This document shows, one piece after another, positions 1-53,856 of a stretch of DNA of 53,856 bases. The notes under the pieces are model-generated. The model ran no database searches. It was not told the origin of the DNA and saw nothing but the letters and a program-made list of their open reading frames with translations. Positions within the stretch are counted from its first letter, which is position 1. The number at the start of each line of letters is the position of its first letter. Position numbers and translations under genes: made by a program. The stretch is taken from positions 1 through 53,856 of the forward strand of contig JAMOTK010000016.1 in the NCBI GenBank assembly GCA_027062365.1, given 5' to 3'. The DNA comes from Sulfurovum sp. (lineage in GTDB: Bacteria > Campylobacterota > Campylobacteria > Campylobacterales > Sulfurovaceae).

Positions 1-33
1 TATGTCTCTTAACATCTCATCTTGATTATGCAT
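1..33 (-). CDS. N-terminal end of an unidentified protein (cut by window edge)
   Basis: An ATG at 33-31 on the minus strand opens a frame of 11 codons (MHNQDEMLRDI) that runs off the window. A good Shine-Dalgarno AGGAG lies six bases upstream, and the frame follows mnmE on the same strand with a gap of about 100 bases. Too little is visible to name a product. Confidence 0.5.
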   Translation of the reverse strand, partial: MHNQDEMLRDI

Positions 34-129
34 AAAAAACTCCTCTTACTATATATCCCTTACTATATCAAAAAATTACTTTTAAACTACTCTCCTTTGC
101 TTTTTTCTTTTATGCTGAATGGTTACTTT

Positions 130-1470
130 CTATTTACCTAAACAAAACTCGCCAAACATCTTGTCTAATATTTCTTCATTATCATAGGGTTTGGAGATAG
201 AAGAGAGTTGTTTGACTGCTTCTTGAAGATGATAAGAAAAAAATTCTAATTCACCCTCTAACAAAGGAGATTTTGCTTCGAGAATAGCCTCTTTGGTTTT
301 GGTGACGGCTTCTATCTGTCTAGCTGATATAAGCATCAGTTCTTCACCCTCGCCTATACTGTTAAAAAGTGTTTCTAGTCTTTGTGTCAGTGTGCTAAAG
401 CTTTTTTTAGCACTGACTTCAATGCTATCAAAATCATTGAGTCTAGGGCTTGAAAATATTTGTTTTAAGTCTATTTTATTGCGTGCTACGATGATATGCT
501 TATCTTCTAAATTGTCTAAGATAGTAAATATCTTTTCATCTTCTTCATCACATACCCTTGCACTATCAAACAATGCCACGATGACATCAGCATCTTCTAC
601 CGATGCTAAAGTACGTTCTATTCCTATCTGTTCTATGCTATCTTGGGATTCACGAATACCTGCTGTATCTACAAGCCTAATAATATGAGAGCCTATGCGT
701 ACTTGCTCTTCTATGGTGTCTCGGGTTGTCCCTGCTATCTCACTAACGATGGCTCTATCATACGAGAGTAAGGCATTAAGTAAAGAACTTTTTCCTACAT
801 TGGGTTTACCTATAATAGCTACTTTAAAGCCCTCAATGAGTCCTCTTCTTCTATGACTCGCTTCTACAATATCAGAAATTAGTGCTGTGAGTCCATCTAA
901 TTGGCTCACGATACTCTCCATAATATCATCAGGGATGTCTTCTTCTGCGTAGTCTATCATCACTTCTGAGTATGCCAAAGAGCGTAAGAGTGCTTCTCTA
1001 CTCTCATCAACAAAATTTTTGAGTTCACCTTTCATTTGCTTGGCCAATATCTTAGCAGCATCTACTGATTTGGCTTCGATGAGTTTGGAGATGGCTTCTG
1101 CCTTGGTGAGGTCTATCTTACCATTAAGAAAAGCCCGTTTAGAAAATTCTCCTGCTTGGGCGAGTCTTACCCCATAAGAAGTAATGGTATCTAGTATCTC
1201 TTGGGCTACTATCATACCTCCATGGCATTGAAACTCTACGATGTCTTCACCTGTAAAACTATAAGGAGATACAAAATAAATCATAATCGCTTGGTCTATC
1301 AAATTATTATCAGCATTGTAAAGAGAAGTAAGGTGTGCATGACGGGGAATAATTTTATCTAAGTGAGAGATTTTTTTAGCGATACGTAAAGCATCGCCTC
1401 CACTTACTCTAATAATAGAGATAGAAGAGACACCGTGTGCTGTTGCTATAGCTGCAATAGAGTGATGCAT
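130..1470 (-). CDS. mnmE: tRNA uridine-5-carboxymethylaminomethyl modification GTPase MnmE
   Basis: MnmE, with MnmG, modifies the wobble uridine (cmnm5U34) of certain tRNAs in the cytoplasm. The 446-aa length is normal for the family. The TrmE N-terminal tetrahydrofolate-binding domain covers about residues 1-115, followed by a helical domain interrupted by the G domain. Visible G-domain motifs are G1 GKPNVGKS (221-228), GTTRDT and DTAGIR in the middle, and NKID near 334. The C-terminus ends in CLGK, matching the family's CxGK motif that carries the essential cysteine. It lies 7 bases after jag in the rpmH-rnpA-yidC-jag-mnmE cluster, so co-transcription is likely. Confidence 0.97.
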   Translation of the reverse strand: MHHSIAAIATAHGVSSISIIRVSGGDALRIAKKISHLDKIIPRHAHLTSLYNADNNLIDQAIMIYFVSPYSFTGEDIVEFQCHGGMIVAQEILDTITSYGVRLAQAGEFSKRAFLNGKIDLTKAEAISKLIEAKSVDAAKILAKQMKGELKNFVDESREALLRSLAYSEVMIDYAEEDIPDDIMESIVSQLDGLTALISDIVEASHRRRGLIEGFKVAIIGKPNVGKSSLLNALLSYDRAIVSEIAGTTRDTIEEQVRIGSHIIRLVDTAGIRESQDSIEQIGIERTLASVEDADVIVALFDSARVCDEEDEKIFTILDNLEDKHIIVARNKIDLKQIFSSPRLNDFDSIEVSAKKSFSTLTQRLETLFNSIGEGEELMLISARQIEAVTKTKEAILEAKSPLLEGELEFFSYHLQEAVKQLSSISKPYDNEEILDKMFGEFCLGK

Positions 1471-1477
1471 TGCTTAT

Positions 1478-2386
1478 TTATTTTTTAGGCTTGATTGGGT
1501 TATTAAATTCATTAATCACCACAAATTTTCTACCATCTTTGGTGGATTTAATAGCCACATATTTATTTGGAAATTTTTCACGTAATTGTTCTAGTGCAAT
1601 TTGTACCAAAATACCATCTAAGAAACGTGTTTTGCCTTTACCATTTTTCTCAACATTGGCTATCACAGGCTTAATATAAGAAGCTATCATCTCTTGTTGT
1701 TTGGTCAAAAATTCAGCGATTTCAAGCTTGATAAAGAGTTCATACTTTGTATGTAACCAATTAAATATCATATAAGAGAGTGCATTATAACGATACCCCT
1801 CTTTTCCTATGAGTAACGCAGCATCTTCTCCATCCAAAAATATAAGTGCTGTATTGTCTCTCACATCTACTTCAACAATATCAATATCAAAACATGAATA
1901 GCCTAAAAGTTCTTTGAGTTGATTTTCTATCATCAGTGCCAATTCATCATATATAATAGCTTCTTCTTCATACTCTTCTTCTAACTCTAATCCTATCTCT
2001 TTATCTACTTCAAAAAAAGCATTGACAATAGGATCTTCTTCTTTGACAACTTTTATAATTTCTTTGGCGACACTCTCTTCTTTGGTGGGTGTGGGTATAG
2101 AGTTTTCTACTATTTTTTCTTTTTTGACTTCTTTAGCTATCTCTTTGTTGACTGTTTCTTTTTCAACTGTCTCTTGTTTAGCTATTTTTACTTGGGATAT
2201 TTTTGCTTCTGCTTGTATCGTTTTTTTACATGTTGCCACGATAATTGCATTTTTTTTCATAAAACCCATAATTCCACTTGAGGGATGTTGTATCACTTCA
2301 TAATTTAAATCAGAGATAGAACATTTTAAAAGTTTTGAAGCTTCAGCATACGCTACTTCAAGGGTTTCTGCTTCGATCTTTTTCAT
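1478..2386 (-). CDS. khpB: Jag/KhpB-type RNA-binding protein
   Basis: This 302-aa protein has a Jag N-terminal domain (about 1-52, including the GIMGFMKKNA segment) and a Lys/Glu/Val-rich linker (about 55-135). A KH domain follows (about 150-225, with the loop IGKEGYRYNAL), then a C-terminal R3H domain (about 235-300). In other bacteria KhpB/Jag binds RNA and influences cell envelope synthesis; its place directly after yidC is conserved widely. Only 3 bases separate it from the yidC stop and 7 from mnmE, so the three are probably one transcript. The linker composition is biased, which is common in this family. Function in this organism is inferred from the family. Confidence 0.93.
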   Translation of the reverse strand: MKKIEAETLEVAYAEASKLLKCSISDLNYEVIQHPSSGIMGFMKKNAIIVATCKKTIQAEAKISQVKIAKQETVEKETVNKEIAKEVKKEKIVENSIPTPTKEESVAKEIIKVVKEEDPIVNAFFEVDKEIGLELEEEYEEEAIIYDELALMIENQLKELLGYSCFDIDIVEVDVRDNTALIFLDGEDAALLIGKEGYRYNALSYMIFNWLHTKYELFIKLEIAEFLTKQQEMIASYIKPVIANVEKNGKGKTRFLDGILVQIALEQLREKFPNKYVAIKSTKDGRKFVVINEFNNPIKPKK

Positions 2387-2389
2387 CTT

Positions 2390-3994
2390 TTAGTCCTTTT
2401 TCTTTGTATGAGCCAGTACGGCTTCTGCTTTATGCTTTGCATACATGTGGTTGATAAAGTACTGTTGACCGATAGTAAAGAGGTTATTCACCAACCAATA
2501 CAGTACCAGTCCTGATGGGAAATAGATAAAGAAAACTGTCATAATCACAGGGAAAAACTTAAAGATTTTTTCTTGAAGAGGGTCTGTAAAGTTAGAGGGT
2601 GTGATACGTTGCTGAAACCACATAGATGCACCCATCAAGATAGGAAGGACAAAATATGGATCCATCTGTGCGAGGTTTTCTATCCATAGTATCCATGATG
2701 CACCTTCAAGCTCTACAGCATTTAAAAGTACACGATACAGTGCAAAAAACACAGGGATTTGAAGAAGCAATGGTAAACATCCACCCATTGGGTTGGCACC
2801 ATGCTTTTTATACATTTCCATCATCTGTGCATTCATCTTAGCTGGGTCACCTTTGTATTTTTCTTTAATCTCTTTCATCTTAGGTGCTAAGTCTTTGAGC
2901 TTTTGCATAGACATCATACCCTTGTAAGAAAGTGGAAATAATATAAACTTAACAAGCAATGTAAAGAAGATAATCGCCCAACCCCAGTTACCTACATAGT
3001 CATTTATCCAAAGTAACACAGAGAAAAATGGCTTAGAAAGAAAAGAGAACCAACCAAATTCAATCGCATCGGTAAGTTCAGGATTAATCATTTGGAGTAT
3101 TCTTTGATTTTTGGGTCCTAGGTATGCATGAAGGTGTAAGGATTGACTACCTTGCACAAAGATAAGAGGGTCTCCATTGGCTTCTTTTAAGATAGAAACA
3201 TTTAAACCTTTTTCAAAATCAAAAAACATAGAAGCGACATATCTATCAAAAGCTGAAGCAATTTTAGCATTGTCAAATTTTTCATACCCTTCTGCATCTC
3301 CATCTTCTATGGTGTTGATAATATTATCAGATCCTTTTACCAATGCTCCACGTACAAGCATATACATAGAAGTATCTGCCATTGGTCTATTACCAGGAGT
3401 GATAAAATAGGGTGTATCGATAGAAGTTTCTACCTTTACATCATATTCTCCTGTAGGTTTTACTGTAATCGTCTTCGTCAATACCACGGTTGAGAGTGTT
3501 TGTGTAAGGACTACGGATTGTCCTGCTTCACTTATATTGACAATCTTAGCACCACTATTGACATAAGGTGTTTTAAATGCTTCTTCATTAAGCTTCACAT
3601 CAGAAAATCTTACTTCCAATGGTTTGACCACATTATCAGCCAACATTTTAAGATTTTTACCCTCTTCTGCTTGATACTTCTTTTCCAAAAGTTCCATTTG
3701 TGAGATACGACCAAATTCGTCAATATCCATTTTAAAATTATCTGAAATAATAGTTACGATAGAAGGAAGCCCTGTTTGGACAGGTGCCACACTTACTGTC
3801 TTGTTTTGTGTGACAGTAGGTGCTTGTGTATTACTTTGTGTGATAGTAGGTGTCTGACGTGTTGCTTCTGTTTTAGCTGTAGTGGGTTGTATCTTAGGTT
3901 GCTGTACAGGGAAGAAGTAACTGTATCCTACAAATACAAAAAATGAGAGTACCAGTGCAAGGAGAAGCCGTTTATTTAAATCTTGTTGTTCCAA
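2390..3994 (-). CDS. yidC: Membrane protein insertase YidC
   Basis: YidC inserts and folds inner-membrane proteins, alone or with SecYEG. The 534-aa protein has an N-terminal membrane anchor (about 10-27), a Gln/Thr-rich spacer, a large periplasmic beta domain (about 75-320) and the conserved C-terminal five-helix core (about 330-520). The core holds the cytoplasmic hairpin around KMNAQMMEMYKKHGANPMGGC and the helix LPLLLQIPVFFALYRVL. The start is a TTG at 3994, supported by an AAAGGT ribosome site seven bases upstream; no ATG fits better. No yidD gene lies between it and rnpA, as is seen in many bacteria; the gap is only 54 bases. Confidence 0.97.
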   Translation of the reverse strand: MEQQDLNKRLLLALVLSFFVFVGYSYFFPVQQPKIQPTTAKTEATRQTPTITQSNTQAPTVTQNKTVSVAPVQTGLPSIVTIISDNFKMDIDEFGRISQMELLEKKYQAEEGKNLKMLADNVVKPLEVRFSDVKLNEEAFKTPYVNSGAKIVNISEAGQSVVLTQTLSTVVLTKTITVKPTGEYDVKVETSIDTPYFITPGNRPMADTSMYMLVRGALVKGSDNIINTIEDGDAEGYEKFDNAKIASAFDRYVASMFFDFEKGLNVSILKEANGDPLIFVQGSQSLHLHAYLGPKNQRILQMINPELTDAIEFGWFSFLSKPFFSVLLWINDYVGNWGWAIIFFTLLVKFILFPLSYKGMMSMQKLKDLAPKMKEIKEKYKGDPAKMNAQMMEMYKKHGANPMGGCLPLLLQIPVFFALYRVLLNAVELEGASWILWIENLAQMDPYFVLPILMGASMWFQQRITPSNFTDPLQEKIFKFFPVIMTVFFIYFPSGLVLYWLVNNLFTIGQQYFINHMYAKHKAEAVLAHTKKKD

Positions 3995-4048
3995 AGTGTT
4001 ACCTTTAAATTTTATTAATTATTGTTCTAATAGTTATAGTATAGTATT

Positions 4049-4402
4049 TTATGTGTTAATTGATGTGAATGCAGTACACTTTTTAAGTGCATGAAGATAA
4101 GTTTTTTTTGTTTCTAAAAAGCTTTGGCTTAAAAGGTCTGGTTTTGCAACCAATACATAAGACCCCTGCGATAGTAAGTCAATATTTTCGATAAAATGTG
4201 CTTTCATCAAACGCTTTGCTCTATTTCGACGAACTGCATTTCCAATTTTTTTGGAGGCTACAAACCCTACCGTGTAACTATTGTTTTTTTTAAAAAATAG
4301 TACAAAGTAAGGTGTATGCCATACCTTTGTAGCCTTTTTATAGACTACATTAAACTCTTTTGTCGTTTGGATTCTCGTAAAATATTTTATTTTGCTGATA
4401 AT
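4049..4402 (-). CDS. rnpA: Ribonuclease P protein component with a probable non-AUG start
   Basis: The frame encodes the RNase P protein, which binds the catalytic RNA and helps mature tRNA 5' ends. The signature RNR region is present: KKIGNAVRRNRAKRLMKA near the middle, followed by YVLVAKPDLL. The gene sits between rpmH and yidC as in most bacteria. An in-frame TAG at 4405-4403 blocks upstream extension, and no ATG, GTG or TTG lies between that stop and the conserved TRIQTTKEFN segment. The best start is ATT at 4402, five bases after TTGGAG; ATC at 4399 is an alternative. This gives 117 aa, normal for the family. Confidence 0.9.
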   Translation of the reverse strand: MISKIKYFTRIQTTKEFNVVYKKATKVWHTPYFVLFFKKNNSYTVGFVASKKIGNAVRRNRAKRLMKAHFIENIDLLSQGSYVLVAKPDLLSQSFLETKKTYLHALKKCTAFTSINT

Positions 4403-4418
4403 CTAAACTCCAAAAGAC

Positions 4419-4553
4419 TTATACTGCTAATCTTTTTCTACCTTTGGCACGTCTAGCAGAAATAATTTTTCTACCATTTTTTGTTCTCATTCTTGTTCTA
4501 AATCCGTGTGTTCTCTTTCTTGGTGTACTATGTGGTTGGTATGTTCTTTTCAT
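4419..4553 (-). CDS. rpmH: 50S ribosomal protein L34
   Basis: The 44-aa product starts [19 protein letters not shown] and ends GRKRLAV, a textbook L34 sequence rich in Arg and Lys. It is a structural protein of the large ribosomal subunit. It is the first gene of the minus-strand cluster, with an AAGGA ribosome site upstream, and lies 16 bases before the rnpA start codon. Confidence 0.97.
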
Positions 4554-4759
4554 TCCGACTCATCCTTGAATATATTTTTACCTAAAAATAATTAGGTATA
4601 TTTGGTCGAAATTTTACCGTAAAATGCCTTAAAACAAGCGTATAAACTATAAAAATTAAAATTATTTAGAACATTAACTATCTATTGCCTATATTAAGGT
4701 AGTATTGAAAAGATTGAGTCATAAAAATAATGATATACTTACATTTTAAAGGAAAATAT

Positions 4760-5647
4760 ATGAAAATAGCTATTATTGGGGCAGGAAAATGGGGTCAAGC
4801 ACTCTACCATGCCTATAGTCAAAATAATGAAGTAGTTATTAGCTCTCGTACTACAAAAGAGATAGAAAATTTTGTTTCTATGGAAGAAGCATTGCTTTGT
4901 GAATATCTTATCATGGCTATTCCTGCACAGTTTGTACGTCTATGGTTAAAAGAGCATTTTGAAGATAAAGGACAAAAGATTTTAGTCGCAGCCAAAGGCA
5001 TAGAGACAAGTACAGGGGCGTTTCTCAATGAAATTTATGGAGAATATGTAAGCTCTGATAGATTGGCTTTTATCTCTGGTCCTTCTTTTGCAGCAGAAGT
5101 ACAAAAATCTTTGCCCACTGCACTCAAAATATCTTCTAAAAATGAAGCATTAGCACATACCTTTGCCAATGCTCTACCCTCTTTTATCAAAGGCTACGTT
5201 AGTGATGATGTGGTAGGAGCTGAAGTCTCAGGAGCGTATAAAAATGTTATCGCTATCGCAGGAGGAGTATGTGATGGGCTAGGACTAGGGAACAATGCTA
5301 GAGCGGCACTCATTTCTAGGGGACTTGTGGAGATGACACGCTTTGGAGAAGCCTATGGAGCAAAAACCGAAACCTTTTTATCGCTAGGAGGGGCTGGAGA
5401 TTTGTTTCTTACAGCATCTTCTACACTATCTCGTAATTATAGAGTAGGATTAGGTCTAGCAAAAGGTCAAAACATGGAAGAGATACTCGAATCATTAGGA
5501 GAAGTAGCAGAAGGTGTCCCTACGGCTAAAGCTTTACAAAAGATAGCCACCGATAAAAAGATATACCTTCCCATAGCAGAAGAAGTCTATGCCATGATAG
5601 AAAAGGGAAAAGACCCTTTAAAAAGTGTACAAGACTTACTTCAATAA
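4760..5647 (+). CDS. gpsA: Glycerol-3-phosphate dehydrogenase [NAD(P)+]
   Basis: GpsA reduces dihydroxyacetone phosphate to sn-glycerol 3-phosphate for phospholipid synthesis in the cytoplasm. The start MKIAIIGAGKWG at 4760 is preferred over an in-frame upstream ATG at 4730 because AAAGGA lies just before it and the Rossmann motif GxGxWG then sits at the N-terminus as usual. Other family segments are AAKGIE, SGPSFAAEV, the catalytic-lysine region GAYKNVIAIAGGVCDGLG and NARAALISRG. Length 295 aa is typical. It is transcribed divergently from rpmH. Confidence 0.96.
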   Translation: MKIAIIGAGKWGQALYHAYSQNNEVVISSRTTKEIENFVSMEEALLCEYLIMAIPAQFVRLWLKEHFEDKGQKILVAAKGIETSTGAFLNEIYGEYVSSDRLAFISGPSFAAEVQKSLPTALKISSKNEALAHTFANALPSFIKGYVSDDVVGAEVSGAYKNVIAIAGGVCDGLGLGNNARAALISRGLVEMTRFGEAYGAKTETFLSLGGAGDLFLTASSTLSRNYRVGLGLAKGQNMEEILESLGEVAEGVPTAKALQKIATDKKIYLPIAEEVYAMIEKGKDPLKSVQDLLQ

Positions 5648-5790
5648 TAGGCTAAAGAAAAAACTGTGTATAAGAGGGAGTTTTAAACAAAGTCTCTACT
5701 AGACTGCTTTATTTTATGTTTTTGTAAAGATAATTTGTTTACACTATATCATTAGTATCATAAAAATATTTTTATATTAGGAAGCATATC

Positions 5791-6570
5791 GTGTTTAGAA
5801 TCAAACAATTATTTATTATTTTAGCTACTATCGTCTTGATAAATAGCCTCTCTTATGGCTACTTCTTCGATACAGTTCCTTCTAACTTTGGGAATAAAAA
5901 GATAGAAAAAAAGAAAAAAAAGAAAGTACATCATAAAAGAAGACATACCTATATAAAATCTAAACAACCTAAAGTCATCAGTGATACAATGAAAATTCAA
6001 CAAGCACTCAAAGGTTTAAAATTCTATGATGCAAAGATAAACGGAGACCTCAATACATCTACAAGTAAAGAAGCTATTGCTATGATGAATAAAAAATATA
6101 AGAGAGATAAAGGTACTACTTTAGACAAAGAAGCAAAAACCATTCTTTTAAGATTAGCATATTTTTATGAAGTAAATACGCAACTTCATACACCTTCTAA
6201 GTATAAAAAAACTACTCTTAAAAAACAACAACTAGCACTTAAAATACATGGATATTACAAAGGCAGGATAGATGGTTCTATGGGTAAAGGTACACGTAAA
6301 TCTATAGCCAAATATAAGAAAAATCATATCCTAGTAGAAGACAATATTCAAAAAGGCACATGGAAAAAAACATTAATACAAAGTGCCATTAATATCAATG
6401 ATAAGTACATTCAAACCTCTATTTCTATACTAAAGACAGCAGATGCTCCTACGCAACGCCTCTATGTACAAAAACCACAAAAGCTCAAAGTAAACCTAAC
6501 AAAAGATAAAAATATAGGTACGATATTATCATCTGAGTACCTTATCAAGATAAAAGAGAGCCTAAAATAA
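5791..6570 (+). CDS. Secreted basic protein with two peptidoglycan-binding-like repeats
   Basis: The 259-aa product starts at GTG with AGGA upstream and has a hydrophobic N-terminal signal or anchor (about 7-24). A strongly basic stretch with many consecutive lysines follows (about 38-52). Two segments resemble the PG_binding_1 fold: IQQALKGLKFYDAKINGD (near 70) and QQLALKIHGYYKGRIDGSMG (near 148), each with the hydrophobic-Y-G-x-I-DG pattern. The likely place is the periplasm, bound to the cell wall, but no catalytic domain is visible. It converges on nspC with a 3-base gap between stop codons. Family assignment is inference from the repeat pattern. Confidence 0.7.
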   Translation: MFRIKQLFIILATIVLINSLSYGYFFDTVPSNFGNKKIEKKKKKKVHHKRRHTYIKSKQPKVISDTMKIQQALKGLKFYDAKINGDLNTSTSKEAIAMMNKKYKRDKGTTLDKEAKTILLRLAYFYEVNTQLHTPSKYKKTTLKKQQLALKIHGYYKGRIDGSMGKGTRKSIAKYKKNHILVEDNIQKGTWKKTLIQSAININDKYIQTSISILKTADAPTQRLYVQKPQKLKVNLTKDKNIGTILSSEYLIKIKESLK

Positions 6571-6573
6571 TAT

Positions 6574-7713
6574 TTACGAAAGCCTATCTCTAAAATCTTC
6601 ATAGCCAAATTCACGCAGTACCTCTAGTGTATCATCTGCTCTTTGTATGGCAATACAGGGTAGTTTAATCCCATTGAAGGTAGTCGATTTGACCATAGTA
6701 TAGTGCATTTGGTCTTCAAAGACTATTTTATCTCCTATGCTTAGAGGGCTATCAAAACTATACTCCCCCATAATATCCCCTGCCAAACAAGTGTTTCCTG
6801 CCAAACGATAGGTATGAGACTTCTCTCCTGCTTTACCTGCACCGACTACTTCTGCACGATAAGGCATGAGTATCGTATCAGGCATGTGGGCTTCTGCTGA
6901 AGTATCTAAAATAGCAATATCCATCCCATTATGTACAATATCCAGTACGGTTGAGATAAGTACCCCTGTCTCCCACCCTATGGCTTCTCCTGGTTCGAGA
7001 TAGACCTCTACATCATATTTGGCTTTAAAATTAATAATGAGTTGTATTAGTTTTTCTATATCATAGCCTTTGCGTGTGATATGATGACCCCCACCAAAGT
7101 TTATCCATTTCATTTGTGCCATATATTTTCCAAATTTCTCTTCAACATGCATCAATACATTTGCCAAAGTATCTGCACTCTCTTCACATAAAGCATGAAA
7201 ATGTAAGCCCTCACACGCCTCTATCACAGACATATCAAGATTTGCTAAAGTTGTACCAAGCCGAGAGTATAGACCACAAGGGTTATACATCTGCGTAGGA
7301 GATACCGAATACTCAGGATTGATACGCAAACCCAAAGAGATTTCAGGATTTATCTCTTTGGCTTGGTTGGCAAATCGTCTAAACTGAGAAGGAGAGTTAA
7401 ACACAAGATGATGAGAAATAGAAGCAATTTTATCTATCTCTTCTTCTTTAAAAGCAGGAGAATAGGTATGTACCTCTTTGCCAAACGCTTCATCTGCAAG
7501 AATAGCCTCATGAATCCCCGAAGCACAACATCCATCAAGATAAGGCTCAATCAAAGGAAAACTTTTCCACAACGCATAGCCTTTAAGAGCCAAAAGCACT
7601 TTGGCATTACTTTGGGTTTTGATATATTTGATAATACGCATATTATTTTTGAGTTTTTGTTCATCTAATAACCAGCAAGGTGAAGGTAAAGTAAGAGGGA
7701 TAGGATTATTCAT
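6574..7713 (-). CDS. nspC: Carboxynorspermidine decarboxylase
   Basis: NspC is a PLP-dependent fold-III decarboxylase that converts carboxynorspermidine or carboxyspermidine to the polyamine, the route used by Campylobacterota. The PLP lysine lies in VLLALKGYALW (near residue 44). The motifs NFGGGHH, LEPGEAIGW and the glycine-rich phosphate-binding region fit the family, and 379 aa is the usual size. The ATG at 7713 has no Shine-Dalgarno sequence; instead a consensus TATAAT (minus strand, 7724-7719) ends five bases upstream, suggesting a leaderless or nearly leaderless message. The next methionine (residue 25) lies beyond the conserved PCWLLDE start. Confidence 0.93.
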   Translation of the reverse strand: MNNPIPLTLPSPCWLLDEQKLKNNMRIIKYIKTQSNAKVLLALKGYALWKSFPLIEPYLDGCCASGIHEAILADEAFGKEVHTYSPAFKEEEIDKIASISHHLVFNSPSQFRRFANQAKEINPEISLGLRINPEYSVSPTQMYNPCGLYSRLGTTLANLDMSVIEACEGLHFHALCEESADTLANVLMHVEEKFGKYMAQMKWINFGGGHHITRKGYDIEKLIQLIINFKAKYDVEVYLEPGEAIGWETGVLISTVLDIVHNGMDIAILDTSAEAHMPDTILMPYRAEVVGAGKAGEKSHTYRLAGNTCLAGDIMGEYSFDSPLSIGDKIVFEDQMHYTMVKSTTFNGIKLPCIAIQRADDTLEVLREFGYEDFRDRLS

Positions 7714-7718
7714 AGGGC

Positions 7719-7724
7719 ATTATA
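7719..7724 (-). promoter_or_regulatory. Consensus -10 box immediately before nspC
   Basis: TATAAT on the minus strand ends five bases before the nspC ATG. With the usual 6-7 base spacing, transcription would begin at or beside the start codon. Confidence 0.55.
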
Positions 7725-7735
7725 GCAGTATCTTT

Positions 7736-7764
7736 CTGTAGGCTTGATACGCTCAATCCTACAG
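7736..7764 (-). terminator. Stem-loop between the 76-aa gene and nspC
   Basis: CTGTAGG and CCTACAG pair across a 15-base interior that can itself form two base pairs. The hairpin follows the 76-aa gene stop on the minus strand but lacks a long T tract, so termination is only possible. Confidence 0.4.
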
Positions 7765-7778
7765 AGCTATATAAAGAC

Positions 7779-8009
7779 TTAAATCTCTACTTTAGCTTTT
7801 TCAAGAGCCTCAATGACTTGTGCGATATTGGCTTTAGGAATATGCACTTTCCAATCAGGTTCTTCTGATTTTGCTTGTAAAGAGATACCGATACTTACGA
7901 CTGATTCACTCTTTTCGCCATAAGGCTGTGCAATAGTACTAATACTAATTTGACCATCTTTTGTGCCATTTAATGTCATAGCGTCTATATGCGTAACTGT
8001 CCCACTCAT
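7779..8009 (-). CDS. Conserved small protein of unknown function
   Basis: The frame encodes 76 aa starting MSGTVTHIDAMTLNG, with AAAGGA nine bases upstream of the ATG. No signal peptide, membrane segment, cysteine pair or nucleotide-binding motif is visible. The last third (PKANIAQVIEALEKAKVEI) is predicted helical from its heptad-like pattern, and the first half looks like beta strands. It lies 48 bases after lpxD on the same strand. I do not recognise the family. Confidence 0.75.
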   Translation of the reverse strand: MSGTVTHIDAMTLNGTKDGQISISTIAQPYGEKSESVVSIGISLQAKSEEPDWKVHIPKANIAQVIEALEKAKVEI

Positions 8010-8057
8010 GATAAATCCTTTATGTTGTAATATAAATTATTATAACACAAAAAATCA

Positions 8058-9017
8058 TTATTTACGTTTTTTTAGCATTCTCATCAAAAGTCCTTGCATT
8101 TTTCTCCACATTTGTATCTCTATCGCAGGAAACCCTGCATAGGTTTTACCACCTTCTAGTGATTTGGTAACCCCTGCTTTACCTGCGATGGTTGCAAATG
8201 CTCCGATTTCCAAATGTCCAGCTGACCCACTCTGTCCACCCATAACGACATTTCTTCCTAAAGTGGTCGAACCTGCTAGTCCTACTTGTGCGGCAAAAAG
8301 AGAATGTTCGCCTATATCACAATTGTGAGCCACATGAATGAGGTTATCCAATTTACTCCCTTTTCTGATAATGGTACTCCCAAAGACTGCCCTATCTATG
8401 GTACAGTTTGCCCCTATCTCGACATCTTCTTTTATGATGACATCACCATTTTGATAAATCTTGATATGTTCACCTTGTTTGGTATGCGCAAAACCATAGC
8501 CGTCACATCCTATCACTACCCCTGCGTGGATGATACAACGTGCAGCTATCTGCGTACCATGATAGAGTATGGTATTAGGATAGAGTAAAGTATCATCTCC
8601 TACGCTTACATTGTCGCCGATATAACATCCTGCCATCACGATAACATTATTACCTAAAGTAACATTATTGCCAAATCTCACACGCTTATCTATATCACAT
8701 CCCTCACCCAAATGAGGATGCCCTCCCTTCGTTATCACTTTATGTGCAAAAAGCTTTGAAGCGAGTGCTAGTTTGAGATAGGCTTCGTCTGTAAGGAGTG
8801 CTATCGTTGAAGAGGGTAATAAATGGGCATATTTTACATCTATCAATACAGCCCCTGCTTTGGTAGTAGAAAGTGCCGAAAGATATTTACTGTCTGTAAA
8901 AAAGCTAAGTTGTGTAGCCGTAGCTTCGCTTAGGGTATGGATACCTGTAATTTCTTTGTCTTTTGCTTCAAAGGTAATGTCTAAGGTTTGGGTAATTTGG
9001 GAAAGTGTATACGTCAT
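8058..9017 (-). CDS. lpxD: UDP-3-O-acylglucosamine N-acyltransferase
   Basis: LpxD adds the second hydroxyacyl chain in lipid A synthesis, from acyl-ACP, at the cytoplasmic face. The N-terminal uridine-binding domain (about 1-100) is followed by a left-handed beta helix of hexapeptide repeats (about 105-290), seen as recurring I/V-G-x-x-x/N-V units such as [13 protein letters not shown]. The catalytic histidine region is [17 protein letters not shown]. Length 319 aa is typical. An AGGA ribosome site precedes the ATG. It lies downstream of ilvN, with a stem-loop in the gap. Confidence 0.95.
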
Positions 9018-9047
9018 AAAGGAGTCCTAAAATATTTTAATCATAAC

Positions 9048-9067
9048 GGTGCGTTAGGAAACGCACC
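9048..9067 (-). terminator. Stem-loop between ilvN and lpxD
   Basis: GGTGCGTT and AACGCACC form a perfect 8-bp stem with a 4-base loop in the 70-base gap after ilvN on the minus strand. The following bases are AT-rich but not a clean T run, so it may be an attenuator, weak terminator or mRNA end-stabiliser. Confidence 0.5.
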
Positions 9068-9087
9068 CAAAGCAGGAAGAAGAGAAT

Positions 9088-9567
9088 CTATCTCTCAATC
9101 GCCACCACACCACCACGTACAATCTCACAAGGGTTATAACGCCCAGATGCTTCGATAAAGTGTTTGATACGCTTTGGTTCATCTGCTACCATCACGATAA
9201 TCATATCTTTACCAACATTGACCACCCCACCGTTGTAGGCTAAAGCAAGTACAGAAATATCTGCTAAGTTTTCATTGATAGGAAATTTGGCTAAAACCAT
9301 CTCTTTTTCTACCATCTCTTCATGCTCTATGACCTTATATACAGGGATAAGCTTATGCAGTTGTTTGGTAATTTGCTCCATGACTTTTGCTGAACCATTG
9401 GTAGCAATCGTAATATGTGACATATCAGAGTCAGGGATAGGTGCTACGGTCAAAGACTCGATATTGTATCCACGCCCTGCAAAAAGTGCCGTTATACGTG
9501 CTAAGACTGAACTCTCATTGAGGACAATCACAGAAATAACACGTCTTTCATTTAAACTTTTTGTCAT
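9088..9567 (-). CDS. ilvN: Acetolactate synthase small (regulatory) subunit
   Basis: IlvN activates the IlvB catalytic subunit and gives it valine feedback control in branched-chain amino acid synthesis. The N-terminal ACT domain is clear: ISVIVLNESSVLARITALFAGRGYNIESLTV (residues 10-40, with the G-x-N-I-x-S-L hallmark). A C-terminal regulatory domain follows, with RYNPCEIVRGG near the end. Length 159 aa is standard. The ATG comes 1 base after the ilvB stop codon, so translation is probably coupled. Confidence 0.96.
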   Translation of the reverse strand: MTKSLNERRVISVIVLNESSVLARITALFAGRGYNIESLTVAPIPDSDMSHITIATNGSAKVMEQITKQLHKLIPVYKVIEHEEMVEKEMVLAKFPINENLADISVLALAYNGGVVNVGKDMIIVMVADEPKRIKHFIEASGRYNPCEIVRGGVVAIER

Positions 9568-9568
9568 C

Positions 9569-11275
9569 TTATGCCTCCTGCGTATTTTGCGTTGTTTGAG
9601 GTAACATCATATTGAACAATGCCCCACCAGACGGTACCATAGGAAGTACATCTTCAAAACGATTGACAATCACATTCATAAAACATACTTTATCTTGTTT
9701 GATAGCATCTTTTACTGCTTCATCAAATTCTGCTTTGGTATTGACATCATAGCCTATCCCACCACAGGCTTCTGCCAATGCTTTGAAATTGGGTTGAAAA
9801 GTCAAATCTGTCTCAGAATAACGCTTCTCATAGAAAAAGGTTTGCCACTGTCTTACCATACCCAAAAAGTGGTTGTTCAAAATGAGGTTAATCACAGGTA
9901 TCTTATACTCAGCTGCTGTGACCAACTCTTGCATATTCATAAGGATAGAACCATCTCCTGTGATATTGATAACCGTTTTATCAGGGAATGCTTTTTTAGC
10001 ACCTAAAGCAGCAGGAAAACCAAAGCCCATCGTCCCTAATCCACCAGAGTTAATCCATTGACGAGGTCTATCAAATGGGTAATGTTGTGCTGCCCACATT
10101 TGATGCTGTCCAACATCAGAAGTGATGATAGCATTTTCACCTACAAGCTCACCGATACGCTCAATAGCCCACTGAGGCTTGATGACCTCATCAGAATCTA
10201 CATACGATTGAGGATGGAGTGCATCATAACGATTAAGGATATTTCTCCATGCTTCATAACGCTCTGTATCTACGTCATCAAGTAGTGGCATCATCGATTC
10301 AACCACTTCTGTAATATCTCCTACGATAGGATAATCAACATCAACAAGCTTACCAATATTGGCTGCATCTATATCAACATGGATAATCTCAGCATACTTA
10401 GCAAACTCAGAAAGCTTACCTGTAACCCTATCATCAAATCTAGCACCCAAAGAGATAACCAAATCCGTCTCACTCATTGCCATATTGGACGCATAATTAC
10501 CATGCATTCCTAGCATTCCCAAGAGTAATGGATTCTTTGCACCCATCACCCCTCTAGCCATAAGTGTCTCAACCACAGGAATCTGTGTCTTCTCTGCCAA
10601 CGCACGTACAAGATACGAGGCATTAGAAAGTACCACTCCCCCACCAATGTACAGCAAAGGTTTCTTCGCAATTTTTATCGCTTCAACTGCTTTGTCTATC
10701 TGCTTTTGATTGCCTTTATAGGTAGGCTTATATGTTGGGATATTGACCCCATCAGGATAGATAAATTCACCAATATCCACCGTAATATCTTTGGGAATAT
10801 CTATCAGTACAGGTCCAGGTCTACCTGAACGTGCAATATAAAAAGCCTCTTTCATCAAACGAGGAAGCTCTTCTAGGCTACGCACCAAAAAGTTATGTTT
10901 CGTACAAGGACGTGAGATACCTACAGCATCTATCTCTTGAAAACCATCTGTCCCAATAAGGTGAGAAGGCACTTGCCCAGAGATAACCACCAAAGGGATA
11001 GAATCCATATACGCCGTAGCCAACCCAGTCACTGCATTGGTAAAGCCAGGTCCAGAAGTGACCATTGCCACACCGACATCACCTGTGGCTCTTGCATATC
11101 CATCAGCAGCATGTACTGAAGCTTGTTCGTGACGGTTTAAGATATGCTCAAACCCTTCTTGTTTGTAAATTTCATCATAAACGTGCATGATAGCACCACC
11201 GGGGTAACCAAATACGGTTGTAACACCCTCAGCGATAATTGCTTCACACACCATTTGTGCACCAGACATTTGCAT
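9569..11275 (-). CDS. ilvB: Acetolactate synthase large (catalytic) subunit
   Basis: IlvB condenses pyruvate (or pyruvate and 2-oxobutyrate) using thiamine diphosphate. The N-terminal TPP domain has the catalytic glutamate in the VFGYPGG...NRHEQ region; the central FAD/NAD-like domain contains LGMLGMHGNYASN; the C-terminal TPP domain has GDGSILMN with its downstream NN. The start ATG at 11275 (MQMSGAQMVCEAI) has GGAG nine bases upstream; in-frame starts at 11290 and 11317 are alternatives. This gives about 568 aa. It follows ppx on the same strand and precedes ilvN. Confidence 0.96.
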   Translation of the reverse strand: MQMSGAQMVCEAIIAEGVTTVFGYPGGAIMHVYDEIYKQEGFEHILNRHEQASVHAADGYARATGDVGVAMVTSGPGFTNAVTGLATAYMDSIPLVVISGQVPSHLIGTDGFQEIDAVGISRPCTKHNFLVRSLEELPRLMKEAFYIARSGRPGPVLIDIPKDITVDIGEFIYPDGVNIPTYKPTYKGNQKQIDKAVEAIKIAKKPLLYIGGGVVLSNASYLVRALAEKTQIPVVETLMARGVMGAKNPLLLGMLGMHGNYASNMAMSETDLVISLGARFDDRVTGKLSEFAKYAEIIHVDIDAANIGKLVDVDYPIVGDITEVVESMMPLLDDVDTERYEAWRNILNRYDALHPQSYVDSDEVIKPQWAIERIGELVGENAIITSDVGQHQMWAAQHYPFDRPRQWINSGGLGTMGFGFPAALGAKKAFPDKTVINITGDGSILMNMQELVTAAEYKIPVINLILNNHFLGMVRQWQTFFYEKRYSETDLTFQPNFKALAEACGGIGYDVNTKAEFDEAVKDAIKQDKVCFMNVIVNRFEDVLPMVPSGGALFNMMLPQTTQNTQEA

Positions 11276-11323
11276 GATTACGTACTCCATTCTTATAGTT
11301 TTTCTGATTATAGCCAAATAAGA

Positions 11324-12226
11324 TTAGAGTTTATCACAAAAATCCAAAGCCACTCCCTCACGAAGCCCATCATCGATGATGATACACTCATTAAAGGATA
11401 AAATTTTATAAATATGTTTATAAATTAATATCCCTGCTAAAATAAGGTCTGAACGTCCTATACCTACAGCTTTTTCACGTCCTTCAAACGACATGCAAAG
11501 AAGTTTATCCAAATAAAAGTCTAATTCATCTGCTAACAATAACGTACCATTGACTTGTGAAGCATCATAATCGGCATACTCATACCCTAGCTTCATAGAT
11601 GCAATCGTAGTAGGTGTCCCTGCTGTCGCTACAAAAGCTTGAGAAATCCCTCTAGTAGCATACATTTGGGTACAAAACTTTTGCATCTCTATCATTTTAT
11701 GAGGCAATGCATCTTCTATATCATTTAAATCCTGATAACTTTGGGCTATCGTTACTATCCCTATAGGAAAACTTTTACTGATACTTTTTTTGCCATAATT
11801 AAAGATAAGCTCCGTAGAACCTCCCCCAATATCAACCAATACAAAATTAGCAGAAGGATACACCAAACGTTGCAATCTTCTTTTCACTGCCAAAAGTGTC
11901 ATCCGTGCTTCTTCTTCTCCTGAGATAACATCAAAAGCAACCCCCGTCACTTCAAAAATCTCTTTTAATACATCAGCCCTATTAGACGCTTGTCTAAGTG
12001 CTTCGGTAGTCACTGCTACCACACTGTGTTCTGAAAAATCTACTTTCATTTGTACCGTTTGTATTGCATTAATCACCCTACACACAGCCTCACTACTCAC
12101 ACGCCCACACTCCACCAATCCATCTGCTGTCTTGACCAATGTTTCATAGCTAAATGTAGATTCTTCTTCCACACAATCATACAGTAACACACGCAAAGTA
12201 TTTGAACCCAAATCTATGGCTATCAT
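11324..12226 (-). CDS. ppx: Exopolyphosphatase / pppGpp phosphatase family protein
   Basis: The Ppx/GppA family hydrolyses polyphosphate or pppGpp and so tunes the stringent response. The ASKHA-fold phosphate-1 motif is at the N-terminus (MIAIDLGSNTLRV) and phosphate-2 is VLVDIGGGSTELIF (near residue 136), with SFPIGIVTI after it. At 300 aa it is the short form, lacking the C-terminal HD-like domain of the longer enzymes. AAAAAGGAA precedes the ATG. It is the first gene of the minus-strand run that continues through ilvB and ilvN, and its upstream side faces the toxin array. Substrate choice between polyphosphate and pppGpp cannot be told from sequence. Confidence 0.9.
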   Translation of the reverse strand: MIAIDLGSNTLRVLLYDCVEEESTFSYETLVKTADGLVECGRVSSEAVCRVINAIQTVQMKVDFSEHSVVAVTTEALRQASNRADVLKEIFEVTGVAFDVISGEEEARMTLLAVKRRLQRLVYPSANFVLVDIGGGSTELIFNYGKKSISKSFPIGIVTIAQSYQDLNDIEDALPHKMIEMQKFCTQMYATRGISQAFVATAGTPTTIASMKLGYEYADYDASQVNGTLLLADELDFYLDKLLCMSFEGREKAVGIGRSDLILAGILIYKHIYKILSFNECIIIDDGLREGVALDFCDKL

Positions 12227-12245
12227 TTTAATATTCCTTTTTACA

Positions 12246-12280
12246 GTAACGCTAAAGCATCACATCCGATATATTCCATC
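12246..12280. repeat. Half REP-like palindrome upstream of ppx
   Basis: A single REP arm (GTAACGCTAAAGCATCAC, then ATCCGAT) of the family dispersed through the DGR lies between the ppx start and the first toxin unit. Confidence 0.75.
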
Positions 12281-12296
12281 TTCATCAACATTACGC

Positions 12297-12302
12297 TAAG
12301 AT
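12297..12302 (+). promoter_or_regulatory. Sense -10 box, toxin unit 1
   Basis: TAAGAT lies seven bases before the CTAGTT block; the same position carries TAAAAT in units 2 and 3. Confidence 0.5.
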
Positions 12303-12385
12303 ACCATGTCTAGTTAGGCGATTATTATGATGTGCATTGTGAGGAGTTAGGTGGGACAGGGTCAGCCTTTAAAAAGGATGTAACA

Positions 12386-12448
12386 ATGTACCTGAAAATA
12401 CTAATTGTTATACTTTTGCTACTAATTATAGTAACAAAAGCATTCTAA
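12386..12448 (+). CDS. Ibs-like small hydrophobic toxin peptide, copy 1
   Basis: The 20-residue peptide MYLKILIVILLLLIIVTKAF is almost wholly hydrophobic and would span a membrane once. It aligns with E. coli IbsC (MMRLVIILIVLLLISFSAY, from memory), a type I toxin that damages the inner membrane. A GGA ribosome site sits seven bases upstream. The gene is in a unit with a promoter on each strand and is followed by a perfect terminator hairpin. It is the most divergent copy: the end is TKAF rather than ATKAY and the leader differs at several bases. Toxicity is inferred. Confidence 0.75.
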   Translation: MYLKILIVILLLLIIVTKAF

Positions 12449-12455
12449 AAGCATC

Positions 12456-12480
12456 AAGGGAGTACCAGCTCCCTTTTTGT
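12456..12480 (+). terminator. Rho-independent terminator after toxin copy 1
   Basis: AAGGGAG and CTCCCTT form a 7-bp stem with a 6-base loop, ending in a run of T bases. It lies eight bases after the stop codon of the peptide gene. Confidence 0.75.
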
Positions 12481-12493
12481 CCCAACTAGGCAA

Positions 12494-12499
12494 ATTATA
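12494..12499 (-). promoter_or_regulatory. Antisense -10 box, toxin unit 1
   Basis: Perfect TATAAT on the minus strand just outside the 3' inverted-repeat block, conserved in all three units. Confidence 0.6.
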
Positions 12500-12520
12500 A
12501 CATAAAAAATCTAAAACTCA

Positions 12521-12588
12521 TAGGTTCGATTTTATCAAACAATTACCAAAATACAATCATGCTTCCTTGTTCGATGAAATCGAACCTA
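12521..12588. repeat. Palindrome between toxin units 1 and 2
   Basis: A perfect 12-bp inverted repeat (TAGGTTCGATTT / AAATCGAACCTA) encloses 44 bases; the right arm also forms its own hairpin TTCGAT-GAA-ATCGAA. Its sequence is unrelated to the main REP family. Confidence 0.7.
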
Positions 12589-12602
12589 CATAAATATTAC
12601 GC

Positions 12603-12608
12603 TAAAAT
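12603..12608 (+). promoter_or_regulatory. Sense -10 box, toxin unit 2
   Basis: TAAAAT lies seven bases before the CTAGTT block. Confidence 0.55.
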
Positions 12609-12615
12609 ACCATGT

Positions 12616-12795
12616 CTAGTTAGGCGATTATTGTGAGTTGCATTGTGAAGGAGAAGGTGGGACAGGGTCAGCCTCTTATAAAGGTTATAACAATGCTAAG
12701 ACTAATTGTAATTGTTATTCTTCTGTTGCTTATTGCGACAAAAGCGTATTAAAAGCGTGTGAGAGAGTTCTACGCTCTCTCATCTGCCCCAACTA
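12616..12795 (-). ncRNA. Predicted antisense (Sib-like) antitoxin RNA, unit 2
   Basis: A -10 box TATAAT (minus strand 12806-12801) predicts a start near 12795, reading antisense over the peptide gene. The 3' end is uncertain. Confidence 0.55.
12693..12752 (+). CDS. Ibs-like small hydrophobic toxin peptide, copy 2
   Basis: The 19-residue peptide MLRLIVIVILLLLIATKAY has the same length as E. coli IbsC and the same plan: a short basic N-terminus, a run of I, V and L, and a C-terminal AY. AAAGG lies eight bases before the ATG. An 8-bp hairpin (TGAGAGAG/CTCTCTCA, 12760-12782) follows the stop but lacks the T tract of copy 1. The toxin role is inferred from sequence likeness and from the antisense promoter. 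Confidence 0.8.
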   Translation: MLRLIVIVILLLLIATKAY

Positions 12796-12800
12796 GGCAA

Positions 12801-12806
12801 ATTATA
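12801..12806 (-). promoter_or_regulatory. Antisense -10 box, toxin unit 2
   Basis: Perfect TATAAT on the minus strand immediately outside the 3' CCCAACTAG block. Confidence 0.6.
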
Positions 12807-12834
12807 TCATAAATATTTTAAATCTAAAACACAA

Positions 12835-12896
12835 GTGACGCTGAAGCGTCACATCCAATATTCTGCTTTCGGACACGATGGCTTTAGCCTCGTTAT
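12835..12896. repeat. Complete REP-like unit between toxin units 2 and 3
   Basis: One full copy of the dispersed element: the hairpin GTGACGC-TGAA-GCGTCAC, a central spacer, then the hairpin around CGATGGC-TTTA-GCCTCG. Confidence 0.85.
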
Positions 12897-12926
12897 CAAT
12901 ATATTCTATTATTCATAAAATTACGC

Positions 12927-12932
12927 TAAAAT
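12927..12932 (+). promoter_or_regulatory. Sense -10 box, toxin unit 3
   Basis: TAAAAT lies seven bases before the CTAGTTGGG block. Confidence 0.55.
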
Positions 12933-12939
12933 ACCATGT

Positions 12940-13117
12940 CTAGTTGGGCGATTATTGTGAGTTGCATTGTGAAGGAGAAGGTGGGACAGGGTCAGCCTCT
13001 TATAAAGGTTATAACAATGAGACCACTAATCATAATTGTTATTCTTCTGTTGCTTATCGCGACAAAAGCGTATTAAAAGCTTGTGAGAGAGCGTCAACTC
13101 TCTCATCTGCCCCAACT
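12940..13117 (-). ncRNA. Predicted antisense (Sib-like) antitoxin RNA, unit 3
   Basis: TATAAT (minus strand 13129-13124) predicts a start inside the CTAGTTGGG arm near 13117 and an RNA antisense to the third peptide gene. The 3' end is uncertain. Confidence 0.55.
13017..13076 (+). CDS. Ibs-like small hydrophobic toxin peptide, copy 3
   Basis: The 19-residue peptide MRPLIIIVILLLLIATKAY differs from copy 2 only in its first residues (RP for LR) and I for V changes. The leader and downstream hairpin (13084-13105) are nearly identical to copy 2, so these two copies probably duplicated recently. The longest conventional frame here (192 bases, TTG start at 12944) overlaps the leader in another frame and is spurious. 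The toxin role is inferred. Confidence 0.8.
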   Translation: MRPLIIIVILLLLIATKAY

Positions 13118-13123
13118 AGGCAA

Positions 13124-13129
13124 ATTATA
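13124..13129 (-). promoter_or_regulatory. Antisense -10 box, toxin unit 3
   Basis: Perfect TATAAT on the minus strand just outside the 3' block CCCAACTAG. Confidence 0.6.
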
Positions 13130-13159
13130 TCATAAATATTTTAAATCTAAAACAAAATC

Positions 13160-13255
13160 CGTAGGTCGGAGTCTCCGACTCCGACATTAACCCACACAAA
13201 AAACATAGTTTAAATCTCTCAAATATCTGTCGGAGTGAGGACACTCCGACCTACG
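13160..13255. repeat. Paired palindromes downstream of the short variable protein
   Basis: Two hairpins with the same 8-bp stem GTCGGAGT/ACTCCGAC (13165-13185 and 13229-13250) lie within a larger inverted repeat (CGTAGGTCGG / CCGACCTACG). They form a second palindrome family, distinct from the main REP elements. The nearer hairpin lies 30 bases beyond the end of VR1 in the direction of DGR transcription. Confidence 0.8.
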
Positions 13256-13273
13256 AAAAAAAGAGCAAAGTGA

Positions 13274-13690
13274 CTATTGTCCTGCTCTCACACAACGCAC
13301 ATACTTACTATTGAACTTATTGCTGTAGTACGTACTGCCATCGTAGAAATAGACATACCAAGCATAGCTAGGATAACTCGCATTACTCGTAGAACTCCAA
13401 TAGTAGTAAGAGATAGTATTTTGAAATTGACTATCAATACTAGGATTATTTAGAGAATAATCCACAATAGAAATCAGTTCATTTTTATTCGGTAGTCGCC
13501 AGTCATCATGTGTGTCCAAGACAAGGGCTTCACATCGGTCTATTGCCCCTTGCCAAGTCGTCGTTGTGCCTATGGCATCGTCTTGCCACTGTAGCCCTGT
13601 ACTGCTGTCTGTGACGATATTGCCACTTTTGCTAAAGTTTGCCATACTGAGGCTACTCAGTCCTATCAGTATCAAAAGGATTTGTATCAT
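13274..13690 (-). CDS. DGR variable protein 1: short secreted DUF1566 (lectin-fold) protein
   Basis: The 138-aa product has a signal peptide (about 1-18, ending SMA) and one DUF1566/Lcl domain: the TGLQWQDD opening, the DDWRLPNKNEL core, and YYYWSSTS through RCVRAGQ at the C-terminus. The last 47 residues are encoded by VR1 and end two codons before the stop. Tyrosines and serines dominate the variable sites. The ATG overlaps the RT frame by 38 bases and has AGGA upstream, so expression is probably coupled to the RT. Known DGR targets use C-type-lectin-like folds to tolerate such variation; a ligand-binding role is inferred. Confidence 0.9.
   Translation of the reverse strand: MIQILLILIGLSSLSMANFSKSGNIVTDSSTGLQWQDDAIGTTTTWQGAIDRCEALVLDTHDDWRLPNKNELISIVDYSLNNPSIDSQFQNTISYYYWSSTSNASYPSYAWYVYFYDGSTYYSNKFNSKYVRCVRAGQ
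13280..13414 (-). other. DGR variable repeat 1 (VR1)
   Basis: The 135 bases align without gaps to the TR at 16204-16338 and match at 119 positions. All 16 differences fall on adenines of the TR coding strand, changing 14 of 17 AAC/AAT codons; no C, G or T of the template differs. The 3' end GTGAGAGCAGGA continues as CAATAG in the VR but TAATAT after the TR, a candidate IMH/IMH* difference. Confidence 0.95.
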
Positions 13691-14999
13691 TTATTTTTCC
13701 TACCTTGTTTAGTAAATTGAAGCTATTGCAGTGCTTGATATGCCCTTCAAATGAAGCTTGGACAGATAAAAAGGCTTTTATCTCTTCAAGGCTCATCTTG
13801 CCTTTTTGGCTTTCGTATGCGTCTAGGTATTTGGCTTTTTTTTGTTTGTAGTTGTTGACCACTCTTTTGCGTGAAAGTGTATAGTAAGGACGGATAATAT
13901 AGCCCAAAAAGTCCAAGCCCTCGCTATTGGCTTTGAGGATACTCTTCTCTCTTAGTTTTAGCTTTAAAGATTTGTCCAGATAGGCTACTATCTCTGTGTA
14001 GTGTTGCATCAGTTCTTCTTTGCTATTGGCAAACAAGACAAAATCATCGACATAGCGTAAATATCTCTTGACTTTGAGTGTGCGTTTGACAAAATTATCA
14101 AAATCATTCATATAGACATTGGCAAAAAATTGACTTGTGAGATTACCTATAGGTAAGCCTATATTTCTAGGGGCTTTGAGTAGGCTTTTGTGAGAAGGCA
14201 AAGCATCTATGGCTCTTTTATCCCCCTTGAAGATAACATCTTGGGTAATATCATGCCAAATGATGGTATGCACAACTTTGAGTAGTTCGTGCATCTCTAT
14301 AGCACTCTTACTTATGGGTGACGCTGAAGCATCACATCCGATATGTTTTTCTTTTGGACACGATGGCTTTAGCCTCGTCATGAGCGACGCTAAAGCGTCA
14401 CATCCGATGTACTCTTGCTTTAGCCTCGTCATGGGTGACGCTAAAGCATCACATCCGATGTACTCTTGCTTTAGCCTCGTCATGGGTGACGCTAAAGCAT
14501 CACATCCGATGGACTCTACTTCGGATACGACGGCTTTAGCCTCGTCATAGGATGAGATAATCTTCTCTTTAATCTTCAAAAATAAAATATCTTTATCGAT
14601 ACTATAAAAAAAGCTCCTCACATCAAGTTGCAAATAATACTTACTTCCTCTCATAAACTTTCTTGCCCTCTTGGTAGCCTGATGAATACCTTTGCCTTTT
14701 CTATTGCTATAACTGTCATAGATAAATGATGGCTCATAAAGTTGTTCTAACAATGGCACAATAAGATGATGCACCACCCTATCAGAAAAATCAGAAGCAA
14801 AAATCTCTCGTAATTTGGGAGAACTTGTCAAAAAACAGACAAAGCGTTTGGGTTTATAGCGATTATTATTGAGAGAAGTTTGTAAATGATAGAGATTTTC
14901 TATCAGATTGGCTTCAAAGTGTTGGGTATTGAGGGTATTGCTCTTATGCTTCCTACACCTTCGGTAAGCTTGATAAAGCTCTATATATGTAAACATCAT
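13653..14999 (-). CDS. DGR reverse transcriptase with an in-frame REP insertion
   Basis: The 448-aa protein carries the RT motifs of DGR enzymes. These are REIFASDFSDRVVHHLI (64-80), motif A YLQLDVRSFFYSID (122-135), motif B with the DGR-type IGNLTSQ (GLPIGNLTSQFFAN, 281-293), motif C RYVDDFVLFA (315-324) and LDFLGYIIRP (362-371). It would copy the TR RNA into adenine-mutagenised cDNA. Residues about 151-229 are not RT sequence: they are translated REP repeats containing recurring IGCDALASPMTRLK. Without them the protein is about 370 aa, normal for the family. Two adjacent ATGs exist; the second has better spacing from AAGGA. Whether the enzyme still works is unknown. Confidence 0.93.
   Translation of the reverse strand: MMFTYIELYQAYRRCRKHKSNTLNTQHFEANLIENLYHLQTSLNNNRYKPKRFVCFLTSSPKLREIFASDFSDRVVHHLIVPLLEQLYEPSFIYDSYSNRKGKGIHQATKRARKFMRGSKYYLQLDVRSFFYSIDKDILFLKIKEKIISSYDEAKAVVSEVESIGCDALASPMTRLKQEYIGCDALASPMTRLKQEYIGCDALASLMTRLKPSCPKEKHIGCDASASPISKSAIEMHELLKVVHTIIWHDITQDVIFKGDKRAIDALPSHKSLLKAPRNIGLPIGNLTSQFFANVYMNDFDNFVKRTLKVKRYLRYVDDFVLFANSKEELMQHYTEIVAYLDKSLKLKLREKSILKANSEGLDFLGYIIRPYYTLSRKRVVNNYKQKKAKYLDAYESQKGKMSLEEIKAFLSVQASFEGHIKHCNSFNLLNKVGKINDTNPFDTDRTE
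14316..14548. repeat. REP-like cluster inside the RT gene, kept in frame
   Basis: Several REP units lie within the RT frame between motifs A and B. Two central units are shortened to 51 bases (17 codons), each lacking the part that would introduce a frame change. The cluster adds about 79 codons without a stop. Confidence 0.9.
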
Positions 15000-15018
15000 T
15001 TTCCTTTTTTAATTGTAG

Positions 15019-15238
15019 GTGACACTAAAGTGTCACATCCGATATACTCTACTTCGGACACGATGGCTTTAGCCTCGTCATGGGTGACGCTAAAGCATCA
15101 CATCCGATATGTTTTTCTTTCGGACACGACGGCTTTAGCCTCGTTATGGATGACGCTGAAGCATCACATCCGATGTACTCTACTTCGGACACGACGGCTT
15201 TAGCCTCGTTATGGATGACGCTGAAGCATCACATCCGA
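15019..15238. repeat. REP-like array between RT and the RAYT gene
   Basis: About three and a half units of roughly 66-70 bases fill the gap between the RT start and the RAYT stop codon. Each unit has the arms GTGACGC-TAAA/TGAA-GCATCAC and CGATGGC-TTTA-GCCTCG. Confidence 0.9.
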
Positions 15239-15757
15239 TTAAAACTCATCATATACACTATAAAATCGTCTATCACTATCTTCTAATCCTGCTTTCATTG
15301 CATTATTTTCTATATACCTATACACTACATCAAAATGATTTTTATCTCTAATACTTTTATCATAAAAATCTTTTGCCCAAAATTGACCTTTTTTACCTAG
15401 TGCTTTATTAATTTCAAAAGCCAAAGCACCTTTGAGTTTGCCTATCGCTTCACTGATGATTATCGTCTCTTTAAAAAGGATATGTATATGATTTGGCATA
15501 ATACTAAAGCATACTACATCAAAAAGTTTCTTATCTTGTTTGATAATATATGCTTTGCATAACTCTAAAATAGTATCATTTAAATATCTACCATTTTTTG
15601 AACTGTCCAAATATTTATCCATTTCATATTGCTTTTTCTGGTTCTGCATTGGTAAATCTATCATTCTTTTTAAATAGTCATCTACACTATCTTCTGTTCT
15701 AAAAGTGACAAATTGATAAGAACCATCATTTGAGATATGTGGTAATTTTTTATACAA
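15239..15757 (-). CDS. REP-associated tyrosine transposase (RAYT, Y1/HUH family)
   Basis: RAYTs are single-domain HUH nucleases that bind, cut and mobilise REP palindromes. The HUH metal motif is in MPNHIHILFKE and the catalytic tyrosine is in YRYIENNAMKAGLEDS, matching the family's Y-x-x-x-N-x-x-x-A-G signature; QFWAKDFYDKSIRD is also characteristic. An ATG at 15790 exists, but its first codons are REP sequence. TTG at 15757 has AAAGGAG just upstream and begins where family likeness begins, so I prefer it (172 aa). REP arrays flank the gene on both sides, as in other RAYT loci. It sits between the DGR TR and RT. Confidence 0.9.
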   Translation of the reverse strand: MYKKLPHISNDGSYQFVTFRTEDSVDDYLKRMIDLPMQNQKKQYEMDKYLDSSKNGRYLNDTILELCKAYIIKQDKKLFDVVCFSIMPNHIHILFKETIIISEAIGKLKGALAFEINKALGKKGQFWAKDFYDKSIRDKNHFDVVYRYIENNAMKAGLEDSDRRFYSVYDEF

Positions 15758-15770
15758 AAATGCTCCTTTT

Positions 15771-16192
15771 GGATGACGCTGAATCATCACATCCGATGTA
15801 CGCTACTTCGGACACGATGGCTTTAGCCTCGTTATAGGCGACGCTGAAGCATCACATCCGATGTACTCTACTTTGGACACGATGGCTTTAGCCTCGTCAT
15901 GAGCGACGCTGAAGCATCACATCCGATGTACTCTACTTTGGACACGATGGCTTTAGCCTCGTCATGAGCGACGCTGAAGCGTCACATCCGATGTACGCTA
16001 CTTCGGACACGATGGCTTTAGCCTCGTTATAGGCGACACTAAAGCGTCACATCCGATGTACTCTACTTTGGACACGACGGCTTTAGCCTCGTCATGAGCG
16101 ACGCTGAAGCATCACATCCGATGTACGCTACTTCGGACACGATGGCTTTAGCCTCGTTATAGGCGACGCTAAAGCGTCACATCCGATGTACT
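15771..16192. repeat. REP-like array upstream of the RAYT gene
   Basis: About six and a half head-to-tail units of roughly 66 bases run from the RAYT start to the end of the DGR TR. Units differ at a few positions (GCATCAC or GCGTCAC; TACTTCGGA or TACTTTGGA), showing they are not all of one recent origin. No gene is present here. Confidence 0.92.
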
Positions 16193-16203
16193 CTTAAATA
16201 TTA

Positions 16204-16338
16204 TCCTGCTCTCACACAACGCACATATTTACTATTGTTCTTATTGTTGTTGTTCGTATTGCCATTGTTGAAATTGACATTCCAAGCATTGTTAGGATTA
16301 CTCGCATTACTCGTAGAACTCCAATAGTTGTTAGAGAT
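16204..16338 (-). other. DGR template repeat (TR)
   Basis: The 135-base template is read on the minus strand and contains 17 AAC/AAT codons in the frame of the targets. AAY is the preferred template codon because adenine changes give many residues but no stop. Both VRs match it at every non-adenine position. It lies between avd and the RT, the usual place, though REP and RAYT insertions now separate it from the RT by about 1.2 kb. A minus-strand frame from 16593 to 16201 reads through it, but most of that frame is REP sequence. Confidence 0.95.
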
Positions 16339-16414
16339 TAAGTTTTTCTCTTTAGCTTCTATCATAAAAAGTGTTATGATACAAGTGTCAAAGACGCTAT
16401 ACCACTGAAACAAA

Positions 16415-16504
16415 GACGAGGCTAAAGCCATCGTGTCCGAAAAAACATATCGGATGTAACGCTTCAGAGTCACCCATAACAAAGCTAAAGCCCTCGTCTC
16501 CGAA
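16415..16504. repeat. REP-like elements between avd and the TR
   Basis: One full and one partial REP unit lie in the 220-base interval between the end of avd and the TR. The partial copy carries AAAGCTAAAGCCCTCGTC. Confidence 0.85.
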
Positions 16505-16559
16505 TTATTCAATGGTGGAAAAACTGCACAATATTTTGGCACTCTTTCAAAAGACAGTA

Positions 16560-16913
16560 TCATTTTGAAATTCTCGCCGTTTGTTTGAGCCATCCTTGGG
16601 CTTGGATGACTACTGCCATCGTAAGCTTAGAAACCTCTGCAAATTGCTTTAAGCCCTTAAATGCCTTTAGCTCTTGGGCGACTCTGATGAGCATTTTTAA
16701 CTCTTCACATTTATCTCTTAGGGCTTCTAGCTCCTTTTGTCTCTCTTTTGCCATATTGGCTCTTTGTATCAAAAACAATATCTCTTTGCTATAGACCCGT
16801 AAATCCAATCCTATACCATACTTCTCATACCTATCAAAGCCTTTGACTATCGTCTCTATATAGACCACCAAATTCAAGGCTGATTTAAAAATCGGTAAAT
16901 TATCATAAAGCAT
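16560..16913 (-). CDS. avd: DGR accessory variability determinant (Avd)
   Basis: Avd is a small four-helix-bundle protein that forms a pentamer, binds the TR RNA and RT, and is needed for mutagenic cDNA synthesis. The 117-aa product fits in size, basic charge and pattern: LPIFKSALNLVVYIETIVKG (helix 1), GIGLDLRVYSKEILFLIQRAN (helix 2), a charged helix 3, and FAEVSKLTMAVVIQAQGW (helix 4). AAAGGA lies six bases before the ATG. It starts 26 bases after the long variable protein gene, and the TR follows it. The fold is shared with the S23/four-helix-bundle family, so the DGR context supports the name. Confidence 0.92.
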   Translation of the reverse strand: MLYDNLPIFKSALNLVVYIETIVKGFDRYEKYGIGLDLRVYSKEILFLIQRANMAKERQKELEALRDKCEELKMLIRVAQELKAFKGLKQFAEVSKLTMAVVIQAQGWLKQTARISK

Positions 16914-16939
16914 ACTTTTCCTTTAAAGTGATAAAGTGA

Positions 16940-19900
16940 CTATTGTCCTGCTCTCACACAACGCACATATAGACTACTGTTCTTAAAGTTGCCGTACGTA
17001 CTGCCATTGCCGAAAAAGACACGCCAAGCACGGTAAGGACTACTCGCATAACTCGTAGAACTCCAATAGTAGTAAGAGATAGTATTTTGAAATTGACTAT
17101 CAATATTAGGGTTAAATTTACCATTATCCACAATATACAACAACTCTTTTACCGTAGGTAGTCGCCATCCTCCACCATTTAGATTGAGATTACTACAATA
17201 AGTCGTCGCTGTATCTCCTGAGGTATTGCTGTAGTCTCCTGCGTCATAATTGGCTTGTGTGAGCCATGGTTTACTTATGCTCTCATTGTCTTGCCATTCC
17301 AAGCCTGTGACATGGTCGGTAACTATGCCGAAGGCATCATCTCTACTGTAGCTAGGTGTTGCTCCTTTTTGGTAGTGTCCGTCATCGTAGGGGGTGTAGG
17401 TGGTGGTTTGGGCTGTTTTTTTGAGGGTACTCGTAGCAGTACTTGTCTGTGGCACTACATTGACTACAACAGAATCTACACTCTGCGTGATACCATCGCT
17501 TACTTTGAGATAAAAGGTGTAAGAGCCTTCTAGCATAGATATAGGTACTATCATCGTGGCTGTATTGCCAAGTACATTTCCTTCAAATGTCCATTCATAA
17601 CTTTGTATATTTCCTGTACTCGCAGAAGCATCAAGGGTAATAACTTGCCCTACTTCTTTGATTTGGTATGCTCCTGCATTGGCTTTTAGTGGAGCTTCTA
17701 GGACAGTGACGATGACGGTATCACTGACTTCGACAGCATCTAAACCTTTTACAGTTAAAGTAATCGTATGTTCTCCTAATCCAAAGGTATTGAGAGCTAA
17801 GATAGGGCTTGTAGATAAGAGTGTATTGTCTGTATCAAACCATGAAGAAAGAACAATCATCGCATCAAGAGCCTCACTGTAACTAGAATTTATCTCTCTG
17901 TTTTCACCTAAATACATCTCTATATCTTCTCCTACATTGGCAAAAAGAGGAGTTACTCCATTCAGATTATCTAAAATGACTTTAAAAGCAACGCGATCAA
18001 CAAGTAAAGCATTTTTGAATTCCATATTTTTCAATTTAGTATAATTTACGATGTATGGTTTTAGTATATTTTCATTGTCAAAAAAGTCATAAGCCAATCT
18101 ATCGTAGAAATAAAAATGAATATCATTTAAATTACCTTCTGTATCTTTATACACATCAAGAGTATCCTTAAACGCTTCTCCTGCGTCAATACAAGTGACA
18201 AATTTATTTTTGGGTATATCGTTGAGCAAACCTACTTCATAATCATATTGCACATCATAACAAATAGGATATTGTCCTATATTTTTAATATTGACTGTAC
18301 CTAAAACATCATCATTTTCTTTCCATATTATCAAATTAGTTCTGATGACATCACTGTTATGGACATGATAGCCATAATAGGCTGTTGAATTTTGCTTAAG
18401 ACTGTCTATAATAAAATCTGCACTCAAAGAAGGCATCATTTCTACATCTACAGATTCTTTAAAGATACCTCTATACTTATCTACTACTTGTAGATTGCTT
18501 CCTCTGTTTTTTTCCCATGCTTCTATAATATCAAGATAAGAAATATTATTATTTCCTGCTTTTAAGTCTGCTGAACGAATATCTTCAGAAGTAATACGAT
18601 TGTTCGCAACCGTGGCTACAGGCACAAAACTATCTTGGTCTTCACTGTCATTTTGGGATTTCTCAATATTTAAATCAAATGCAAAAATAGTTTGACCGAT
18701 ATAGGCATCGGTTTCAAGTAAATCTTCAAAATCTCCATCAATCAATATACCATCTTGATTTGCTTCAGTAAAAAACATATCAAACTTTGGTCTATGATGA
18801 ATATTGTCATTCACATCATCTACAGCGACAAGAAATCTTGTTTTACCTTCAAAATATTGTGAGATACTAGAAGTAGGTTTGATTTTGGCATCTGTAGCAA
18901 TACCTGAAAAGCTCACAGGAGGGAGCGATATATCTACGACACCGTTATCAAAATCTACTTGAAAGTATTGTGCATTTGAAATCACTAGATTACCCACAAG
19001 GAAACTAGACCAATCATTGACAGCTTGAACAGCTTTTACCGTTGCCCCTGCTGGATTCATCTTATAAACAATACTCAAAATAGCATCTCCTGCTAACCCT
19101 TTAATATTTACCAATTGACCTTTAATGAGAAAAGTACCAATATCTTTCATGGCTTGTAGAGGGTCTTCTATTTTAAGAATAGTATTGGTATATTCTTTAA
19201 TCTTACTGGTTGCTTTGGCTATTTGTGCCGTATTATCTGTATATTTTTCAAATATTTGTTTCACTGAACTAAGCAAAGATTTACTGATAAAGTTGTTACC
19301 ATAATACAAAAGAGCAGGTATGATTTGCTCATCTACTTCTCTTGCTTCTATCAATTCATATTTTCTCAATGCTATATAGTATGCCATTTGAGAAAAAGAG
19401 ATAATCGTTTCATATTTATCGTTAAATGCTTGAATCTTATCTTTTCCCTCTTGATTACTCTTAATCAAAGGTTCAATCACTTTATTTAGGAACAAAGCTG
19501 TAGAAAGCACTTTCCACTCTTTATTTTTATCATCAATCGTATCAATTTTATCTTGCAATATCTCTCTTGTTCTGGTATTTTGAGTATTTGAAGGTACAAC
19601 AGCAATTGCTCCTCCTAAAAGTTGTTTCAATTGAAATATCTCTTTAAAGCTCTTTACATCAGGCGAATAGGCTTGAACATTGACTACACTATAGGCGTGA
19701 CTTAAAGCACTTCTTCCTGTGTCCAAATATTTTCTATAAGGTTGAACATATTCTTTTGTCACCTCAGGATTTGCAAATTCTAAAATATCTAAGCCCAACT
19801 CAACCACTGTTATCGTGGCATCAACAGCATGGAGGGTACTTTCGTATTTGGCAAAGGCATCTTTTCCTTTCTTAATAAGAGATTCTAAGCCTTTTTGAAA

Positions 19901-21232
19901 CTTATCACCTGCCCCACCACTTAAAACCGTTTTTAATATCAAAGAGATACCTCTTCCTGTATTTAGCAGTGAAGGCAGTCCTCCTTTCCATTTATAAATC
20001 TCAATCAATGCTTTATGTGTACCTGTAATATCACTAGAAACATCCAATAAATCATTATATTTTATAGTAGAGGTAGGGCTATAGAGTAAAGGCACTTGGT
20101 TGGTTGCCCAATCAAACAATCCTCCAACAGCACCCCCTTTGACAGGGTCAATCTGATGAAGTGTTTCTGTAGTAAACATAGGATAATCAAAGGCTTGTTC
20201 TACCCCATCATACCTATAAGTCCTTACCCCATAATAGACATCGGCATAATTTGAAAATTCTATTTCCTCATCGGATGATTTTATCTGCATCAATGCCATA
20301 TTGGTAAAGAACTTGTCTTGATTGATATACTTAAGACTCTTTCTTACAGCACTTGCGATGCTTGTTGGTTCTGCTTCATATTTACTAAGTACAATATTTT
20401 GAAGTGTTGTAATCAAGTCATAATATTGTGGTGTAAAAAATGAACTTTTATTTGAGAGCTTTTGAAACCTCAACGCTTCATCATAATTTGTGATATATTC
20501 ATCTTTTAAAAAGGCAATATATTCTATTTTTTTATCTTCTGCTATATCTACAAGATAAGGGTGCATAAATATTCTAGCCAGAAGCGTTGTCTCTTCATTG
20601 AGCTTACCTACCCATTCGCCTATATTAAAACTCCTATAGACAATGACATCTTTAATAATCTCTTCATTGTCACTATTGGTATAGGTGATTTGCTGATTTG
20701 CCACGACATCCGTCAAACCTCCGATACTCCCCACCTCTCCGTTACTGTCTTCAATAACACCGACCACAGTTAAGCTATCTTTCACTTCTTGTGATAGATT
20801 CAACTCATCAATCACAAAAGATAAATCAGCATCATCTAATTGAAGAATCTCTACAAGTCGTGTAGCTTCTATGCGATTATTTCTACTATCTACAGCCGAA
20901 TAAGTCACACTATATTGACCTTCTATATTCGTATTGACCGTACTAGCTATGGAGACAGAAAGAGAACTATTACCCTCTAGTGCCGTAGCACCTAGTTCTT
21001 GATAGGCTGTACCCTTTTTGAGAATAAGTGGATTGTCTCCGATGATAGTAACACTTGAAGAAGTACTACGTGTAGAAGTAGTAGGACTATTGGATAAGAG
21101 TAAAAAGTTTGTGATGATGCTTAGTGTTGCATGGAGTTGCTTATCACTCAAAGCCGTATTTGCCGAAGCACTTTGCATCGTGAAGCCAAATAGAAAGAGA
21201 AGGGTTAAGAGTTTTTGAAGCGTATGTTTCAT
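16940..21232 (-). CDS. DGR variable protein 2: 1430-aa secreted multidomain DUF1566 protein
   Basis: A signal peptide (MKHTLQKLL to ASA, about 1-24) is followed by a short module with LHATLSIITNF, a DUF5011/HYR-like Ig domain (about 65-130) and a roughly 1000-residue region I do not recognise. A PKD-like domain (about 1175-1260) and a C-terminal DUF1566 domain (about 1275-1430) complete it. VR2 encodes the last 47 residues. The start at 21232 has AAGGA upstream; an in-frame upstream ATG at 21307 would translate a 9-bp microsatellite into repeating QYP and is unlikely. The plan suggests a long exported adhesin or receptor displaying a variable lectin tip. It precedes avd on the same strand. 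Confidence 0.9.
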   Translation of the reverse strand: MKHTLQKLLTLLFLFGFTMQSASANTALSDKQLHATLSIITNFLLLSNSPTTSTRSTSSSVTIIGDNPLILKKGTAYQELGATALEGNSSLSVSIASTVNTNIEGQYSVTYSAVDSRNNRIEATRLVEILQLDDADLSFVIDELNLSQEVKDSLTVVGVIEDSNGEVGSIGGLTDVVANQQITYTNSDNEEIIKDVIVYRSFNIGEWVGKLNEETTLLARIFMHPYLVDIAEDKKIEYIAFLKDEYITNYDEALRFQKLSNKSSFFTPQYYDLITTLQNIVLSKYEAEPTSIASAVRKSLKYINQDKFFTNMALMQIKSSDEEIEFSNYADVYYGVRTYRYDGVEQAFDYPMFTTETLHQIDPVKGGAVGGLFDWATNQVPLLYSPTSTIKYNDLLDVSSDITGTHKALIEIYKWKGGLPSLLNTGRGISLILKTVLSGGAGDKFQKGLESLIKKGKDAFAKYESTLHAVDATITVVELGLDILEFANPEVTKEYVQPYRKYLDTGRSALSHAYSVVNVQAYSPDVKSFKEIFQLKQLLGGAIAVVPSNTQNTRTREILQDKIDTIDDKNKEWKVLSTALFLNKVIEPLIKSNQEGKDKIQAFNDKYETIISFSQMAYYIALRKYELIEAREVDEQIIPALLYYGNNFISKSLLSSVKQIFEKYTDNTAQIAKATSKIKEYTNTILKIEDPLQAMKDIGTFLIKGQLVNIKGLAGDAILSIVYKMNPAGATVKAVQAVNDWSSFLVGNLVISNAQYFQVDFDNGVVDISLPPVSFSGIATDAKIKPTSSISQYFEGKTRFLVAVDDVNDNIHHRPKFDMFFTEANQDGILIDGDFEDLLETDAYIGQTIFAFDLNIEKSQNDSEDQDSFVPVATVANNRITSEDIRSADLKAGNNNISYLDIIEAWEKNRGSNLQVVDKYRGIFKESVDVEMMPSLSADFIIDSLKQNSTAYYGYHVHNSDVIRTNLIIWKENDDVLGTVNIKNIGQYPICYDVQYDYEVGLLNDIPKNKFVTCIDAGEAFKDTLDVYKDTEGNLNDIHFYFYDRLAYDFFDNENILKPYIVNYTKLKNMEFKNALLVDRVAFKVILDNLNGVTPLFANVGEDIEMYLGENREINSSYSEALDAMIVLSSWFDTDNTLLSTSPILALNTFGLGEHTITLTVKGLDAVEVSDTVIVTVLEAPLKANAGAYQIKEVGQVITLDASASTGNIQSYEWTFEGNVLGNTATMIVPISMLEGSYTFYLKVSDGITQSVDSVVVNVVPQTSTATSTLKKTAQTTTYTPYDDGHYQKGATPSYSRDDAFGIVTDHVTGLEWQDNESISKPWLTQANYDAGDYSNTSGDTATTYCSNLNLNGGGWRLPTVKELLYIVDNGKFNPNIDSQFQNTISYYYWSSTSYASSPYRAWRVFFGNGSTYGNFKNSSLYVRCVRAGQ
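16946..17080 (-). other. DGR variable repeat 2 (VR2)
   Basis: The 135 bases align without gaps to the TR and match at 113 positions. All 22 differences fall on template adenines, and 14 of 17 AAC/AAT codons are altered, with more double changes per codon (CGT, TTT, GGC) than VR1. The 3' flank CAATAGTCACTTT is shared with VR1 and differs from the TR flank. Confidence 0.95.
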
Positions 21233-21243
21233 GCCTATCCTTA

Positions 21244-21295
21244 GTGGGTATTGTGGGTATTGTGGGTATTGTGGGTATTGTGGGTATTGTGGGTA
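21244..21295. repeat. 9-bp tandem repeat in the leader of variable protein 2
   Basis: The unit GTGGGTATT occurs about 5.8 times just upstream of the preferred start codon on the minus strand (ACCCACAAT as read in the message). No other such microsatellite was noticed in the window. Confidence 0.9.
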
Positions 21296-21335
21296 AAATT
21301 GTAACATTTTTGTGCTTAAAACTTAATTAGTCTTA

Positions 21336-21494
21336 GACGAGGCTAAAGCCGTCGTCTCCAAAGCAAGAGTATATCGGATGTGATGCTTTAGCGTCACCCT
21401 TGACGAGGCTAAAGCCATCGTTTCCAAAGCAAGAGTATATCGGATGTGATGCTTTAGCGTCACCCTTGACGAGGCTAAAGCCATCGTTTCCGAA
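21336..21494. repeat. REP-like array between ilvA and variable protein 2
   Basis: Nearly three units of about 66 bases, the inner ones almost identical, end five bases from the ilvA stop codon. Hypothetical frames through this array are artefacts. Confidence 0.9.
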
Positions 21495-21498
21495 ATGC

Positions 21499-22710
21499 TT
21501 AATGTTCTTCTTTAAATACAAAGCCATTTTCATTGAGTTTTTGGCGTATGAGGTTTTGGTGTTCTGTGCCTTTGGTTTCTAAGGATACCGAGACATGGGC
21601 ATCGCCAAATGCTAGGTCGGTGGAGGTTCTGTCGTAGCCTATTTGTACGATATTTGCTGAAATATCTGTGAGGATTTGGGTGAAGGATTGTAATGCACCT
21701 GGTTTGTCTACGAGGGTGACTAGAAGTTTCATCTTTCGTGATGACTTCATCAATCCTTTTTCTATAATAAGAGAAAGCATCGTGACATCGATATTGCCTC
21801 CACTTAGGACGATGCCTATTTTAGAGCCTTGGGGTAACGCTATCTTGTGGTGTAACAAAGCAGCGACACCTACAGCCCCTGCTCCTTCTACGAGTACTTT
21901 TTGTTTTTCTAGTAAAAAGAGTATGGCAGAGGCTATTTCATCTTCGCATACGGTTTCAAAAGTATCTACATTGTGGAGGATATGAGTAAAGGTTTCTTCA
22001 TAGATGTCTCTCACGGCTATCCCATCGGCGATGGTTTTTACATGTAAGGAGTCTAATGCTTTTTTGGCATGAAAAGAGTTTTTGAGTGCTGGAGCACCCT
22101 CTGCTGATATAGCGATGATTTTGGTCTTGGGGTGGAGAGCTTTGTAGGCTACAGACATACCAGAGATAAGCCCTCCTCCTCCTACAGGAATCACCACAGC
22201 ATCCAAATCAGGCTGTTCTTCGTACATTTCTAGGGCAACAGTGCCTTGTCCTGCCATGACTTCATCATCGGTAAAGGGATGGACAAAAGTAAGGTGATGT
22301 GCTTTGGAGTAGTGTAACGCATAGGCATAGGCTTCATCATAGTTCGCCCCTTTTAGTATAGTGTTTGCTCCTAAGTCTTTGACCCCTTGGATTTTGATGA
22401 GGGGTGTGGATTCTGGCATCACAATGGTGGCTTCTATCCCAAAATGCTTGGAAGCAAAGGCTACCCCTTGGGCATGATTACCTGCTGAAGCTGCGATGAC
22501 ACCCCCTTTTTGTCCTGATTCTACCAAAGAGGCTATTTTGTTGAATGCACCTCTAAGCTTGAATGCCCCTGTACGTTGAAGGTTTTCTTTTTTTAAATAT
22601 ATTGTATATCCACTCATCTCACTTAAAATGGGTGCAAAACTAAAAGGTGTACGATGTACGACACTTGATACTCTTTTATAAGCTTTTTTTATATTGTTTA
22701 AGTCTAACAT
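21499..22710 (-). CDS. ilvA: Threonine ammonia-lyase
   Basis: The enzyme deaminates threonine to 2-oxobutyrate, the first step toward isoleucine. The PLP lysine is in RTGAFKLRGAFNKI (near 53), the phosphate-binding glycine loop is PVGGGGLISG (near 176), and a serine/glycine loop precedes the C-terminus. A C-terminal ACT-like domain (about 325-403; LLVTLVDKPGALQSF) suggests allosteric control. At 403 aa it is the short form with one regulatory domain. It lies on the same strand as ilvBN but 9 kb away, with the DGR between them. Confidence 0.94.
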   Translation of the reverse strand: MLDLNNIKKAYKRVSSVVHRTPFSFAPILSEMSGYTIYLKKENLQRTGAFKLRGAFNKIASLVESGQKGGVIAASAGNHAQGVAFASKHFGIEATIVMPESTPLIKIQGVKDLGANTILKGANYDEAYAYALHYSKAHHLTFVHPFTDDEVMAGQGTVALEMYEEQPDLDAVVIPVGGGGLISGMSVAYKALHPKTKIIAISAEGAPALKNSFHAKKALDSLHVKTIADGIAVRDIYEETFTHILHNVDTFETVCEDEIASAILFLLEKQKVLVEGAGAVGVAALLHHKIALPQGSKIGIVLSGGNIDVTMLSLIIEKGLMKSSRKMKLLVTLVDKPGALQSFTQILTDISANIVQIGYDRTSTDLAFGDAHVSVSLETKGTEHQNLIRQKLNENGFVFKEEH

Positions 22711-22764
22711 TAATCTTTCCTAGATATTATAATAAGGCAATTATACCAAAAGGATACATATACT

Positions 22765-23193
22765 ATGGAATGTGAATTACCACGAATAAACTCAAATGCC
22801 CAAGAGATGAAACAATATTTTGAAAAAGCCAAAACGATTGCCGTTTTGGGTGCTTCTCCTGATAGCTCAAAAGCGTCTCATCGTGTGGCTAAATATTTGA
22901 AAGAAGCAGGGTATAAAATGATACCTATCTATCCAAAAGGGGATTTGATATTGGGCGAAAAGGTCTACAGAAGTTTGGCTGAGATAGAAGAAGCTGTAGA
23001 TATGGTAGTCATCTTTAGAAAACCTGCTGCACTTGATGCCATTGCCGATGCTGTCATCGCTCGTGGTGATGTACAGACCTATTGGACACAATTACAACTT
23101 ATCAACAATCAAGCAGCTCAGCGTGTCAAAGACGCAGGTATCAATGTCGTACAAAACCATTGTGCGATGGTAGAACATAAGGCACTCGTATGA
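22765..23193 (+). CDS. CoA-binding domain protein (YccU type)
   Basis: The 142-aa protein has the CoA-binding Rossmann fold of the YccU family: AKTIAVLGASPDSSKASHRVAKYLKEAG near the N-terminus, YPKG, and the conserved end VVQNHCAMVEHK. The family binds CoA in vitro, but its reaction is not established. It is transcribed divergently from ilvA and overlaps the next gene by 4 bases (ATGA), which suggests translational coupling. Confidence 0.85.
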   Translation: MECELPRINSNAQEMKQYFEKAKTIAVLGASPDSSKASHRVAKYLKEAGYKMIPIYPKGDLILGEKVYRSLAEIEEAVDMVVIFRKPAALDAIADAVIARGDVQTYWTQLQLINNQAAQRVKDAGINVVQNHCAMVEHKALV

Positions 23194-23870
23194 ATATATT
23201 AACACTTATCACACTTAGCATTTTAGGCTCAACCCTACTTCAAGCAGAACTTTTTACTGAAAAATTTAAAGATGATGTCATCAAATCAGAGATAGAGTAC
23301 AAAGCAAACACCAGAACCGATACAGCTGAGGGTATCAAACATGGGATAGAAAAAGTCTATTATAACACAGGTGAGATTGCGTTTAAAGTCAATAATGTTG
23401 AAGGCAAACGTGATGGTGCGATGGATTGGTATGACCGAGAGGGGCATCATCTTGAACGTATCCATTATACTTTAGGTAAACGTGATGGGAATAATAAAAT
23501 ATTTTTTGACACAGGTGTATTGCGTATAGAGGTCAATTATGTAGATGACCACAAAGAAGGGGCTGAGAAGTATTATTTTAGTTCGGGGCAATTGGCTTCG
23601 GAAGTGACTTTTGTTCATGGACAAAAACAAGGTTTACAAAAAGAATATACGGAAGACGGAATGTTAAGCAATGATGTCACCTATAAAAATGGCTACAAAG
23701 AGGGCGAGAGACGTTGGTATGATGCAAAAGGAAAAGTCACAAAAACGGTGAAGTATAAAATGGATAGACCTATTGAAGTGATGAAAGCCGTCCAAGCCAA
23801 AAAACCTGATGTCACTATCGAGGCACTCAAAGGTTTAGACTTCAATCCTAACAATAGAAAAGTAGATTAG
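23190..23870 (+). CDS. Secreted MORN-repeat (YwqK-like) protein
   Basis: A signal peptide (about 1-19, ending LQA) precedes five or more MORN_2-type repeats with the pattern G-x-x-x-x-Y-x-x-G-x-L. Examples are GIEKVYYNTGEIAFKV, GNNKIFFDTGVLRIEV, GAEKYYFSSGQLASEV and GLQKEYTEDGMLSNDV. Proteins of this type are often labelled YwqK-family antitoxins, but a signal peptide and the lack of a toxin partner argue for an envelope role. The ATG overlaps the previous stop. The next gene is a shorter relative two bases downstream, so the pair probably arose by duplication. Exact function unknown. Confidence 0.8.
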   Translation: MNILTLITLSILGSTLLQAELFTEKFKDDVIKSEIEYKANTRTDTAEGIKHGIEKVYYNTGEIAFKVNNVEGKRDGAMDWYDREGHHLERIHYTLGKRDGNNKIFFDTGVLRIEVNYVDDHKEGAEKYYFSSGQLASEVTFVHGQKQGLQKEYTEDGMLSNDVTYKNGYKEGERRWYDAKGKVTKTVKYKMDRPIEVMKAVQAKKPDVTIEALKGLDFNPNNRKVD

Positions 23871-23872
23871 TT

Positions 23873-24460
23873 ATGATAAAGATACTCTTATCTACAGGAT
23901 TAGGACTTTTACTTTTATCCAATATACTTTTTGCAAAAGAGTATATCATCGAAGATGATGCCCAAAAATCTACCTATGTAGATGGCAAAAGAGAAGGTAT
24001 GACATGGTGGTATAACGATAAAAAGGCTATCAAATCTAAAGTAAATTTTGAGAACGACAAAGAAAATGGTATTTATACCTCTTACTATGATAATGGTGTC
24101 ACAAAGCTTGTGGTTGAATATGTCCATGGACAAAAACACAATGTTCAAAAAATCTATTTTGACAATGCTCAATTAGGCTCACAAGTTACCTACAATATGG
24201 GAAGACGTGAAGGACTTATGCAAGAGTGGGACTATGAAGGATTTAAACTTTCTGAGGTTTTTTATAAACATAATTATAAAGTAGGTATCAAAAAATATTT
24301 TGACCACGAAGGAAAAGTAACCTTTACACAAGAGTTTAAAATGGATAGAAACCCTCTCATGGTTAAACTACTCAAAGACAAAAGAGAAGAGACACTCATC
24401 GACCTTAGCAAATATGGATTGCTTCCAAAAAGTGCATCCAAAAAAGAACGTATGCGTTAA
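23873..24460 (+). CDS. Secreted MORN-repeat (YwqK-like) protein, paralogue
   Basis: The 195-aa product resembles its upstream neighbour: a signal peptide (about 1-21, ending LFA), then MORN-type repeats such as GMTWWYNDKKAIKSKV, GIYTSYYDNGVTKLVVEYVHG and GLMQEWDYEGFKLSEV. The ends also correspond (FKMDRNP here, YKMDRPI there). It has fewer repeats than the upstream copy. Only 2 bases separate the genes. No toxin domain or enzyme motif is visible. Confidence 0.8.
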   Translation: MIKILLSTGLGLLLLSNILFAKEYIIEDDAQKSTYVDGKREGMTWWYNDKKAIKSKVNFENDKENGIYTSYYDNGVTKLVVEYVHGQKHNVQKIYFDNAQLGSQVTYNMGRREGLMQEWDYEGFKLSEVFYKHNYKVGIKKYFDHEGKVTFTQEFKMDRNPLMVKLLKDKREETLIDLSKYGLLPKSASKKERMR

Positions 24461-24468
24461 AAACCATA

Positions 24469-24507
24469 CTTTGGGAAAAGTCTATTAAATCTATAGACTT
24501 TCCAAAG
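24469..24507 (+). terminator. Long stem-loop after the MORN gene pair
   Basis: CTTTGGGAAAAGTCTAT and ATAGACTTTCCAAAG pair with a 7-base loop, starting eight bases after the stop codon. A clean T tract is missing, so it may terminate poorly or protect the mRNA end. Confidence 0.5.
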
Positions 24508-24676
24508 ATATACACGTTTTATCCTTGAACTTATAACAAATATTCTTATAGACAATATCATCAAAAACTTTTTCTAGTTATCTCTCTAAATTTCATATTT
24601 TAGCCATTTTTTAAAGTAATCTTAATGAGCAAAATGAGAGAATAAAAGGCAATCAAAAATTCTAAAGGAGACTAAA

Positions 24677-27034
24677 ATGATTTCAAAACTGATAAAAAGC
24701 ACTATAGCAACCTCTTTACTTGCTACGATGTCCTTTGCTAATGCTGGGTATGATAAAACCCCACCATTTGGAATGGAGAAACTAGACAAAGTAAAAGTAA
24801 ATGGTGCTGATGCGTACCAACCAAAGGCAGACTATAGCATGTTCGTAAACTACGAACTTGGTATGCACTGTGTTGGGTTTGATATGTCTTACTGTTGTGT
24901 GATTCCACCATACAACTCTATTCAAGCACAAGCGATAAAAGTAGGAAAAGGAAATACCCTTCCTAAATTACTTTCACCTAAAGACAATGTAAAGGTATTT
25001 GCTTACACAAAGGACAACTCGTTCTCTGAAGGTAACAAAATGAAATACTGGACTGTTTCTAAAGATGCCGATGGTGATGGTCACTTAGATTCAGCAGGAG
25101 ACAACGTAGCAAACTACGTATGGACACACCTCTTTATCTACAAAGACCTTGAAGGTACAATGCCAAAAGGTGTCACAGGTAAAGACAGACTTAGAATCGG
25201 TCGTCAAATTCCTGTCAAAGTAGATCATGGTCCTTCTGGTGCGCCGATGACTGGATATATGACGTATGCTGGTAAACATGGTGGTAACATTGTATTTACA
25301 GATACGCTTGTACCTGCTGTTAAAGATGTAAAGCTTGTATTGACTGCATCTCACCTTTGGGATTCATTAGGTCTTCCTCTTACTGCATTTAATGATAGTA
25401 GAAGAAAAGGTTCTTTGCGTTCAGTGACTGAAAAAGATTTTCAACCATTCCAATACTCTACTGTTGAGCTACATACTCAAGATGGTAAGCAAATCAAACA
25501 GCCTGATAATCATGCCGTTTCGTACTTTGGTACAAACCCTGTAGATATTCCTAACTGTTATGCTTGTCATTCACGTACAGGTAAAGCTGCACAAATGGCT
25601 AGAGATGAAGGTCTCAAACAAGCAGACAAAGAGTATGCTTACTGGAAAACATATCCAGATACTTCAGAGTATATGGCTAGACTTTCAGAAGGTTCTATCA
25701 ATATTCTTGCCCTTCATGACTCACACCATGGGACAACATTCCTTTCTAGCTATGATTCAAATGCAGCGATTAACAGACTTGGAAAAGTTGGTTTTGTAAA
25801 CTGTACTGACTGTCATGGAGACAATGTCTCTGGTAACCTTCTTTCTCCAAGAGTGACAGCTTCAGGATACAAAACTGTTAAAGCAAAACCTCTTTCAGAA
25901 GCGATTCACGGATTCCACCTTGCGATGGTACCTATGCCTGATGCAGCTGGACGAAGTCAAGCATGTCAATCATGTCACCCTACGCACTTCCAAAATCCTA
26001 ACATGAATGATGACACGAACCCGTTCCGTGTAACAGATAGATATGGTGAAGCTAGATTTGCAAAAGGCGATATTAGAAAATCTGGTGGTGGTTGTTATGT
26101 AAGACGTGATGCTCACTCTAACCCTAATGCTAAACCTCCGTTCTTCTTGAATGCTTATGGTAAATGGCAACTTGAAAATGTCTCTATGAAAGATGAGCAT
26201 GGTAAAGACTCTGAAATGAGAGGACTCTACTGTACAAACTGTCACTCTAAAGTTGCACAAGCACTTTATGCCTATGACGACATCACAAATGATTCTAAAC
26301 AAGAAGGAAAAACACTCAGAAATAAATCACTTAAAGAGCTTATCAAAGCTGTTGCTGATGGAGATATGAAAAAGTTTGTAGATATGGCTGATGCTAAAGC
26401 CACTGGTACCAATGAAGTACTAAGCTACTATATTGACCACAAATCTGCCGTATTGGTAAAAAATGTTGGAAAAGATGGTAAATTAGACTTAAAACCTTGG
26501 AACCATAAAACAGGTGGAGATGTACCTTATGCAGCTGCTTCAGGTGGTAATGACTGGTGGTTATCAGCTTCTGAACCTCACTGTGCAGATTGTCACTTAG
26601 CACCATTTGTAGAGCAAGAAACTGGTGGTAAATACTTCCCAATTGACCAACCAAACAAATATTCACTCTATAGATACTCAAAAGCACATGGAAGCATCGC
26701 ATGTCAAACATGTCATGAATCAACACATGGTCTTTACTCTAGTAGATATGATGGTGATGAGCGTTCTGTAGATGTCACAACACACGAACAAGCACTTCAA
26801 TATTCACCAGATGGTAAATATGCTGGACCTGTTACATGTTCTGCTTGTCATACAGTCAATAAAGATGGTGTACCGATTCAATTAGAAGGTACAGAGTATG
26901 CAAATGATTACTGGGCTTCAGTGACACTGGCACACTTTATGAGAGAAGGCGACCAAAAACTAGAAGTCAAAGCTTTAGTTAAAAAGTACCCTTACAAAAC
27001 TTCTACAAAAGTAGTTACGGATGGTTGGAAGTAA
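24677..27034 (+). CDS. Heptahaem c-type cytochrome, copy 1
   Basis: The 785-aa protein has a Sec signal peptide (about 1-23, ending ANA) and seven CXXCH haem-binding sites (CYACH, CTDCH, CQSCH, CTNCH, CADCH, CQTCH, CSACH), all in the C-terminal two thirds. The N-terminal third has no haem motif but has an unusual Cys-rich segment, ELGMHCVGFDMSYCCVIPPYN (near 61-81), and a GGGCYVRRDAHS segment that is not a standard haem site. It would be a periplasmic electron carrier or oxidoreductase. AAAGGAG precedes the ATG. I cannot name the substrate or a characterised family. A near-identical copy follows directly. Confidence 0.88.
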   Translation: MISKLIKSTIATSLLATMSFANAGYDKTPPFGMEKLDKVKVNGADAYQPKADYSMFVNYELGMHCVGFDMSYCCVIPPYNSIQAQAIKVGKGNTLPKLLSPKDNVKVFAYTKDNSFSEGNKMKYWTVSKDADGDGHLDSAGDNVANYVWTHLFIYKDLEGTMPKGVTGKDRLRIGRQIPVKVDHGPSGAPMTGYMTYAGKHGGNIVFTDTLVPAVKDVKLVLTASHLWDSLGLPLTAFNDSRRKGSLRSVTEKDFQPFQYSTVELHTQDGKQIKQPDNHAVSYFGTNPVDIPNCYACHSRTGKAAQMARDEGLKQADKEYAYWKTYPDTSEYMARLSEGSINILALHDSHHGTTFLSSYDSNAAINRLGKVGFVNCTDCHGDNVSGNLLSPRVTASGYKTVKAKPLSEAIHGFHLAMVPMPDAAGRSQACQSCHPTHFQNPNMNDDTNPFRVTDRYGEARFAKGDIRKSGGGCYVRRDAHSNPNAKPPFFLNAYGKWQLENVSMKDEHGKDSEMRGLYCTNCHSKVAQALYAYDDITNDSKQEGKTLRNKSLKELIKAVADGDMKKFVDMADAKATGTNEVLSYYIDHKSAVLVKNVGKDGKLDLKPWNHKTGGDVPYAAASGGNDWWLSASEPHCADCHLAPFVEQETGGKYFPIDQPNKYSLYRYSKAHGSIACQTCHESTHGLYSSRYDGDERSVDVTTHEQALQYSPDGKYAGPVTCSACHTVNKDGVPIQLEGTEYANDYWASVTLAHFMREGDQKLEVKALVKKYPYKTSTKVVTDGWK

Positions 27035-27052
27035 TTCTTCCCACTTCTCTAT

Positions 27053-27077
27053 CTCATAGTATTTTACATACTATGAG
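27053..27077 (+). terminator. Stem-loop between the two cytochrome genes
   Basis: CTCATAGTAT and ATACTATGAG form a perfect 10-bp stem with a 5-base loop in the 78-base intergenic gap. Without a T run it is more likely an mRNA-stabilising or partial-termination hairpin. Confidence 0.55.
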
Positions 27078-27112
27078 ACCACAATAATTTATTAATCTAA
27101 TAGGAGAAAAAA

Positions 27113-29470
27113 ATGATTTCAAAAATCGTAAAAAGTACAGTCACGGCTTCACTCTTAGCTACTGTTTCTTATGCGGCTACAAGCTATGACAAAAATCCCC
27201 CATTTGGCGTAGATAAGCTAGAGGTAGTCAAAGTCAATGGTAAAACAGCTTACCAACCCAAAGCAGACTATAGCATGTTCGTAAACTACGAACTTGGTAT
27301 GCACTGTGTTGGGTTTGATATGTCTTACTGTTGTGTGATTCCACCTTACAACTCTATCCAATCACAAGTCATTAGAGTCGGTAAAGGCAAAAAGTTTCCA
27401 AAGCTTATGACACCTGATGACAATGTAAAAGTATTTGCTTACACAAAGGACAACTCGTTCTCTGAGGGTAACAAAATGAAATACTGGACTGTTGCCAAAG
27501 ATGTAGATGGCGATGGTCATATGGATTCAGCTGGCGACAACGTAGCAAACTACGTATGGACACACCTCTTTATCTACAAAGACCTTGAAGGTACGATGCC
27601 AAAAGGTGTCACAGATAAAGACAGACTCCGTGTAGGAAAAGAAATTTCTGTCAAAGTAGATCATGGTCCTTCTGGTGCACCGATGACTGGATATATGACG
27701 TATGCTGGTAAACATGGTGGTAACATCGTATTTTCTGATACACTTGTACCTGCTGTAAAAAATATTAAGCTTGTATTAACTGCTTCTCACCTTTGGGATT
27801 CATTAGGTCTTCCTCTTACTGCATTTAATGATAGTAGAAGAAAAGGGTCGTTACGTTCAGTGACTGAAAAAGATTTTCAACCATTCCAATACTCTACTGT
27901 TGAGCTACACGATGGTCAAGGAAAAGCAATCAATCAACCAGATGGTGTTGCCGTTTCGTATTTTGGTACAAACCCTGTAGATATTCCTAACTGTTATGCT
28001 TGTCATTCACGTACAGGTAAAGCGGCACAAATGGCTAGAGATGAAGGTCTCAAACAAGGTGATGCAGAATATGCTTACTGGAAAACATACCCAGATACTT
28101 CAGAGTATATGGCTAGATTATCTGAGGGTTCTATCAATATTCTTTCTCTTCATGATGCACACCATGGTACAACTTTTTTAAGTGATTATCATGACAATGC
28201 TCCAAGCAAACGTTTGGGTAAAGTTGGTTTTGTAAACTGTACTGACTGTCATGGAGACAATGTATCAGGTAACCTTCTTTCTCCAAGACTTCATGCAACT
28301 GGATACAAAACAGTCAAAGCAAAACCTCTTTCAGAAGCGATTCACGGATTCCACCTTGCGATGGTACCTATGCCTGATGCAGCTGGACGAAGTCAAGCAT
28401 GTCAATCATGTCACCCAACGCACTTCCAAAATCCTAACATGAATGATGACACGAATCCGTTCCGTGTAACAGACAGATATGGTGAAGCTAGATTTGCAAA
28501 AGGCGATATTAGAAAATCTGGTGGTGGTTGTTATGTAAGACGTGATGCTCACTCTAACCCTAATGCTAAACCTCCGTTCTTCTTGAATGCTTATGGTAAA
28601 TGGCAACTTGAAAATGTCTCTATGAAAGATGAGCATGGTAAAGACTCTGAAATGAGAGGACTCTACTGTACAAACTGTCACTCTAAAGTTGCACAAGCAC
28701 TTTATGCCTATGACGACATCACAAATGATTCTAAACAAGAAGGAAAAACACTCAGAAATAAATCACTTAAAGAGCTTATCAAAGCTGTAGCTGATGGAGA
28801 TATGAAAAAATTTGTAGATATGGCTGATGCTAAAGCCACTGGTACAAACGAAGTACTAAGCTTCTATCTTGACCACAAATCTGCCGTATTGGTAAAAAAT
28901 GTTGGTAAAGATGGTAAATTAGACTTAAAACCTTGGAACCATAAAACAGGTGGAGATGTACCTTATGCAGCAGCTTCTGGTGGTAATGACTGGTGGTTAT
29001 CGGCATCTGAGCCTCACTGTGCAGATTGTCACTTAGCACCATTTGTAGAACAAGAAACTGGTGGTAAATATTTCCCAATTGACCAACCAAACAAATATTC
29101 ACTCTATAGATACTCAAAGGCTCACGGAGACATCGCATGTCAAACATGTCATGAATCAACACATGGTCTTTACTCAACACGTTATGATGGTGATGAGCGT
29201 TCTGTAGATGTCACAACACACGAACAAGCACTTCAATATTCACCAGATGGTAAATATGCTGGACCTGTTACATGTTCTGCTTGTCATACAGTCAACAAAT
29301 CAGGTGTACCTGTTCAACTAGAAGGTACAGAGTATGCAAATGACTACTGGGCTTCAGTAACACTAGCACACTTTATGAGAGAAGGCGACCAAAAACTAGA
29401 AGTCAAAAAACTAGTTAAAAAGTACCCTTACAAAACTTCTACAAAAGTAGTTACGGATGGTTGGAAGTAA
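27113..29470 (+). CDS. Heptahaem c-type cytochrome, copy 2
   Basis: This is also 785 aa, with a signal peptide (about 1-21) and the same seven CXXCH sites. It differs from copy 1 mainly in the first 110 residues and near residues 280-385, while a long central block around haems 3 and 4 is almost identical even at synonymous sites. TAGGAG lies upstream of the ATG. The tandem pair may provide dose or slightly different partners; electron donor and acceptor cannot be read from the sequence. A hairpin in the gap suggests one transcript with processing, or two transcripts. Confidence 0.88.
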   Translation: MISKIVKSTVTASLLATVSYAATSYDKNPPFGVDKLEVVKVNGKTAYQPKADYSMFVNYELGMHCVGFDMSYCCVIPPYNSIQSQVIRVGKGKKFPKLMTPDDNVKVFAYTKDNSFSEGNKMKYWTVAKDVDGDGHMDSAGDNVANYVWTHLFIYKDLEGTMPKGVTDKDRLRVGKEISVKVDHGPSGAPMTGYMTYAGKHGGNIVFSDTLVPAVKNIKLVLTASHLWDSLGLPLTAFNDSRRKGSLRSVTEKDFQPFQYSTVELHDGQGKAINQPDGVAVSYFGTNPVDIPNCYACHSRTGKAAQMARDEGLKQGDAEYAYWKTYPDTSEYMARLSEGSINILSLHDAHHGTTFLSDYHDNAPSKRLGKVGFVNCTDCHGDNVSGNLLSPRLHATGYKTVKAKPLSEAIHGFHLAMVPMPDAAGRSQACQSCHPTHFQNPNMNDDTNPFRVTDRYGEARFAKGDIRKSGGGCYVRRDAHSNPNAKPPFFLNAYGKWQLENVSMKDEHGKDSEMRGLYCTNCHSKVAQALYAYDDITNDSKQEGKTLRNKSLKELIKAVADGDMKKFVDMADAKATGTNEVLSFYLDHKSAVLVKNVGKDGKLDLKPWNHKTGGDVPYAAASGGNDWWLSASEPHCADCHLAPFVEQETGGKYFPIDQPNKYSLYRYSKAHGDIACQTCHESTHGLYSTRYDGDERSVDVTTHEQALQYSPDGKYAGPVTCSACHTVNKSGVPVQLEGTEYANDYWASVTLAHFMREGDQKLEVKKLVKKYPYKTSTKVVTDGWK

Positions 29471-29495
29471 TTCCTCCCTCCCTACTTCGTAGCAT

Positions 29496-29530
29496 AAACC
29501 TTATAAAGATTTTTTCTTTGTAGGGTTTTA
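29496..29530. terminator. Bidirectional terminator between cytochrome copy 2 and trmA
   Basis: AAACCTTATAAAGA and TCTTTGTAGGGTTT pair over 14 positions (two G-U pairs) around a T5 loop, with T-rich sequence following on the plus strand. It lies between convergent genes. Confidence 0.6.
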
Positions 29531-29543
29531 CTTCACAAAACTT

Positions 29544-30662
29544 CTACACATTTTTTACTAAAAATACGCCACTTTCAATATGTGCTGTATGAGGAAATTG
29601 GTCATATATGGCTGCTTCTTTTACTTCATGTGTTTGGCTTAATATTTCTAAATCTCTTGCTAGGGTGTCTGGATTACATGAAATATAGATAATATGGTCT
29701 ATTTTGGAAATGAGTTCTATTGTGCCTTGATCTAGCCCTGCTCTAGGGGGGTCTACAAGTACGGTAGAGAAATGATATGATTTTAAATCTATCTCTTTTA
29801 ATCTTGAAAATGCTCTTACACCATTGAGGGCTTGGGTCATCTCCTCAGAAGATAATCTTGCGAAAGTAATATTGTTTATTTGATTGATGGCACAGTTTTG
29901 AAGGGCTGCATGGATAGAGCGTTTACTTATTTCTGTGGCTAGAACCTTGTCAAAATAATGAGAAAGAGGCAAAGTAAAGTTCCCTAATCCACAGTAAGAC
30001 TCTAAAAAATCTCCATAGCCTACTTTTTTGGCTTGGGTAATTGCCCATTCTATCATCTTGATATTGACCGTAGGATTGGGTTGGGTAAATCCACTTTCAT
30101 ATTGAAGATAGCTAAATATCTTGCCATCTATTTCTAAACGCTCTGTTACATATTCATCGGACAAAATCACTTTTTGTTTACGGCTTCTACCCATGACTTT
30201 ACATTCTAAAAGTATCTCAATCTCTTTGGCTTCGATACTCCATATCTCATCTAATTTACGATGATAAAGCATGGTAAGAAGACATTCATCGGTGGTAGTT
30301 GCCAAAAATTCTACAGCAAACAACCTCTGTTTTAAGACTTTAGGTGAGGCATTGATTATCTCCAATAGTTTCCACATACGTTTTTCTATCGCTTCTATCA
30401 CTTTAGGACATTCTTCGATAGTCATCGCACCCTTTTCTTCTAATTTACCCATTGCATAGTCACATCTATCCCCATCATGCCATATACGAAACTCTGACCT
30501 TGCTCGATAATGAGAGCTTGGAGAATCAAATATTTCTAATTTTTTATCATAAAAAGGAGATAAGAGCGTACACACTCTTTGCTCTTTTTGAGCCAACTGA
30601 TTTTCATACTCTAAATCGAACAAACCACAAGAGCCACAAGAGCCAAAATGTTTACATATCAT
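29544..30662 (-). CDS. trmA: tRNA (uracil-5-)-methyltransferase
   Basis: TrmA methylates U54 of tRNA to ribothymidine using SAM. The SAM-binding segment is FLESYCGLGNFTLPL (near 220), followed by DPPRAGLD and the catalytic-cysteine motif ISCNPDTLARDL near the C-terminus. The N-terminus carries a cysteine group (CKHFGSCGSCGLF) seen in Campylobacterota members. At 372 aa it is the expected length for TrmA without a TRAM domain. An RlmD/RumA-type 23S enzyme is the main alternative, but these are usually longer and have a TRAM domain. Confidence 0.87.
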   Translation of the reverse strand: MICKHFGSCGSCGLFDLEYENQLAQKEQRVCTLLSPFYDKKLEIFDSPSSHYRARSEFRIWHDGDRCDYAMGKLEEKGAMTIEECPKVIEAIEKRMWKLLEIINASPKVLKQRLFAVEFLATTTDECLLTMLYHRKLDEIWSIEAKEIEILLECKVMGRSRKQKVILSDEYVTERLEIDGKIFSYLQYESGFTQPNPTVNIKMIEWAITQAKKVGYGDFLESYCGLGNFTLPLSHYFDKVLATEISKRSIHAALQNCAINQINNITFARLSSEEMTQALNGVRAFSRLKEIDLKSYHFSTVLVDPPRAGLDQGTIELISKIDHIIYISCNPDTLARDLEILSQTHEVKEAAIYDQFPHTAHIESGVFLVKNV

Positions 30663-30792
30663 TGTTATTACCTTATTTTAAACTTCTAATGATGTATTTT
30701 ATCTTAAGTGAGATAAAAATGACTACTATTTAGACTTTTTAACAGCATTCTTTGGTTATACTTTAGTTCAAATTATTGATTAGGTATATATA

Positions 30793-32037
30793 ATGAATCA
30801 AACAAAAAAACGCTTACATATCATTAAACTCGCTATTTCTATCACTGATATAGAAACGATACAGCTTCAAATTCTCAAACTTACACCTATGCAAACAGAC
30901 GCAAGTATCCAAGAGATTATTTCACTACTTCAAAGAGGTAGCTATGTTAAGTCACAAGAACTCATTAGTATCTATATGGATACAGCACCTGATGAGATAT
31001 TACAAAGAAGTTCACAACAAGAATATCTACCTAGCGTCCCTAATGCTGAAGGAAATCTTATTGATGAATTTGAACTTTTTTTAACACCTTCTGTGCATAG
31101 TACACAAAATACAACGCAGATGGATGCCCATGATTTTGACACCCTATTGCATACAGATACAAGCAACGAAATTTTTGAGGAAGATACTTTTTTTGAAGAA
31201 GAAGAGATAGATCAGACAGATATTTCTACAGAAAAAGAGACTAACGAAGATACTTTTTTTGATGATAAAGAGAGTACAGATAAAGAAAATTTTGAAGAAA
31301 ATCACAAAGAAGACAGTATAGAAGAAACACCTGAAAACAAAAATATAGAGCAAGAAATAGAAGAAAATACAAGCGAAAATACAAATAAAAAAACAGAAGA
31401 AAATAATAATGAAACCCCGACAACAGAAGCATCCCAAGACACAGTAGAAGAAGCTAAGAAAATAGAAACTAAAAAAACAGAAACTACCAAAGATACCGAT
31501 ACAAAAGACAATACCCATACACGTACCTATGAGCCTATGCCACATATTACACAAAAGCTTATCCACATGGAGAAACGTTATCCTTCACACGCACACTCTG
31601 ATGAAAAATTTGAAACGGTAGAAACACTTTTAGAAAAAATATCTAATGAAGGCTATACAGAGAGTGATATAGAAGAAGTCATTCAAATGTCCAAAAAGCT
31701 CATCACGATAGAACAACCAGAAGAAGCAGCTGAACTTTTGTATATTTGTGCCTCAACAGAATCACAATTTGCACAATTTATGTTGGCTAGAGAACTCTAT
31801 TCAGGTACATTGCTCAAACGAAATATTGAGTCAGCATTTATACTTATGAGTACATTAGCAAAAGATAATTATCCTGAAGCACTTTGTGATTTGGGTCAAT
31901 TTTTTGAAAATGGTATAGGTACAATCCCTGACCTCATCAAAGCAGAAAGCCTCTATAAAGAGGCTATGATACTAGGCATTAAAAGAGCAGCCAAACACCA
32001 TGCTCGTTTGCAAAAACAAAATAGAGGATTCTTTTAA
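30793..32037 (+). CDS. Acidic protein with C-terminal Sel1-type repeats
   Basis: The 414-aa protein has no signal peptide. The N-terminal 80 residues look helical, the middle (about 95-250) is extremely rich in Glu, Asp, Thr, Asn and Lys and probably disordered, and the C-terminal 100 residues carry two Sel1/TPR-like helical repeats (AQFMLARELYSGTLLKRNIESA and ALCDLGQFFENGIGTIPD). Such proteins act as scaffolds; no partner is indicated. Its stop codon directly abuts that of bioA on the other strand, leaving no room for a separate terminator. Confidence 0.7.
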   Translation: MNQTKKRLHIIKLAISITDIETIQLQILKLTPMQTDASIQEIISLLQRGSYVKSQELISIYMDTAPDEILQRSSQQEYLPSVPNAEGNLIDEFELFLTPSVHSTQNTTQMDAHDFDTLLHTDTSNEIFEEDTFFEEEEIDQTDISTEKETNEDTFFDDKESTDKENFEENHKEDSIEETPENKNIEQEIEENTSENTNKKTEENNNETPTTEASQDTVEEAKKIETKKTETTKDTDTKDNTHTRTYEPMPHITQKLIHMEKRYPSHAHSDEKFETVETLLEKISNEGYTESDIEEVIQMSKKLITIEQPEEAAELLYICASTESQFAQFMLARELYSGTLLKRNIESAFILMSTLAKDNYPEALCDLGQFFENGIGTIPDLIKAESLYKEAMILGIKRAAKHHARLQKQNRGFF

Positions 32038-33348
32038 TCACGCCTCTAAAAGTTTATTGATGCCTTGATAGGCTACTTCTATCATCGTATCTATTTCTTC
32101 ATAGCTAATAATGTAAGGGGGCATAAAATAAATAATATGTCCCAAGGGTCTTAATAGTACACCTTGGCTTAAGGCATACTCATAAATTTTTAACCCTATA
32201 CGCTCTTCTGCTTTGTATCCTTGTAGCTCTATCGCTGTGACCATACCTTGTTGTCGAATACTTTTGATATTTGACAACGCTAAAAATTTGTCTAGCTTTA
32301 CTTTGATATAGGCTGATTTCTTTTTATTTTCTCCTAAAATATCTTGGGTTTCAAATATCTCTAGTGTTGCCAATGCTGCTGCACATGCCAAAGGATTGCC
32401 TGTATAAGAGTGAGAATGTAAAAATGCTTTATGTTCATTATAATCACAATAAAATGCCTGATAGACATCCTGCGTAGTCATTACCACAGACAAAGGCAGA
32501 TAGCCTCCTGTTAAGCCTTTGGATAAGGTCATAAAATCAGGAGAGATAGAAGCATGGTCACAAGCAAACATCATACCCGTACGCCCAAAACCTGTCATAA
32601 TTTCATCGGCAATGAGATGTACATTGTATCGCTTTGTCAAGATTCTTGCACCTTTGAGATAATTGGCATGATACATGTGCATCCCACCTGCCCCTTGAAT
32701 CAAAGGCTCGATAATAAATGCAGCAATCTCATGCCCTCTTTCTTTGAGTACACTCTCTAAGACATCTAATGCAATTTGGGCTTCTTGTGTACTTTGGTCA
32801 CGAGGTACAGCCACTTGCATATTGTTAATCAACAGTGGTTTGTACGTCTCTTTATACAAACTCACATCACCCACACTCAATGCCCCTATCGTTTCTCCAT
32901 GATAAGAGTTGCTAAGTGATAAAAAAATTGACTTACTTTCTCCTTTATTGAGATGATAATGGTAACTCATTTTCAAAGATGCTTCTACGGCACTTGAACC
33001 ATTGTCTACATAAAAAACTTTTTTCAAATCTTTTGGCGTAATATTGACGAGTTTATGGGCTAGTTCTACTGCTGGTTCATGTGTAAACCCTGCTAATAAC
33101 ACATGCTCCAAGGTATCTAATTGGATTTTAATCTTTTCATTGATATGCGTATTACAATGTCCAAAGAGATTGACCCACCATGAGCTTACGGCATCGATGT
33201 ATTTATTGCCATCAAAGTCATAGAGATAGACTCCTTTGCCAGAACGGATAGGAATCAAGGGTAATGTCTCATGGTCTTTCATTTGTGTACAAGGATGCCA
33301 TATCACATCTAAGTCACGTTGCATTATTTTAGAATTTTTATTCTGCAT
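32038..33348 (-). CDS. bioA: Adenosylmethionine-8-amino-7-oxononanoate aminotransferase
   Basis: BioA makes 7,8-diaminopelargonate in biotin synthesis, using SAM as amino donor and PLP as cofactor. Diagnostic segments are IWHPCTQMKDHE at the N-terminus, DAVSSWWVNLFGHC, DNGSSAVEASLKMSYHYH, ADEIMTGFGRTG and the PLP-lysine region TLSKGLTGGYLPLS. Length 436 aa is typical; a start eight codons later (MQRDLDVIWHP) is possible. No other bio gene is next to it. Confidence 0.95.
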   Translation of the reverse strand: MQNKNSKIMQRDLDVIWHPCTQMKDHETLPLIPIRSGKGVYLYDFDGNKYIDAVSSWWVNLFGHCNTHINEKIKIQLDTLEHVLLAGFTHEPAVELAHKLVNITPKDLKKVFYVDNGSSAVEASLKMSYHYHLNKGESKSIFLSLSNSYHGETIGALSVGDVSLYKETYKPLLINNMQVAVPRDQSTQEAQIALDVLESVLKERGHEIAAFIIEPLIQGAGGMHMYHANYLKGARILTKRYNVHLIADEIMTGFGRTGMMFACDHASISPDFMTLSKGLTGGYLPLSVVMTTQDVYQAFYCDYNEHKAFLHSHSYTGNPLACAAALATLEIFETQDILGENKKKSAYIKVKLDKFLALSNIKSIRQQGMVTAIELQGYKAEERIGLKIYEYALSQGVLLRPLGHIIYFMPPYIISYEEIDTMIEVAYQGINKLLEA

Positions 33349-33448
33349 ATATTTCCTTAATATGTTACGTTATTTATTTACATAGACTCATTACAAGTTT
33401 ATTTGGATAGAATATTATACAAATTTTTCGATAGAAGGTAGATAAAGT

Positions 33449-34918
33449 ATGATTAGTTGGATGCAAAAACATAATAAGTATCTCGTATGGACGATATGGG
33501 TAGCAACTATTGCTTTTATTGGTGCAGGTTTTGTAGGTTGGGGAACACTTGATTTAAGTGGTAAATCTGGAAATGTCGCTAAAGTAGGTGATATTGAGAT
33601 TTCACAAACCAAACTAAATATGGTATATAGCAATATTTATTCACAGTATAACGAAGCAATGCAAGGTAAACTTGATGACAAAAAAGCCAAAGAGATGGGT
33701 CTTGTCAAACAAGCATTTAAGCGACTAGAAACACAAGCTAAGATACTTAACTTTGCAAAAGAAGTAGGTATCATTGTCTCAGATGAAGAAATTTTAGAAA
33801 GAATACAAGCAATTGCTGGTTTTAAAAAAGAGGGTGTATTTAATCAAGATATTTATAATAATTATCTCTTAGGACAAAGAATTAAAGCCAAAGTATTTGA
33901 AAATACATTTAGAGAAGAGCTTATTATCCAAAAAACTATTGCCCTTCTTACTACAGAGGGCTTAGACCTCGAAATAGAATCTATTTCGGCAGCTATGAAT
34001 GTAAGTGATAAACTAGCCTATATTGTATTATCAGAGAAAGACGTTGATTTTACATTAGATGAAGCCAAAGCAAAATCTTTTTGGGAGATGCAAAAAGAAA
34101 ACTATATGACCAAGCAAAAGTATGACCTTTCTATCGTATGGACGGAGAGTAAAACAGCTGTAGTCACAGAAGATGAGATAAAAGCATACTATGAAGCAAA
34201 TAGTTTCAACTATACCAATGCACAAGGCAAACAACTTAGCTACGAAGAAGCCAAAAGTAACGCGACCAATGACTTAAAACTCAAAAAAACAAAAAAATCT
34301 GCTCAAAAAGCATATATTGCTTTCAAAAAAGGAACACTTAATAGCAGTGAAAAAATTACACTTTCATTGGGTGATTTGAAGTTAACTCCTGATGTATGGA
34401 ATGCTTTACAAGAAAAAAGTATTGGTGATATATTGAAACCAAAAGTAGTAGCTGATATGTATGCTACTATCAAAATAGAAAATATTGTCTTGCCAAAAGT
34501 AAAAACATACGCAGAAGCCAAAGCAGAAGTCACTACTTTATATACAGCTCAAGCCAAAAAAGAAGCCCTTTTGATACTTTCAGAAAAGACACTGAAAGAG
34601 TTTAATCAAAGTAAGCCTATCTTATCTAATTTTGTTAAACTTGAAGAAAATATTGATTTAAAACCTTTAAATAACCAAGAAAGTGTCACATTTCTACAAA
34701 AACTCTTTACATCTTCTAAAGAAAAAGGTATTATTAGCGTAATGGATAAAATCGTAGTCTATAATATTTTAGAACAAAAGTTAACTTCAGCAGATAAAAA
34801 TGAGACTAAAAATATCCAAGAAACAGTTAATACATTAAAACAAAATACTTTTGAAACAAATTTGATTAAAATGTTGGATAAAAAATATCCAACAGAAACA
34901 TACGTAACTGGTCTATAG
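33449..34918 (+). CDS. PpiD/SurA-like periplasmic peptidyl-prolyl isomerase or chaperone
   Basis: The 489-aa protein has an N-terminal membrane anchor (about 12-34; VWTIWVATIAFIGAGFVGWGTL) and a SurA_N_3-like chaperone domain (VGDIEISQTKLNMVYSNIYSQY onward). A central parvulin-like region (about 240-350) is weakly conserved, so isomerase activity is uncertain. It would help fold exported proteins from the outer face of the inner membrane. The ftsA start lies 9 bases after its stop, the arrangement seen in other Campylobacterota. Confidence 0.85.
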   Translation: MISWMQKHNKYLVWTIWVATIAFIGAGFVGWGTLDLSGKSGNVAKVGDIEISQTKLNMVYSNIYSQYNEAMQGKLDDKKAKEMGLVKQAFKRLETQAKILNFAKEVGIIVSDEEILERIQAIAGFKKEGVFNQDIYNNYLLGQRIKAKVFENTFREELIIQKTIALLTTEGLDLEIESISAAMNVSDKLAYIVLSEKDVDFTLDEAKAKSFWEMQKENYMTKQKYDLSIVWTESKTAVVTEDEIKAYYEANSFNYTNAQGKQLSYEEAKSNATNDLKLKKTKKSAQKAYIAFKKGTLNSSEKITLSLGDLKLTPDVWNALQEKSIGDILKPKVVADMYATIKIENIVLPKVKTYAEAKAEVTTLYTAQAKKEALLILSEKTLKEFNQSKPILSNFVKLEENIDLKPLNNQESVTFLQKLFTSSKEKGIISVMDKIVVYNILEQKLTSADKNETKNIQETVNTLKQNTFETNLIKMLDKKYPTETYVTGL

Positions 34919-34927
34919 GAGGGCAAA

Positions 34928-36331
34928 TTGAGTGAAACAATTTTAGCCATAGATATTGGCTCTACTAAAATTTGTGTCATTATAGCTGAAGTTTCGGACT
35001 ATGATGAAGTTACAATACAAGGTCATGGTATTACCAAATCCCAAGGTGTTAAAAAAGGGATTATTACCAATATCGAATTGGCATCTAAAGCCATTAAAAA
35101 AGCGATTAATGATGCAAAACGTATCGCAGGGTCAAATATAAACTCTGCTACGATTTCTATCTCTAATGCTTATGCAAAGAGTTTAAATTCTACAGGTATT
35201 GTCAATATACCTAACAAAGAAATATCTATTAAAGAGATAAATCGTGTCATGCAAACAGCACTTTATAATGCCAATGTACCCAATGAATATGAAGTAGTGC
35301 ATGTACTACCTTATAACTTTAGAGTCGATGGACAAGACTTTATCGAAGACCCTTTTGGTATGAATGCTGGACGGATGGAAGTAGATGTCAATATCATCAT
35401 GACACAAAAATCAAATCTTTCTAATCTCAAAAAAGCCATACGCTCTGCTGGTGTAGACATCAATGGTATCGTACTCTCTGGGTATGCTTCAGCTATTGCT
35501 ACCATGCATGAAGATGAAAAAGGCTTGGGTGTAGCCATCATTGACTTAGGGGGTCAGACCTCCAACCTTGTCGTGCATACAGGAAACTCTATCCGATACA
35601 ATGATTTCTTAGGTGTAGGATCAAACCATATTACCAATGATTTATCTATGGCTTTACATACCCCTTTACAAATTGCAGAAAATGTCAAAATACGCCACGG
35701 AAATCTCATAGAGAACTCTACTAAAATTATAGAACTTCCTATTATTGGGGATGAAGAAAATCGTAATGGTGTTTCGCTAGATATTGTGCATTCAGTAATA
35801 TTTTCTCGTGTAGAAGAGGCATTGATGATTTTAGCAAAATCACTTGACAAATCTGGACTAAAAGAACAAATTGGAGCAGGTATCATTCTTACTGGTGGGA
35901 TGACACAGCTCAAAGGTATTAGAGAATTAGCACAAGCTATTTTCTCTGGTATGCCTGTAAGGGTTGCCCTTCCAAAAGACATACATGGTCTTTTTGAAGA
36001 GTTACGAAACCCAGCTTTCTCGACAGTCGTCGGTCTAGTACTTTATAAATCAGGGAAACATACACAATATGAGATAGATTTTGAGCAAGAGTTGCTGCAT
36101 TCAAAAAATCTAAATGATGAAAACTTAAGTGATATTAAAATAGCCAATACTATCAATGATGTAGAAGAAATTATTTTATCTAAAGTCAATAAAGAACCTA
36201 AATCACATAAATATAAGCAACATGATAGTTATGAAGATTCTGGTATATCATTTGATGATTTACCAGAACTAGGACATGATAAACAAAACCCACTTAAAAA
36301 AATTGGAAATTGGGCTAGACAGCTTTTTTAA
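34928..36331 (+). CDS. ftsA: Cell division protein FtsA
   Basis: FtsA is the actin-like protein that ties FtsZ to the membrane. ATPase motifs are ILAIDIGSTKICVII (phosphate 1), GVAIIDLGGQTSNLVV (phosphate 2) and AGIILTGGMTQLKGI (adenosine). The 1C domain segment NAYAKSLNSTGIVNI is present. A C-terminal amphipathic helix (LKKIGNWARQLF) fits the membrane-targeting sequence. The start is TTG at 34928 with GGAGGG upstream. It lies 26 bases before ftsZ. Length 467 aa is slightly long because of a variable C-terminal linker. Confidence 0.96.
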   Translation: MSETILAIDIGSTKICVIIAEVSDYDEVTIQGHGITKSQGVKKGIITNIELASKAIKKAINDAKRIAGSNINSATISISNAYAKSLNSTGIVNIPNKEISIKEINRVMQTALYNANVPNEYEVVHVLPYNFRVDGQDFIEDPFGMNAGRMEVDVNIIMTQKSNLSNLKKAIRSAGVDINGIVLSGYASAIATMHEDEKGLGVAIIDLGGQTSNLVVHTGNSIRYNDFLGVGSNHITNDLSMALHTPLQIAENVKIRHGNLIENSTKIIELPIIGDEENRNGVSLDIVHSVIFSRVEEALMILAKSLDKSGLKEQIGAGIILTGGMTQLKGIRELAQAIFSGMPVRVALPKDIHGLFEELRNPAFSTVVGLVLYKSGKHTQYEIDFEQELLHSKNLNDENLSDIKIANTINDVEEIILSKVNKEPKSHKYKQHDSYEDSGISFDDLPELGHDKQNPLKKIGNWARQLF

Positions 36332-36357
36332 GTGTCACTAAATAAGAGGAGAGAAGA

Positions 36358-37512
36358 ATGGAAGAATTTCAGATAGATATTATAGAAACAAAATGTCAAA
36401 CAAATGGTGCGAAAATTAAAGCAATTGGTGTCGGTGGTGGTGGTGGAAACATGATCAACTACATGATTACAGAAGGTATTGACAGTATTGACCTCATCGT
36501 AGCCAATACAGATGCACAAGCGTTAGATACCTCTTTGGCTCCATATAAGCTACAATTAGGACTCAATGCCACACGTGGTCTAGGTGCAGGTATGGTACCA
36601 GACAAAGGACGTGAAGCAGCACTAGAGAGCTATGATGACATCAAAGAGATGCTTGATGGTGCTGACATTGTCTTTATCTCTGCTGGTCTGGGTGGTGGTA
36701 CAGGTACAGGTGCAGCACCAATCATTGCACAAGCGGCCAAAGAAGTTGGTGCTTTAACTGTTGCTATCGTAACAAGTCCTTTTAAGTTTGAAGGGCGTAA
36801 AAGAACAAAATTAGCAAAAGCTGGATTAGAAGAACTCAAAGCTGAGAGTGATTCTATCATCGTGGTACCCAATGAAAAACTTCTCTCTATTGTAGAAAAA
36901 AACCTTGGTATCAAAGAAAGTTTCAAACTTGTAGATGATATTTTGGCACAAGCTGTAGGTGGTATCTCTAAAGTGATTCTTTCTCATGGAGAAAATGACA
37001 TCAACCTTGACTTTGCTGATGTGAAAACAGTTATGGCTCACAGAGGTCTAGCACTTATGGGTACAGGATATAGTACAGGAACAGCAGCAGCGTATGATGC
37101 AGCTAAGATTGCTATAGAATCTCCTTTACTAGACAATGTCTCTATTGATGGAGCTATGGGTGTATTGGTTCAATTTGACATCAACCCTGAGTATCCACTC
37201 AATGGTATCTCTGACGCTATGGATATTATATATGACAGTGCAGATGAAGATGCTGATGTTATCTTTGGTACAACAACCAACGAAAACATTGCTATTGATG
37301 AAGTTAAGATTACAATTGTTGCTACAGGATTTGAAGACAAAGAGCCTATTCCTAAAGAAACTGAACCTGTTATCCAAAAACAAGAAACACTTCTAAGTAG
37401 CAATGCTATCAATATCAATGCCATTAAAAGCAAAATGGTCGTTGGTGGATATAATGCTGATAGTGAAGATATATTAGATGTCCCTACATTTCTTAGAAAA
37501 CAAATGGATTAA
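36358..37512 (+). CDS. ftsZ: Cell division protein FtsZ
   Basis: FtsZ is the tubulin-like GTPase that forms the division ring. The glycine-rich nucleotide loop KAIGVGGGGGNMINYM is near residue 20, the tubulin signature GGGTGTGAAP near 108, and the T7 synergy-loop region follows (NLDFADVKTVM). The C-terminal peptide LDVPTFLRKQMD is the usual FtsA-binding tail. Length 384 aa is standard, and AGGAGAG lies upstream of the ATG. Confidence 0.98.
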   Translation: MEEFQIDIIETKCQTNGAKIKAIGVGGGGGNMINYMITEGIDSIDLIVANTDAQALDTSLAPYKLQLGLNATRGLGAGMVPDKGREAALESYDDIKEMLDGADIVFISAGLGGGTGTGAAPIIAQAAKEVGALTVAIVTSPFKFEGRKRTKLAKAGLEELKAESDSIIVVPNEKLLSIVEKNLGIKESFKLVDDILAQAVGGISKVILSHGENDINLDFADVKTVMAHRGLALMGTGYSTGTAAAYDAAKIAIESPLLDNVSIDGAMGVLVQFDINPEYPLNGISDAMDIIYDSADEDADVIFGTTTNENIAIDEVKITIVATGFEDKEPIPKETEPVIQKQETLLSSNAININAIKSKMVVGGYNADSEDILDVPTFLRKQMD

Positions 37513-37546
37513 TACAGCTCTCTCCCCCTCTTATTTATAAAACTTA

Positions 37547-37590
37547 CAGTAGAGAAACTCTTTCTTCTCTACTGACTTAATATTTTCTAC
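37547..37590 (+). terminator. Terminator-like stem-loop after ftsZ
   Basis: CAGTAGAGAA and TTCTCTACTG form a perfect 10-bp stem with an 8-base loop, followed by AT-rich sequence, 34 bases after the ftsZ stop. Confidence 0.6.
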
Positions 37591-37672
37591 TACTTGCTTA
37601 ATATTTTCTACACTTTACGCCCTAAAATTAACCATTTTTTGCTATTATATCCTTAAATATTTTTGAGGAGTC

Positions 37673-38254
37673 ATGATGAAACATATCAAAACACTTTCCA
37701 TGTTAGCGGCAACGGGTCTAAGCATGGTATTACTTACAGGTGTCACAGGATGTACAGGACAACAAACACAAGAACAACCACAAGCTGCCAAAGGTGCATT
37801 TGTCATCATAGAAGAGACAAGCAAAGGAAAATATCAGATAAAAGACGAATTTCCAGCAGAAGAAACCCGTATAGTACTCAAAAAACTTGATGGGACAGAA
37901 GAGGTTTTAACACAAGCAGAACTTGATGCATTGATTAAAGAAGAAGAAGCCAAAATTGACAATGGTACTTCTAACCTTACAAATCCTGCACCTCAAGCTA
38001 GTGGAGGTATGGGACTAGGTGAAACGATTTTAGCTTCGGCTGCGGGTGCGATGTTAGGTGCATGGATTGGAAACAAACTTTTTGGAAATCAAAACTTCCA
38101 AAATAACCGTAAAGCAGGATATAAATCATCTTCAACCTATAGTAAAAGTAAAAATAGTTTTAATAAATCTTCCAAATCAAGTAGTTCAAAAAAATCTGGC
38201 TTCTTTGGAAATAATAAATCTAGCTCAAAAAGTAGTGGGTCTTACGGTGGTTAA
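37673..38254 (+). CDS. UPF0323 family lipoprotein
   Basis: The 193-aa protein has a lipoprotein signal with lipobox LTGVTGC (Cys at about 27) and a conserved N-terminal half (GAFVIIEETSKGKYQIKDEFPAEETRI). A glycine/alanine-rich hydrophobic segment (GLGETILASAAGAMLGAWIGNKLFG) and a low-complexity Ser/Lys/Asn tail follow. This matches the UPF0323 family found in Campylobacterota. It overlaps the next gene by 8 bases. Pairing with a glutathionylspermidine-synthase-like gene resembles the E. coli ygiB-ygiC pair; function unknown. Confidence 0.85.
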   Translation: MMKHIKTLSMLAATGLSMVLLTGVTGCTGQQTQEQPQAAKGAFVIIEETSKGKYQIKDEFPAEETRIVLKKLDGTEEVLTQAELDALIKEEEAKIDNGTSNLTNPAPQASGGMGLGETILASAAGAMLGAWIGNKLFGNQNFQNNRKAGYKSSSTYSKSKNSFNKSSKSSSSKKSGFFGNNKSSSKSSGSYGG

Positions 38255-39425
38255 TCTTAAAACCATAGCCCCATTAGATACCAAATACCTAGAGTCATTG
38301 GGCTTTGTATGGCATACAGATAGTGATGCATCTAGCTATATCTCAGATAGTTTACTCGTCTTATCTAGTGATGAAGCCAATGCCTACTATGAAGCGACCA
38401 ATACACTCTACGATATGTATGTAGAAGCAGGGGAATATGTCGTAGAAAACAATCTTTTTCATGAAATTGGTATACCCTTTAATCTCATAGAAGCCATCAA
38501 TGAATCATGGGAGAGTGATGTAAATTGGCATCTTTATGGGCGTTTTGACATCGCTGGTGGGATAGATGGTAACCCCATTAAACTACTAGAATTTAATGCC
38601 GATACCCCTACAGCACTCTTTGAAACCTCTATCGTCCAGTGGGCAATGCTCAAACAAAATAATCTTGAAGAAGCAAACCAATTTAACACTACCTATGAAG
38701 CCTTGGTTGATAATTTTAAACGTTTAGTTACCTTAGAAGAAGATGTATCAAGCTTTGAAGAAAATTATGATGGATGGAACTTTCTCTTTACCTCGGTAAA
38801 AGGAAATGCAGAAGAAGAAAATACCGTCAGACTCCTACAGCATATCGCTACAGAAGCAGGATTTAACACAGAATTTGCCTACATTGATGAGATAGAATTT
38901 TCAGATGAAGAGGGTATCTACTATAATGATGAAAATTATGAACTTTGGTTCAAACTCATCCCTTGGGAAGATATCGCCTTAGAGGAATCAGATTTAGCCA
39001 TGATTTTAACCAATATCATCAAAAACCAAAAAGCTATTATCTTCAATCCTCCCTATACCCTACTCTTCCAAAGTAAAGGCTTACTCAAAATATTGTGGGA
39101 TTTATACCCCAATCACCCTCTCCTGTTGGAGACTTCATTTGAGCCACTAGAAGGACAAAAACAAGTGCAAAAACCAATCTTTGGCAGAGAAGGTGGCAAT
39201 GTAAGTATCTTAGATGAAAATGCTTCTACCCTAGAATCTATAGAGGGAGACTATGGCAACCATAAAATGGTCTACCAAGCCTACACAGAACTGGCTACCG
39301 ACAGTAAAGGCAGTAGCTATCAAGCAGGGGTATTTTATGCCTATGAAGCCTGTGGATTAGGATTTAGAAAAGGTGGTAAAATTTTAGATAATATGTCCAA
39401 ATTTGTAGGGCATATTGTATCATAG
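38247..39425 (+). CDS. Glutathionylspermidine-synthase-like ATP-grasp protein
   Basis: The frame is open from 38058, but the first 63 codons overlap UPF0323 in another frame. The GTG at 38247 (VVNLKTIAPLDTKYL) is the likely start, giving 392 aa. Conserved family segments are WHLYGRFDIAGG, KLLEFNADTPTALFETS, NILKEANG-free central acidic residues, FGREGGNVSIL and a C-terminal FRKGGKILDNMSKFVGHIV. The family joins glutathione and spermidine, but YgiC-type relatives without the amidase domain have no proven substrate. Overlap with UPF0323 indicates coupled translation. Confidence 0.87.
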   Translation: MVNLKTIAPLDTKYLESLGFVWHTDSDASSYISDSLLVLSSDEANAYYEATNTLYDMYVEAGEYVVENNLFHEIGIPFNLIEAINESWESDVNWHLYGRFDIAGGIDGNPIKLLEFNADTPTALFETSIVQWAMLKQNNLEEANQFNTTYEALVDNFKRLVTLEEDVSSFEENYDGWNFLFTSVKGNAEEENTVRLLQHIATEAGFNTEFAYIDEIEFSDEEGIYYNDENYELWFKLIPWEDIALEESDLAMILTNIIKNQKAIIFNPPYTLLFQSKGLLKILWDLYPNHPLLLETSFEPLEGQKQVQKPIFGREGGNVSILDENASTLESIEGDYGNHKMVYQAYTELATDSKGSSYQAGVFYAYEACGLGFRKGGKILDNMSKFVGHIVS

Positions 39426-39456
39426 TATCTATGAAGATAGGAAATAAAGGATAAAC

Positions 39457-40188
39457 ATGCATGAGTTTTTTAAATACGGTGAAAAAGTAGATGGCTATGA
39501 AATTAGAGTCATCAATGAAAGAGAAGCCAGAGCTGGGGCGGGGATACTTTTTGTTCTTGGTATATTGAGTCTTTTAAATGCCACGATGTTAGGGCATCTC
39601 TTGGTTACCAAATACTTTATCAGCTTTTTTACCCTTGATTTTTTGATGAGAGTAATTAATCCTAACTACTCTATGAGTCTGCTTTTAGGTCGTATATTTG
39701 TTCAAAATCAAGTACCAGAATATGTAGGGGCTACACAAAAAAGATTTGCTTGGGCAATAGGTTTGGCGTTAGCCATACCTATGTTTTATTTACTGGTTAT
39801 CAATGTCCAACCAAATCCTATAAAAATACTAATATGTATGATATGTTTACTCCTTTTACTCATGGAATCAGCATTTTCAATATGCTTAGGCTGTAAGATA
39901 TTTAATCTCGTCATGCCAAAACCTGCGACACATTGCCCTGCTGGTGTTTGTGAGATAAGAAAAAAAGATAAAATCCAAACGTTTAATACGATTCAAAAAG
40001 CTATCGTAGCGATAAGCCTTGTACTTTTATTTACAGGGATTTACTTTTATCTCTACAAACTAGAAAATAATTCTTTTTTTGGAAAACGTGTTACCATGAT
40101 GATGTTAAGTCCAGAGAAAAAACAAGCTATCAAAGATGCAAAACTAGCACAAGCCTATCAAGACTTTGATAACGATGATGACTTTTGA
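39457..40188 (+). CDS. DUF4395-type membrane protein
   Basis: The 243-aa protein has a short cytoplasmic N-terminus (YGEKVDGYEIRVINEREARAGAG) and about five hydrophobic helices (43-70, 93-110, 119-135, 136-160 and 187-205). A cysteine cluster lies after the fourth helix (CLGCKIFNLV, HCPAGVC). The opening motif and the CLGC site match DUF4395. It lies 31 bases after the ATP-grasp gene. The cysteines suggest a redox or thiol role, but this is inference. The C-terminus is charged and acidic. Confidence 0.8.
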   Translation: MHEFFKYGEKVDGYEIRVINEREARAGAGILFVLGILSLLNATMLGHLLVTKYFISFFTLDFLMRVINPNYSMSLLLGRIFVQNQVPEYVGATQKRFAWAIGLALAIPMFYLLVINVQPNPIKILICMICLLLLLMESAFSICLGCKIFNLVMPKPATHCPAGVCEIRKKDKIQTFNTIQKAIVAISLVLLFTGIYFYLYKLENNSFFGKRVTMMMLSPEKKQAIKDAKLAQAYQDFDNDDDF

Positions 40189-40199
40189 TAGTAGCAAAG

Positions 40200-40868
40200 T
40201 CAAGAGGCATAGGAAATAGGGTCAACAACCCCTGCTTCGGCAAAACCTTTGAGTCTTAACCTGCACGAATCACAGACACCACACGCTTTTTCTTCTTCTT
40301 TGTAGCAACTCCATGTATTTTCTAAAGATACACCTAGTGCTTTGGATTGTGTGACTATTTGACTCTTTTTGAGTGCAACAAGAGGCATCCTAATCTGTAG
40401 ATTTGTCTCGTCTTTAGTGCCTAGGTTAATAGCCTTTTGCATTTGATTGATATACGTTTCACGACAATCAGGATACCCAGAGCTATCTTCTTCTACTACA
40501 CCGATAAAGAGTGCTTCTGCCCCATGCTTTTCTGCTATTGCCGAAGCAATAGAAAGAAATATACCATTCCTAAAAGGCACATAGGTAATAGGTACACCCT
40601 CTTCTATGCCTCCTGTAGGGACATCTATACTTTTGTCTGTCAATGCCGATGCACCAATGGCTTCAAAAAAAGGCAAATCAATCTCATAATGATGTACAGC
40701 CCCCACAGAATGAGCCACCTTACGAAAACAATCCAATTCTTTGGCTTCAGTACGTTGTCCATAGTTGAAGTGCAAAGCTACAATCTCATAGCCATCTTTT
40801 TGGGCTATCTTAGCACTCAAAGCACTGTCCATGCCACCTGATATAATACATACTGCAATTTTTTTCAT
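40200..40868 (-). CDS. queC: 7-cyano-7-deazaguanine synthase
   Basis: QueC converts 7-carboxy-7-deazaguanine to preQ0 with ATP and ammonia in queuosine synthesis. The PP-loop is CIISGGMDSALSAKIA (near 8-23). The zinc-binding cysteines are at the C-terminus (CYKEEEKACGVCDSCRLR). Length 222 aa is typical. The upstream region contains a TAAAAT -10 candidate; I saw no preQ1 riboswitch. Confidence 0.96.
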   Translation of the reverse strand: MKKIAVCIISGGMDSALSAKIAQKDGYEIVALHFNYGQRTEAKELDCFRKVAHSVGAVHHYEIDLPFFEAIGASALTDKSIDVPTGGIEEGVPITYVPFRNGIFLSIASAIAEKHGAEALFIGVVEEDSSGYPDCRETYINQMQKAINLGTKDETNLQIRMPLVALKKSQIVTQSKALGVSLENTWSCYKEEEKACGVCDSCRLRLKGFAEAGVVDPISYAS

Positions 40869-41049
40869 ATTCTTTACCTCTGTTATAGTTCTTGATTGCT
40901 ATTTTAGCAAAATGAACAAGTAAAATAACTAAAAAAGTGAAAGTCTATCATCAACTACTTAAAAATGCTTTTAGTATATGTCAATAAAAAGTAAAAAGCG
41001 ATAATAATCAAAAGAAGGATAAAAAAGTTATTAATTCCATAAAGACAGA

Positions 41050-41370
41050 TTACTTGCCAACAACATTGTTGCATCCTTTTTTTAGTGATGGAGTGTTGAG
41101 TTCGAGATGTTTTATCTCTTCTAAGATGGATTGACGAAAGCTATCTAAAGGAGAGCGTATGGAGTAAAAAGCCCAACGCCCCTTTCTTTCTACCTTTAGA
41201 AAACCTCCATCTTTTAAGATTTTTAGATGACGAGAGATACGAGACTGAATCATACCAAAAGCGTTCTCTACATCACAAACACAGACCTCTTTATGAAGGT
41301 TAATAAAATTTAAAATGCGTAGGCGAGTCTCATCGTTGATTGAGCCGATGGTTTTTAAAAAAATATCCAT
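41050..41370 (-). CDS. arsR: ArsR/SmtB-family transcriptional repressor
   Basis: The 106-aa winged-helix protein has the metalloid-sensing motif KEVCVCDVENAF (ELCVCDL type) in helix 3 and a recognition helix around QSRISRHLKILKDGGFL. It would release DNA on binding arsenite or a similar thiophilic ion. The ATG overlaps the stop of the 88-aa gene (TAATG). It is the last gene of the arsC-88aa-arsR operon, which has a candidate ArsR operator upstream, so it probably represses its own operon. Confidence 0.93.
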   Translation of the reverse strand: MDIFLKTIGSINDETRLRILNFINLHKEVCVCDVENAFGMIQSRISRHLKILKDGGFLKVERKGRWAFYSIRSPLDSFRQSILEEIKHLELNTPSLKKGCNNVVGK

Positions 41371-41636
41371 TATTTTTTTGGATTATTTAAAACAGTAGAA
41401 CGAGCAAGTGCTAATTCTATCTCCTCTTTGCTAATGTCTCCTGTAAGGTTAAGCTCAATATCACCATCTTTTCCCTCTACTTCCATATTGGTCATCTTTT
41501 TCTTAGTCTCATCGGACATACAAGCACATGAACCAGTGGCACAATTTTCTACCATTTGCATAATATGCTGTTTTTTCACTGCTCCTGTGAAGTTGATTTT
41601 TACACCTTGGGTTGTTTTAAATACATTTTTGTTCAT
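41370..41636 (-). CDS. Small cysteine-containing protein of the ars-type operon
   Basis: The 88-aa protein has a cluster of three cysteines (NCATGSCACMS, about 31-41) and a C-terminal helix (ISKEEIELALARS). No signal peptide or membrane segment. Its position between arsC and arsR with overlapping or close ends suggests a metalloid-handling role, for example an arsenite chaperone like ArsD, but the sequence is not ArsD and I do not recognise the family. Confidence 0.75.
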   Translation of the reverse strand: MNKNVFKTTQGVKINFTGAVKKQHIMQMVENCATGSCACMSDETKKKMTNMEVEGKDGDIELNLTGDISKEEIELALARSTVLNNPKK

Positions 41637-41651
41637 TGGTTTTCCTTTTAA

Positions 41652-42080
41652 TTAGGTTAATTTTTTAGTTTGTTTCTCTTCTGAAAGTATCGCTTTTACT
41701 CTTGGTAGAAGTCTCTGTTCTATCTCTTTATAGGTTGATTCAAAAGCTTCATACTCTTTCCCATCTGGGTCATCAAAACCGATATGAATAGTAGGGGTGG
41801 TTTTTGAAAAGGTGGGGCAACTCTCTTTTGCATGGTCACAAACGGTAATGACCAAATCAAACTCAATATTTTCTAAAGTATTAAGCGTCTTAGAGTGATA
41901 GCTTTTATCCCACAGATGATGTGCCTCTAAAACCTTTTTGGCATTTGGATTAACCCGACTGCTAGGATTGACACCTGAACTATAAGCCCTAACATTCTCT
42001 ATCTGAGCGTTAATCAATGCTTCAGCAATAATGCTACGACATGAGTTACCTGTACAGAGTATCAATACATTTTTATTCAT
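41652..42080 (-). CDS. arsC: Arsenate reductase, low-molecular-weight phosphatase type
   Basis: The 142-aa protein reduces arsenate to arsenite using a thioredoxin-type system. The phosphatase loop is LCTGNSCRSIIAEA (C10, R16), and the redox cysteines are in TVCDHAKESCP (about 80-90), the same plan as the Staphylococcus/Bacillus ArsC enzymes. GGAGAG precedes the ATG. No arsenite efflux gene (arsB/acr3) is visible in the window. Confidence 0.93.
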   Translation of the reverse strand: MNKNVLILCTGNSCRSIIAEALINAQIENVRAYSSGVNPSSRVNPNAKKVLEAHHLWDKSYHSKTLNTLENIEFDLVITVCDHAKESCPTFSKTTPTIHIGFDDPDGKEYEAFESTYKEIEQRLLPRVKAILSEEKQTKKLT

Positions 42081-42123
42081 TAGCTCTCCTTTGTTTTTTG
42101 AATTATATCCATTATAATCTTAT

Positions 42124-42139
42124 ATCAAGATATATTGAT
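42124..42139. promoter_or_regulatory. Candidate ArsR operator and arsC promoter
   Basis: ATCAA-GATATA-TTGAT is a perfect palindrome 44 bases upstream of arsC. On the minus strand the left half provides a TTGATA -35-like hexamer, and TATAAT follows about 15 bases later, so a repressor here would block the polymerase. Confidence 0.6.
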
Positions 42140-42143
42140 GTGT

Positions 42144-42467
42144 TTAATGCTCCCCACTTAAATGCAACCCAACCACACCTACAATAATAAGTGCGATACT
42201 TCCAATTTTAACTACCGATACAGGCTCCTTGAAAAAGTAAATTCCAACTACAGTAATGAGTGCTGTACCAAAACCTGCCCAGATAGCATACGCCATACTC
42301 ATATCAAACTTTTTCAATGCATAAGTTAATGCCACAAGTGACAATATGTAAAAAACAAACATTAATACAGATGGTACTGTCTTGCTAAATCCATCTGACA
42401 TCTTCATGGCTGTCGTTCCTGCCACTTCTAAAGCAATAGCTCCTATCAAAAATAACCAGTGTTGCAT
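42144..42467 (-). CDS. Small multidrug resistance (SMR) family transporter
   Basis: The 107-aa protein has four transmembrane helices and SMR-family features: MQHWLFLIGAIALEVAGTTAMKMSDGF (with the essential Glu at about 14), YAIWAGFGTALITVVGI and a C-terminal VGVVGL helix. SMR dimers export cations or guanidinium with proton antiport; the SugE/Gdx and EmrE subtypes cannot be separated with confidence. A longer frame begins at 42593 but overlaps the upstream gene, so the ATG at 42467 is preferred. Confidence 0.9.
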   Translation of the reverse strand: MQHWLFLIGAIALEVAGTTAMKMSDGFSKTVPSVLMFVFYILSLVALTYALKKFDMSMAYAIWAGFGTALITVVGIYFFKEPVSVVKIGSIALIIVGVVGLHLSGEH

Positions 42468-42486
42468 ATTTTTTCCTTTGTTTAAA

Positions 42487-42732
42487 TTATAAAATTGGCT
42501 CTTCCATTGTATAGAGCACCTCTTTGAAGAGATCCATTTGAGATTCAATCGCCCCTTGGGCATCTTGTAGTCCACGGTTATAAAAGTGTCCACCTATCTC
42601 TGTTGCAAAAAAATCCAGTAAAAACTCTGCATCAAACTGACCTATCTCATCGTTTAACTCCTTTTCAAAATAGAGCTTTATCTTCTGTACGATATGCTCT
42701 TTTTGGCTGTTTGTAAATTCTATTTTTTTCAT
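42487..42732 (-). CDS. DUF2164 family protein
   Basis: The 81-aa protein has the family pattern: KKIEFTNSQKEHIVQKIKLYFEKEL, then DEIGQFDAEFLLDFFATEIGGHFYNRGLQDA. It is soluble and probably helical, with no catalytic motif. It precedes the SMR gene by 19 bases on the same strand. The function of the family is unknown. Confidence 0.85.
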   Translation of the reverse strand: MKKIEFTNSQKEHIVQKIKLYFEKELNDEIGQFDAEFLLDFFATEIGGHFYNRGLQDAQGAIESQMDLFKEVLYTMEEPIL

Positions 42733-42774
42733 TTAGTCCTCTTTATCTGTAGTCTCTCTAGCGATATAGTTTTT

Positions 42775-44457
42775 TTATTGAACATTTGCTTTTCCTTTTA
42801 AAGTGCTGTATATCATAATGGGTACTATAAACAAAGAAACCCCATAAGCCAACAGAGTTCCACCAATCAAAGCAATTCCTAGTCCACCAAACACAGGGTC
42901 GGTCGCCAAAAGCATACTGGCAAATATAATTGCCAGTACCGTAAGTAAAATCGGTTTGGCTCGTGTCTGAATGGAGATAGCTATGGCTCTTCTTGCGTCG
43001 ATACTTCTCTCCTGCATCAACTGTTGAGCGAAGTCTATGATGAGCAGGGAGTTTCTGGAGTTAATCCCTATGAGGGCAATGAAACCAATGAGTGAAGTTC
43101 CTGTCATATAAAAGGTATCTGATGTAAATATATCATAAATAAAGTGGGCATAAATAACCCCTGCCACAGAGATAAAACTTGCCAATACAATAGCTCCTGC
43201 CAAGGCAAAACTGTTGTAGTAGATAACCATCATGAAAAAGATAATTCCAATAGCCACACCCATCGCCATACCAAGGTCGGTTACGGTATCCATAGAGACT
43301 TTTTGTTCCCCCTCCCAATGTAAAAAGTATCTGTTTTGTCTCTCTTTATTGAGTAGCGATAAATCTAACATTCCTACTTTCTCAACTTCATAGGTATCAG
43401 AAAAATCATTCAATATCTTATCTCTTATCTTCAATAGAGGATAGATTTGACTCTCCATATCGGTCTGGGCTACTACAGCTATCATGGGAGAGAGGTTTTT
43501 AGATACGATGCTTGGATTGCTTTGTTGGACTTCTACATTTACCACTTCAATCACAGGGACTGTCATACCCTGTGTGTTTAATAACATAAGTGATGAAAGA
43601 CGCTGTTCTAGCATCTCTTTAGATACTTTTTTCATTTTTTTACTACTTTTATTCAGGGTTAGATGTATAGGGATTTGGTTTTGTGCATTTGCATCATTGT
43701 CATAAGAAATATCCATACCTTTGAATGCCAAGTAGAGTATTTTTGTCACTTGCTCTACTTGCAGTCCTGATTGCATTATTTTATGTTCATTTAGGGCAAT
43801 GCCGTACTTCTCATAGGGTTCATCACTCAAAATGTCAAAATCAGCCAACCCTGCTGTCTCTTTAAAAAGTTTTAAAAGTTTTTTAGAGAGTTTGAGTCTA
43901 TCTTGATGGCTCTCTGCTCCTGTCACTTCAAGTACCAAAGATGCGATATCTGGTGGTCCAGCAGGAGACTGTACCATTTTTATCTTATTGTCGTACATGG
44001 TACAGTTGGTATTAATAATGGGTCTTACTCTATGTACAATATGAATAGAAGTCTCATCTCTCTCATCTTCTCTTTTGAGATTTACTAAAATGTTGGCAAT
44101 ATTCTCCCCTTGTGCAAAAAGCCTACCTTTTATCATGGCAGAGAAATCAATAGGAGCAGATTCGCCATAAAACACTGACATATCTGTAATACTCTCTTCA
44201 TCTTTTAGCTGATTTAAAATACACTCTGTAACCTCTTTGGTCTCATATACAGATTTTCCCTCAGGTAGGTCAACATAGATGCTAAAGTTATCGGCTAAGG
44301 GATTGGGTAGCAGTTTAACCTTGACGCTTTCACTGGTCACAAGCCAAATAGAAGAGACCAAGATAAGCAACATTGTTAGAAGGAGTATAGCTTTTACAAA
44401 AGGACGCTCCAAAAAGTAGTAGACAAACTGTTCTATGATATGTGGTTTCTTTTTCAT
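42775..44457 (-). CDS. RND efflux permease, C-terminal half (split gene)
   Basis: The 560-aa protein corresponds to the second half of a full RND permease: TM7 (about 18-40), the second large periplasmic loop with VDLPEGKSVYETKEV, then TM8-TM12 from about 395 on, including IALIGINSRNSLLIIDFA and TRAKPILLTVLAIIFA. Its ATG lies one base after the stop of the N-terminal half and has AGGA upstream. Together the two halves total 1080 aa, about the length of a whole RND pump. They may assemble as a hetero-complex, or one base change may have split the gene. No outer-membrane factor gene is adjacent. Confidence 0.88.
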   Translation of the reverse strand: MKKKPHIIEQFVYYFLERPFVKAILLLTMLLILVSSIWLVTSESVKVKLLPNPLADNFSIYVDLPEGKSVYETKEVTECILNQLKDEESITDMSVFYGESAPIDFSAMIKGRLFAQGENIANILVNLKREDERDETSIHIVHRVRPIINTNCTMYDNKIKMVQSPAGPPDIASLVLEVTGAESHQDRLKLSKKLLKLFKETAGLADFDILSDEPYEKYGIALNEHKIMQSGLQVEQVTKILYLAFKGMDISYDNDANAQNQIPIHLTLNKSSKKMKKVSKEMLEQRLSSLMLLNTQGMTVPVIEVVNVEVQQSNPSIVSKNLSPMIAVVAQTDMESQIYPLLKIRDKILNDFSDTYEVEKVGMLDLSLLNKERQNRYFLHWEGEQKVSMDTVTDLGMAMGVAIGIIFFMMVIYYNSFALAGAIVLASFISVAGVIYAHFIYDIFTSDTFYMTGTSLIGFIALIGINSRNSLLIIDFAQQLMQERSIDARRAIAISIQTRAKPILLTVLAIIFASMLLATDPVFGGLGIALIGGTLLAYGVSLFIVPIMIYSTLKGKANVQ

Positions 44458-44458
44458 C

Positions 44459-46021
44459 TTAATCCTCTTTCTTCATAAGTTTGTTTACCAAATAAGGCGT
44501 AAAAATATACGCTACAATAAGTGACGTAAACATCGCTATAGGAGCATAAACAGCCATAGGTCGTATGTATTGTCCAACTGTACCTCCTACTAAAAACATC
44601 ACAAGAAAAGTAACCATTATGGCAATGGTGGCAACATTGGTTGGATTGCCTACTTCATTGGTGGCGGCTATGGCTATCTCTTTAACGGTCTTATCTTTTG
44701 CATCATGGTCATGAAAATGACGATGTATATTTTCTATGACGATAATAGCTGCATCTACCAACAACCCCAAACTAAGCAGGAGTGCAAAAAGTGAAATTTT
44801 ATTGATACTCTGCCCCAATAAATACCCTGTTAACAGGGTAAGTGAAATAATCATAGGCACAGTCAAAGTGACAATAAGTGCCTCTTTAAATCCTAAAGTA
44901 AAAACCAATAAAACCCCAATAATAATAACAGAAATAATAATGTGCATTACCAACTCATTGACGGAGTGGTTGGCTGTATAACCATCATCTCTTGTTATGA
45001 TATACCCTATGCTCTCTTTGCTTAATTGGGGTTTGAGTGACTCCATGAGGGCAAAAACGTCTTTATTTACATTCACCACATTTGCCCCTCTTTTTTTAGA
45101 GATAGTCAGTGTGGTTTGAGCTCTTTTTTCTATTTTCCCCTCTTTTTTATAGGTAATGGTTGCCGATTTCATATTTTGCATATCATCGCTCTTTTTTACT
45201 GTGGCAATATCTTTGATGTAGATAGCCGACCCACCATAAGAGGCAATCTGTATATCGCCTATATCTTTACTGTTTCGTATGGCTCTATCGACTCCAAAAA
45301 CCACAAGCTTATGGTCATCACTGTGAAAAGAGGCATCAGGTGTTTTAACCATAATCCCTTCAACGGCTTTGACTATCTGCCCCAAAGAGATGTGATATGC
45401 AGAGAGTTTAAAGGTATCAACTTCAATGGTATACTGCTCTTTTCGCTCTCCTATAAGGTCTGTTATGGCTACATTCTCTATTTTGTTGATTTGGTTCTGT
45501 ATCTTTGAGACTTTTTTATAGAGTTCTGTCATAGGAAGCGTTTTATCTTTAGGGTAAAAGGCTATGGAAGCTACAGCTATATCGGTATCAATATCCATGG
45601 TCTTTACAATAGGTGTCATAATCCCTTTGGGCAGGGCATCGACATTTCTCATGACACTGTTATAGAGTCTAAAGTTGGCTTGGTCTCGCTCTTCTCCTAG
45701 AAAAAACTGTATGCTTAAGATTGCCACATCATCTTTGGCTATTGCAACGATATTCTCTACCCCTTCTACCTCACGAAGTCGTCTCTGCAAGGGTTCTACT
45801 ATCACTTTTTGAATCTCACTTGCTTTAACCCCAGGGTAAGGAACAATCACAGCTCCACCAGCCACCACTATCTGAGGATTGGCTTCTCGTGGAGAAATTT
45901 GCAAAGTAACATAACCCATTGCCAAAATAAAAATACTTAACATCAATGTCAAAGGGTGGTCGATAAATACTTTGGCAAGTTTACCTGCAATATTGGTTGG
46001 CTGAAATTCTGACCTATCCAT
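44459..46021 (-). CDS. RND efflux permease, N-terminal half (split gene)
   Basis: The 520-aa protein covers TM1 (about 27-47), the first periplasmic loop (PREANPQIVVAGGAVIVPYPGV, VEGVENIVAIAKDD) and TM2-TM6 (about 345-515). TM4 carries SLGLLVDAAIIVIENIHRH, whose Asp is the expected proton-relay residue of RND pumps. It ends LVNKLMKKED, exactly the position between TM6 and TM7. It overlaps tetR by 8 bases at its start. A membrane-fusion protein gene is missing nearby, so the partner must lie elsewhere or the pump may work without one. Confidence 0.88.
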   Translation of the reverse strand: MDRSEFQPTNIAGKLAKVFIDHPLTLMLSIFILAMGYVTLQISPREANPQIVVAGGAVIVPYPGVKASEIQKVIVEPLQRRLREVEGVENIVAIAKDDVAILSIQFFLGEERDQANFRLYNSVMRNVDALPKGIMTPIVKTMDIDTDIAVASIAFYPKDKTLPMTELYKKVSKIQNQINKIENVAITDLIGERKEQYTIEVDTFKLSAYHISLGQIVKAVEGIMVKTPDASFHSDDHKLVVFGVDRAIRNSKDIGDIQIASYGGSAIYIKDIATVKKSDDMQNMKSATITYKKEGKIEKRAQTTLTISKKRGANVVNVNKDVFALMESLKPQLSKESIGYIITRDDGYTANHSVNELVMHIIISVIIIGVLLVFTLGFKEALIVTLTVPMIISLTLLTGYLLGQSINKISLFALLLSLGLLVDAAIIVIENIHRHFHDHDAKDKTVKEIAIAATNEVGNPTNVATIAIMVTFLVMFLVGGTVGQYIRPMAVYAPIAMFTSLIVAYIFTPYLVNKLMKKED

Positions 46022-46610
46022 GATTATAACCCTTTACCATCAGAAGAAAAAGCTCACAAGCCTCATTGGTTTTACTCATCAAATCATCTTGCACCTCAAA
46101 CCAGCGACTCACATAGCCATCGGTAAAGCCATTGAACAGATACGCCATCTCCATTGCACTCTCTTGACTTATATTTTTATTGATGGCTCTAAAAGCATTG
46201 GCTTGAAAAAGAAATATATTTTCCAAAGGGTGTAGGTTCTCTTTGTAAAAGGTGTTAAAGAAAAAGGGATTATTTTTAATACTATGATGTAGTGCTTCAC
46301 GCTTAGAGCAGTAGTAAGAAAATTTAAGCTCTATAAAAACTTTTAATCTCTCTTCGGCACTATCAAGCAGAGCCGTTCTCTCTTCAAGCTCTTTAGTAAA
46401 AGTATGAATTTGATGCTCAATATAAGCCATATAAAGCCCCTCTTTCGAGTTAAAAAAGCCATAAATAGTACCAATAGAAACCCCTGCCTTCTTTGCAAGA
46501 GTAACAAGTTTCATCTCTTCATACCCCAACTCTTCAAAAAGAGTAGAAGCCTCCTCTAAGAGAAGCTCTTTTTTTAGAGTATTCATTTTTTCTTTTATAT
46601 TTGTTGACAT
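46014..46610 (-). CDS. TetR-family transcriptional regulator
   Basis: The 198-aa protein has a typical N-terminal TetR helix-turn-helix (LLEEASTLFEELGYEEMKLVTLAKKAGVSIGTIYGFFNSKEGLY, broken here by function into helices 1-4) and a variable ligand domain. It is the first gene of the operon with the two RND halves and overlaps the first by 8 bases, so it probably represses the pump operon and itself. The 239-base gap upstream (46611-46849) contains AT-rich sequence and the divergent ybeY leader; I did not find a clear operator. Confidence 0.9.
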   Translation of the reverse strand: MSTNIKEKMNTLKKELLLEEASTLFEELGYEEMKLVTLAKKAGVSIGTIYGFFNSKEGLYMAYIEHQIHTFTKELEERTALLDSAEERLKVFIELKFSYYCSKREALHHSIKNNPFFFNTFYKENLHPLENIFLFQANAFRAINKNISQESAMEMAYLFNGFTDGYVSRWFEVQDDLMSKTNEACELFLLMVKGYNHG

Positions 46611-46867
46611 AATCCTACCTTTCTATGGGGCTTTTGGGTTGGAGTATAGAATATAAATACTTAAAATGAAATTTTATTTTTAAATTTGAACTCAATTACT
46701 TCTTTAAAGTTTAGATTAGGCTAACAAAATAAAATAAAGTACATAAACTGACCATTTTTCCAAGATAACAAAATGTTGAAGAGAATAAGAAGCAAGTACA
46801 CTCCTAGTATACGGCTATGGTGTAATTTTTAACACCATTTTACCAACATTTGGGTAAACTTCCAAGC

Positions 46868-47296
46868 ATGATAGACTTAGATAATCAAAGCAACTTAACC
46901 ATAGATATGATAGCCATAGAAAAAATCGCTTCTTCTCTCTCTAGTAAAGAGGTAGAACTCATCATCACCGATGATAATACTATGCAATCTATCAATTATG
47001 AGTATAGAGGGCAAGACTATAGTACAGATGTACTCTCTTTCCCTCTTGAGAGTCCTTTTATAGGGCAAAATATGTTAGGTTCTATCATTATCTCAGCATC
47101 CTTTGTTACTAAAAAAGCAACACTTTTAGGGCATAGCATACAAGATGAGTTTTCTTTGCTTTTCATCCATGGTATGCTACATTTACTAGGATTTGACCAT
47201 GAAACCGATAGTGGAGAAATGCGACAAAAAGAAAAAGAGACTATAGAAGCATTTGATTTACCAAAAAGTTTAATCGTAAGAACAGAGGAGTATTAA
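46868..47296 (+). CDS. ybeY: Endoribonuclease YbeY
   Basis: YbeY is a zinc-dependent endoribonuclease that helps mature 16S rRNA 3' ends and control ribosome quality. The metal motif is HGMLHLLGFDHETDSGEM (about 102-119, H-x3-H-x5-H). NYEYRGQDYSTDVLSFP is also diagnostic. ATG at 46868 (MIDLDNQSN) is preferred; an in-frame TTG at 46850 is an alternative. It ends one base before the antiporter gene. Confidence 0.93.
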   Translation: MIDLDNQSNLTIDMIAIEKIASSLSSKEVELIITDDNTMQSINYEYRGQDYSTDVLSFPLESPFIGQNMLGSIIISASFVTKKATLLGHSIQDEFSLLFIHGMLHLLGFDHETDSGEMRQKEKETIEAFDLPKSLIVRTEEY

Positions 47297-47297
47297 T

Positions 47298-48230
47298 TTG
47301 AATTTTGTTATATTTGTTATCGCCATGGGTGTGCTTATTTGGGGGGCTGACCTCATTATAAATCAGAGTGAACGTATAGCTCTAAAATTTAAAATCCCTG
47401 AGTTTATTATAGGTGCAACACTCATCGCACTCGGTACATCGCTACCAGAAATGGCTGCTAGTATCGCTGCTAGTTATGCGAATAAGCCTGAGATTGCTGT
47501 AGCCAATGTCATAGGTAGTAATATCCTCAATATCACTTTGGTTCTAGCCACTGTCTTTCTCATAGCCACAAAGATTAATCCCAAAAGAGATTTCTTTGCC
47601 AAGGACAGCACATGGGCATTGATACCAATACTCATCTTTGTTCTCATGATTATTGATGGGGTTATCTCACGTTTTGATGCGACACTCTTGCTCTTGCTTA
47701 TGGGTGCATATCTTCTTTTCTTGCTACAAGATGCCAAAAATATGCCAGAAGATGACCTCATAGATTTTGAAGATGATGATTTTTCATGGGCTAAGACTGT
47801 TCCTATGCTCTTAGGTGCATTTCTTTTGGTTGTTATCGGTGCACATTTTACAGTAGAGAGTGCTTCAGAGATAGCCAAAAGCTTTGGTATATCTCAATGG
47901 ATTATAGGAATTATCATGATTTCTTTAGGTACATCTTTGCCAGAGCTAGTCGTTAGTATCTCAGCAGCTATCAAAGGCAAAGTAGATATGGCAATAGGAA
48001 ATATCATTGGTTCAAACATGGCAAATACCACCGTAGTCTTAGGCGCAGCAGCCCTTACCAACCCCCTCACGGTCGATGCTTCTGCCTACCTATTTGATAT
48101 AGCCACCATGATAGTAGCCACCCTACTCTTAGTCTTCATCACAGCCAATAAACTCTACAATAAATCAGCAGGAATAAGCCTACTCATTATACTAGGACTC
48201 TTTTTGAATAATACTTTTCAGAGTATGTAG
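47298..48230 (+). CDS. Calcium/sodium antiporter (CaCA family, YrbG type)
   Basis: The 310-aa membrane protein has about ten helices in two inverted halves, each with the alpha-repeat signature: GTSLPEMAASIAA with NVIGSNILNITL, and GTSLPELVVSISA with NIIGSNMANTTVVLG. These glutamates and asparagines bind the exchanged cations. The start is TTG at 47298, with GAGGAG upstream overlapping the ybeY end. A soluble acidic loop (about 150-165; EDDLIDFEDDDF) sits between halves. Ion preference is inferred from the family. Confidence 0.93.
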   Translation: MNFVIFVIAMGVLIWGADLIINQSERIALKFKIPEFIIGATLIALGTSLPEMAASIAASYANKPEIAVANVIGSNILNITLVLATVFLIATKINPKRDFFAKDSTWALIPILIFVLMIIDGVISRFDATLLLLLMGAYLLFLLQDAKNMPEDDLIDFEDDDFSWAKTVPMLLGAFLLVVIGAHFTVESASEIAKSFGISQWIIGIIMISLGTSLPELVVSISAAIKGKVDMAIGNIIGSNMANTTVVLGAAALTNPLTVDASAYLFDIATMIVATLLLVFITANKLYNKSAGISLLIILGLFLNNTFQSM

Positions 48231-48258
48231 AAAATTTTAGTAAGAAACCATAGAAACT

Positions 48259-48291
48259 CAGATGAATCACTTTTCATCTGTTTACTTTTCT
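48259..48291 (+). terminator. Terminator after the antiporter gene
   Basis: CAGATGAA and TTCATCTG form an 8-bp stem with a 6-base loop, followed by the T-rich run TTTACTTTTCT. Confidence 0.75.
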
Positions 48292-48329
48292 AAACCCAAT
48301 CTATGCTAAAATAAACAAAAAGAGAAATT

Positions 48330-49280
48330 ATGTGCCAAGTATCAAAATATATCAACCCTTTTACAGACTTTGGATTCAAAAAAATCTTTGGAGAGCCTAA
48401 TAGTACGGAGATTTTAAAAAGCCTTTTAAATGATATTCTAAAATTTGAGGGCGAAGATAAAATCAAAGAAATTATCTTTAAAAATGGAGAACTTCTACCA
48501 GAAGCCCCCGAAGAGAGAAAAGCGATTATTGATTTACTTTGTGAAGATGAAAAAGGTTCATTCTTTATTGTAGAACTGCAAAAAGTATCACAAGAGCATT
48601 TTCAATCTAGGGCTTTATATTATACCTCTTTCCCCATCCAACAACAAGGACTTAAAGGAGGATGGAACTTTGAACTTACCCCTGTTTATTTTATAGGCTT
48701 ACTTAACTTTGAAATAGAAAAATTTAAACATACCAAAAACTATCTTCATCACGGTAAAATTACTGATATTTATACCAATGAAATCATGAGCAATACTCTA
48801 AATATGGTCTACCTAGAAATCCCAAAACTCAAAAAAACCAAAGAAGAACTCTCCAACCATTTGGAATGGTGGATATATATGTTTCAAAACCTTCATCTCA
48901 TGAGTGATATACCCCAAGAGTGGAAAAGTGATGTCATAGGCAGAGCCTTCAAAAAAGCCGAATTTGCCAAAATGCCCAAAGCCCAACAAGAGAATTATCA
49001 TAAAAACTTAAAGACTTATAGAGATTTGGTTAATTCTATGGATTTTGCGATTAAGGAAGGGATGAGAGAAGGGATGAGAGAAGGCAGAGAAGAAGGCAGA
49101 GAAGAAGGGCTACAAGAGGGGCTACAAAAGGGGCTACAAGTAGGGAAGAAAGAAGGGTTGCACGAAGGAGAAAAAAATAAAGCTATTGAGATAGCCAAAA
49201 ATTTATTAGATGTTTTAGATGTAGAAACTATTGCTATAAAAACGGGATTGAGTTTTGAAGAAATCAATCAATTAAAATAG
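48330..49280 (+). CDS. Rpn family/PD-(D/E)XK nuclease-type protein
   Basis: The 316-aa protein has the PDDEXK_2 features of the Rpn/transposase-associated nuclease family: YINPFTDFGFKKIFGEPNS at the N-terminus, then KAIIDLLCEDEKGSFFIVELQ (catalytic D and the E-x-Q form of ExK). A long helical part follows with FKHTKNYLHH. Residues about 240-280 are a run of E-G repeats (REGMREGREEGREEG). Rpn proteins promote recombination in E. coli and some act in phage defence. It appears complete, with a TAAAAT -10 candidate upstream. Confidence 0.88.
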   Translation: MCQVSKYINPFTDFGFKKIFGEPNSTEILKSLLNDILKFEGEDKIKEIIFKNGELLPEAPEERKAIIDLLCEDEKGSFFIVELQKVSQEHFQSRALYYTSFPIQQQGLKGGWNFELTPVYFIGLLNFEIEKFKHTKNYLHHGKITDIYTNEIMSNTLNMVYLEIPKLKKTKEELSNHLEWWIYMFQNLHLMSDIPQEWKSDVIGRAFKKAEFAKMPKAQQENYHKNLKTYRDLVNSMDFAIKEGMREGMREGREEGREEGLQEGLQKGLQVGKKEGLHEGEKNKAIEIAKNLLDVLDVETIAIKTGLSFEEINQLK

Positions 49281-49327
49281 AATACTTTGCGTTTTTGGAA
49301 AGTAGGAAAAATTAAAGACACCTATGA

Positions 49328-49498
49328 GCAGGGTATCTTTCAATTATTAAAAAACGACTTAAAGAAGTTGTTGTCAGTACAGGTAATTATGAAATTAGTA
49401 GATATATTATGCAATATACTCAAGAAGCAGTGGCTCAAAAACGCTCTAGGATTAGCTCTATTGTCGAAGAAGTCAAGGGTTTGAACGGGAAGACTTAA
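49328..49498 (+). pseudogene. Possible gene remnant after the Rpn-type gene
   Basis: A 56-codon open frame with no normal start encodes a protein-like segment (RLKEVVVSTGNYEISRYIMQ, then QEAVAQKRSRISSIVEEV) and ends at TAA. The upstream in-frame stop and the lack of a start suggest a decayed gene end. I cannot assign a family. Confidence 0.3.
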
Positions 49499-49644
49499 AG
49501 CTATATCCATTCACTTTTAGTCTATGTTCTATAGTAGAGTTTGTGGGGGATAATTAGAATTGTTGGCTGGAGTACAATTTAATTAATTTACAATTTATAT
49601 ATTTTATGCTATATTTGTGATTAAACATTCTTCAAAGGAACCCT

Positions 49645-52600
49645 ATGAAAACTATCATTAACAAACTCCTCTTTATCTTATTATTTCTTTTCAGTTTTAA
49701 TAATTTTGTTTTAGCTGACAACACACTTGAAGATAATGAGCTTCACGCTGTATTGAGTATTATTACCAATTTTATTTTAGACTCATCCTACACTCTTAGT
49801 CCTCCAACTTTAACTTCTGATACCCCGACACAAACTATTGAAGACAATACAACCATAGAAGTCAATGGTGCAGTAGGTTCTACTGTATATTTGAATGGTG
49901 AATATGTAGGCATTATAGGTGAAAATGGTACTTTCAGCATAGTACTCCCTTTAATTATGGGAGAAAACAATTTTGAGTTCACACTTAAAGATGCAACTGA
50001 TAGAGAGAGTGAAGCACTTCATATCTCAATCATAAAACTAGATGCTATCAAACCCTTAATTGTACTTAAGGGTTTAAATCCTCAAATAATTGAGTTTACT
50101 ACACCTTATGTAGAATTAGGTGCTAACGCCTATGACTATACCACTTCAAATCTTGACTCTTCTATCAAAATTGATAGTACAAGTGTTACTACCAACATAA
50201 TAGGTGATTATAATGTTACTTATGATGTAGAAGATGAAGGTGGCAATCAAGCTGATAGAGTCACACGACTTGTACAAGTAAGAGATAGAATAGCTCCCGT
50301 ATTTACGAATGAAGACAATGTTAGCGTAGCAGAAAATCAAACAACTGCCATTAGATTAGCAGCCACAGATAAGGCAAATGATTTAATCTATAGTATTGAT
50401 GATAATGACTCATTTGATGTCGATGAAACAACAGGGGTAGTAACCTTTAAAAATCCACCTGATTATGAGCAGAATACAAATTATCATTTTACAGCTACAG
50501 TCACAGATGGAAGTAATAATAAAACTGAGCAAAATGTAACTATTAATGTGACAAACCTAGATGACACAGCACCTATATTTCACAATGATGATAATGTATC
50601 AGTAGAAGAGAACCAACAATTTGCAATTGAATTAAATGTAACAGATGCAAATTACATTACTTATAGTATTAGTGGTGTAGATAGTGGAAGCTTTGACATA
50701 ACAACTACAGGAGTAATAACCTTTGTATCTTTCCCTGATTATGAAGATAAAATAAGTTATACCTTTACAGCTACAGCAGATGATGGGATTAATACAACAG
50801 ACCAAAATATTACGATTAACATTATCAATATTGATGATAGCGACCCTATATTCCATAATTCAGATACTGCAACAGTAGATGAGAATCAACGTGATGCGAT
50901 TAACTTAAATGCAACTGATGATTTTGGTACTGTTATTTATAGCATAGCCACTGGATATGATAGTGCTTATTTCACTGTTAATACTAGTACAGGAGTAGTA
51001 ACATTTAAGCAAGATGCTGATTATGAGCATAAAGTAACGTATACTTTTGTAGCCATTGCTAGTGATGGAACAAATAGTGCCAACCAAAAGGTTACTATTA
51101 CCGTTACAAACCTAGATGATACAGCACCTGTCTTTACCAATGGAGACACTGTTAGCGTAGCAGAGAATCAAACAGATGCTATTGATTTAGATGCAACAGA
51201 TGACTTCAACAGCCCTTTAACTTATAGTATTTCAGGAGGTGATTATGAATCATTCGAAATCAATAGCTCTACAGGTGTAGTAACCTTTCTTACAGCACCT
51301 GACTTTGAAAGTGGTATCACGCAATACACATTTACTGCTACTGTAAGTGATGGATTTAATGAAGCACATCAAAATGTAACTATTAATGTGACAAACCTAG
51401 ATGACACAGCACCTATATTTCACAATGATGATAATGTATCAGTAGAAGAGAACCAACAATTTGCAATTGAATTAAATGTAACAGATGCAAATTACATTAC
51501 TTATAGTATTAGTGGTGTAGATAGTGGAAGCTTTGACATAACAACTACAGGAGTAATAACCTTTGTATCTTTCCCTGATTATGAAGATAAAATAAGTTAT
51601 ACCTTTACAGCTACAGCAGATGATGGGATTAATACAACAGACCAAAATATTACGATTAACATTATCAATATTGATGATAGCGACCCTATATTCCATAATT
51701 CAGATACTGCAACAGTAGATGAGAATCAACGTGATGCGATTAACTTAAATGCAACTGATGATTTTGGTACTGTTATTTATAGCATAGCCACTGGATATGA
51801 TAGTGCTTATTTCACTGTTAATACTAGTACAGGAGTAGTAACATTTAAGCAAGATGCTGATTATGAGCATAAAGTAACGTATACTTTTGTAGCCATTGCT
51901 AGTGATGGAACAAATAGTGCCAACCAAAAGGTTACTATTACCGTTACAAACCTAGATGATACAGCACCTGTCTTTACCAATGGAGACACTGTTAGCGTAG
52001 CAGAGAATCAAACAGATGCTATTGATTTAGATGCAACAGATGACTTCAACAGCCCTTTAACTTATAGTATTTCAGGAGGTGATTATGAATCATTCGAAAT
52101 CAATAGCTCTACAGGTGTAGTAACCTTTCTTACAGCACCTGACTTTGAAAGTGGTATCACGCAATACACATTTACTGCTACTGTAAGTGATGGATTTAAT
52201 GAAGCATATCAAAATGTGACTATCAATGTTTATGATGTACCAGAAGCACAAGCACCTAAGAAAACAGGACAGACAGTAAGTTATGATGAAAATGGTCAAG
52301 TAATTGGTGATAATTCACTAAAAGATGATGGTTACTATAAAGCAGGATTTGAATATAGCTACACAAGATATGATGATGGCACAGTGCTAGATACAGTTAC
52401 AAGTCTAATGTGGGCAGACGATGATGCTGTAAAAACTGTAACAAAACCATGGATAACATCAGAAAGCTATACTGATGGAAATTATCATAATACAGCAGGT
52501 GATACAGCTACTAATTACTGTGAAGACTTAGAATTATCTACTTATGTAGACTGGAGACTCCCAACAAGAAAAGAACTGCAAGAAATCAATTTGGCAAGTA

Positions 52601-52779
52601 CACATGCACCTTCGATAGATGGTGAGTTCCAAAATACAGCAGATGCTTACTATTGGAGTTCCACTTCTCGTGCTTCTTCTGAGAATAATGCATGGTATGT
52701 AGACTTCAATGAAGGGTCGTCAAATAGTGTAAGTAAAGATGCAGAACACTACATCCGTTGTGTAAGAGTTTCAGAATAA
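49645..52779 (+). CDS. Secreted cadherin-repeat protein with C-terminal DUF1566 domain
   Basis: The 1044-aa protein has a signal peptide (about 1-24) and a short module (LEDNELHAVLSIITNFILDSS) closely like that of DGR variable protein 2. A DUF5011/HYR-type Ig domain (about 130-210), seven cadherin-like repeats (about 215-860) marked by NLDDTAPIF or NIDDSDPIF, and a DUF1566 lectin-fold domain (about 885-1044; VDWRLPTRKEL, YYWSSTSRASS, HYIRCVRVSE) follow. It is probably an exported adhesin. Unlike the VRs, its last 45 codons differ from the TR at many non-adenine bases, so it is not a current DGR target. AAAGGA lies upstream of the ATG. Confidence 0.88.
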   Translation: MKTIINKLLFILLFLFSFNNFVLADNTLEDNELHAVLSIITNFILDSSYTLSPPTLTSDTPTQTIEDNTTIEVNGAVGSTVYLNGEYVGIIGENGTFSIVLPLIMGENNFEFTLKDATDRESEALHISIIKLDAIKPLIVLKGLNPQIIEFTTPYVELGANAYDYTTSNLDSSIKIDSTSVTTNIIGDYNVTYDVEDEGGNQADRVTRLVQVRDRIAPVFTNEDNVSVAENQTTAIRLAATDKANDLIYSIDDNDSFDVDETTGVVTFKNPPDYEQNTNYHFTATVTDGSNNKTEQNVTINVTNLDDTAPIFHNDDNVSVEENQQFAIELNVTDANYITYSISGVDSGSFDITTTGVITFVSFPDYEDKISYTFTATADDGINTTDQNITINIINIDDSDPIFHNSDTATVDENQRDAINLNATDDFGTVIYSIATGYDSAYFTVNTSTGVVTFKQDADYEHKVTYTFVAIASDGTNSANQKVTITVTNLDDTAPVFTNGDTVSVAENQTDAIDLDATDDFNSPLTYSISGGDYESFEINSSTGVVTFLTAPDFESGITQYTFTATVSDGFNEAHQNVTINVTNLDDTAPIFHNDDNVSVEENQQFAIELNVTDANYITYSISGVDSGSFDITTTGVITFVSFPDYEDKISYTFTATADDGINTTDQNITINIINIDDSDPIFHNSDTATVDENQRDAINLNATDDFGTVIYSIATGYDSAYFTVNTSTGVVTFKQDADYEHKVTYTFVAIASDGTNSANQKVTITVTNLDDTAPVFTNGDTVSVAENQTDAIDLDATDDFNSPLTYSISGGDYESFEINSSTGVVTFLTAPDFESGITQYTFTATVSDGFNEAYQNVTINVYDVPEAQAPKKTGQTVSYDENGQVIGDNSLKDDGYYKAGFEYSYTRYDDGTVLDTVTSLMWADDDAVKTVTKPWITSESYTDGNYHNTAGDTATNYCEDLELSTYVDWRLPTRKELQEINLASTHAPSIDGEFQNTADAYYWSSTSRASSENNAWYVDFNEGSSNSVSKDAEHYIRCVRVSE
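50530..52209 (+). repeat. 840-bp exact tandem duplication in the cadherin-repeat gene
   Basis: Two adjacent 840-bp copies (about 50530-51369 and 51370-52209) are identical over at least 830 bases by line-by-line reading. Each encodes three cadherin-like domains (280 codons). Differences appear only at the ends (GCACAT versus GCATAT). Confidence 0.92.
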
Positions 52780-52848
52780 GTGACACAAAAGCATTCTCTT
52801 CCTTTTATGGATGAGAAGCTAAAATTATATAATAAGGTAGGAAAATTT

Positions 52849-53229
52849 ATGAAAAAAAATATATTGATTTTAATAGCTATGAGTAGCCTTAGTTTGGCAG
52901 TACCAACAACAGTGCCAGACAGTATTACTGGTCTAGAATGGCAAAATACAACAGCAACAAATCTTACTTGGACAGAAGCTATAAGTAGCTGTGAAGATGT
53001 AGGATGGAGACTAGCAAACAAAAATGAGTTATATACGCTTGTAGATGATTCAAAATACAATCCTAGCATCAATGATGCATTTGTTGCTACTACTGAATCT
53101 AATCCATATTGGACAAGTACAACTTCTTCTAAAGATAAAAACCATGCATGGAGCATTAACTTCTTGGATGGCAGTAGTAGTAAATTAAATAAAAGTTCTA
53201 CTGCGTCAGTTCGTTGTGTAAGAGATTAA
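52849..53229 (+). CDS. Short secreted DUF1566 protein
   Basis: ATG at 52849 with TAGGA upstream gives a 126-aa protein; a longer frame starting with GTG at 52780 is less likely. A signal peptide (MKKNILILIAMSSLSLA) precedes a compact DUF1566 domain: DSITGLEWQN, DVGWRLANKNELYTLVDD, PYWTSTTSS and the final SVRCVRD. Plan and size match DGR variable protein 1 (13274-13690), but the end differs from the TR at many non-adenine bases. It follows the cadherin protein gene by 69 bases. Probably an undiversified paralogue. Confidence 0.83.
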   Translation: MKKNILILIAMSSLSLAVPTTVPDSITGLEWQNTTATNLTWTEAISSCEDVGWRLANKNELYTLVDDSKYNPSINDAFVATTESNPYWTSTTSSKDKNHAWSINFLDGSSSKLNKSSTASVRCVRD

Positions 53230-53285
53230 GATATTGGCAGTGGTTAGTGCTTATGTAATAAAAATTTTCGGATGAGCTGGCTATA

Positions 53286-53313
53286 GACGAGGCTAAAGAC
53301 ATCGTTTCCGAAA
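53286..53313. repeat. Isolated half REP-like element
   Basis: One arm of the dispersed palindrome (GACGAGGCTAAAGACATCG, then TTTCCGAAATG) lies between the short DUF1566 gene and the transposase, over 30 kb from the main arrays. Confidence 0.75.
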
Positions 53314-53370
53314 TGTACTCCTTTTAGGACTATAACAAGGATAGGTCATTTTCATACAATATAAATCCCT

Positions 53371-53856
53371 TTATGTAACCAATCTACCCAAAAAGTGAGG
53401 GTTATTCCCACAACTTTTAAAAATACCCGACATATTGAGGCTTTTGTTCTTAGGCTTATGCTTGTTTAGGTGAAGTTGTATGCAATTAATGACAAAACTC
53501 CTAAGAATAGCCAAACCAAAAGGATTAACTGATATTTTACAATCATCCTCTTTTGTTAATCTGTCTTTATAGTAATGGTAGGTTTCACAACACCAATGGT
53601 CTTTGATTCCCTCTTTAAAGTAGCTGGGGCTTTCTATGAAATTTGCAATTAAATATTGCTCTTTTACTGTTGTTTTGCCCTTCATATCATTTATATGTTT
53701 TACCTGCTTGATGATTGATTTTGTATGATTAAAAGAGCTATTGCTTATCAGTAATTTATCACTTTTTACACTTAAAACATAAGTCTCTCTTTTTACCCAT
53801 TTGTTCCCCTCAATAGACTCTCTTTTATCTTTCTCTTCTACTATAGTATGCACCTC
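53371..53856 (-). mobile_element. ISAs1-family transposase, C-terminal part (cut by window edge)
   Basis: The frame enters from the window edge and covers about 160 codons of the C-terminal part of an ISAs1-type DDE transposase. YLIANFIESPSYFKEGIKDHW, ETYHYYKDRLTKEDDCKI and AILRSFVINCIQLHL match the family's final catalytic region (the DHWxxE glutamate block) and ending. The gene stops at TAA 53371-53373. Terminal inverted repeats were not identified in the window, so whether it is a complete element is unknown. Confidence 0.8.

Follow-up and report, generated by a model that had tools for sequence, protein, structure and literature searches.

A diversity-generating retroelement of Sulfurovum, probably active in the recent evolutionary past, with a nested RAYT/REP element

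It has been reported that the diversity-generating retroelement (DGR) of BPP-1 requires a hairpin with a GC-rich stem of 7-10 bp and a 4-nt loop, that in phage DGRs such hairpins lie 4-34 bp from the VR (PMC3240598), and that a spacer directly behind the template repeat (TR) of BPP-1 recruits RT-Avd (PMC12875486). No Pfam domain is reported to be more frequent among DGR target genes than DUF1566, which has the CLec fold (PMC6642488). RAYT has been named in one paper among the occasional neighbours of bacterial reverse transcriptase (RT) genes in general; within the open-licence literature no paper linking RAYT/REP elements to DGRs was found, and the words "transposase" and "insertion" are absent from PMC6642488.

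Our study concerns a window of 53,856 nucleotides, contig C16 of a Sulfurovum sp. genome of 2.30 Mb in 77 contigs that is rated 99.8% complete. In this window we identified a DGR with at least three DUF1566 targets, which was probably active in the evolutionarily recent past and whose core appears to have been colonised by a tolerated, selfish RAYT/REP element. The newness lies in this nested element, not in the DGR itself. A preliminary description of the locus was right to call it a DGR; it was incomplete in that it missed a VR in trans, the RAYT/REP invasion and an in-frame insert in the RT.

Anatomy and adenine-only variation of the retroelement

The locus is a genuine diversity-generating retroelement of known type. 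Its genes lie on the - strand in the order 1455-aa ORF with a C-terminal DUF1566 (Lcl_C) domain, avd, TR, Y1 transposase, RT and 138-aa DUF1566 protein, which confirms the earlier placement of avd, TR and an RT with an IGNLTSQ motif on one strand. The 1455-aa ORF, target 2 (16940..21307), combines surface Ig-like and PKD-like domains with the terminal DUF1566 domain; the length of 1430 aa given for it previously holds when counted from the ATG at 21232, the longest ORF being the one stated here, and the 138 aa given for target 1 (13274..13690), the start of which overlaps the RT end, stands as it was. Hydrophobic N-termini are the basis on which both targets are predicted to be secreted. The product of avd (16560..16913) matches bAvd PF22296 at 34 bits, under the cut-off of 40, and genes 54-88% identical to avd are found at the corresponding place in related DGRs, adjoining the TR in most relatives. 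The RT (13653..14999; 448 aa) has intact IGNLTSQ and YVDD motifs, and GNLTSQ and YVDD are kept in related RTs. Its best match among solved structures in a sequence search is the DGR RT 8ub7 (E 1.9e-32), and DGR RT entries also rank top in a fold search with its AlphaFold model.

The TR (16204..16338), VR1 (13280..13414) and VR2 (16946..17080), all on the - strand, align without gaps across 135 bp, and our recount returned the 16 (VR1) and 22 (VR2) differences originally described, each at a TR adenine. The translations likewise bear out that 14 of the 17 AAC/AAT codons of the TR are altered in each VR. A occupies 52 of the 135 TR bases, and 0/83 non-A sites are changed in VR1 or VR2 (hypergeometric p of 4e-8 for VR1 and 2e-11 for VR2). 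The terminal 24 bases, several A included, are constant in every VR, which is expected where cDNA starts. An open frame runs across the TR with a partial Lcl_C match, and the genome holds many Lcl_C domains, both of which agree with an origin of the TR/VR pattern by ordinary paralogy and selection on lectin-like ends, with no retroelement involved. The substitution pattern refutes this explanation, to which we assign practically no probability: VR1 and VR2 hold no non-A difference at all, old Lcl_C pairs differ evenly across codon positions, avd and a DGR-type RT adjoin the TR, and the A-only pattern recurs in relatives.

A search of the whole genome with the TR yielded one more VR, unlinked to the window DGR. 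This VR3 lies at ~21116-21250 of contig C30, at the end of a 193-aa DUF1566 ORF, and shows 20 differences from the TR in 133 bp, 19 of them at A and 1 at T. All three targets, the one on C30 included, have an Lcl_C (DUF1566) domain and carry the VR in their C-terminal end. Because a single RT gene is detectable in the genome, VR3 represents a target in trans, of a kind overlooked by contig-limited DGR surveys; at the stated completeness of the assembly, a second RT on missing sequence could conceivably exist as well. Except for the C30 gene, the DUF1566 genes elsewhere in the genome (~22 DUF1566 domains in all) were rejected as current VRs of this TR on account of their many non-A differences.

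The same part order with A-only VRs was found in L076, L077, L079, L080, L082, L083, L084, L088, L090 and others. With a layout shared by many Campylobacterota and with DUF1566 among the common DGR targets, the DGR itself is ordinary. The claim of a complete DGR is well supported: no defining part is missing, and chance comes nowhere near accounting for the A-only pattern.

A RAYT/REP element in the core and in the reverse transcriptase

The TR and the RT are 1204 bp apart in the window, as against 2-20 bp, sometimes 114-506 bp, in relatives without insertions. The gap holds a RAYT gene between two arrays of 65-bp units, each unit an inverted palindrome pair: a REPIN array directly 3' of the TR (15767..16199) and a second array between RAYT and RT (15013..15251). 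Array lengths may be misjudged in draft assemblies such as those used here. The RAYT-type Y1 transposase (15239..15790, - strand; PF01797 at 45.9 bits) probably starts, as judged by eye, at a TTG at 15757 behind AAAAGGAG; also by eye, its HIH motif lies in MPNHIHILF and its tyrosine in RYIENN. It is distinct from the three IS200-like copies of the genome, shows a dN/dS of ~0.2-0.3 against its counterparts in the genomes G039 and G146, and is likely the cognate transposase of the neighbouring REPs. No RAYT relatives were found among viral contigs. A palindrome search placed further REP copies on the far side of the TR, in the avd-TR gap (16415..16507), upstream of target 2 (21336..21495) and downstream of target 1 (12248-12273 and 12837-12894); an Rfam search of the palindromes returned sub-threshold chance matches only. 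The region downstream of target 1 also contains, at 12269-13157, a ~310-bp tandem repeat in three copies, each copy containing a very short hydrophobic ORF (MLRLIVIVILLLLIATKAY at 12693-12752, MRPLIIIVILLLLIATKAY at 13017-13076 and a similar third near 12386), which we take to resemble the Ibs-type small toxins of type I toxin-antitoxin systems; these repeats had no match in Rfam.

Genome-wide, 28 REP half-sites were identified with up to 3 mismatches, 16 of them in this 9-kb locus; with a fuller consensus, 20 of 22 matches fall in the DGR locus. Outside the locus, one half-site lies behind another DUF1566 gene (C16:53286) and the rest are scattered, mostly single and nearly all intergenic. 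The idea that the REP family is private to the DGR was rejected, as the broader pattern describes a family that is clustered here and has its remaining members scattered. Some REPs are in frame, namely in the RT and in one other gene. We also rejected the RT as the only gene with an in-frame REP, given that a 566-residue open frame on contig C44, the start of which looks like a DNA methylase, carries one at C44:21472-21497 (L164; YIGSDALASPNEL).

The RT has ~75 residues more than its relatives, located between the motif-A helix and motif B. This insert (14307..14549, - strand; ~residues 151-231) consists of REP copies, including three 51-bp tandem units at 14366-14518, and falls between the two RT segments that align with 8ub7 (4-148 and 277-427). 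On the coding strand, the frame that is read has 0 stops across the insert, and the two alternative frames have 11 and 7. In the AlphaFold model, which was built on ten aligned sequences and has a mean pLDDT of 68, the palm is good and residues 171-230 have a pLDDT of ~28-37, so the insert is predicted to be disordered. These observations suggest that a long loop encoded by REPs can be accommodated in a DGR RT. No comparable long insert was found in the other full-length RTs without a RAYT among the relatives compared. The DGR RT at G388:C99:31469-32332 (L145) differs in another way in this region, lacking ~77 residues between motif A and motif B through a deletion that keeps the frame.

Recurrent invasion and copying after the arrival of the RAYT

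The invasion is not confined to the window. In G039:C84, from the same genus, a frameshifted RAYT lies between TR and RT, and the RT ends after ~40 residues, followed by what appears by eye to be an IS66-type element. In G146:C66, from the same family (assembly 81% complete), a RAYT again lies between TR and RT, and in the window, G039 and G146 alike there are REPs on both sides of the TR. Two REP inserts stand in frame in the G146 RT, the first at the site of the window insert and the second after YVDD. The RAYTs of the window, G039 and G146 form a clade (support 94/85), whereas in the RT tree the window joins the RAYT-less L076 (95/89) and G146 is placed elsewhere. Simple inheritance of the RAYT with the DGR from one ancestor is therefore not supported, the two trees disagreeing at moderate supports. 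In G058 (L084/L091), a RAYT of more distant kinship (45% identity) lies downstream of VR1, together with a different palindrome family whose members are also in frame within the G058 RT. In L083 the RT is split between two frames and holds an in-frame insert of a further palindrome-like kind; no RAYT was found in the stretch of L083 examined. The L083 record is titled Helicobacter pylori and clusters with environmental Campylobacterota DGRs, so that its title may reflect a mislabelled MAG.

Other loci appear to have lost their DGR cores. In L087 (Sulfurovum sp. FS08-3), positions 1100-2410 between two targets are occupied by palindromes and a RAYT of another type, the TR and most of the RT are gone, and only the last ~120 RT residues remain; judging by this arrangement, its DGR core was replaced by the RAYT. 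The Sulfurovum genome under study holds six further tandem DUF1566 pairs (window 52378-53223; C7, C34, C49, C50, C56), with no detectable RT between the members of any pair. The pair ends on C49 and C50 differ at codon positions 1/2/3 by 11/12/3 and 9/9/6, respectively, compared with 11/12/1 for the true VR pair, and the differences of the remaining four are spread evenly over the codon positions. We read the C49 and C50 pairs as probable recent ghost DGRs and the other four as old ghosts or ordinary pairs. On C50, the expected avd-TR-RT position is taken by a RAYT accompanied by a REP pair of its own. Ghost cassettes of the same genome would represent different stages in the decay of a DGR, for which RAYT insertion is one possible cause.

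The comparison with G039 bears on the order of events. Between the window and G039, the TR differs at one A site and, in addition, at positions 27, 30, 43, 63, 78 and 117; five of the latter six differences are synonymous. When L076 is taken as outgroup, the changes to 27G and 43C fall on the lineage of the window and those to 30C, 78T and 117T on that of G039. The window states are present in all three window VRs and the G039 states in the G039 VR. Between the two genomes avd has a dS of ~1, and VR1 and VR2 are identical to the TR at all 82 non-A sites compared. As the VRs of each genome carry the states of their own TR, the TR must have been copied into them after the window and G039 split; as the RAYT occupies the same place in both, it already lay between TR and RT during this later copying. 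These results provide evidence that retrohoming continued after the RAYT arrived, presuming a single insertion shared by the window and G039. The argument leaves the age of the insert inside the RT undated, on which the 51-bp units give a weak hint: any two of them show 2-5 differences, which exceeds the non-A divergence between TR and VRs, and the insert may therefore be older than the last VR update.

These data also bear on the possibility that the DGR is dead, the RAYT/REP insertions having split the TR from the RT and inactivated the latter, with the VRs left as relics. The wide TR-RT spacing (1204 bp vs 2-506 bp) and the ~75 extra RT residues are compatible with this, and invaded DGRs do die, as in G039 and L087. 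We nevertheless find it quite improbable, because the RT frame is open with all core motifs kept and because no non-A site distinguishes VR1 or VR2 from the TR, even where the window has synonymous states of its own that post-date the split from G039; the differences among the 51-bp units weakly hint, in addition, that the VRs were last updated after the insert had arisen. A-only mutagenic retrohoming took place, and the earlier claim to that effect is upheld both by the A-only differences and by the TR-specific changes in the VRs of the same genome. We infer that the interrupted RT is the enzyme behind the VR updates and that it, and with it the DGR, may still work today.

Hairpins, proposed mechanism and relation to described systems

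The palindromes could in principle have a use. A hairpin with a perfect stem of 9 bp and a loop of 4 nt (13229..13254, - strand), 26 bp past the end of VR1, is a copy of a second REP family, of whose 11 genome copies ~5 lie close behind DUF1566 genes. Stems of at least 7 bp were found in 8 of 27 VR flanks, compared with 5.5% of control windows. The flanks of VR2 and VR3 have weak hairpins only. We treat the supply of the VR hairpin by REPs as a lead and not as a result. Directly behind the TR, the palindrome array replaces the spacer, and by analogy with BPP-1 this replacement might impair function.

Co-option must also be weighed, in which the DGR would have taken over the RAYT/REP element, with REP hairpins serving as a structured RNA spacer or a target-recognition hairpin, or with the single-strand nuclease aiding integration. 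RAYTs within the DGR loci of the window, G039, G146 and G058, and one of another type in L087, fit such a role, as do the REPs on both TR sides in the first three, the purifying selection on the RAYT and the second REP family behind several DUF1566 genes, where BPP-1 needs its hairpin (PMC3240598). Most related DGRs, however, work without a RAYT or REP array, the G039 RAYT is frameshifted, the RAYTs of L087 and C50 sit at lost DGR cores, and REPs are present elsewhere in the genome too; for these reasons we consider co-option unlikely. A broader version, in which RAYT/REP is a recurrent functional partner of DGRs whose hairpins replace the TR spacer and the VR hairpin and whose nuclease acts on DGR cDNA or target DNA, has in our judgement a poor chance of being correct; if true, it would make RAYT/REP an accessory module of DGRs.

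A selfish element nested in a DGR is the most economical and most likely view. According to this explanation, the TR would be transcribed, RT-Avd would make mutated cDNA from it and the cDNA would integrate at the VRs, so that a single TR, reverse-transcribed with mutagenesis at its adenines, would diversify no fewer than three DUF1566 proteins (two encoded in cis, one in trans) at their C-type-lectin-like ends; these proteins are presumably exposed outside the cell. A selfish RAYT/REPIN would have colonised the core, leaving its transposase and palindromes in the TR-RT gap and palindromes on both sides of the TR, and REPs would have become fixed in frame within a disordered RT loop, tolerated rather than useful. 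Selection would have kept the RT frame and catalytic core, so that the DGR went on working; where that selection failed, broken or RT-less ghost DGRs would have resulted, in relatives and at other loci. The moderate tree supports, the draft-assembly array lengths, the reliance of the copying argument on one shared RAYT insertion, the palindromes in place of the TR spacer and the want of a good hairpin downstream of VR2 count against this explanation. As pure conjecture, RAYTs might be drawn to DGRs by single-stranded cDNA as a substrate for their single-strand transposase. The nested element amounts to a natural experiment, which suggests that a TR and RT more than 1 kb apart, with a palindrome array as TR spacer, did not put an end to retrohoming.

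Compared with described systems, the window DGR shares with the prototype of BPP-1 (RT structures 8ub7-8ubf; PMC3240598) avd, the TR, an RT motif of the (L/I)GXXXSQ type, A-only mutagenesis, a C-type-lectin-like target end and a hairpin, here behind VR1. Unlike BPP-1, it is bacterial, has three targets, one of them in trans, and has a RAYT and REP array in the TR-RT gap; its RT carries an in-frame REP insert and its hairpin loop is TCCT, not GRNA. With bacterial DUF1566-target DGRs (PMC6642488, PMC4159848) it has in common DUF1566 targets and more than one VR per DGR, but those papers mention no RAYT or REP element. The related DGRs of Sulfurovum and other Campylobacterota (L076-L090) have the same arrangement of large target, avd, TR, RT and small target with A-only VRs, and most of them, unlike the window, lack a RAYT, arrays and an RT insert.

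Palindromic repeats in frame inside protein genes are also known from Rickettsia, as the Rickettsia palindromic elements, which the window resembles in having such repeats fixed in frame. They are unrelated to those found here, which have a likely cognate transposase nearby and a DGR RT as host gene. In RAYT/REP (REPIN, BIME) systems (PMC2817692, PMC3116915), as in the window, a Y1 transposase gene lies between tandem arrays of palindromes that are paired in inverted orientation; in those systems, however, REPs are usually extragenic and numerous, whereas the window palindromes cluster in one DGR locus and lie partly inside a coding gene.
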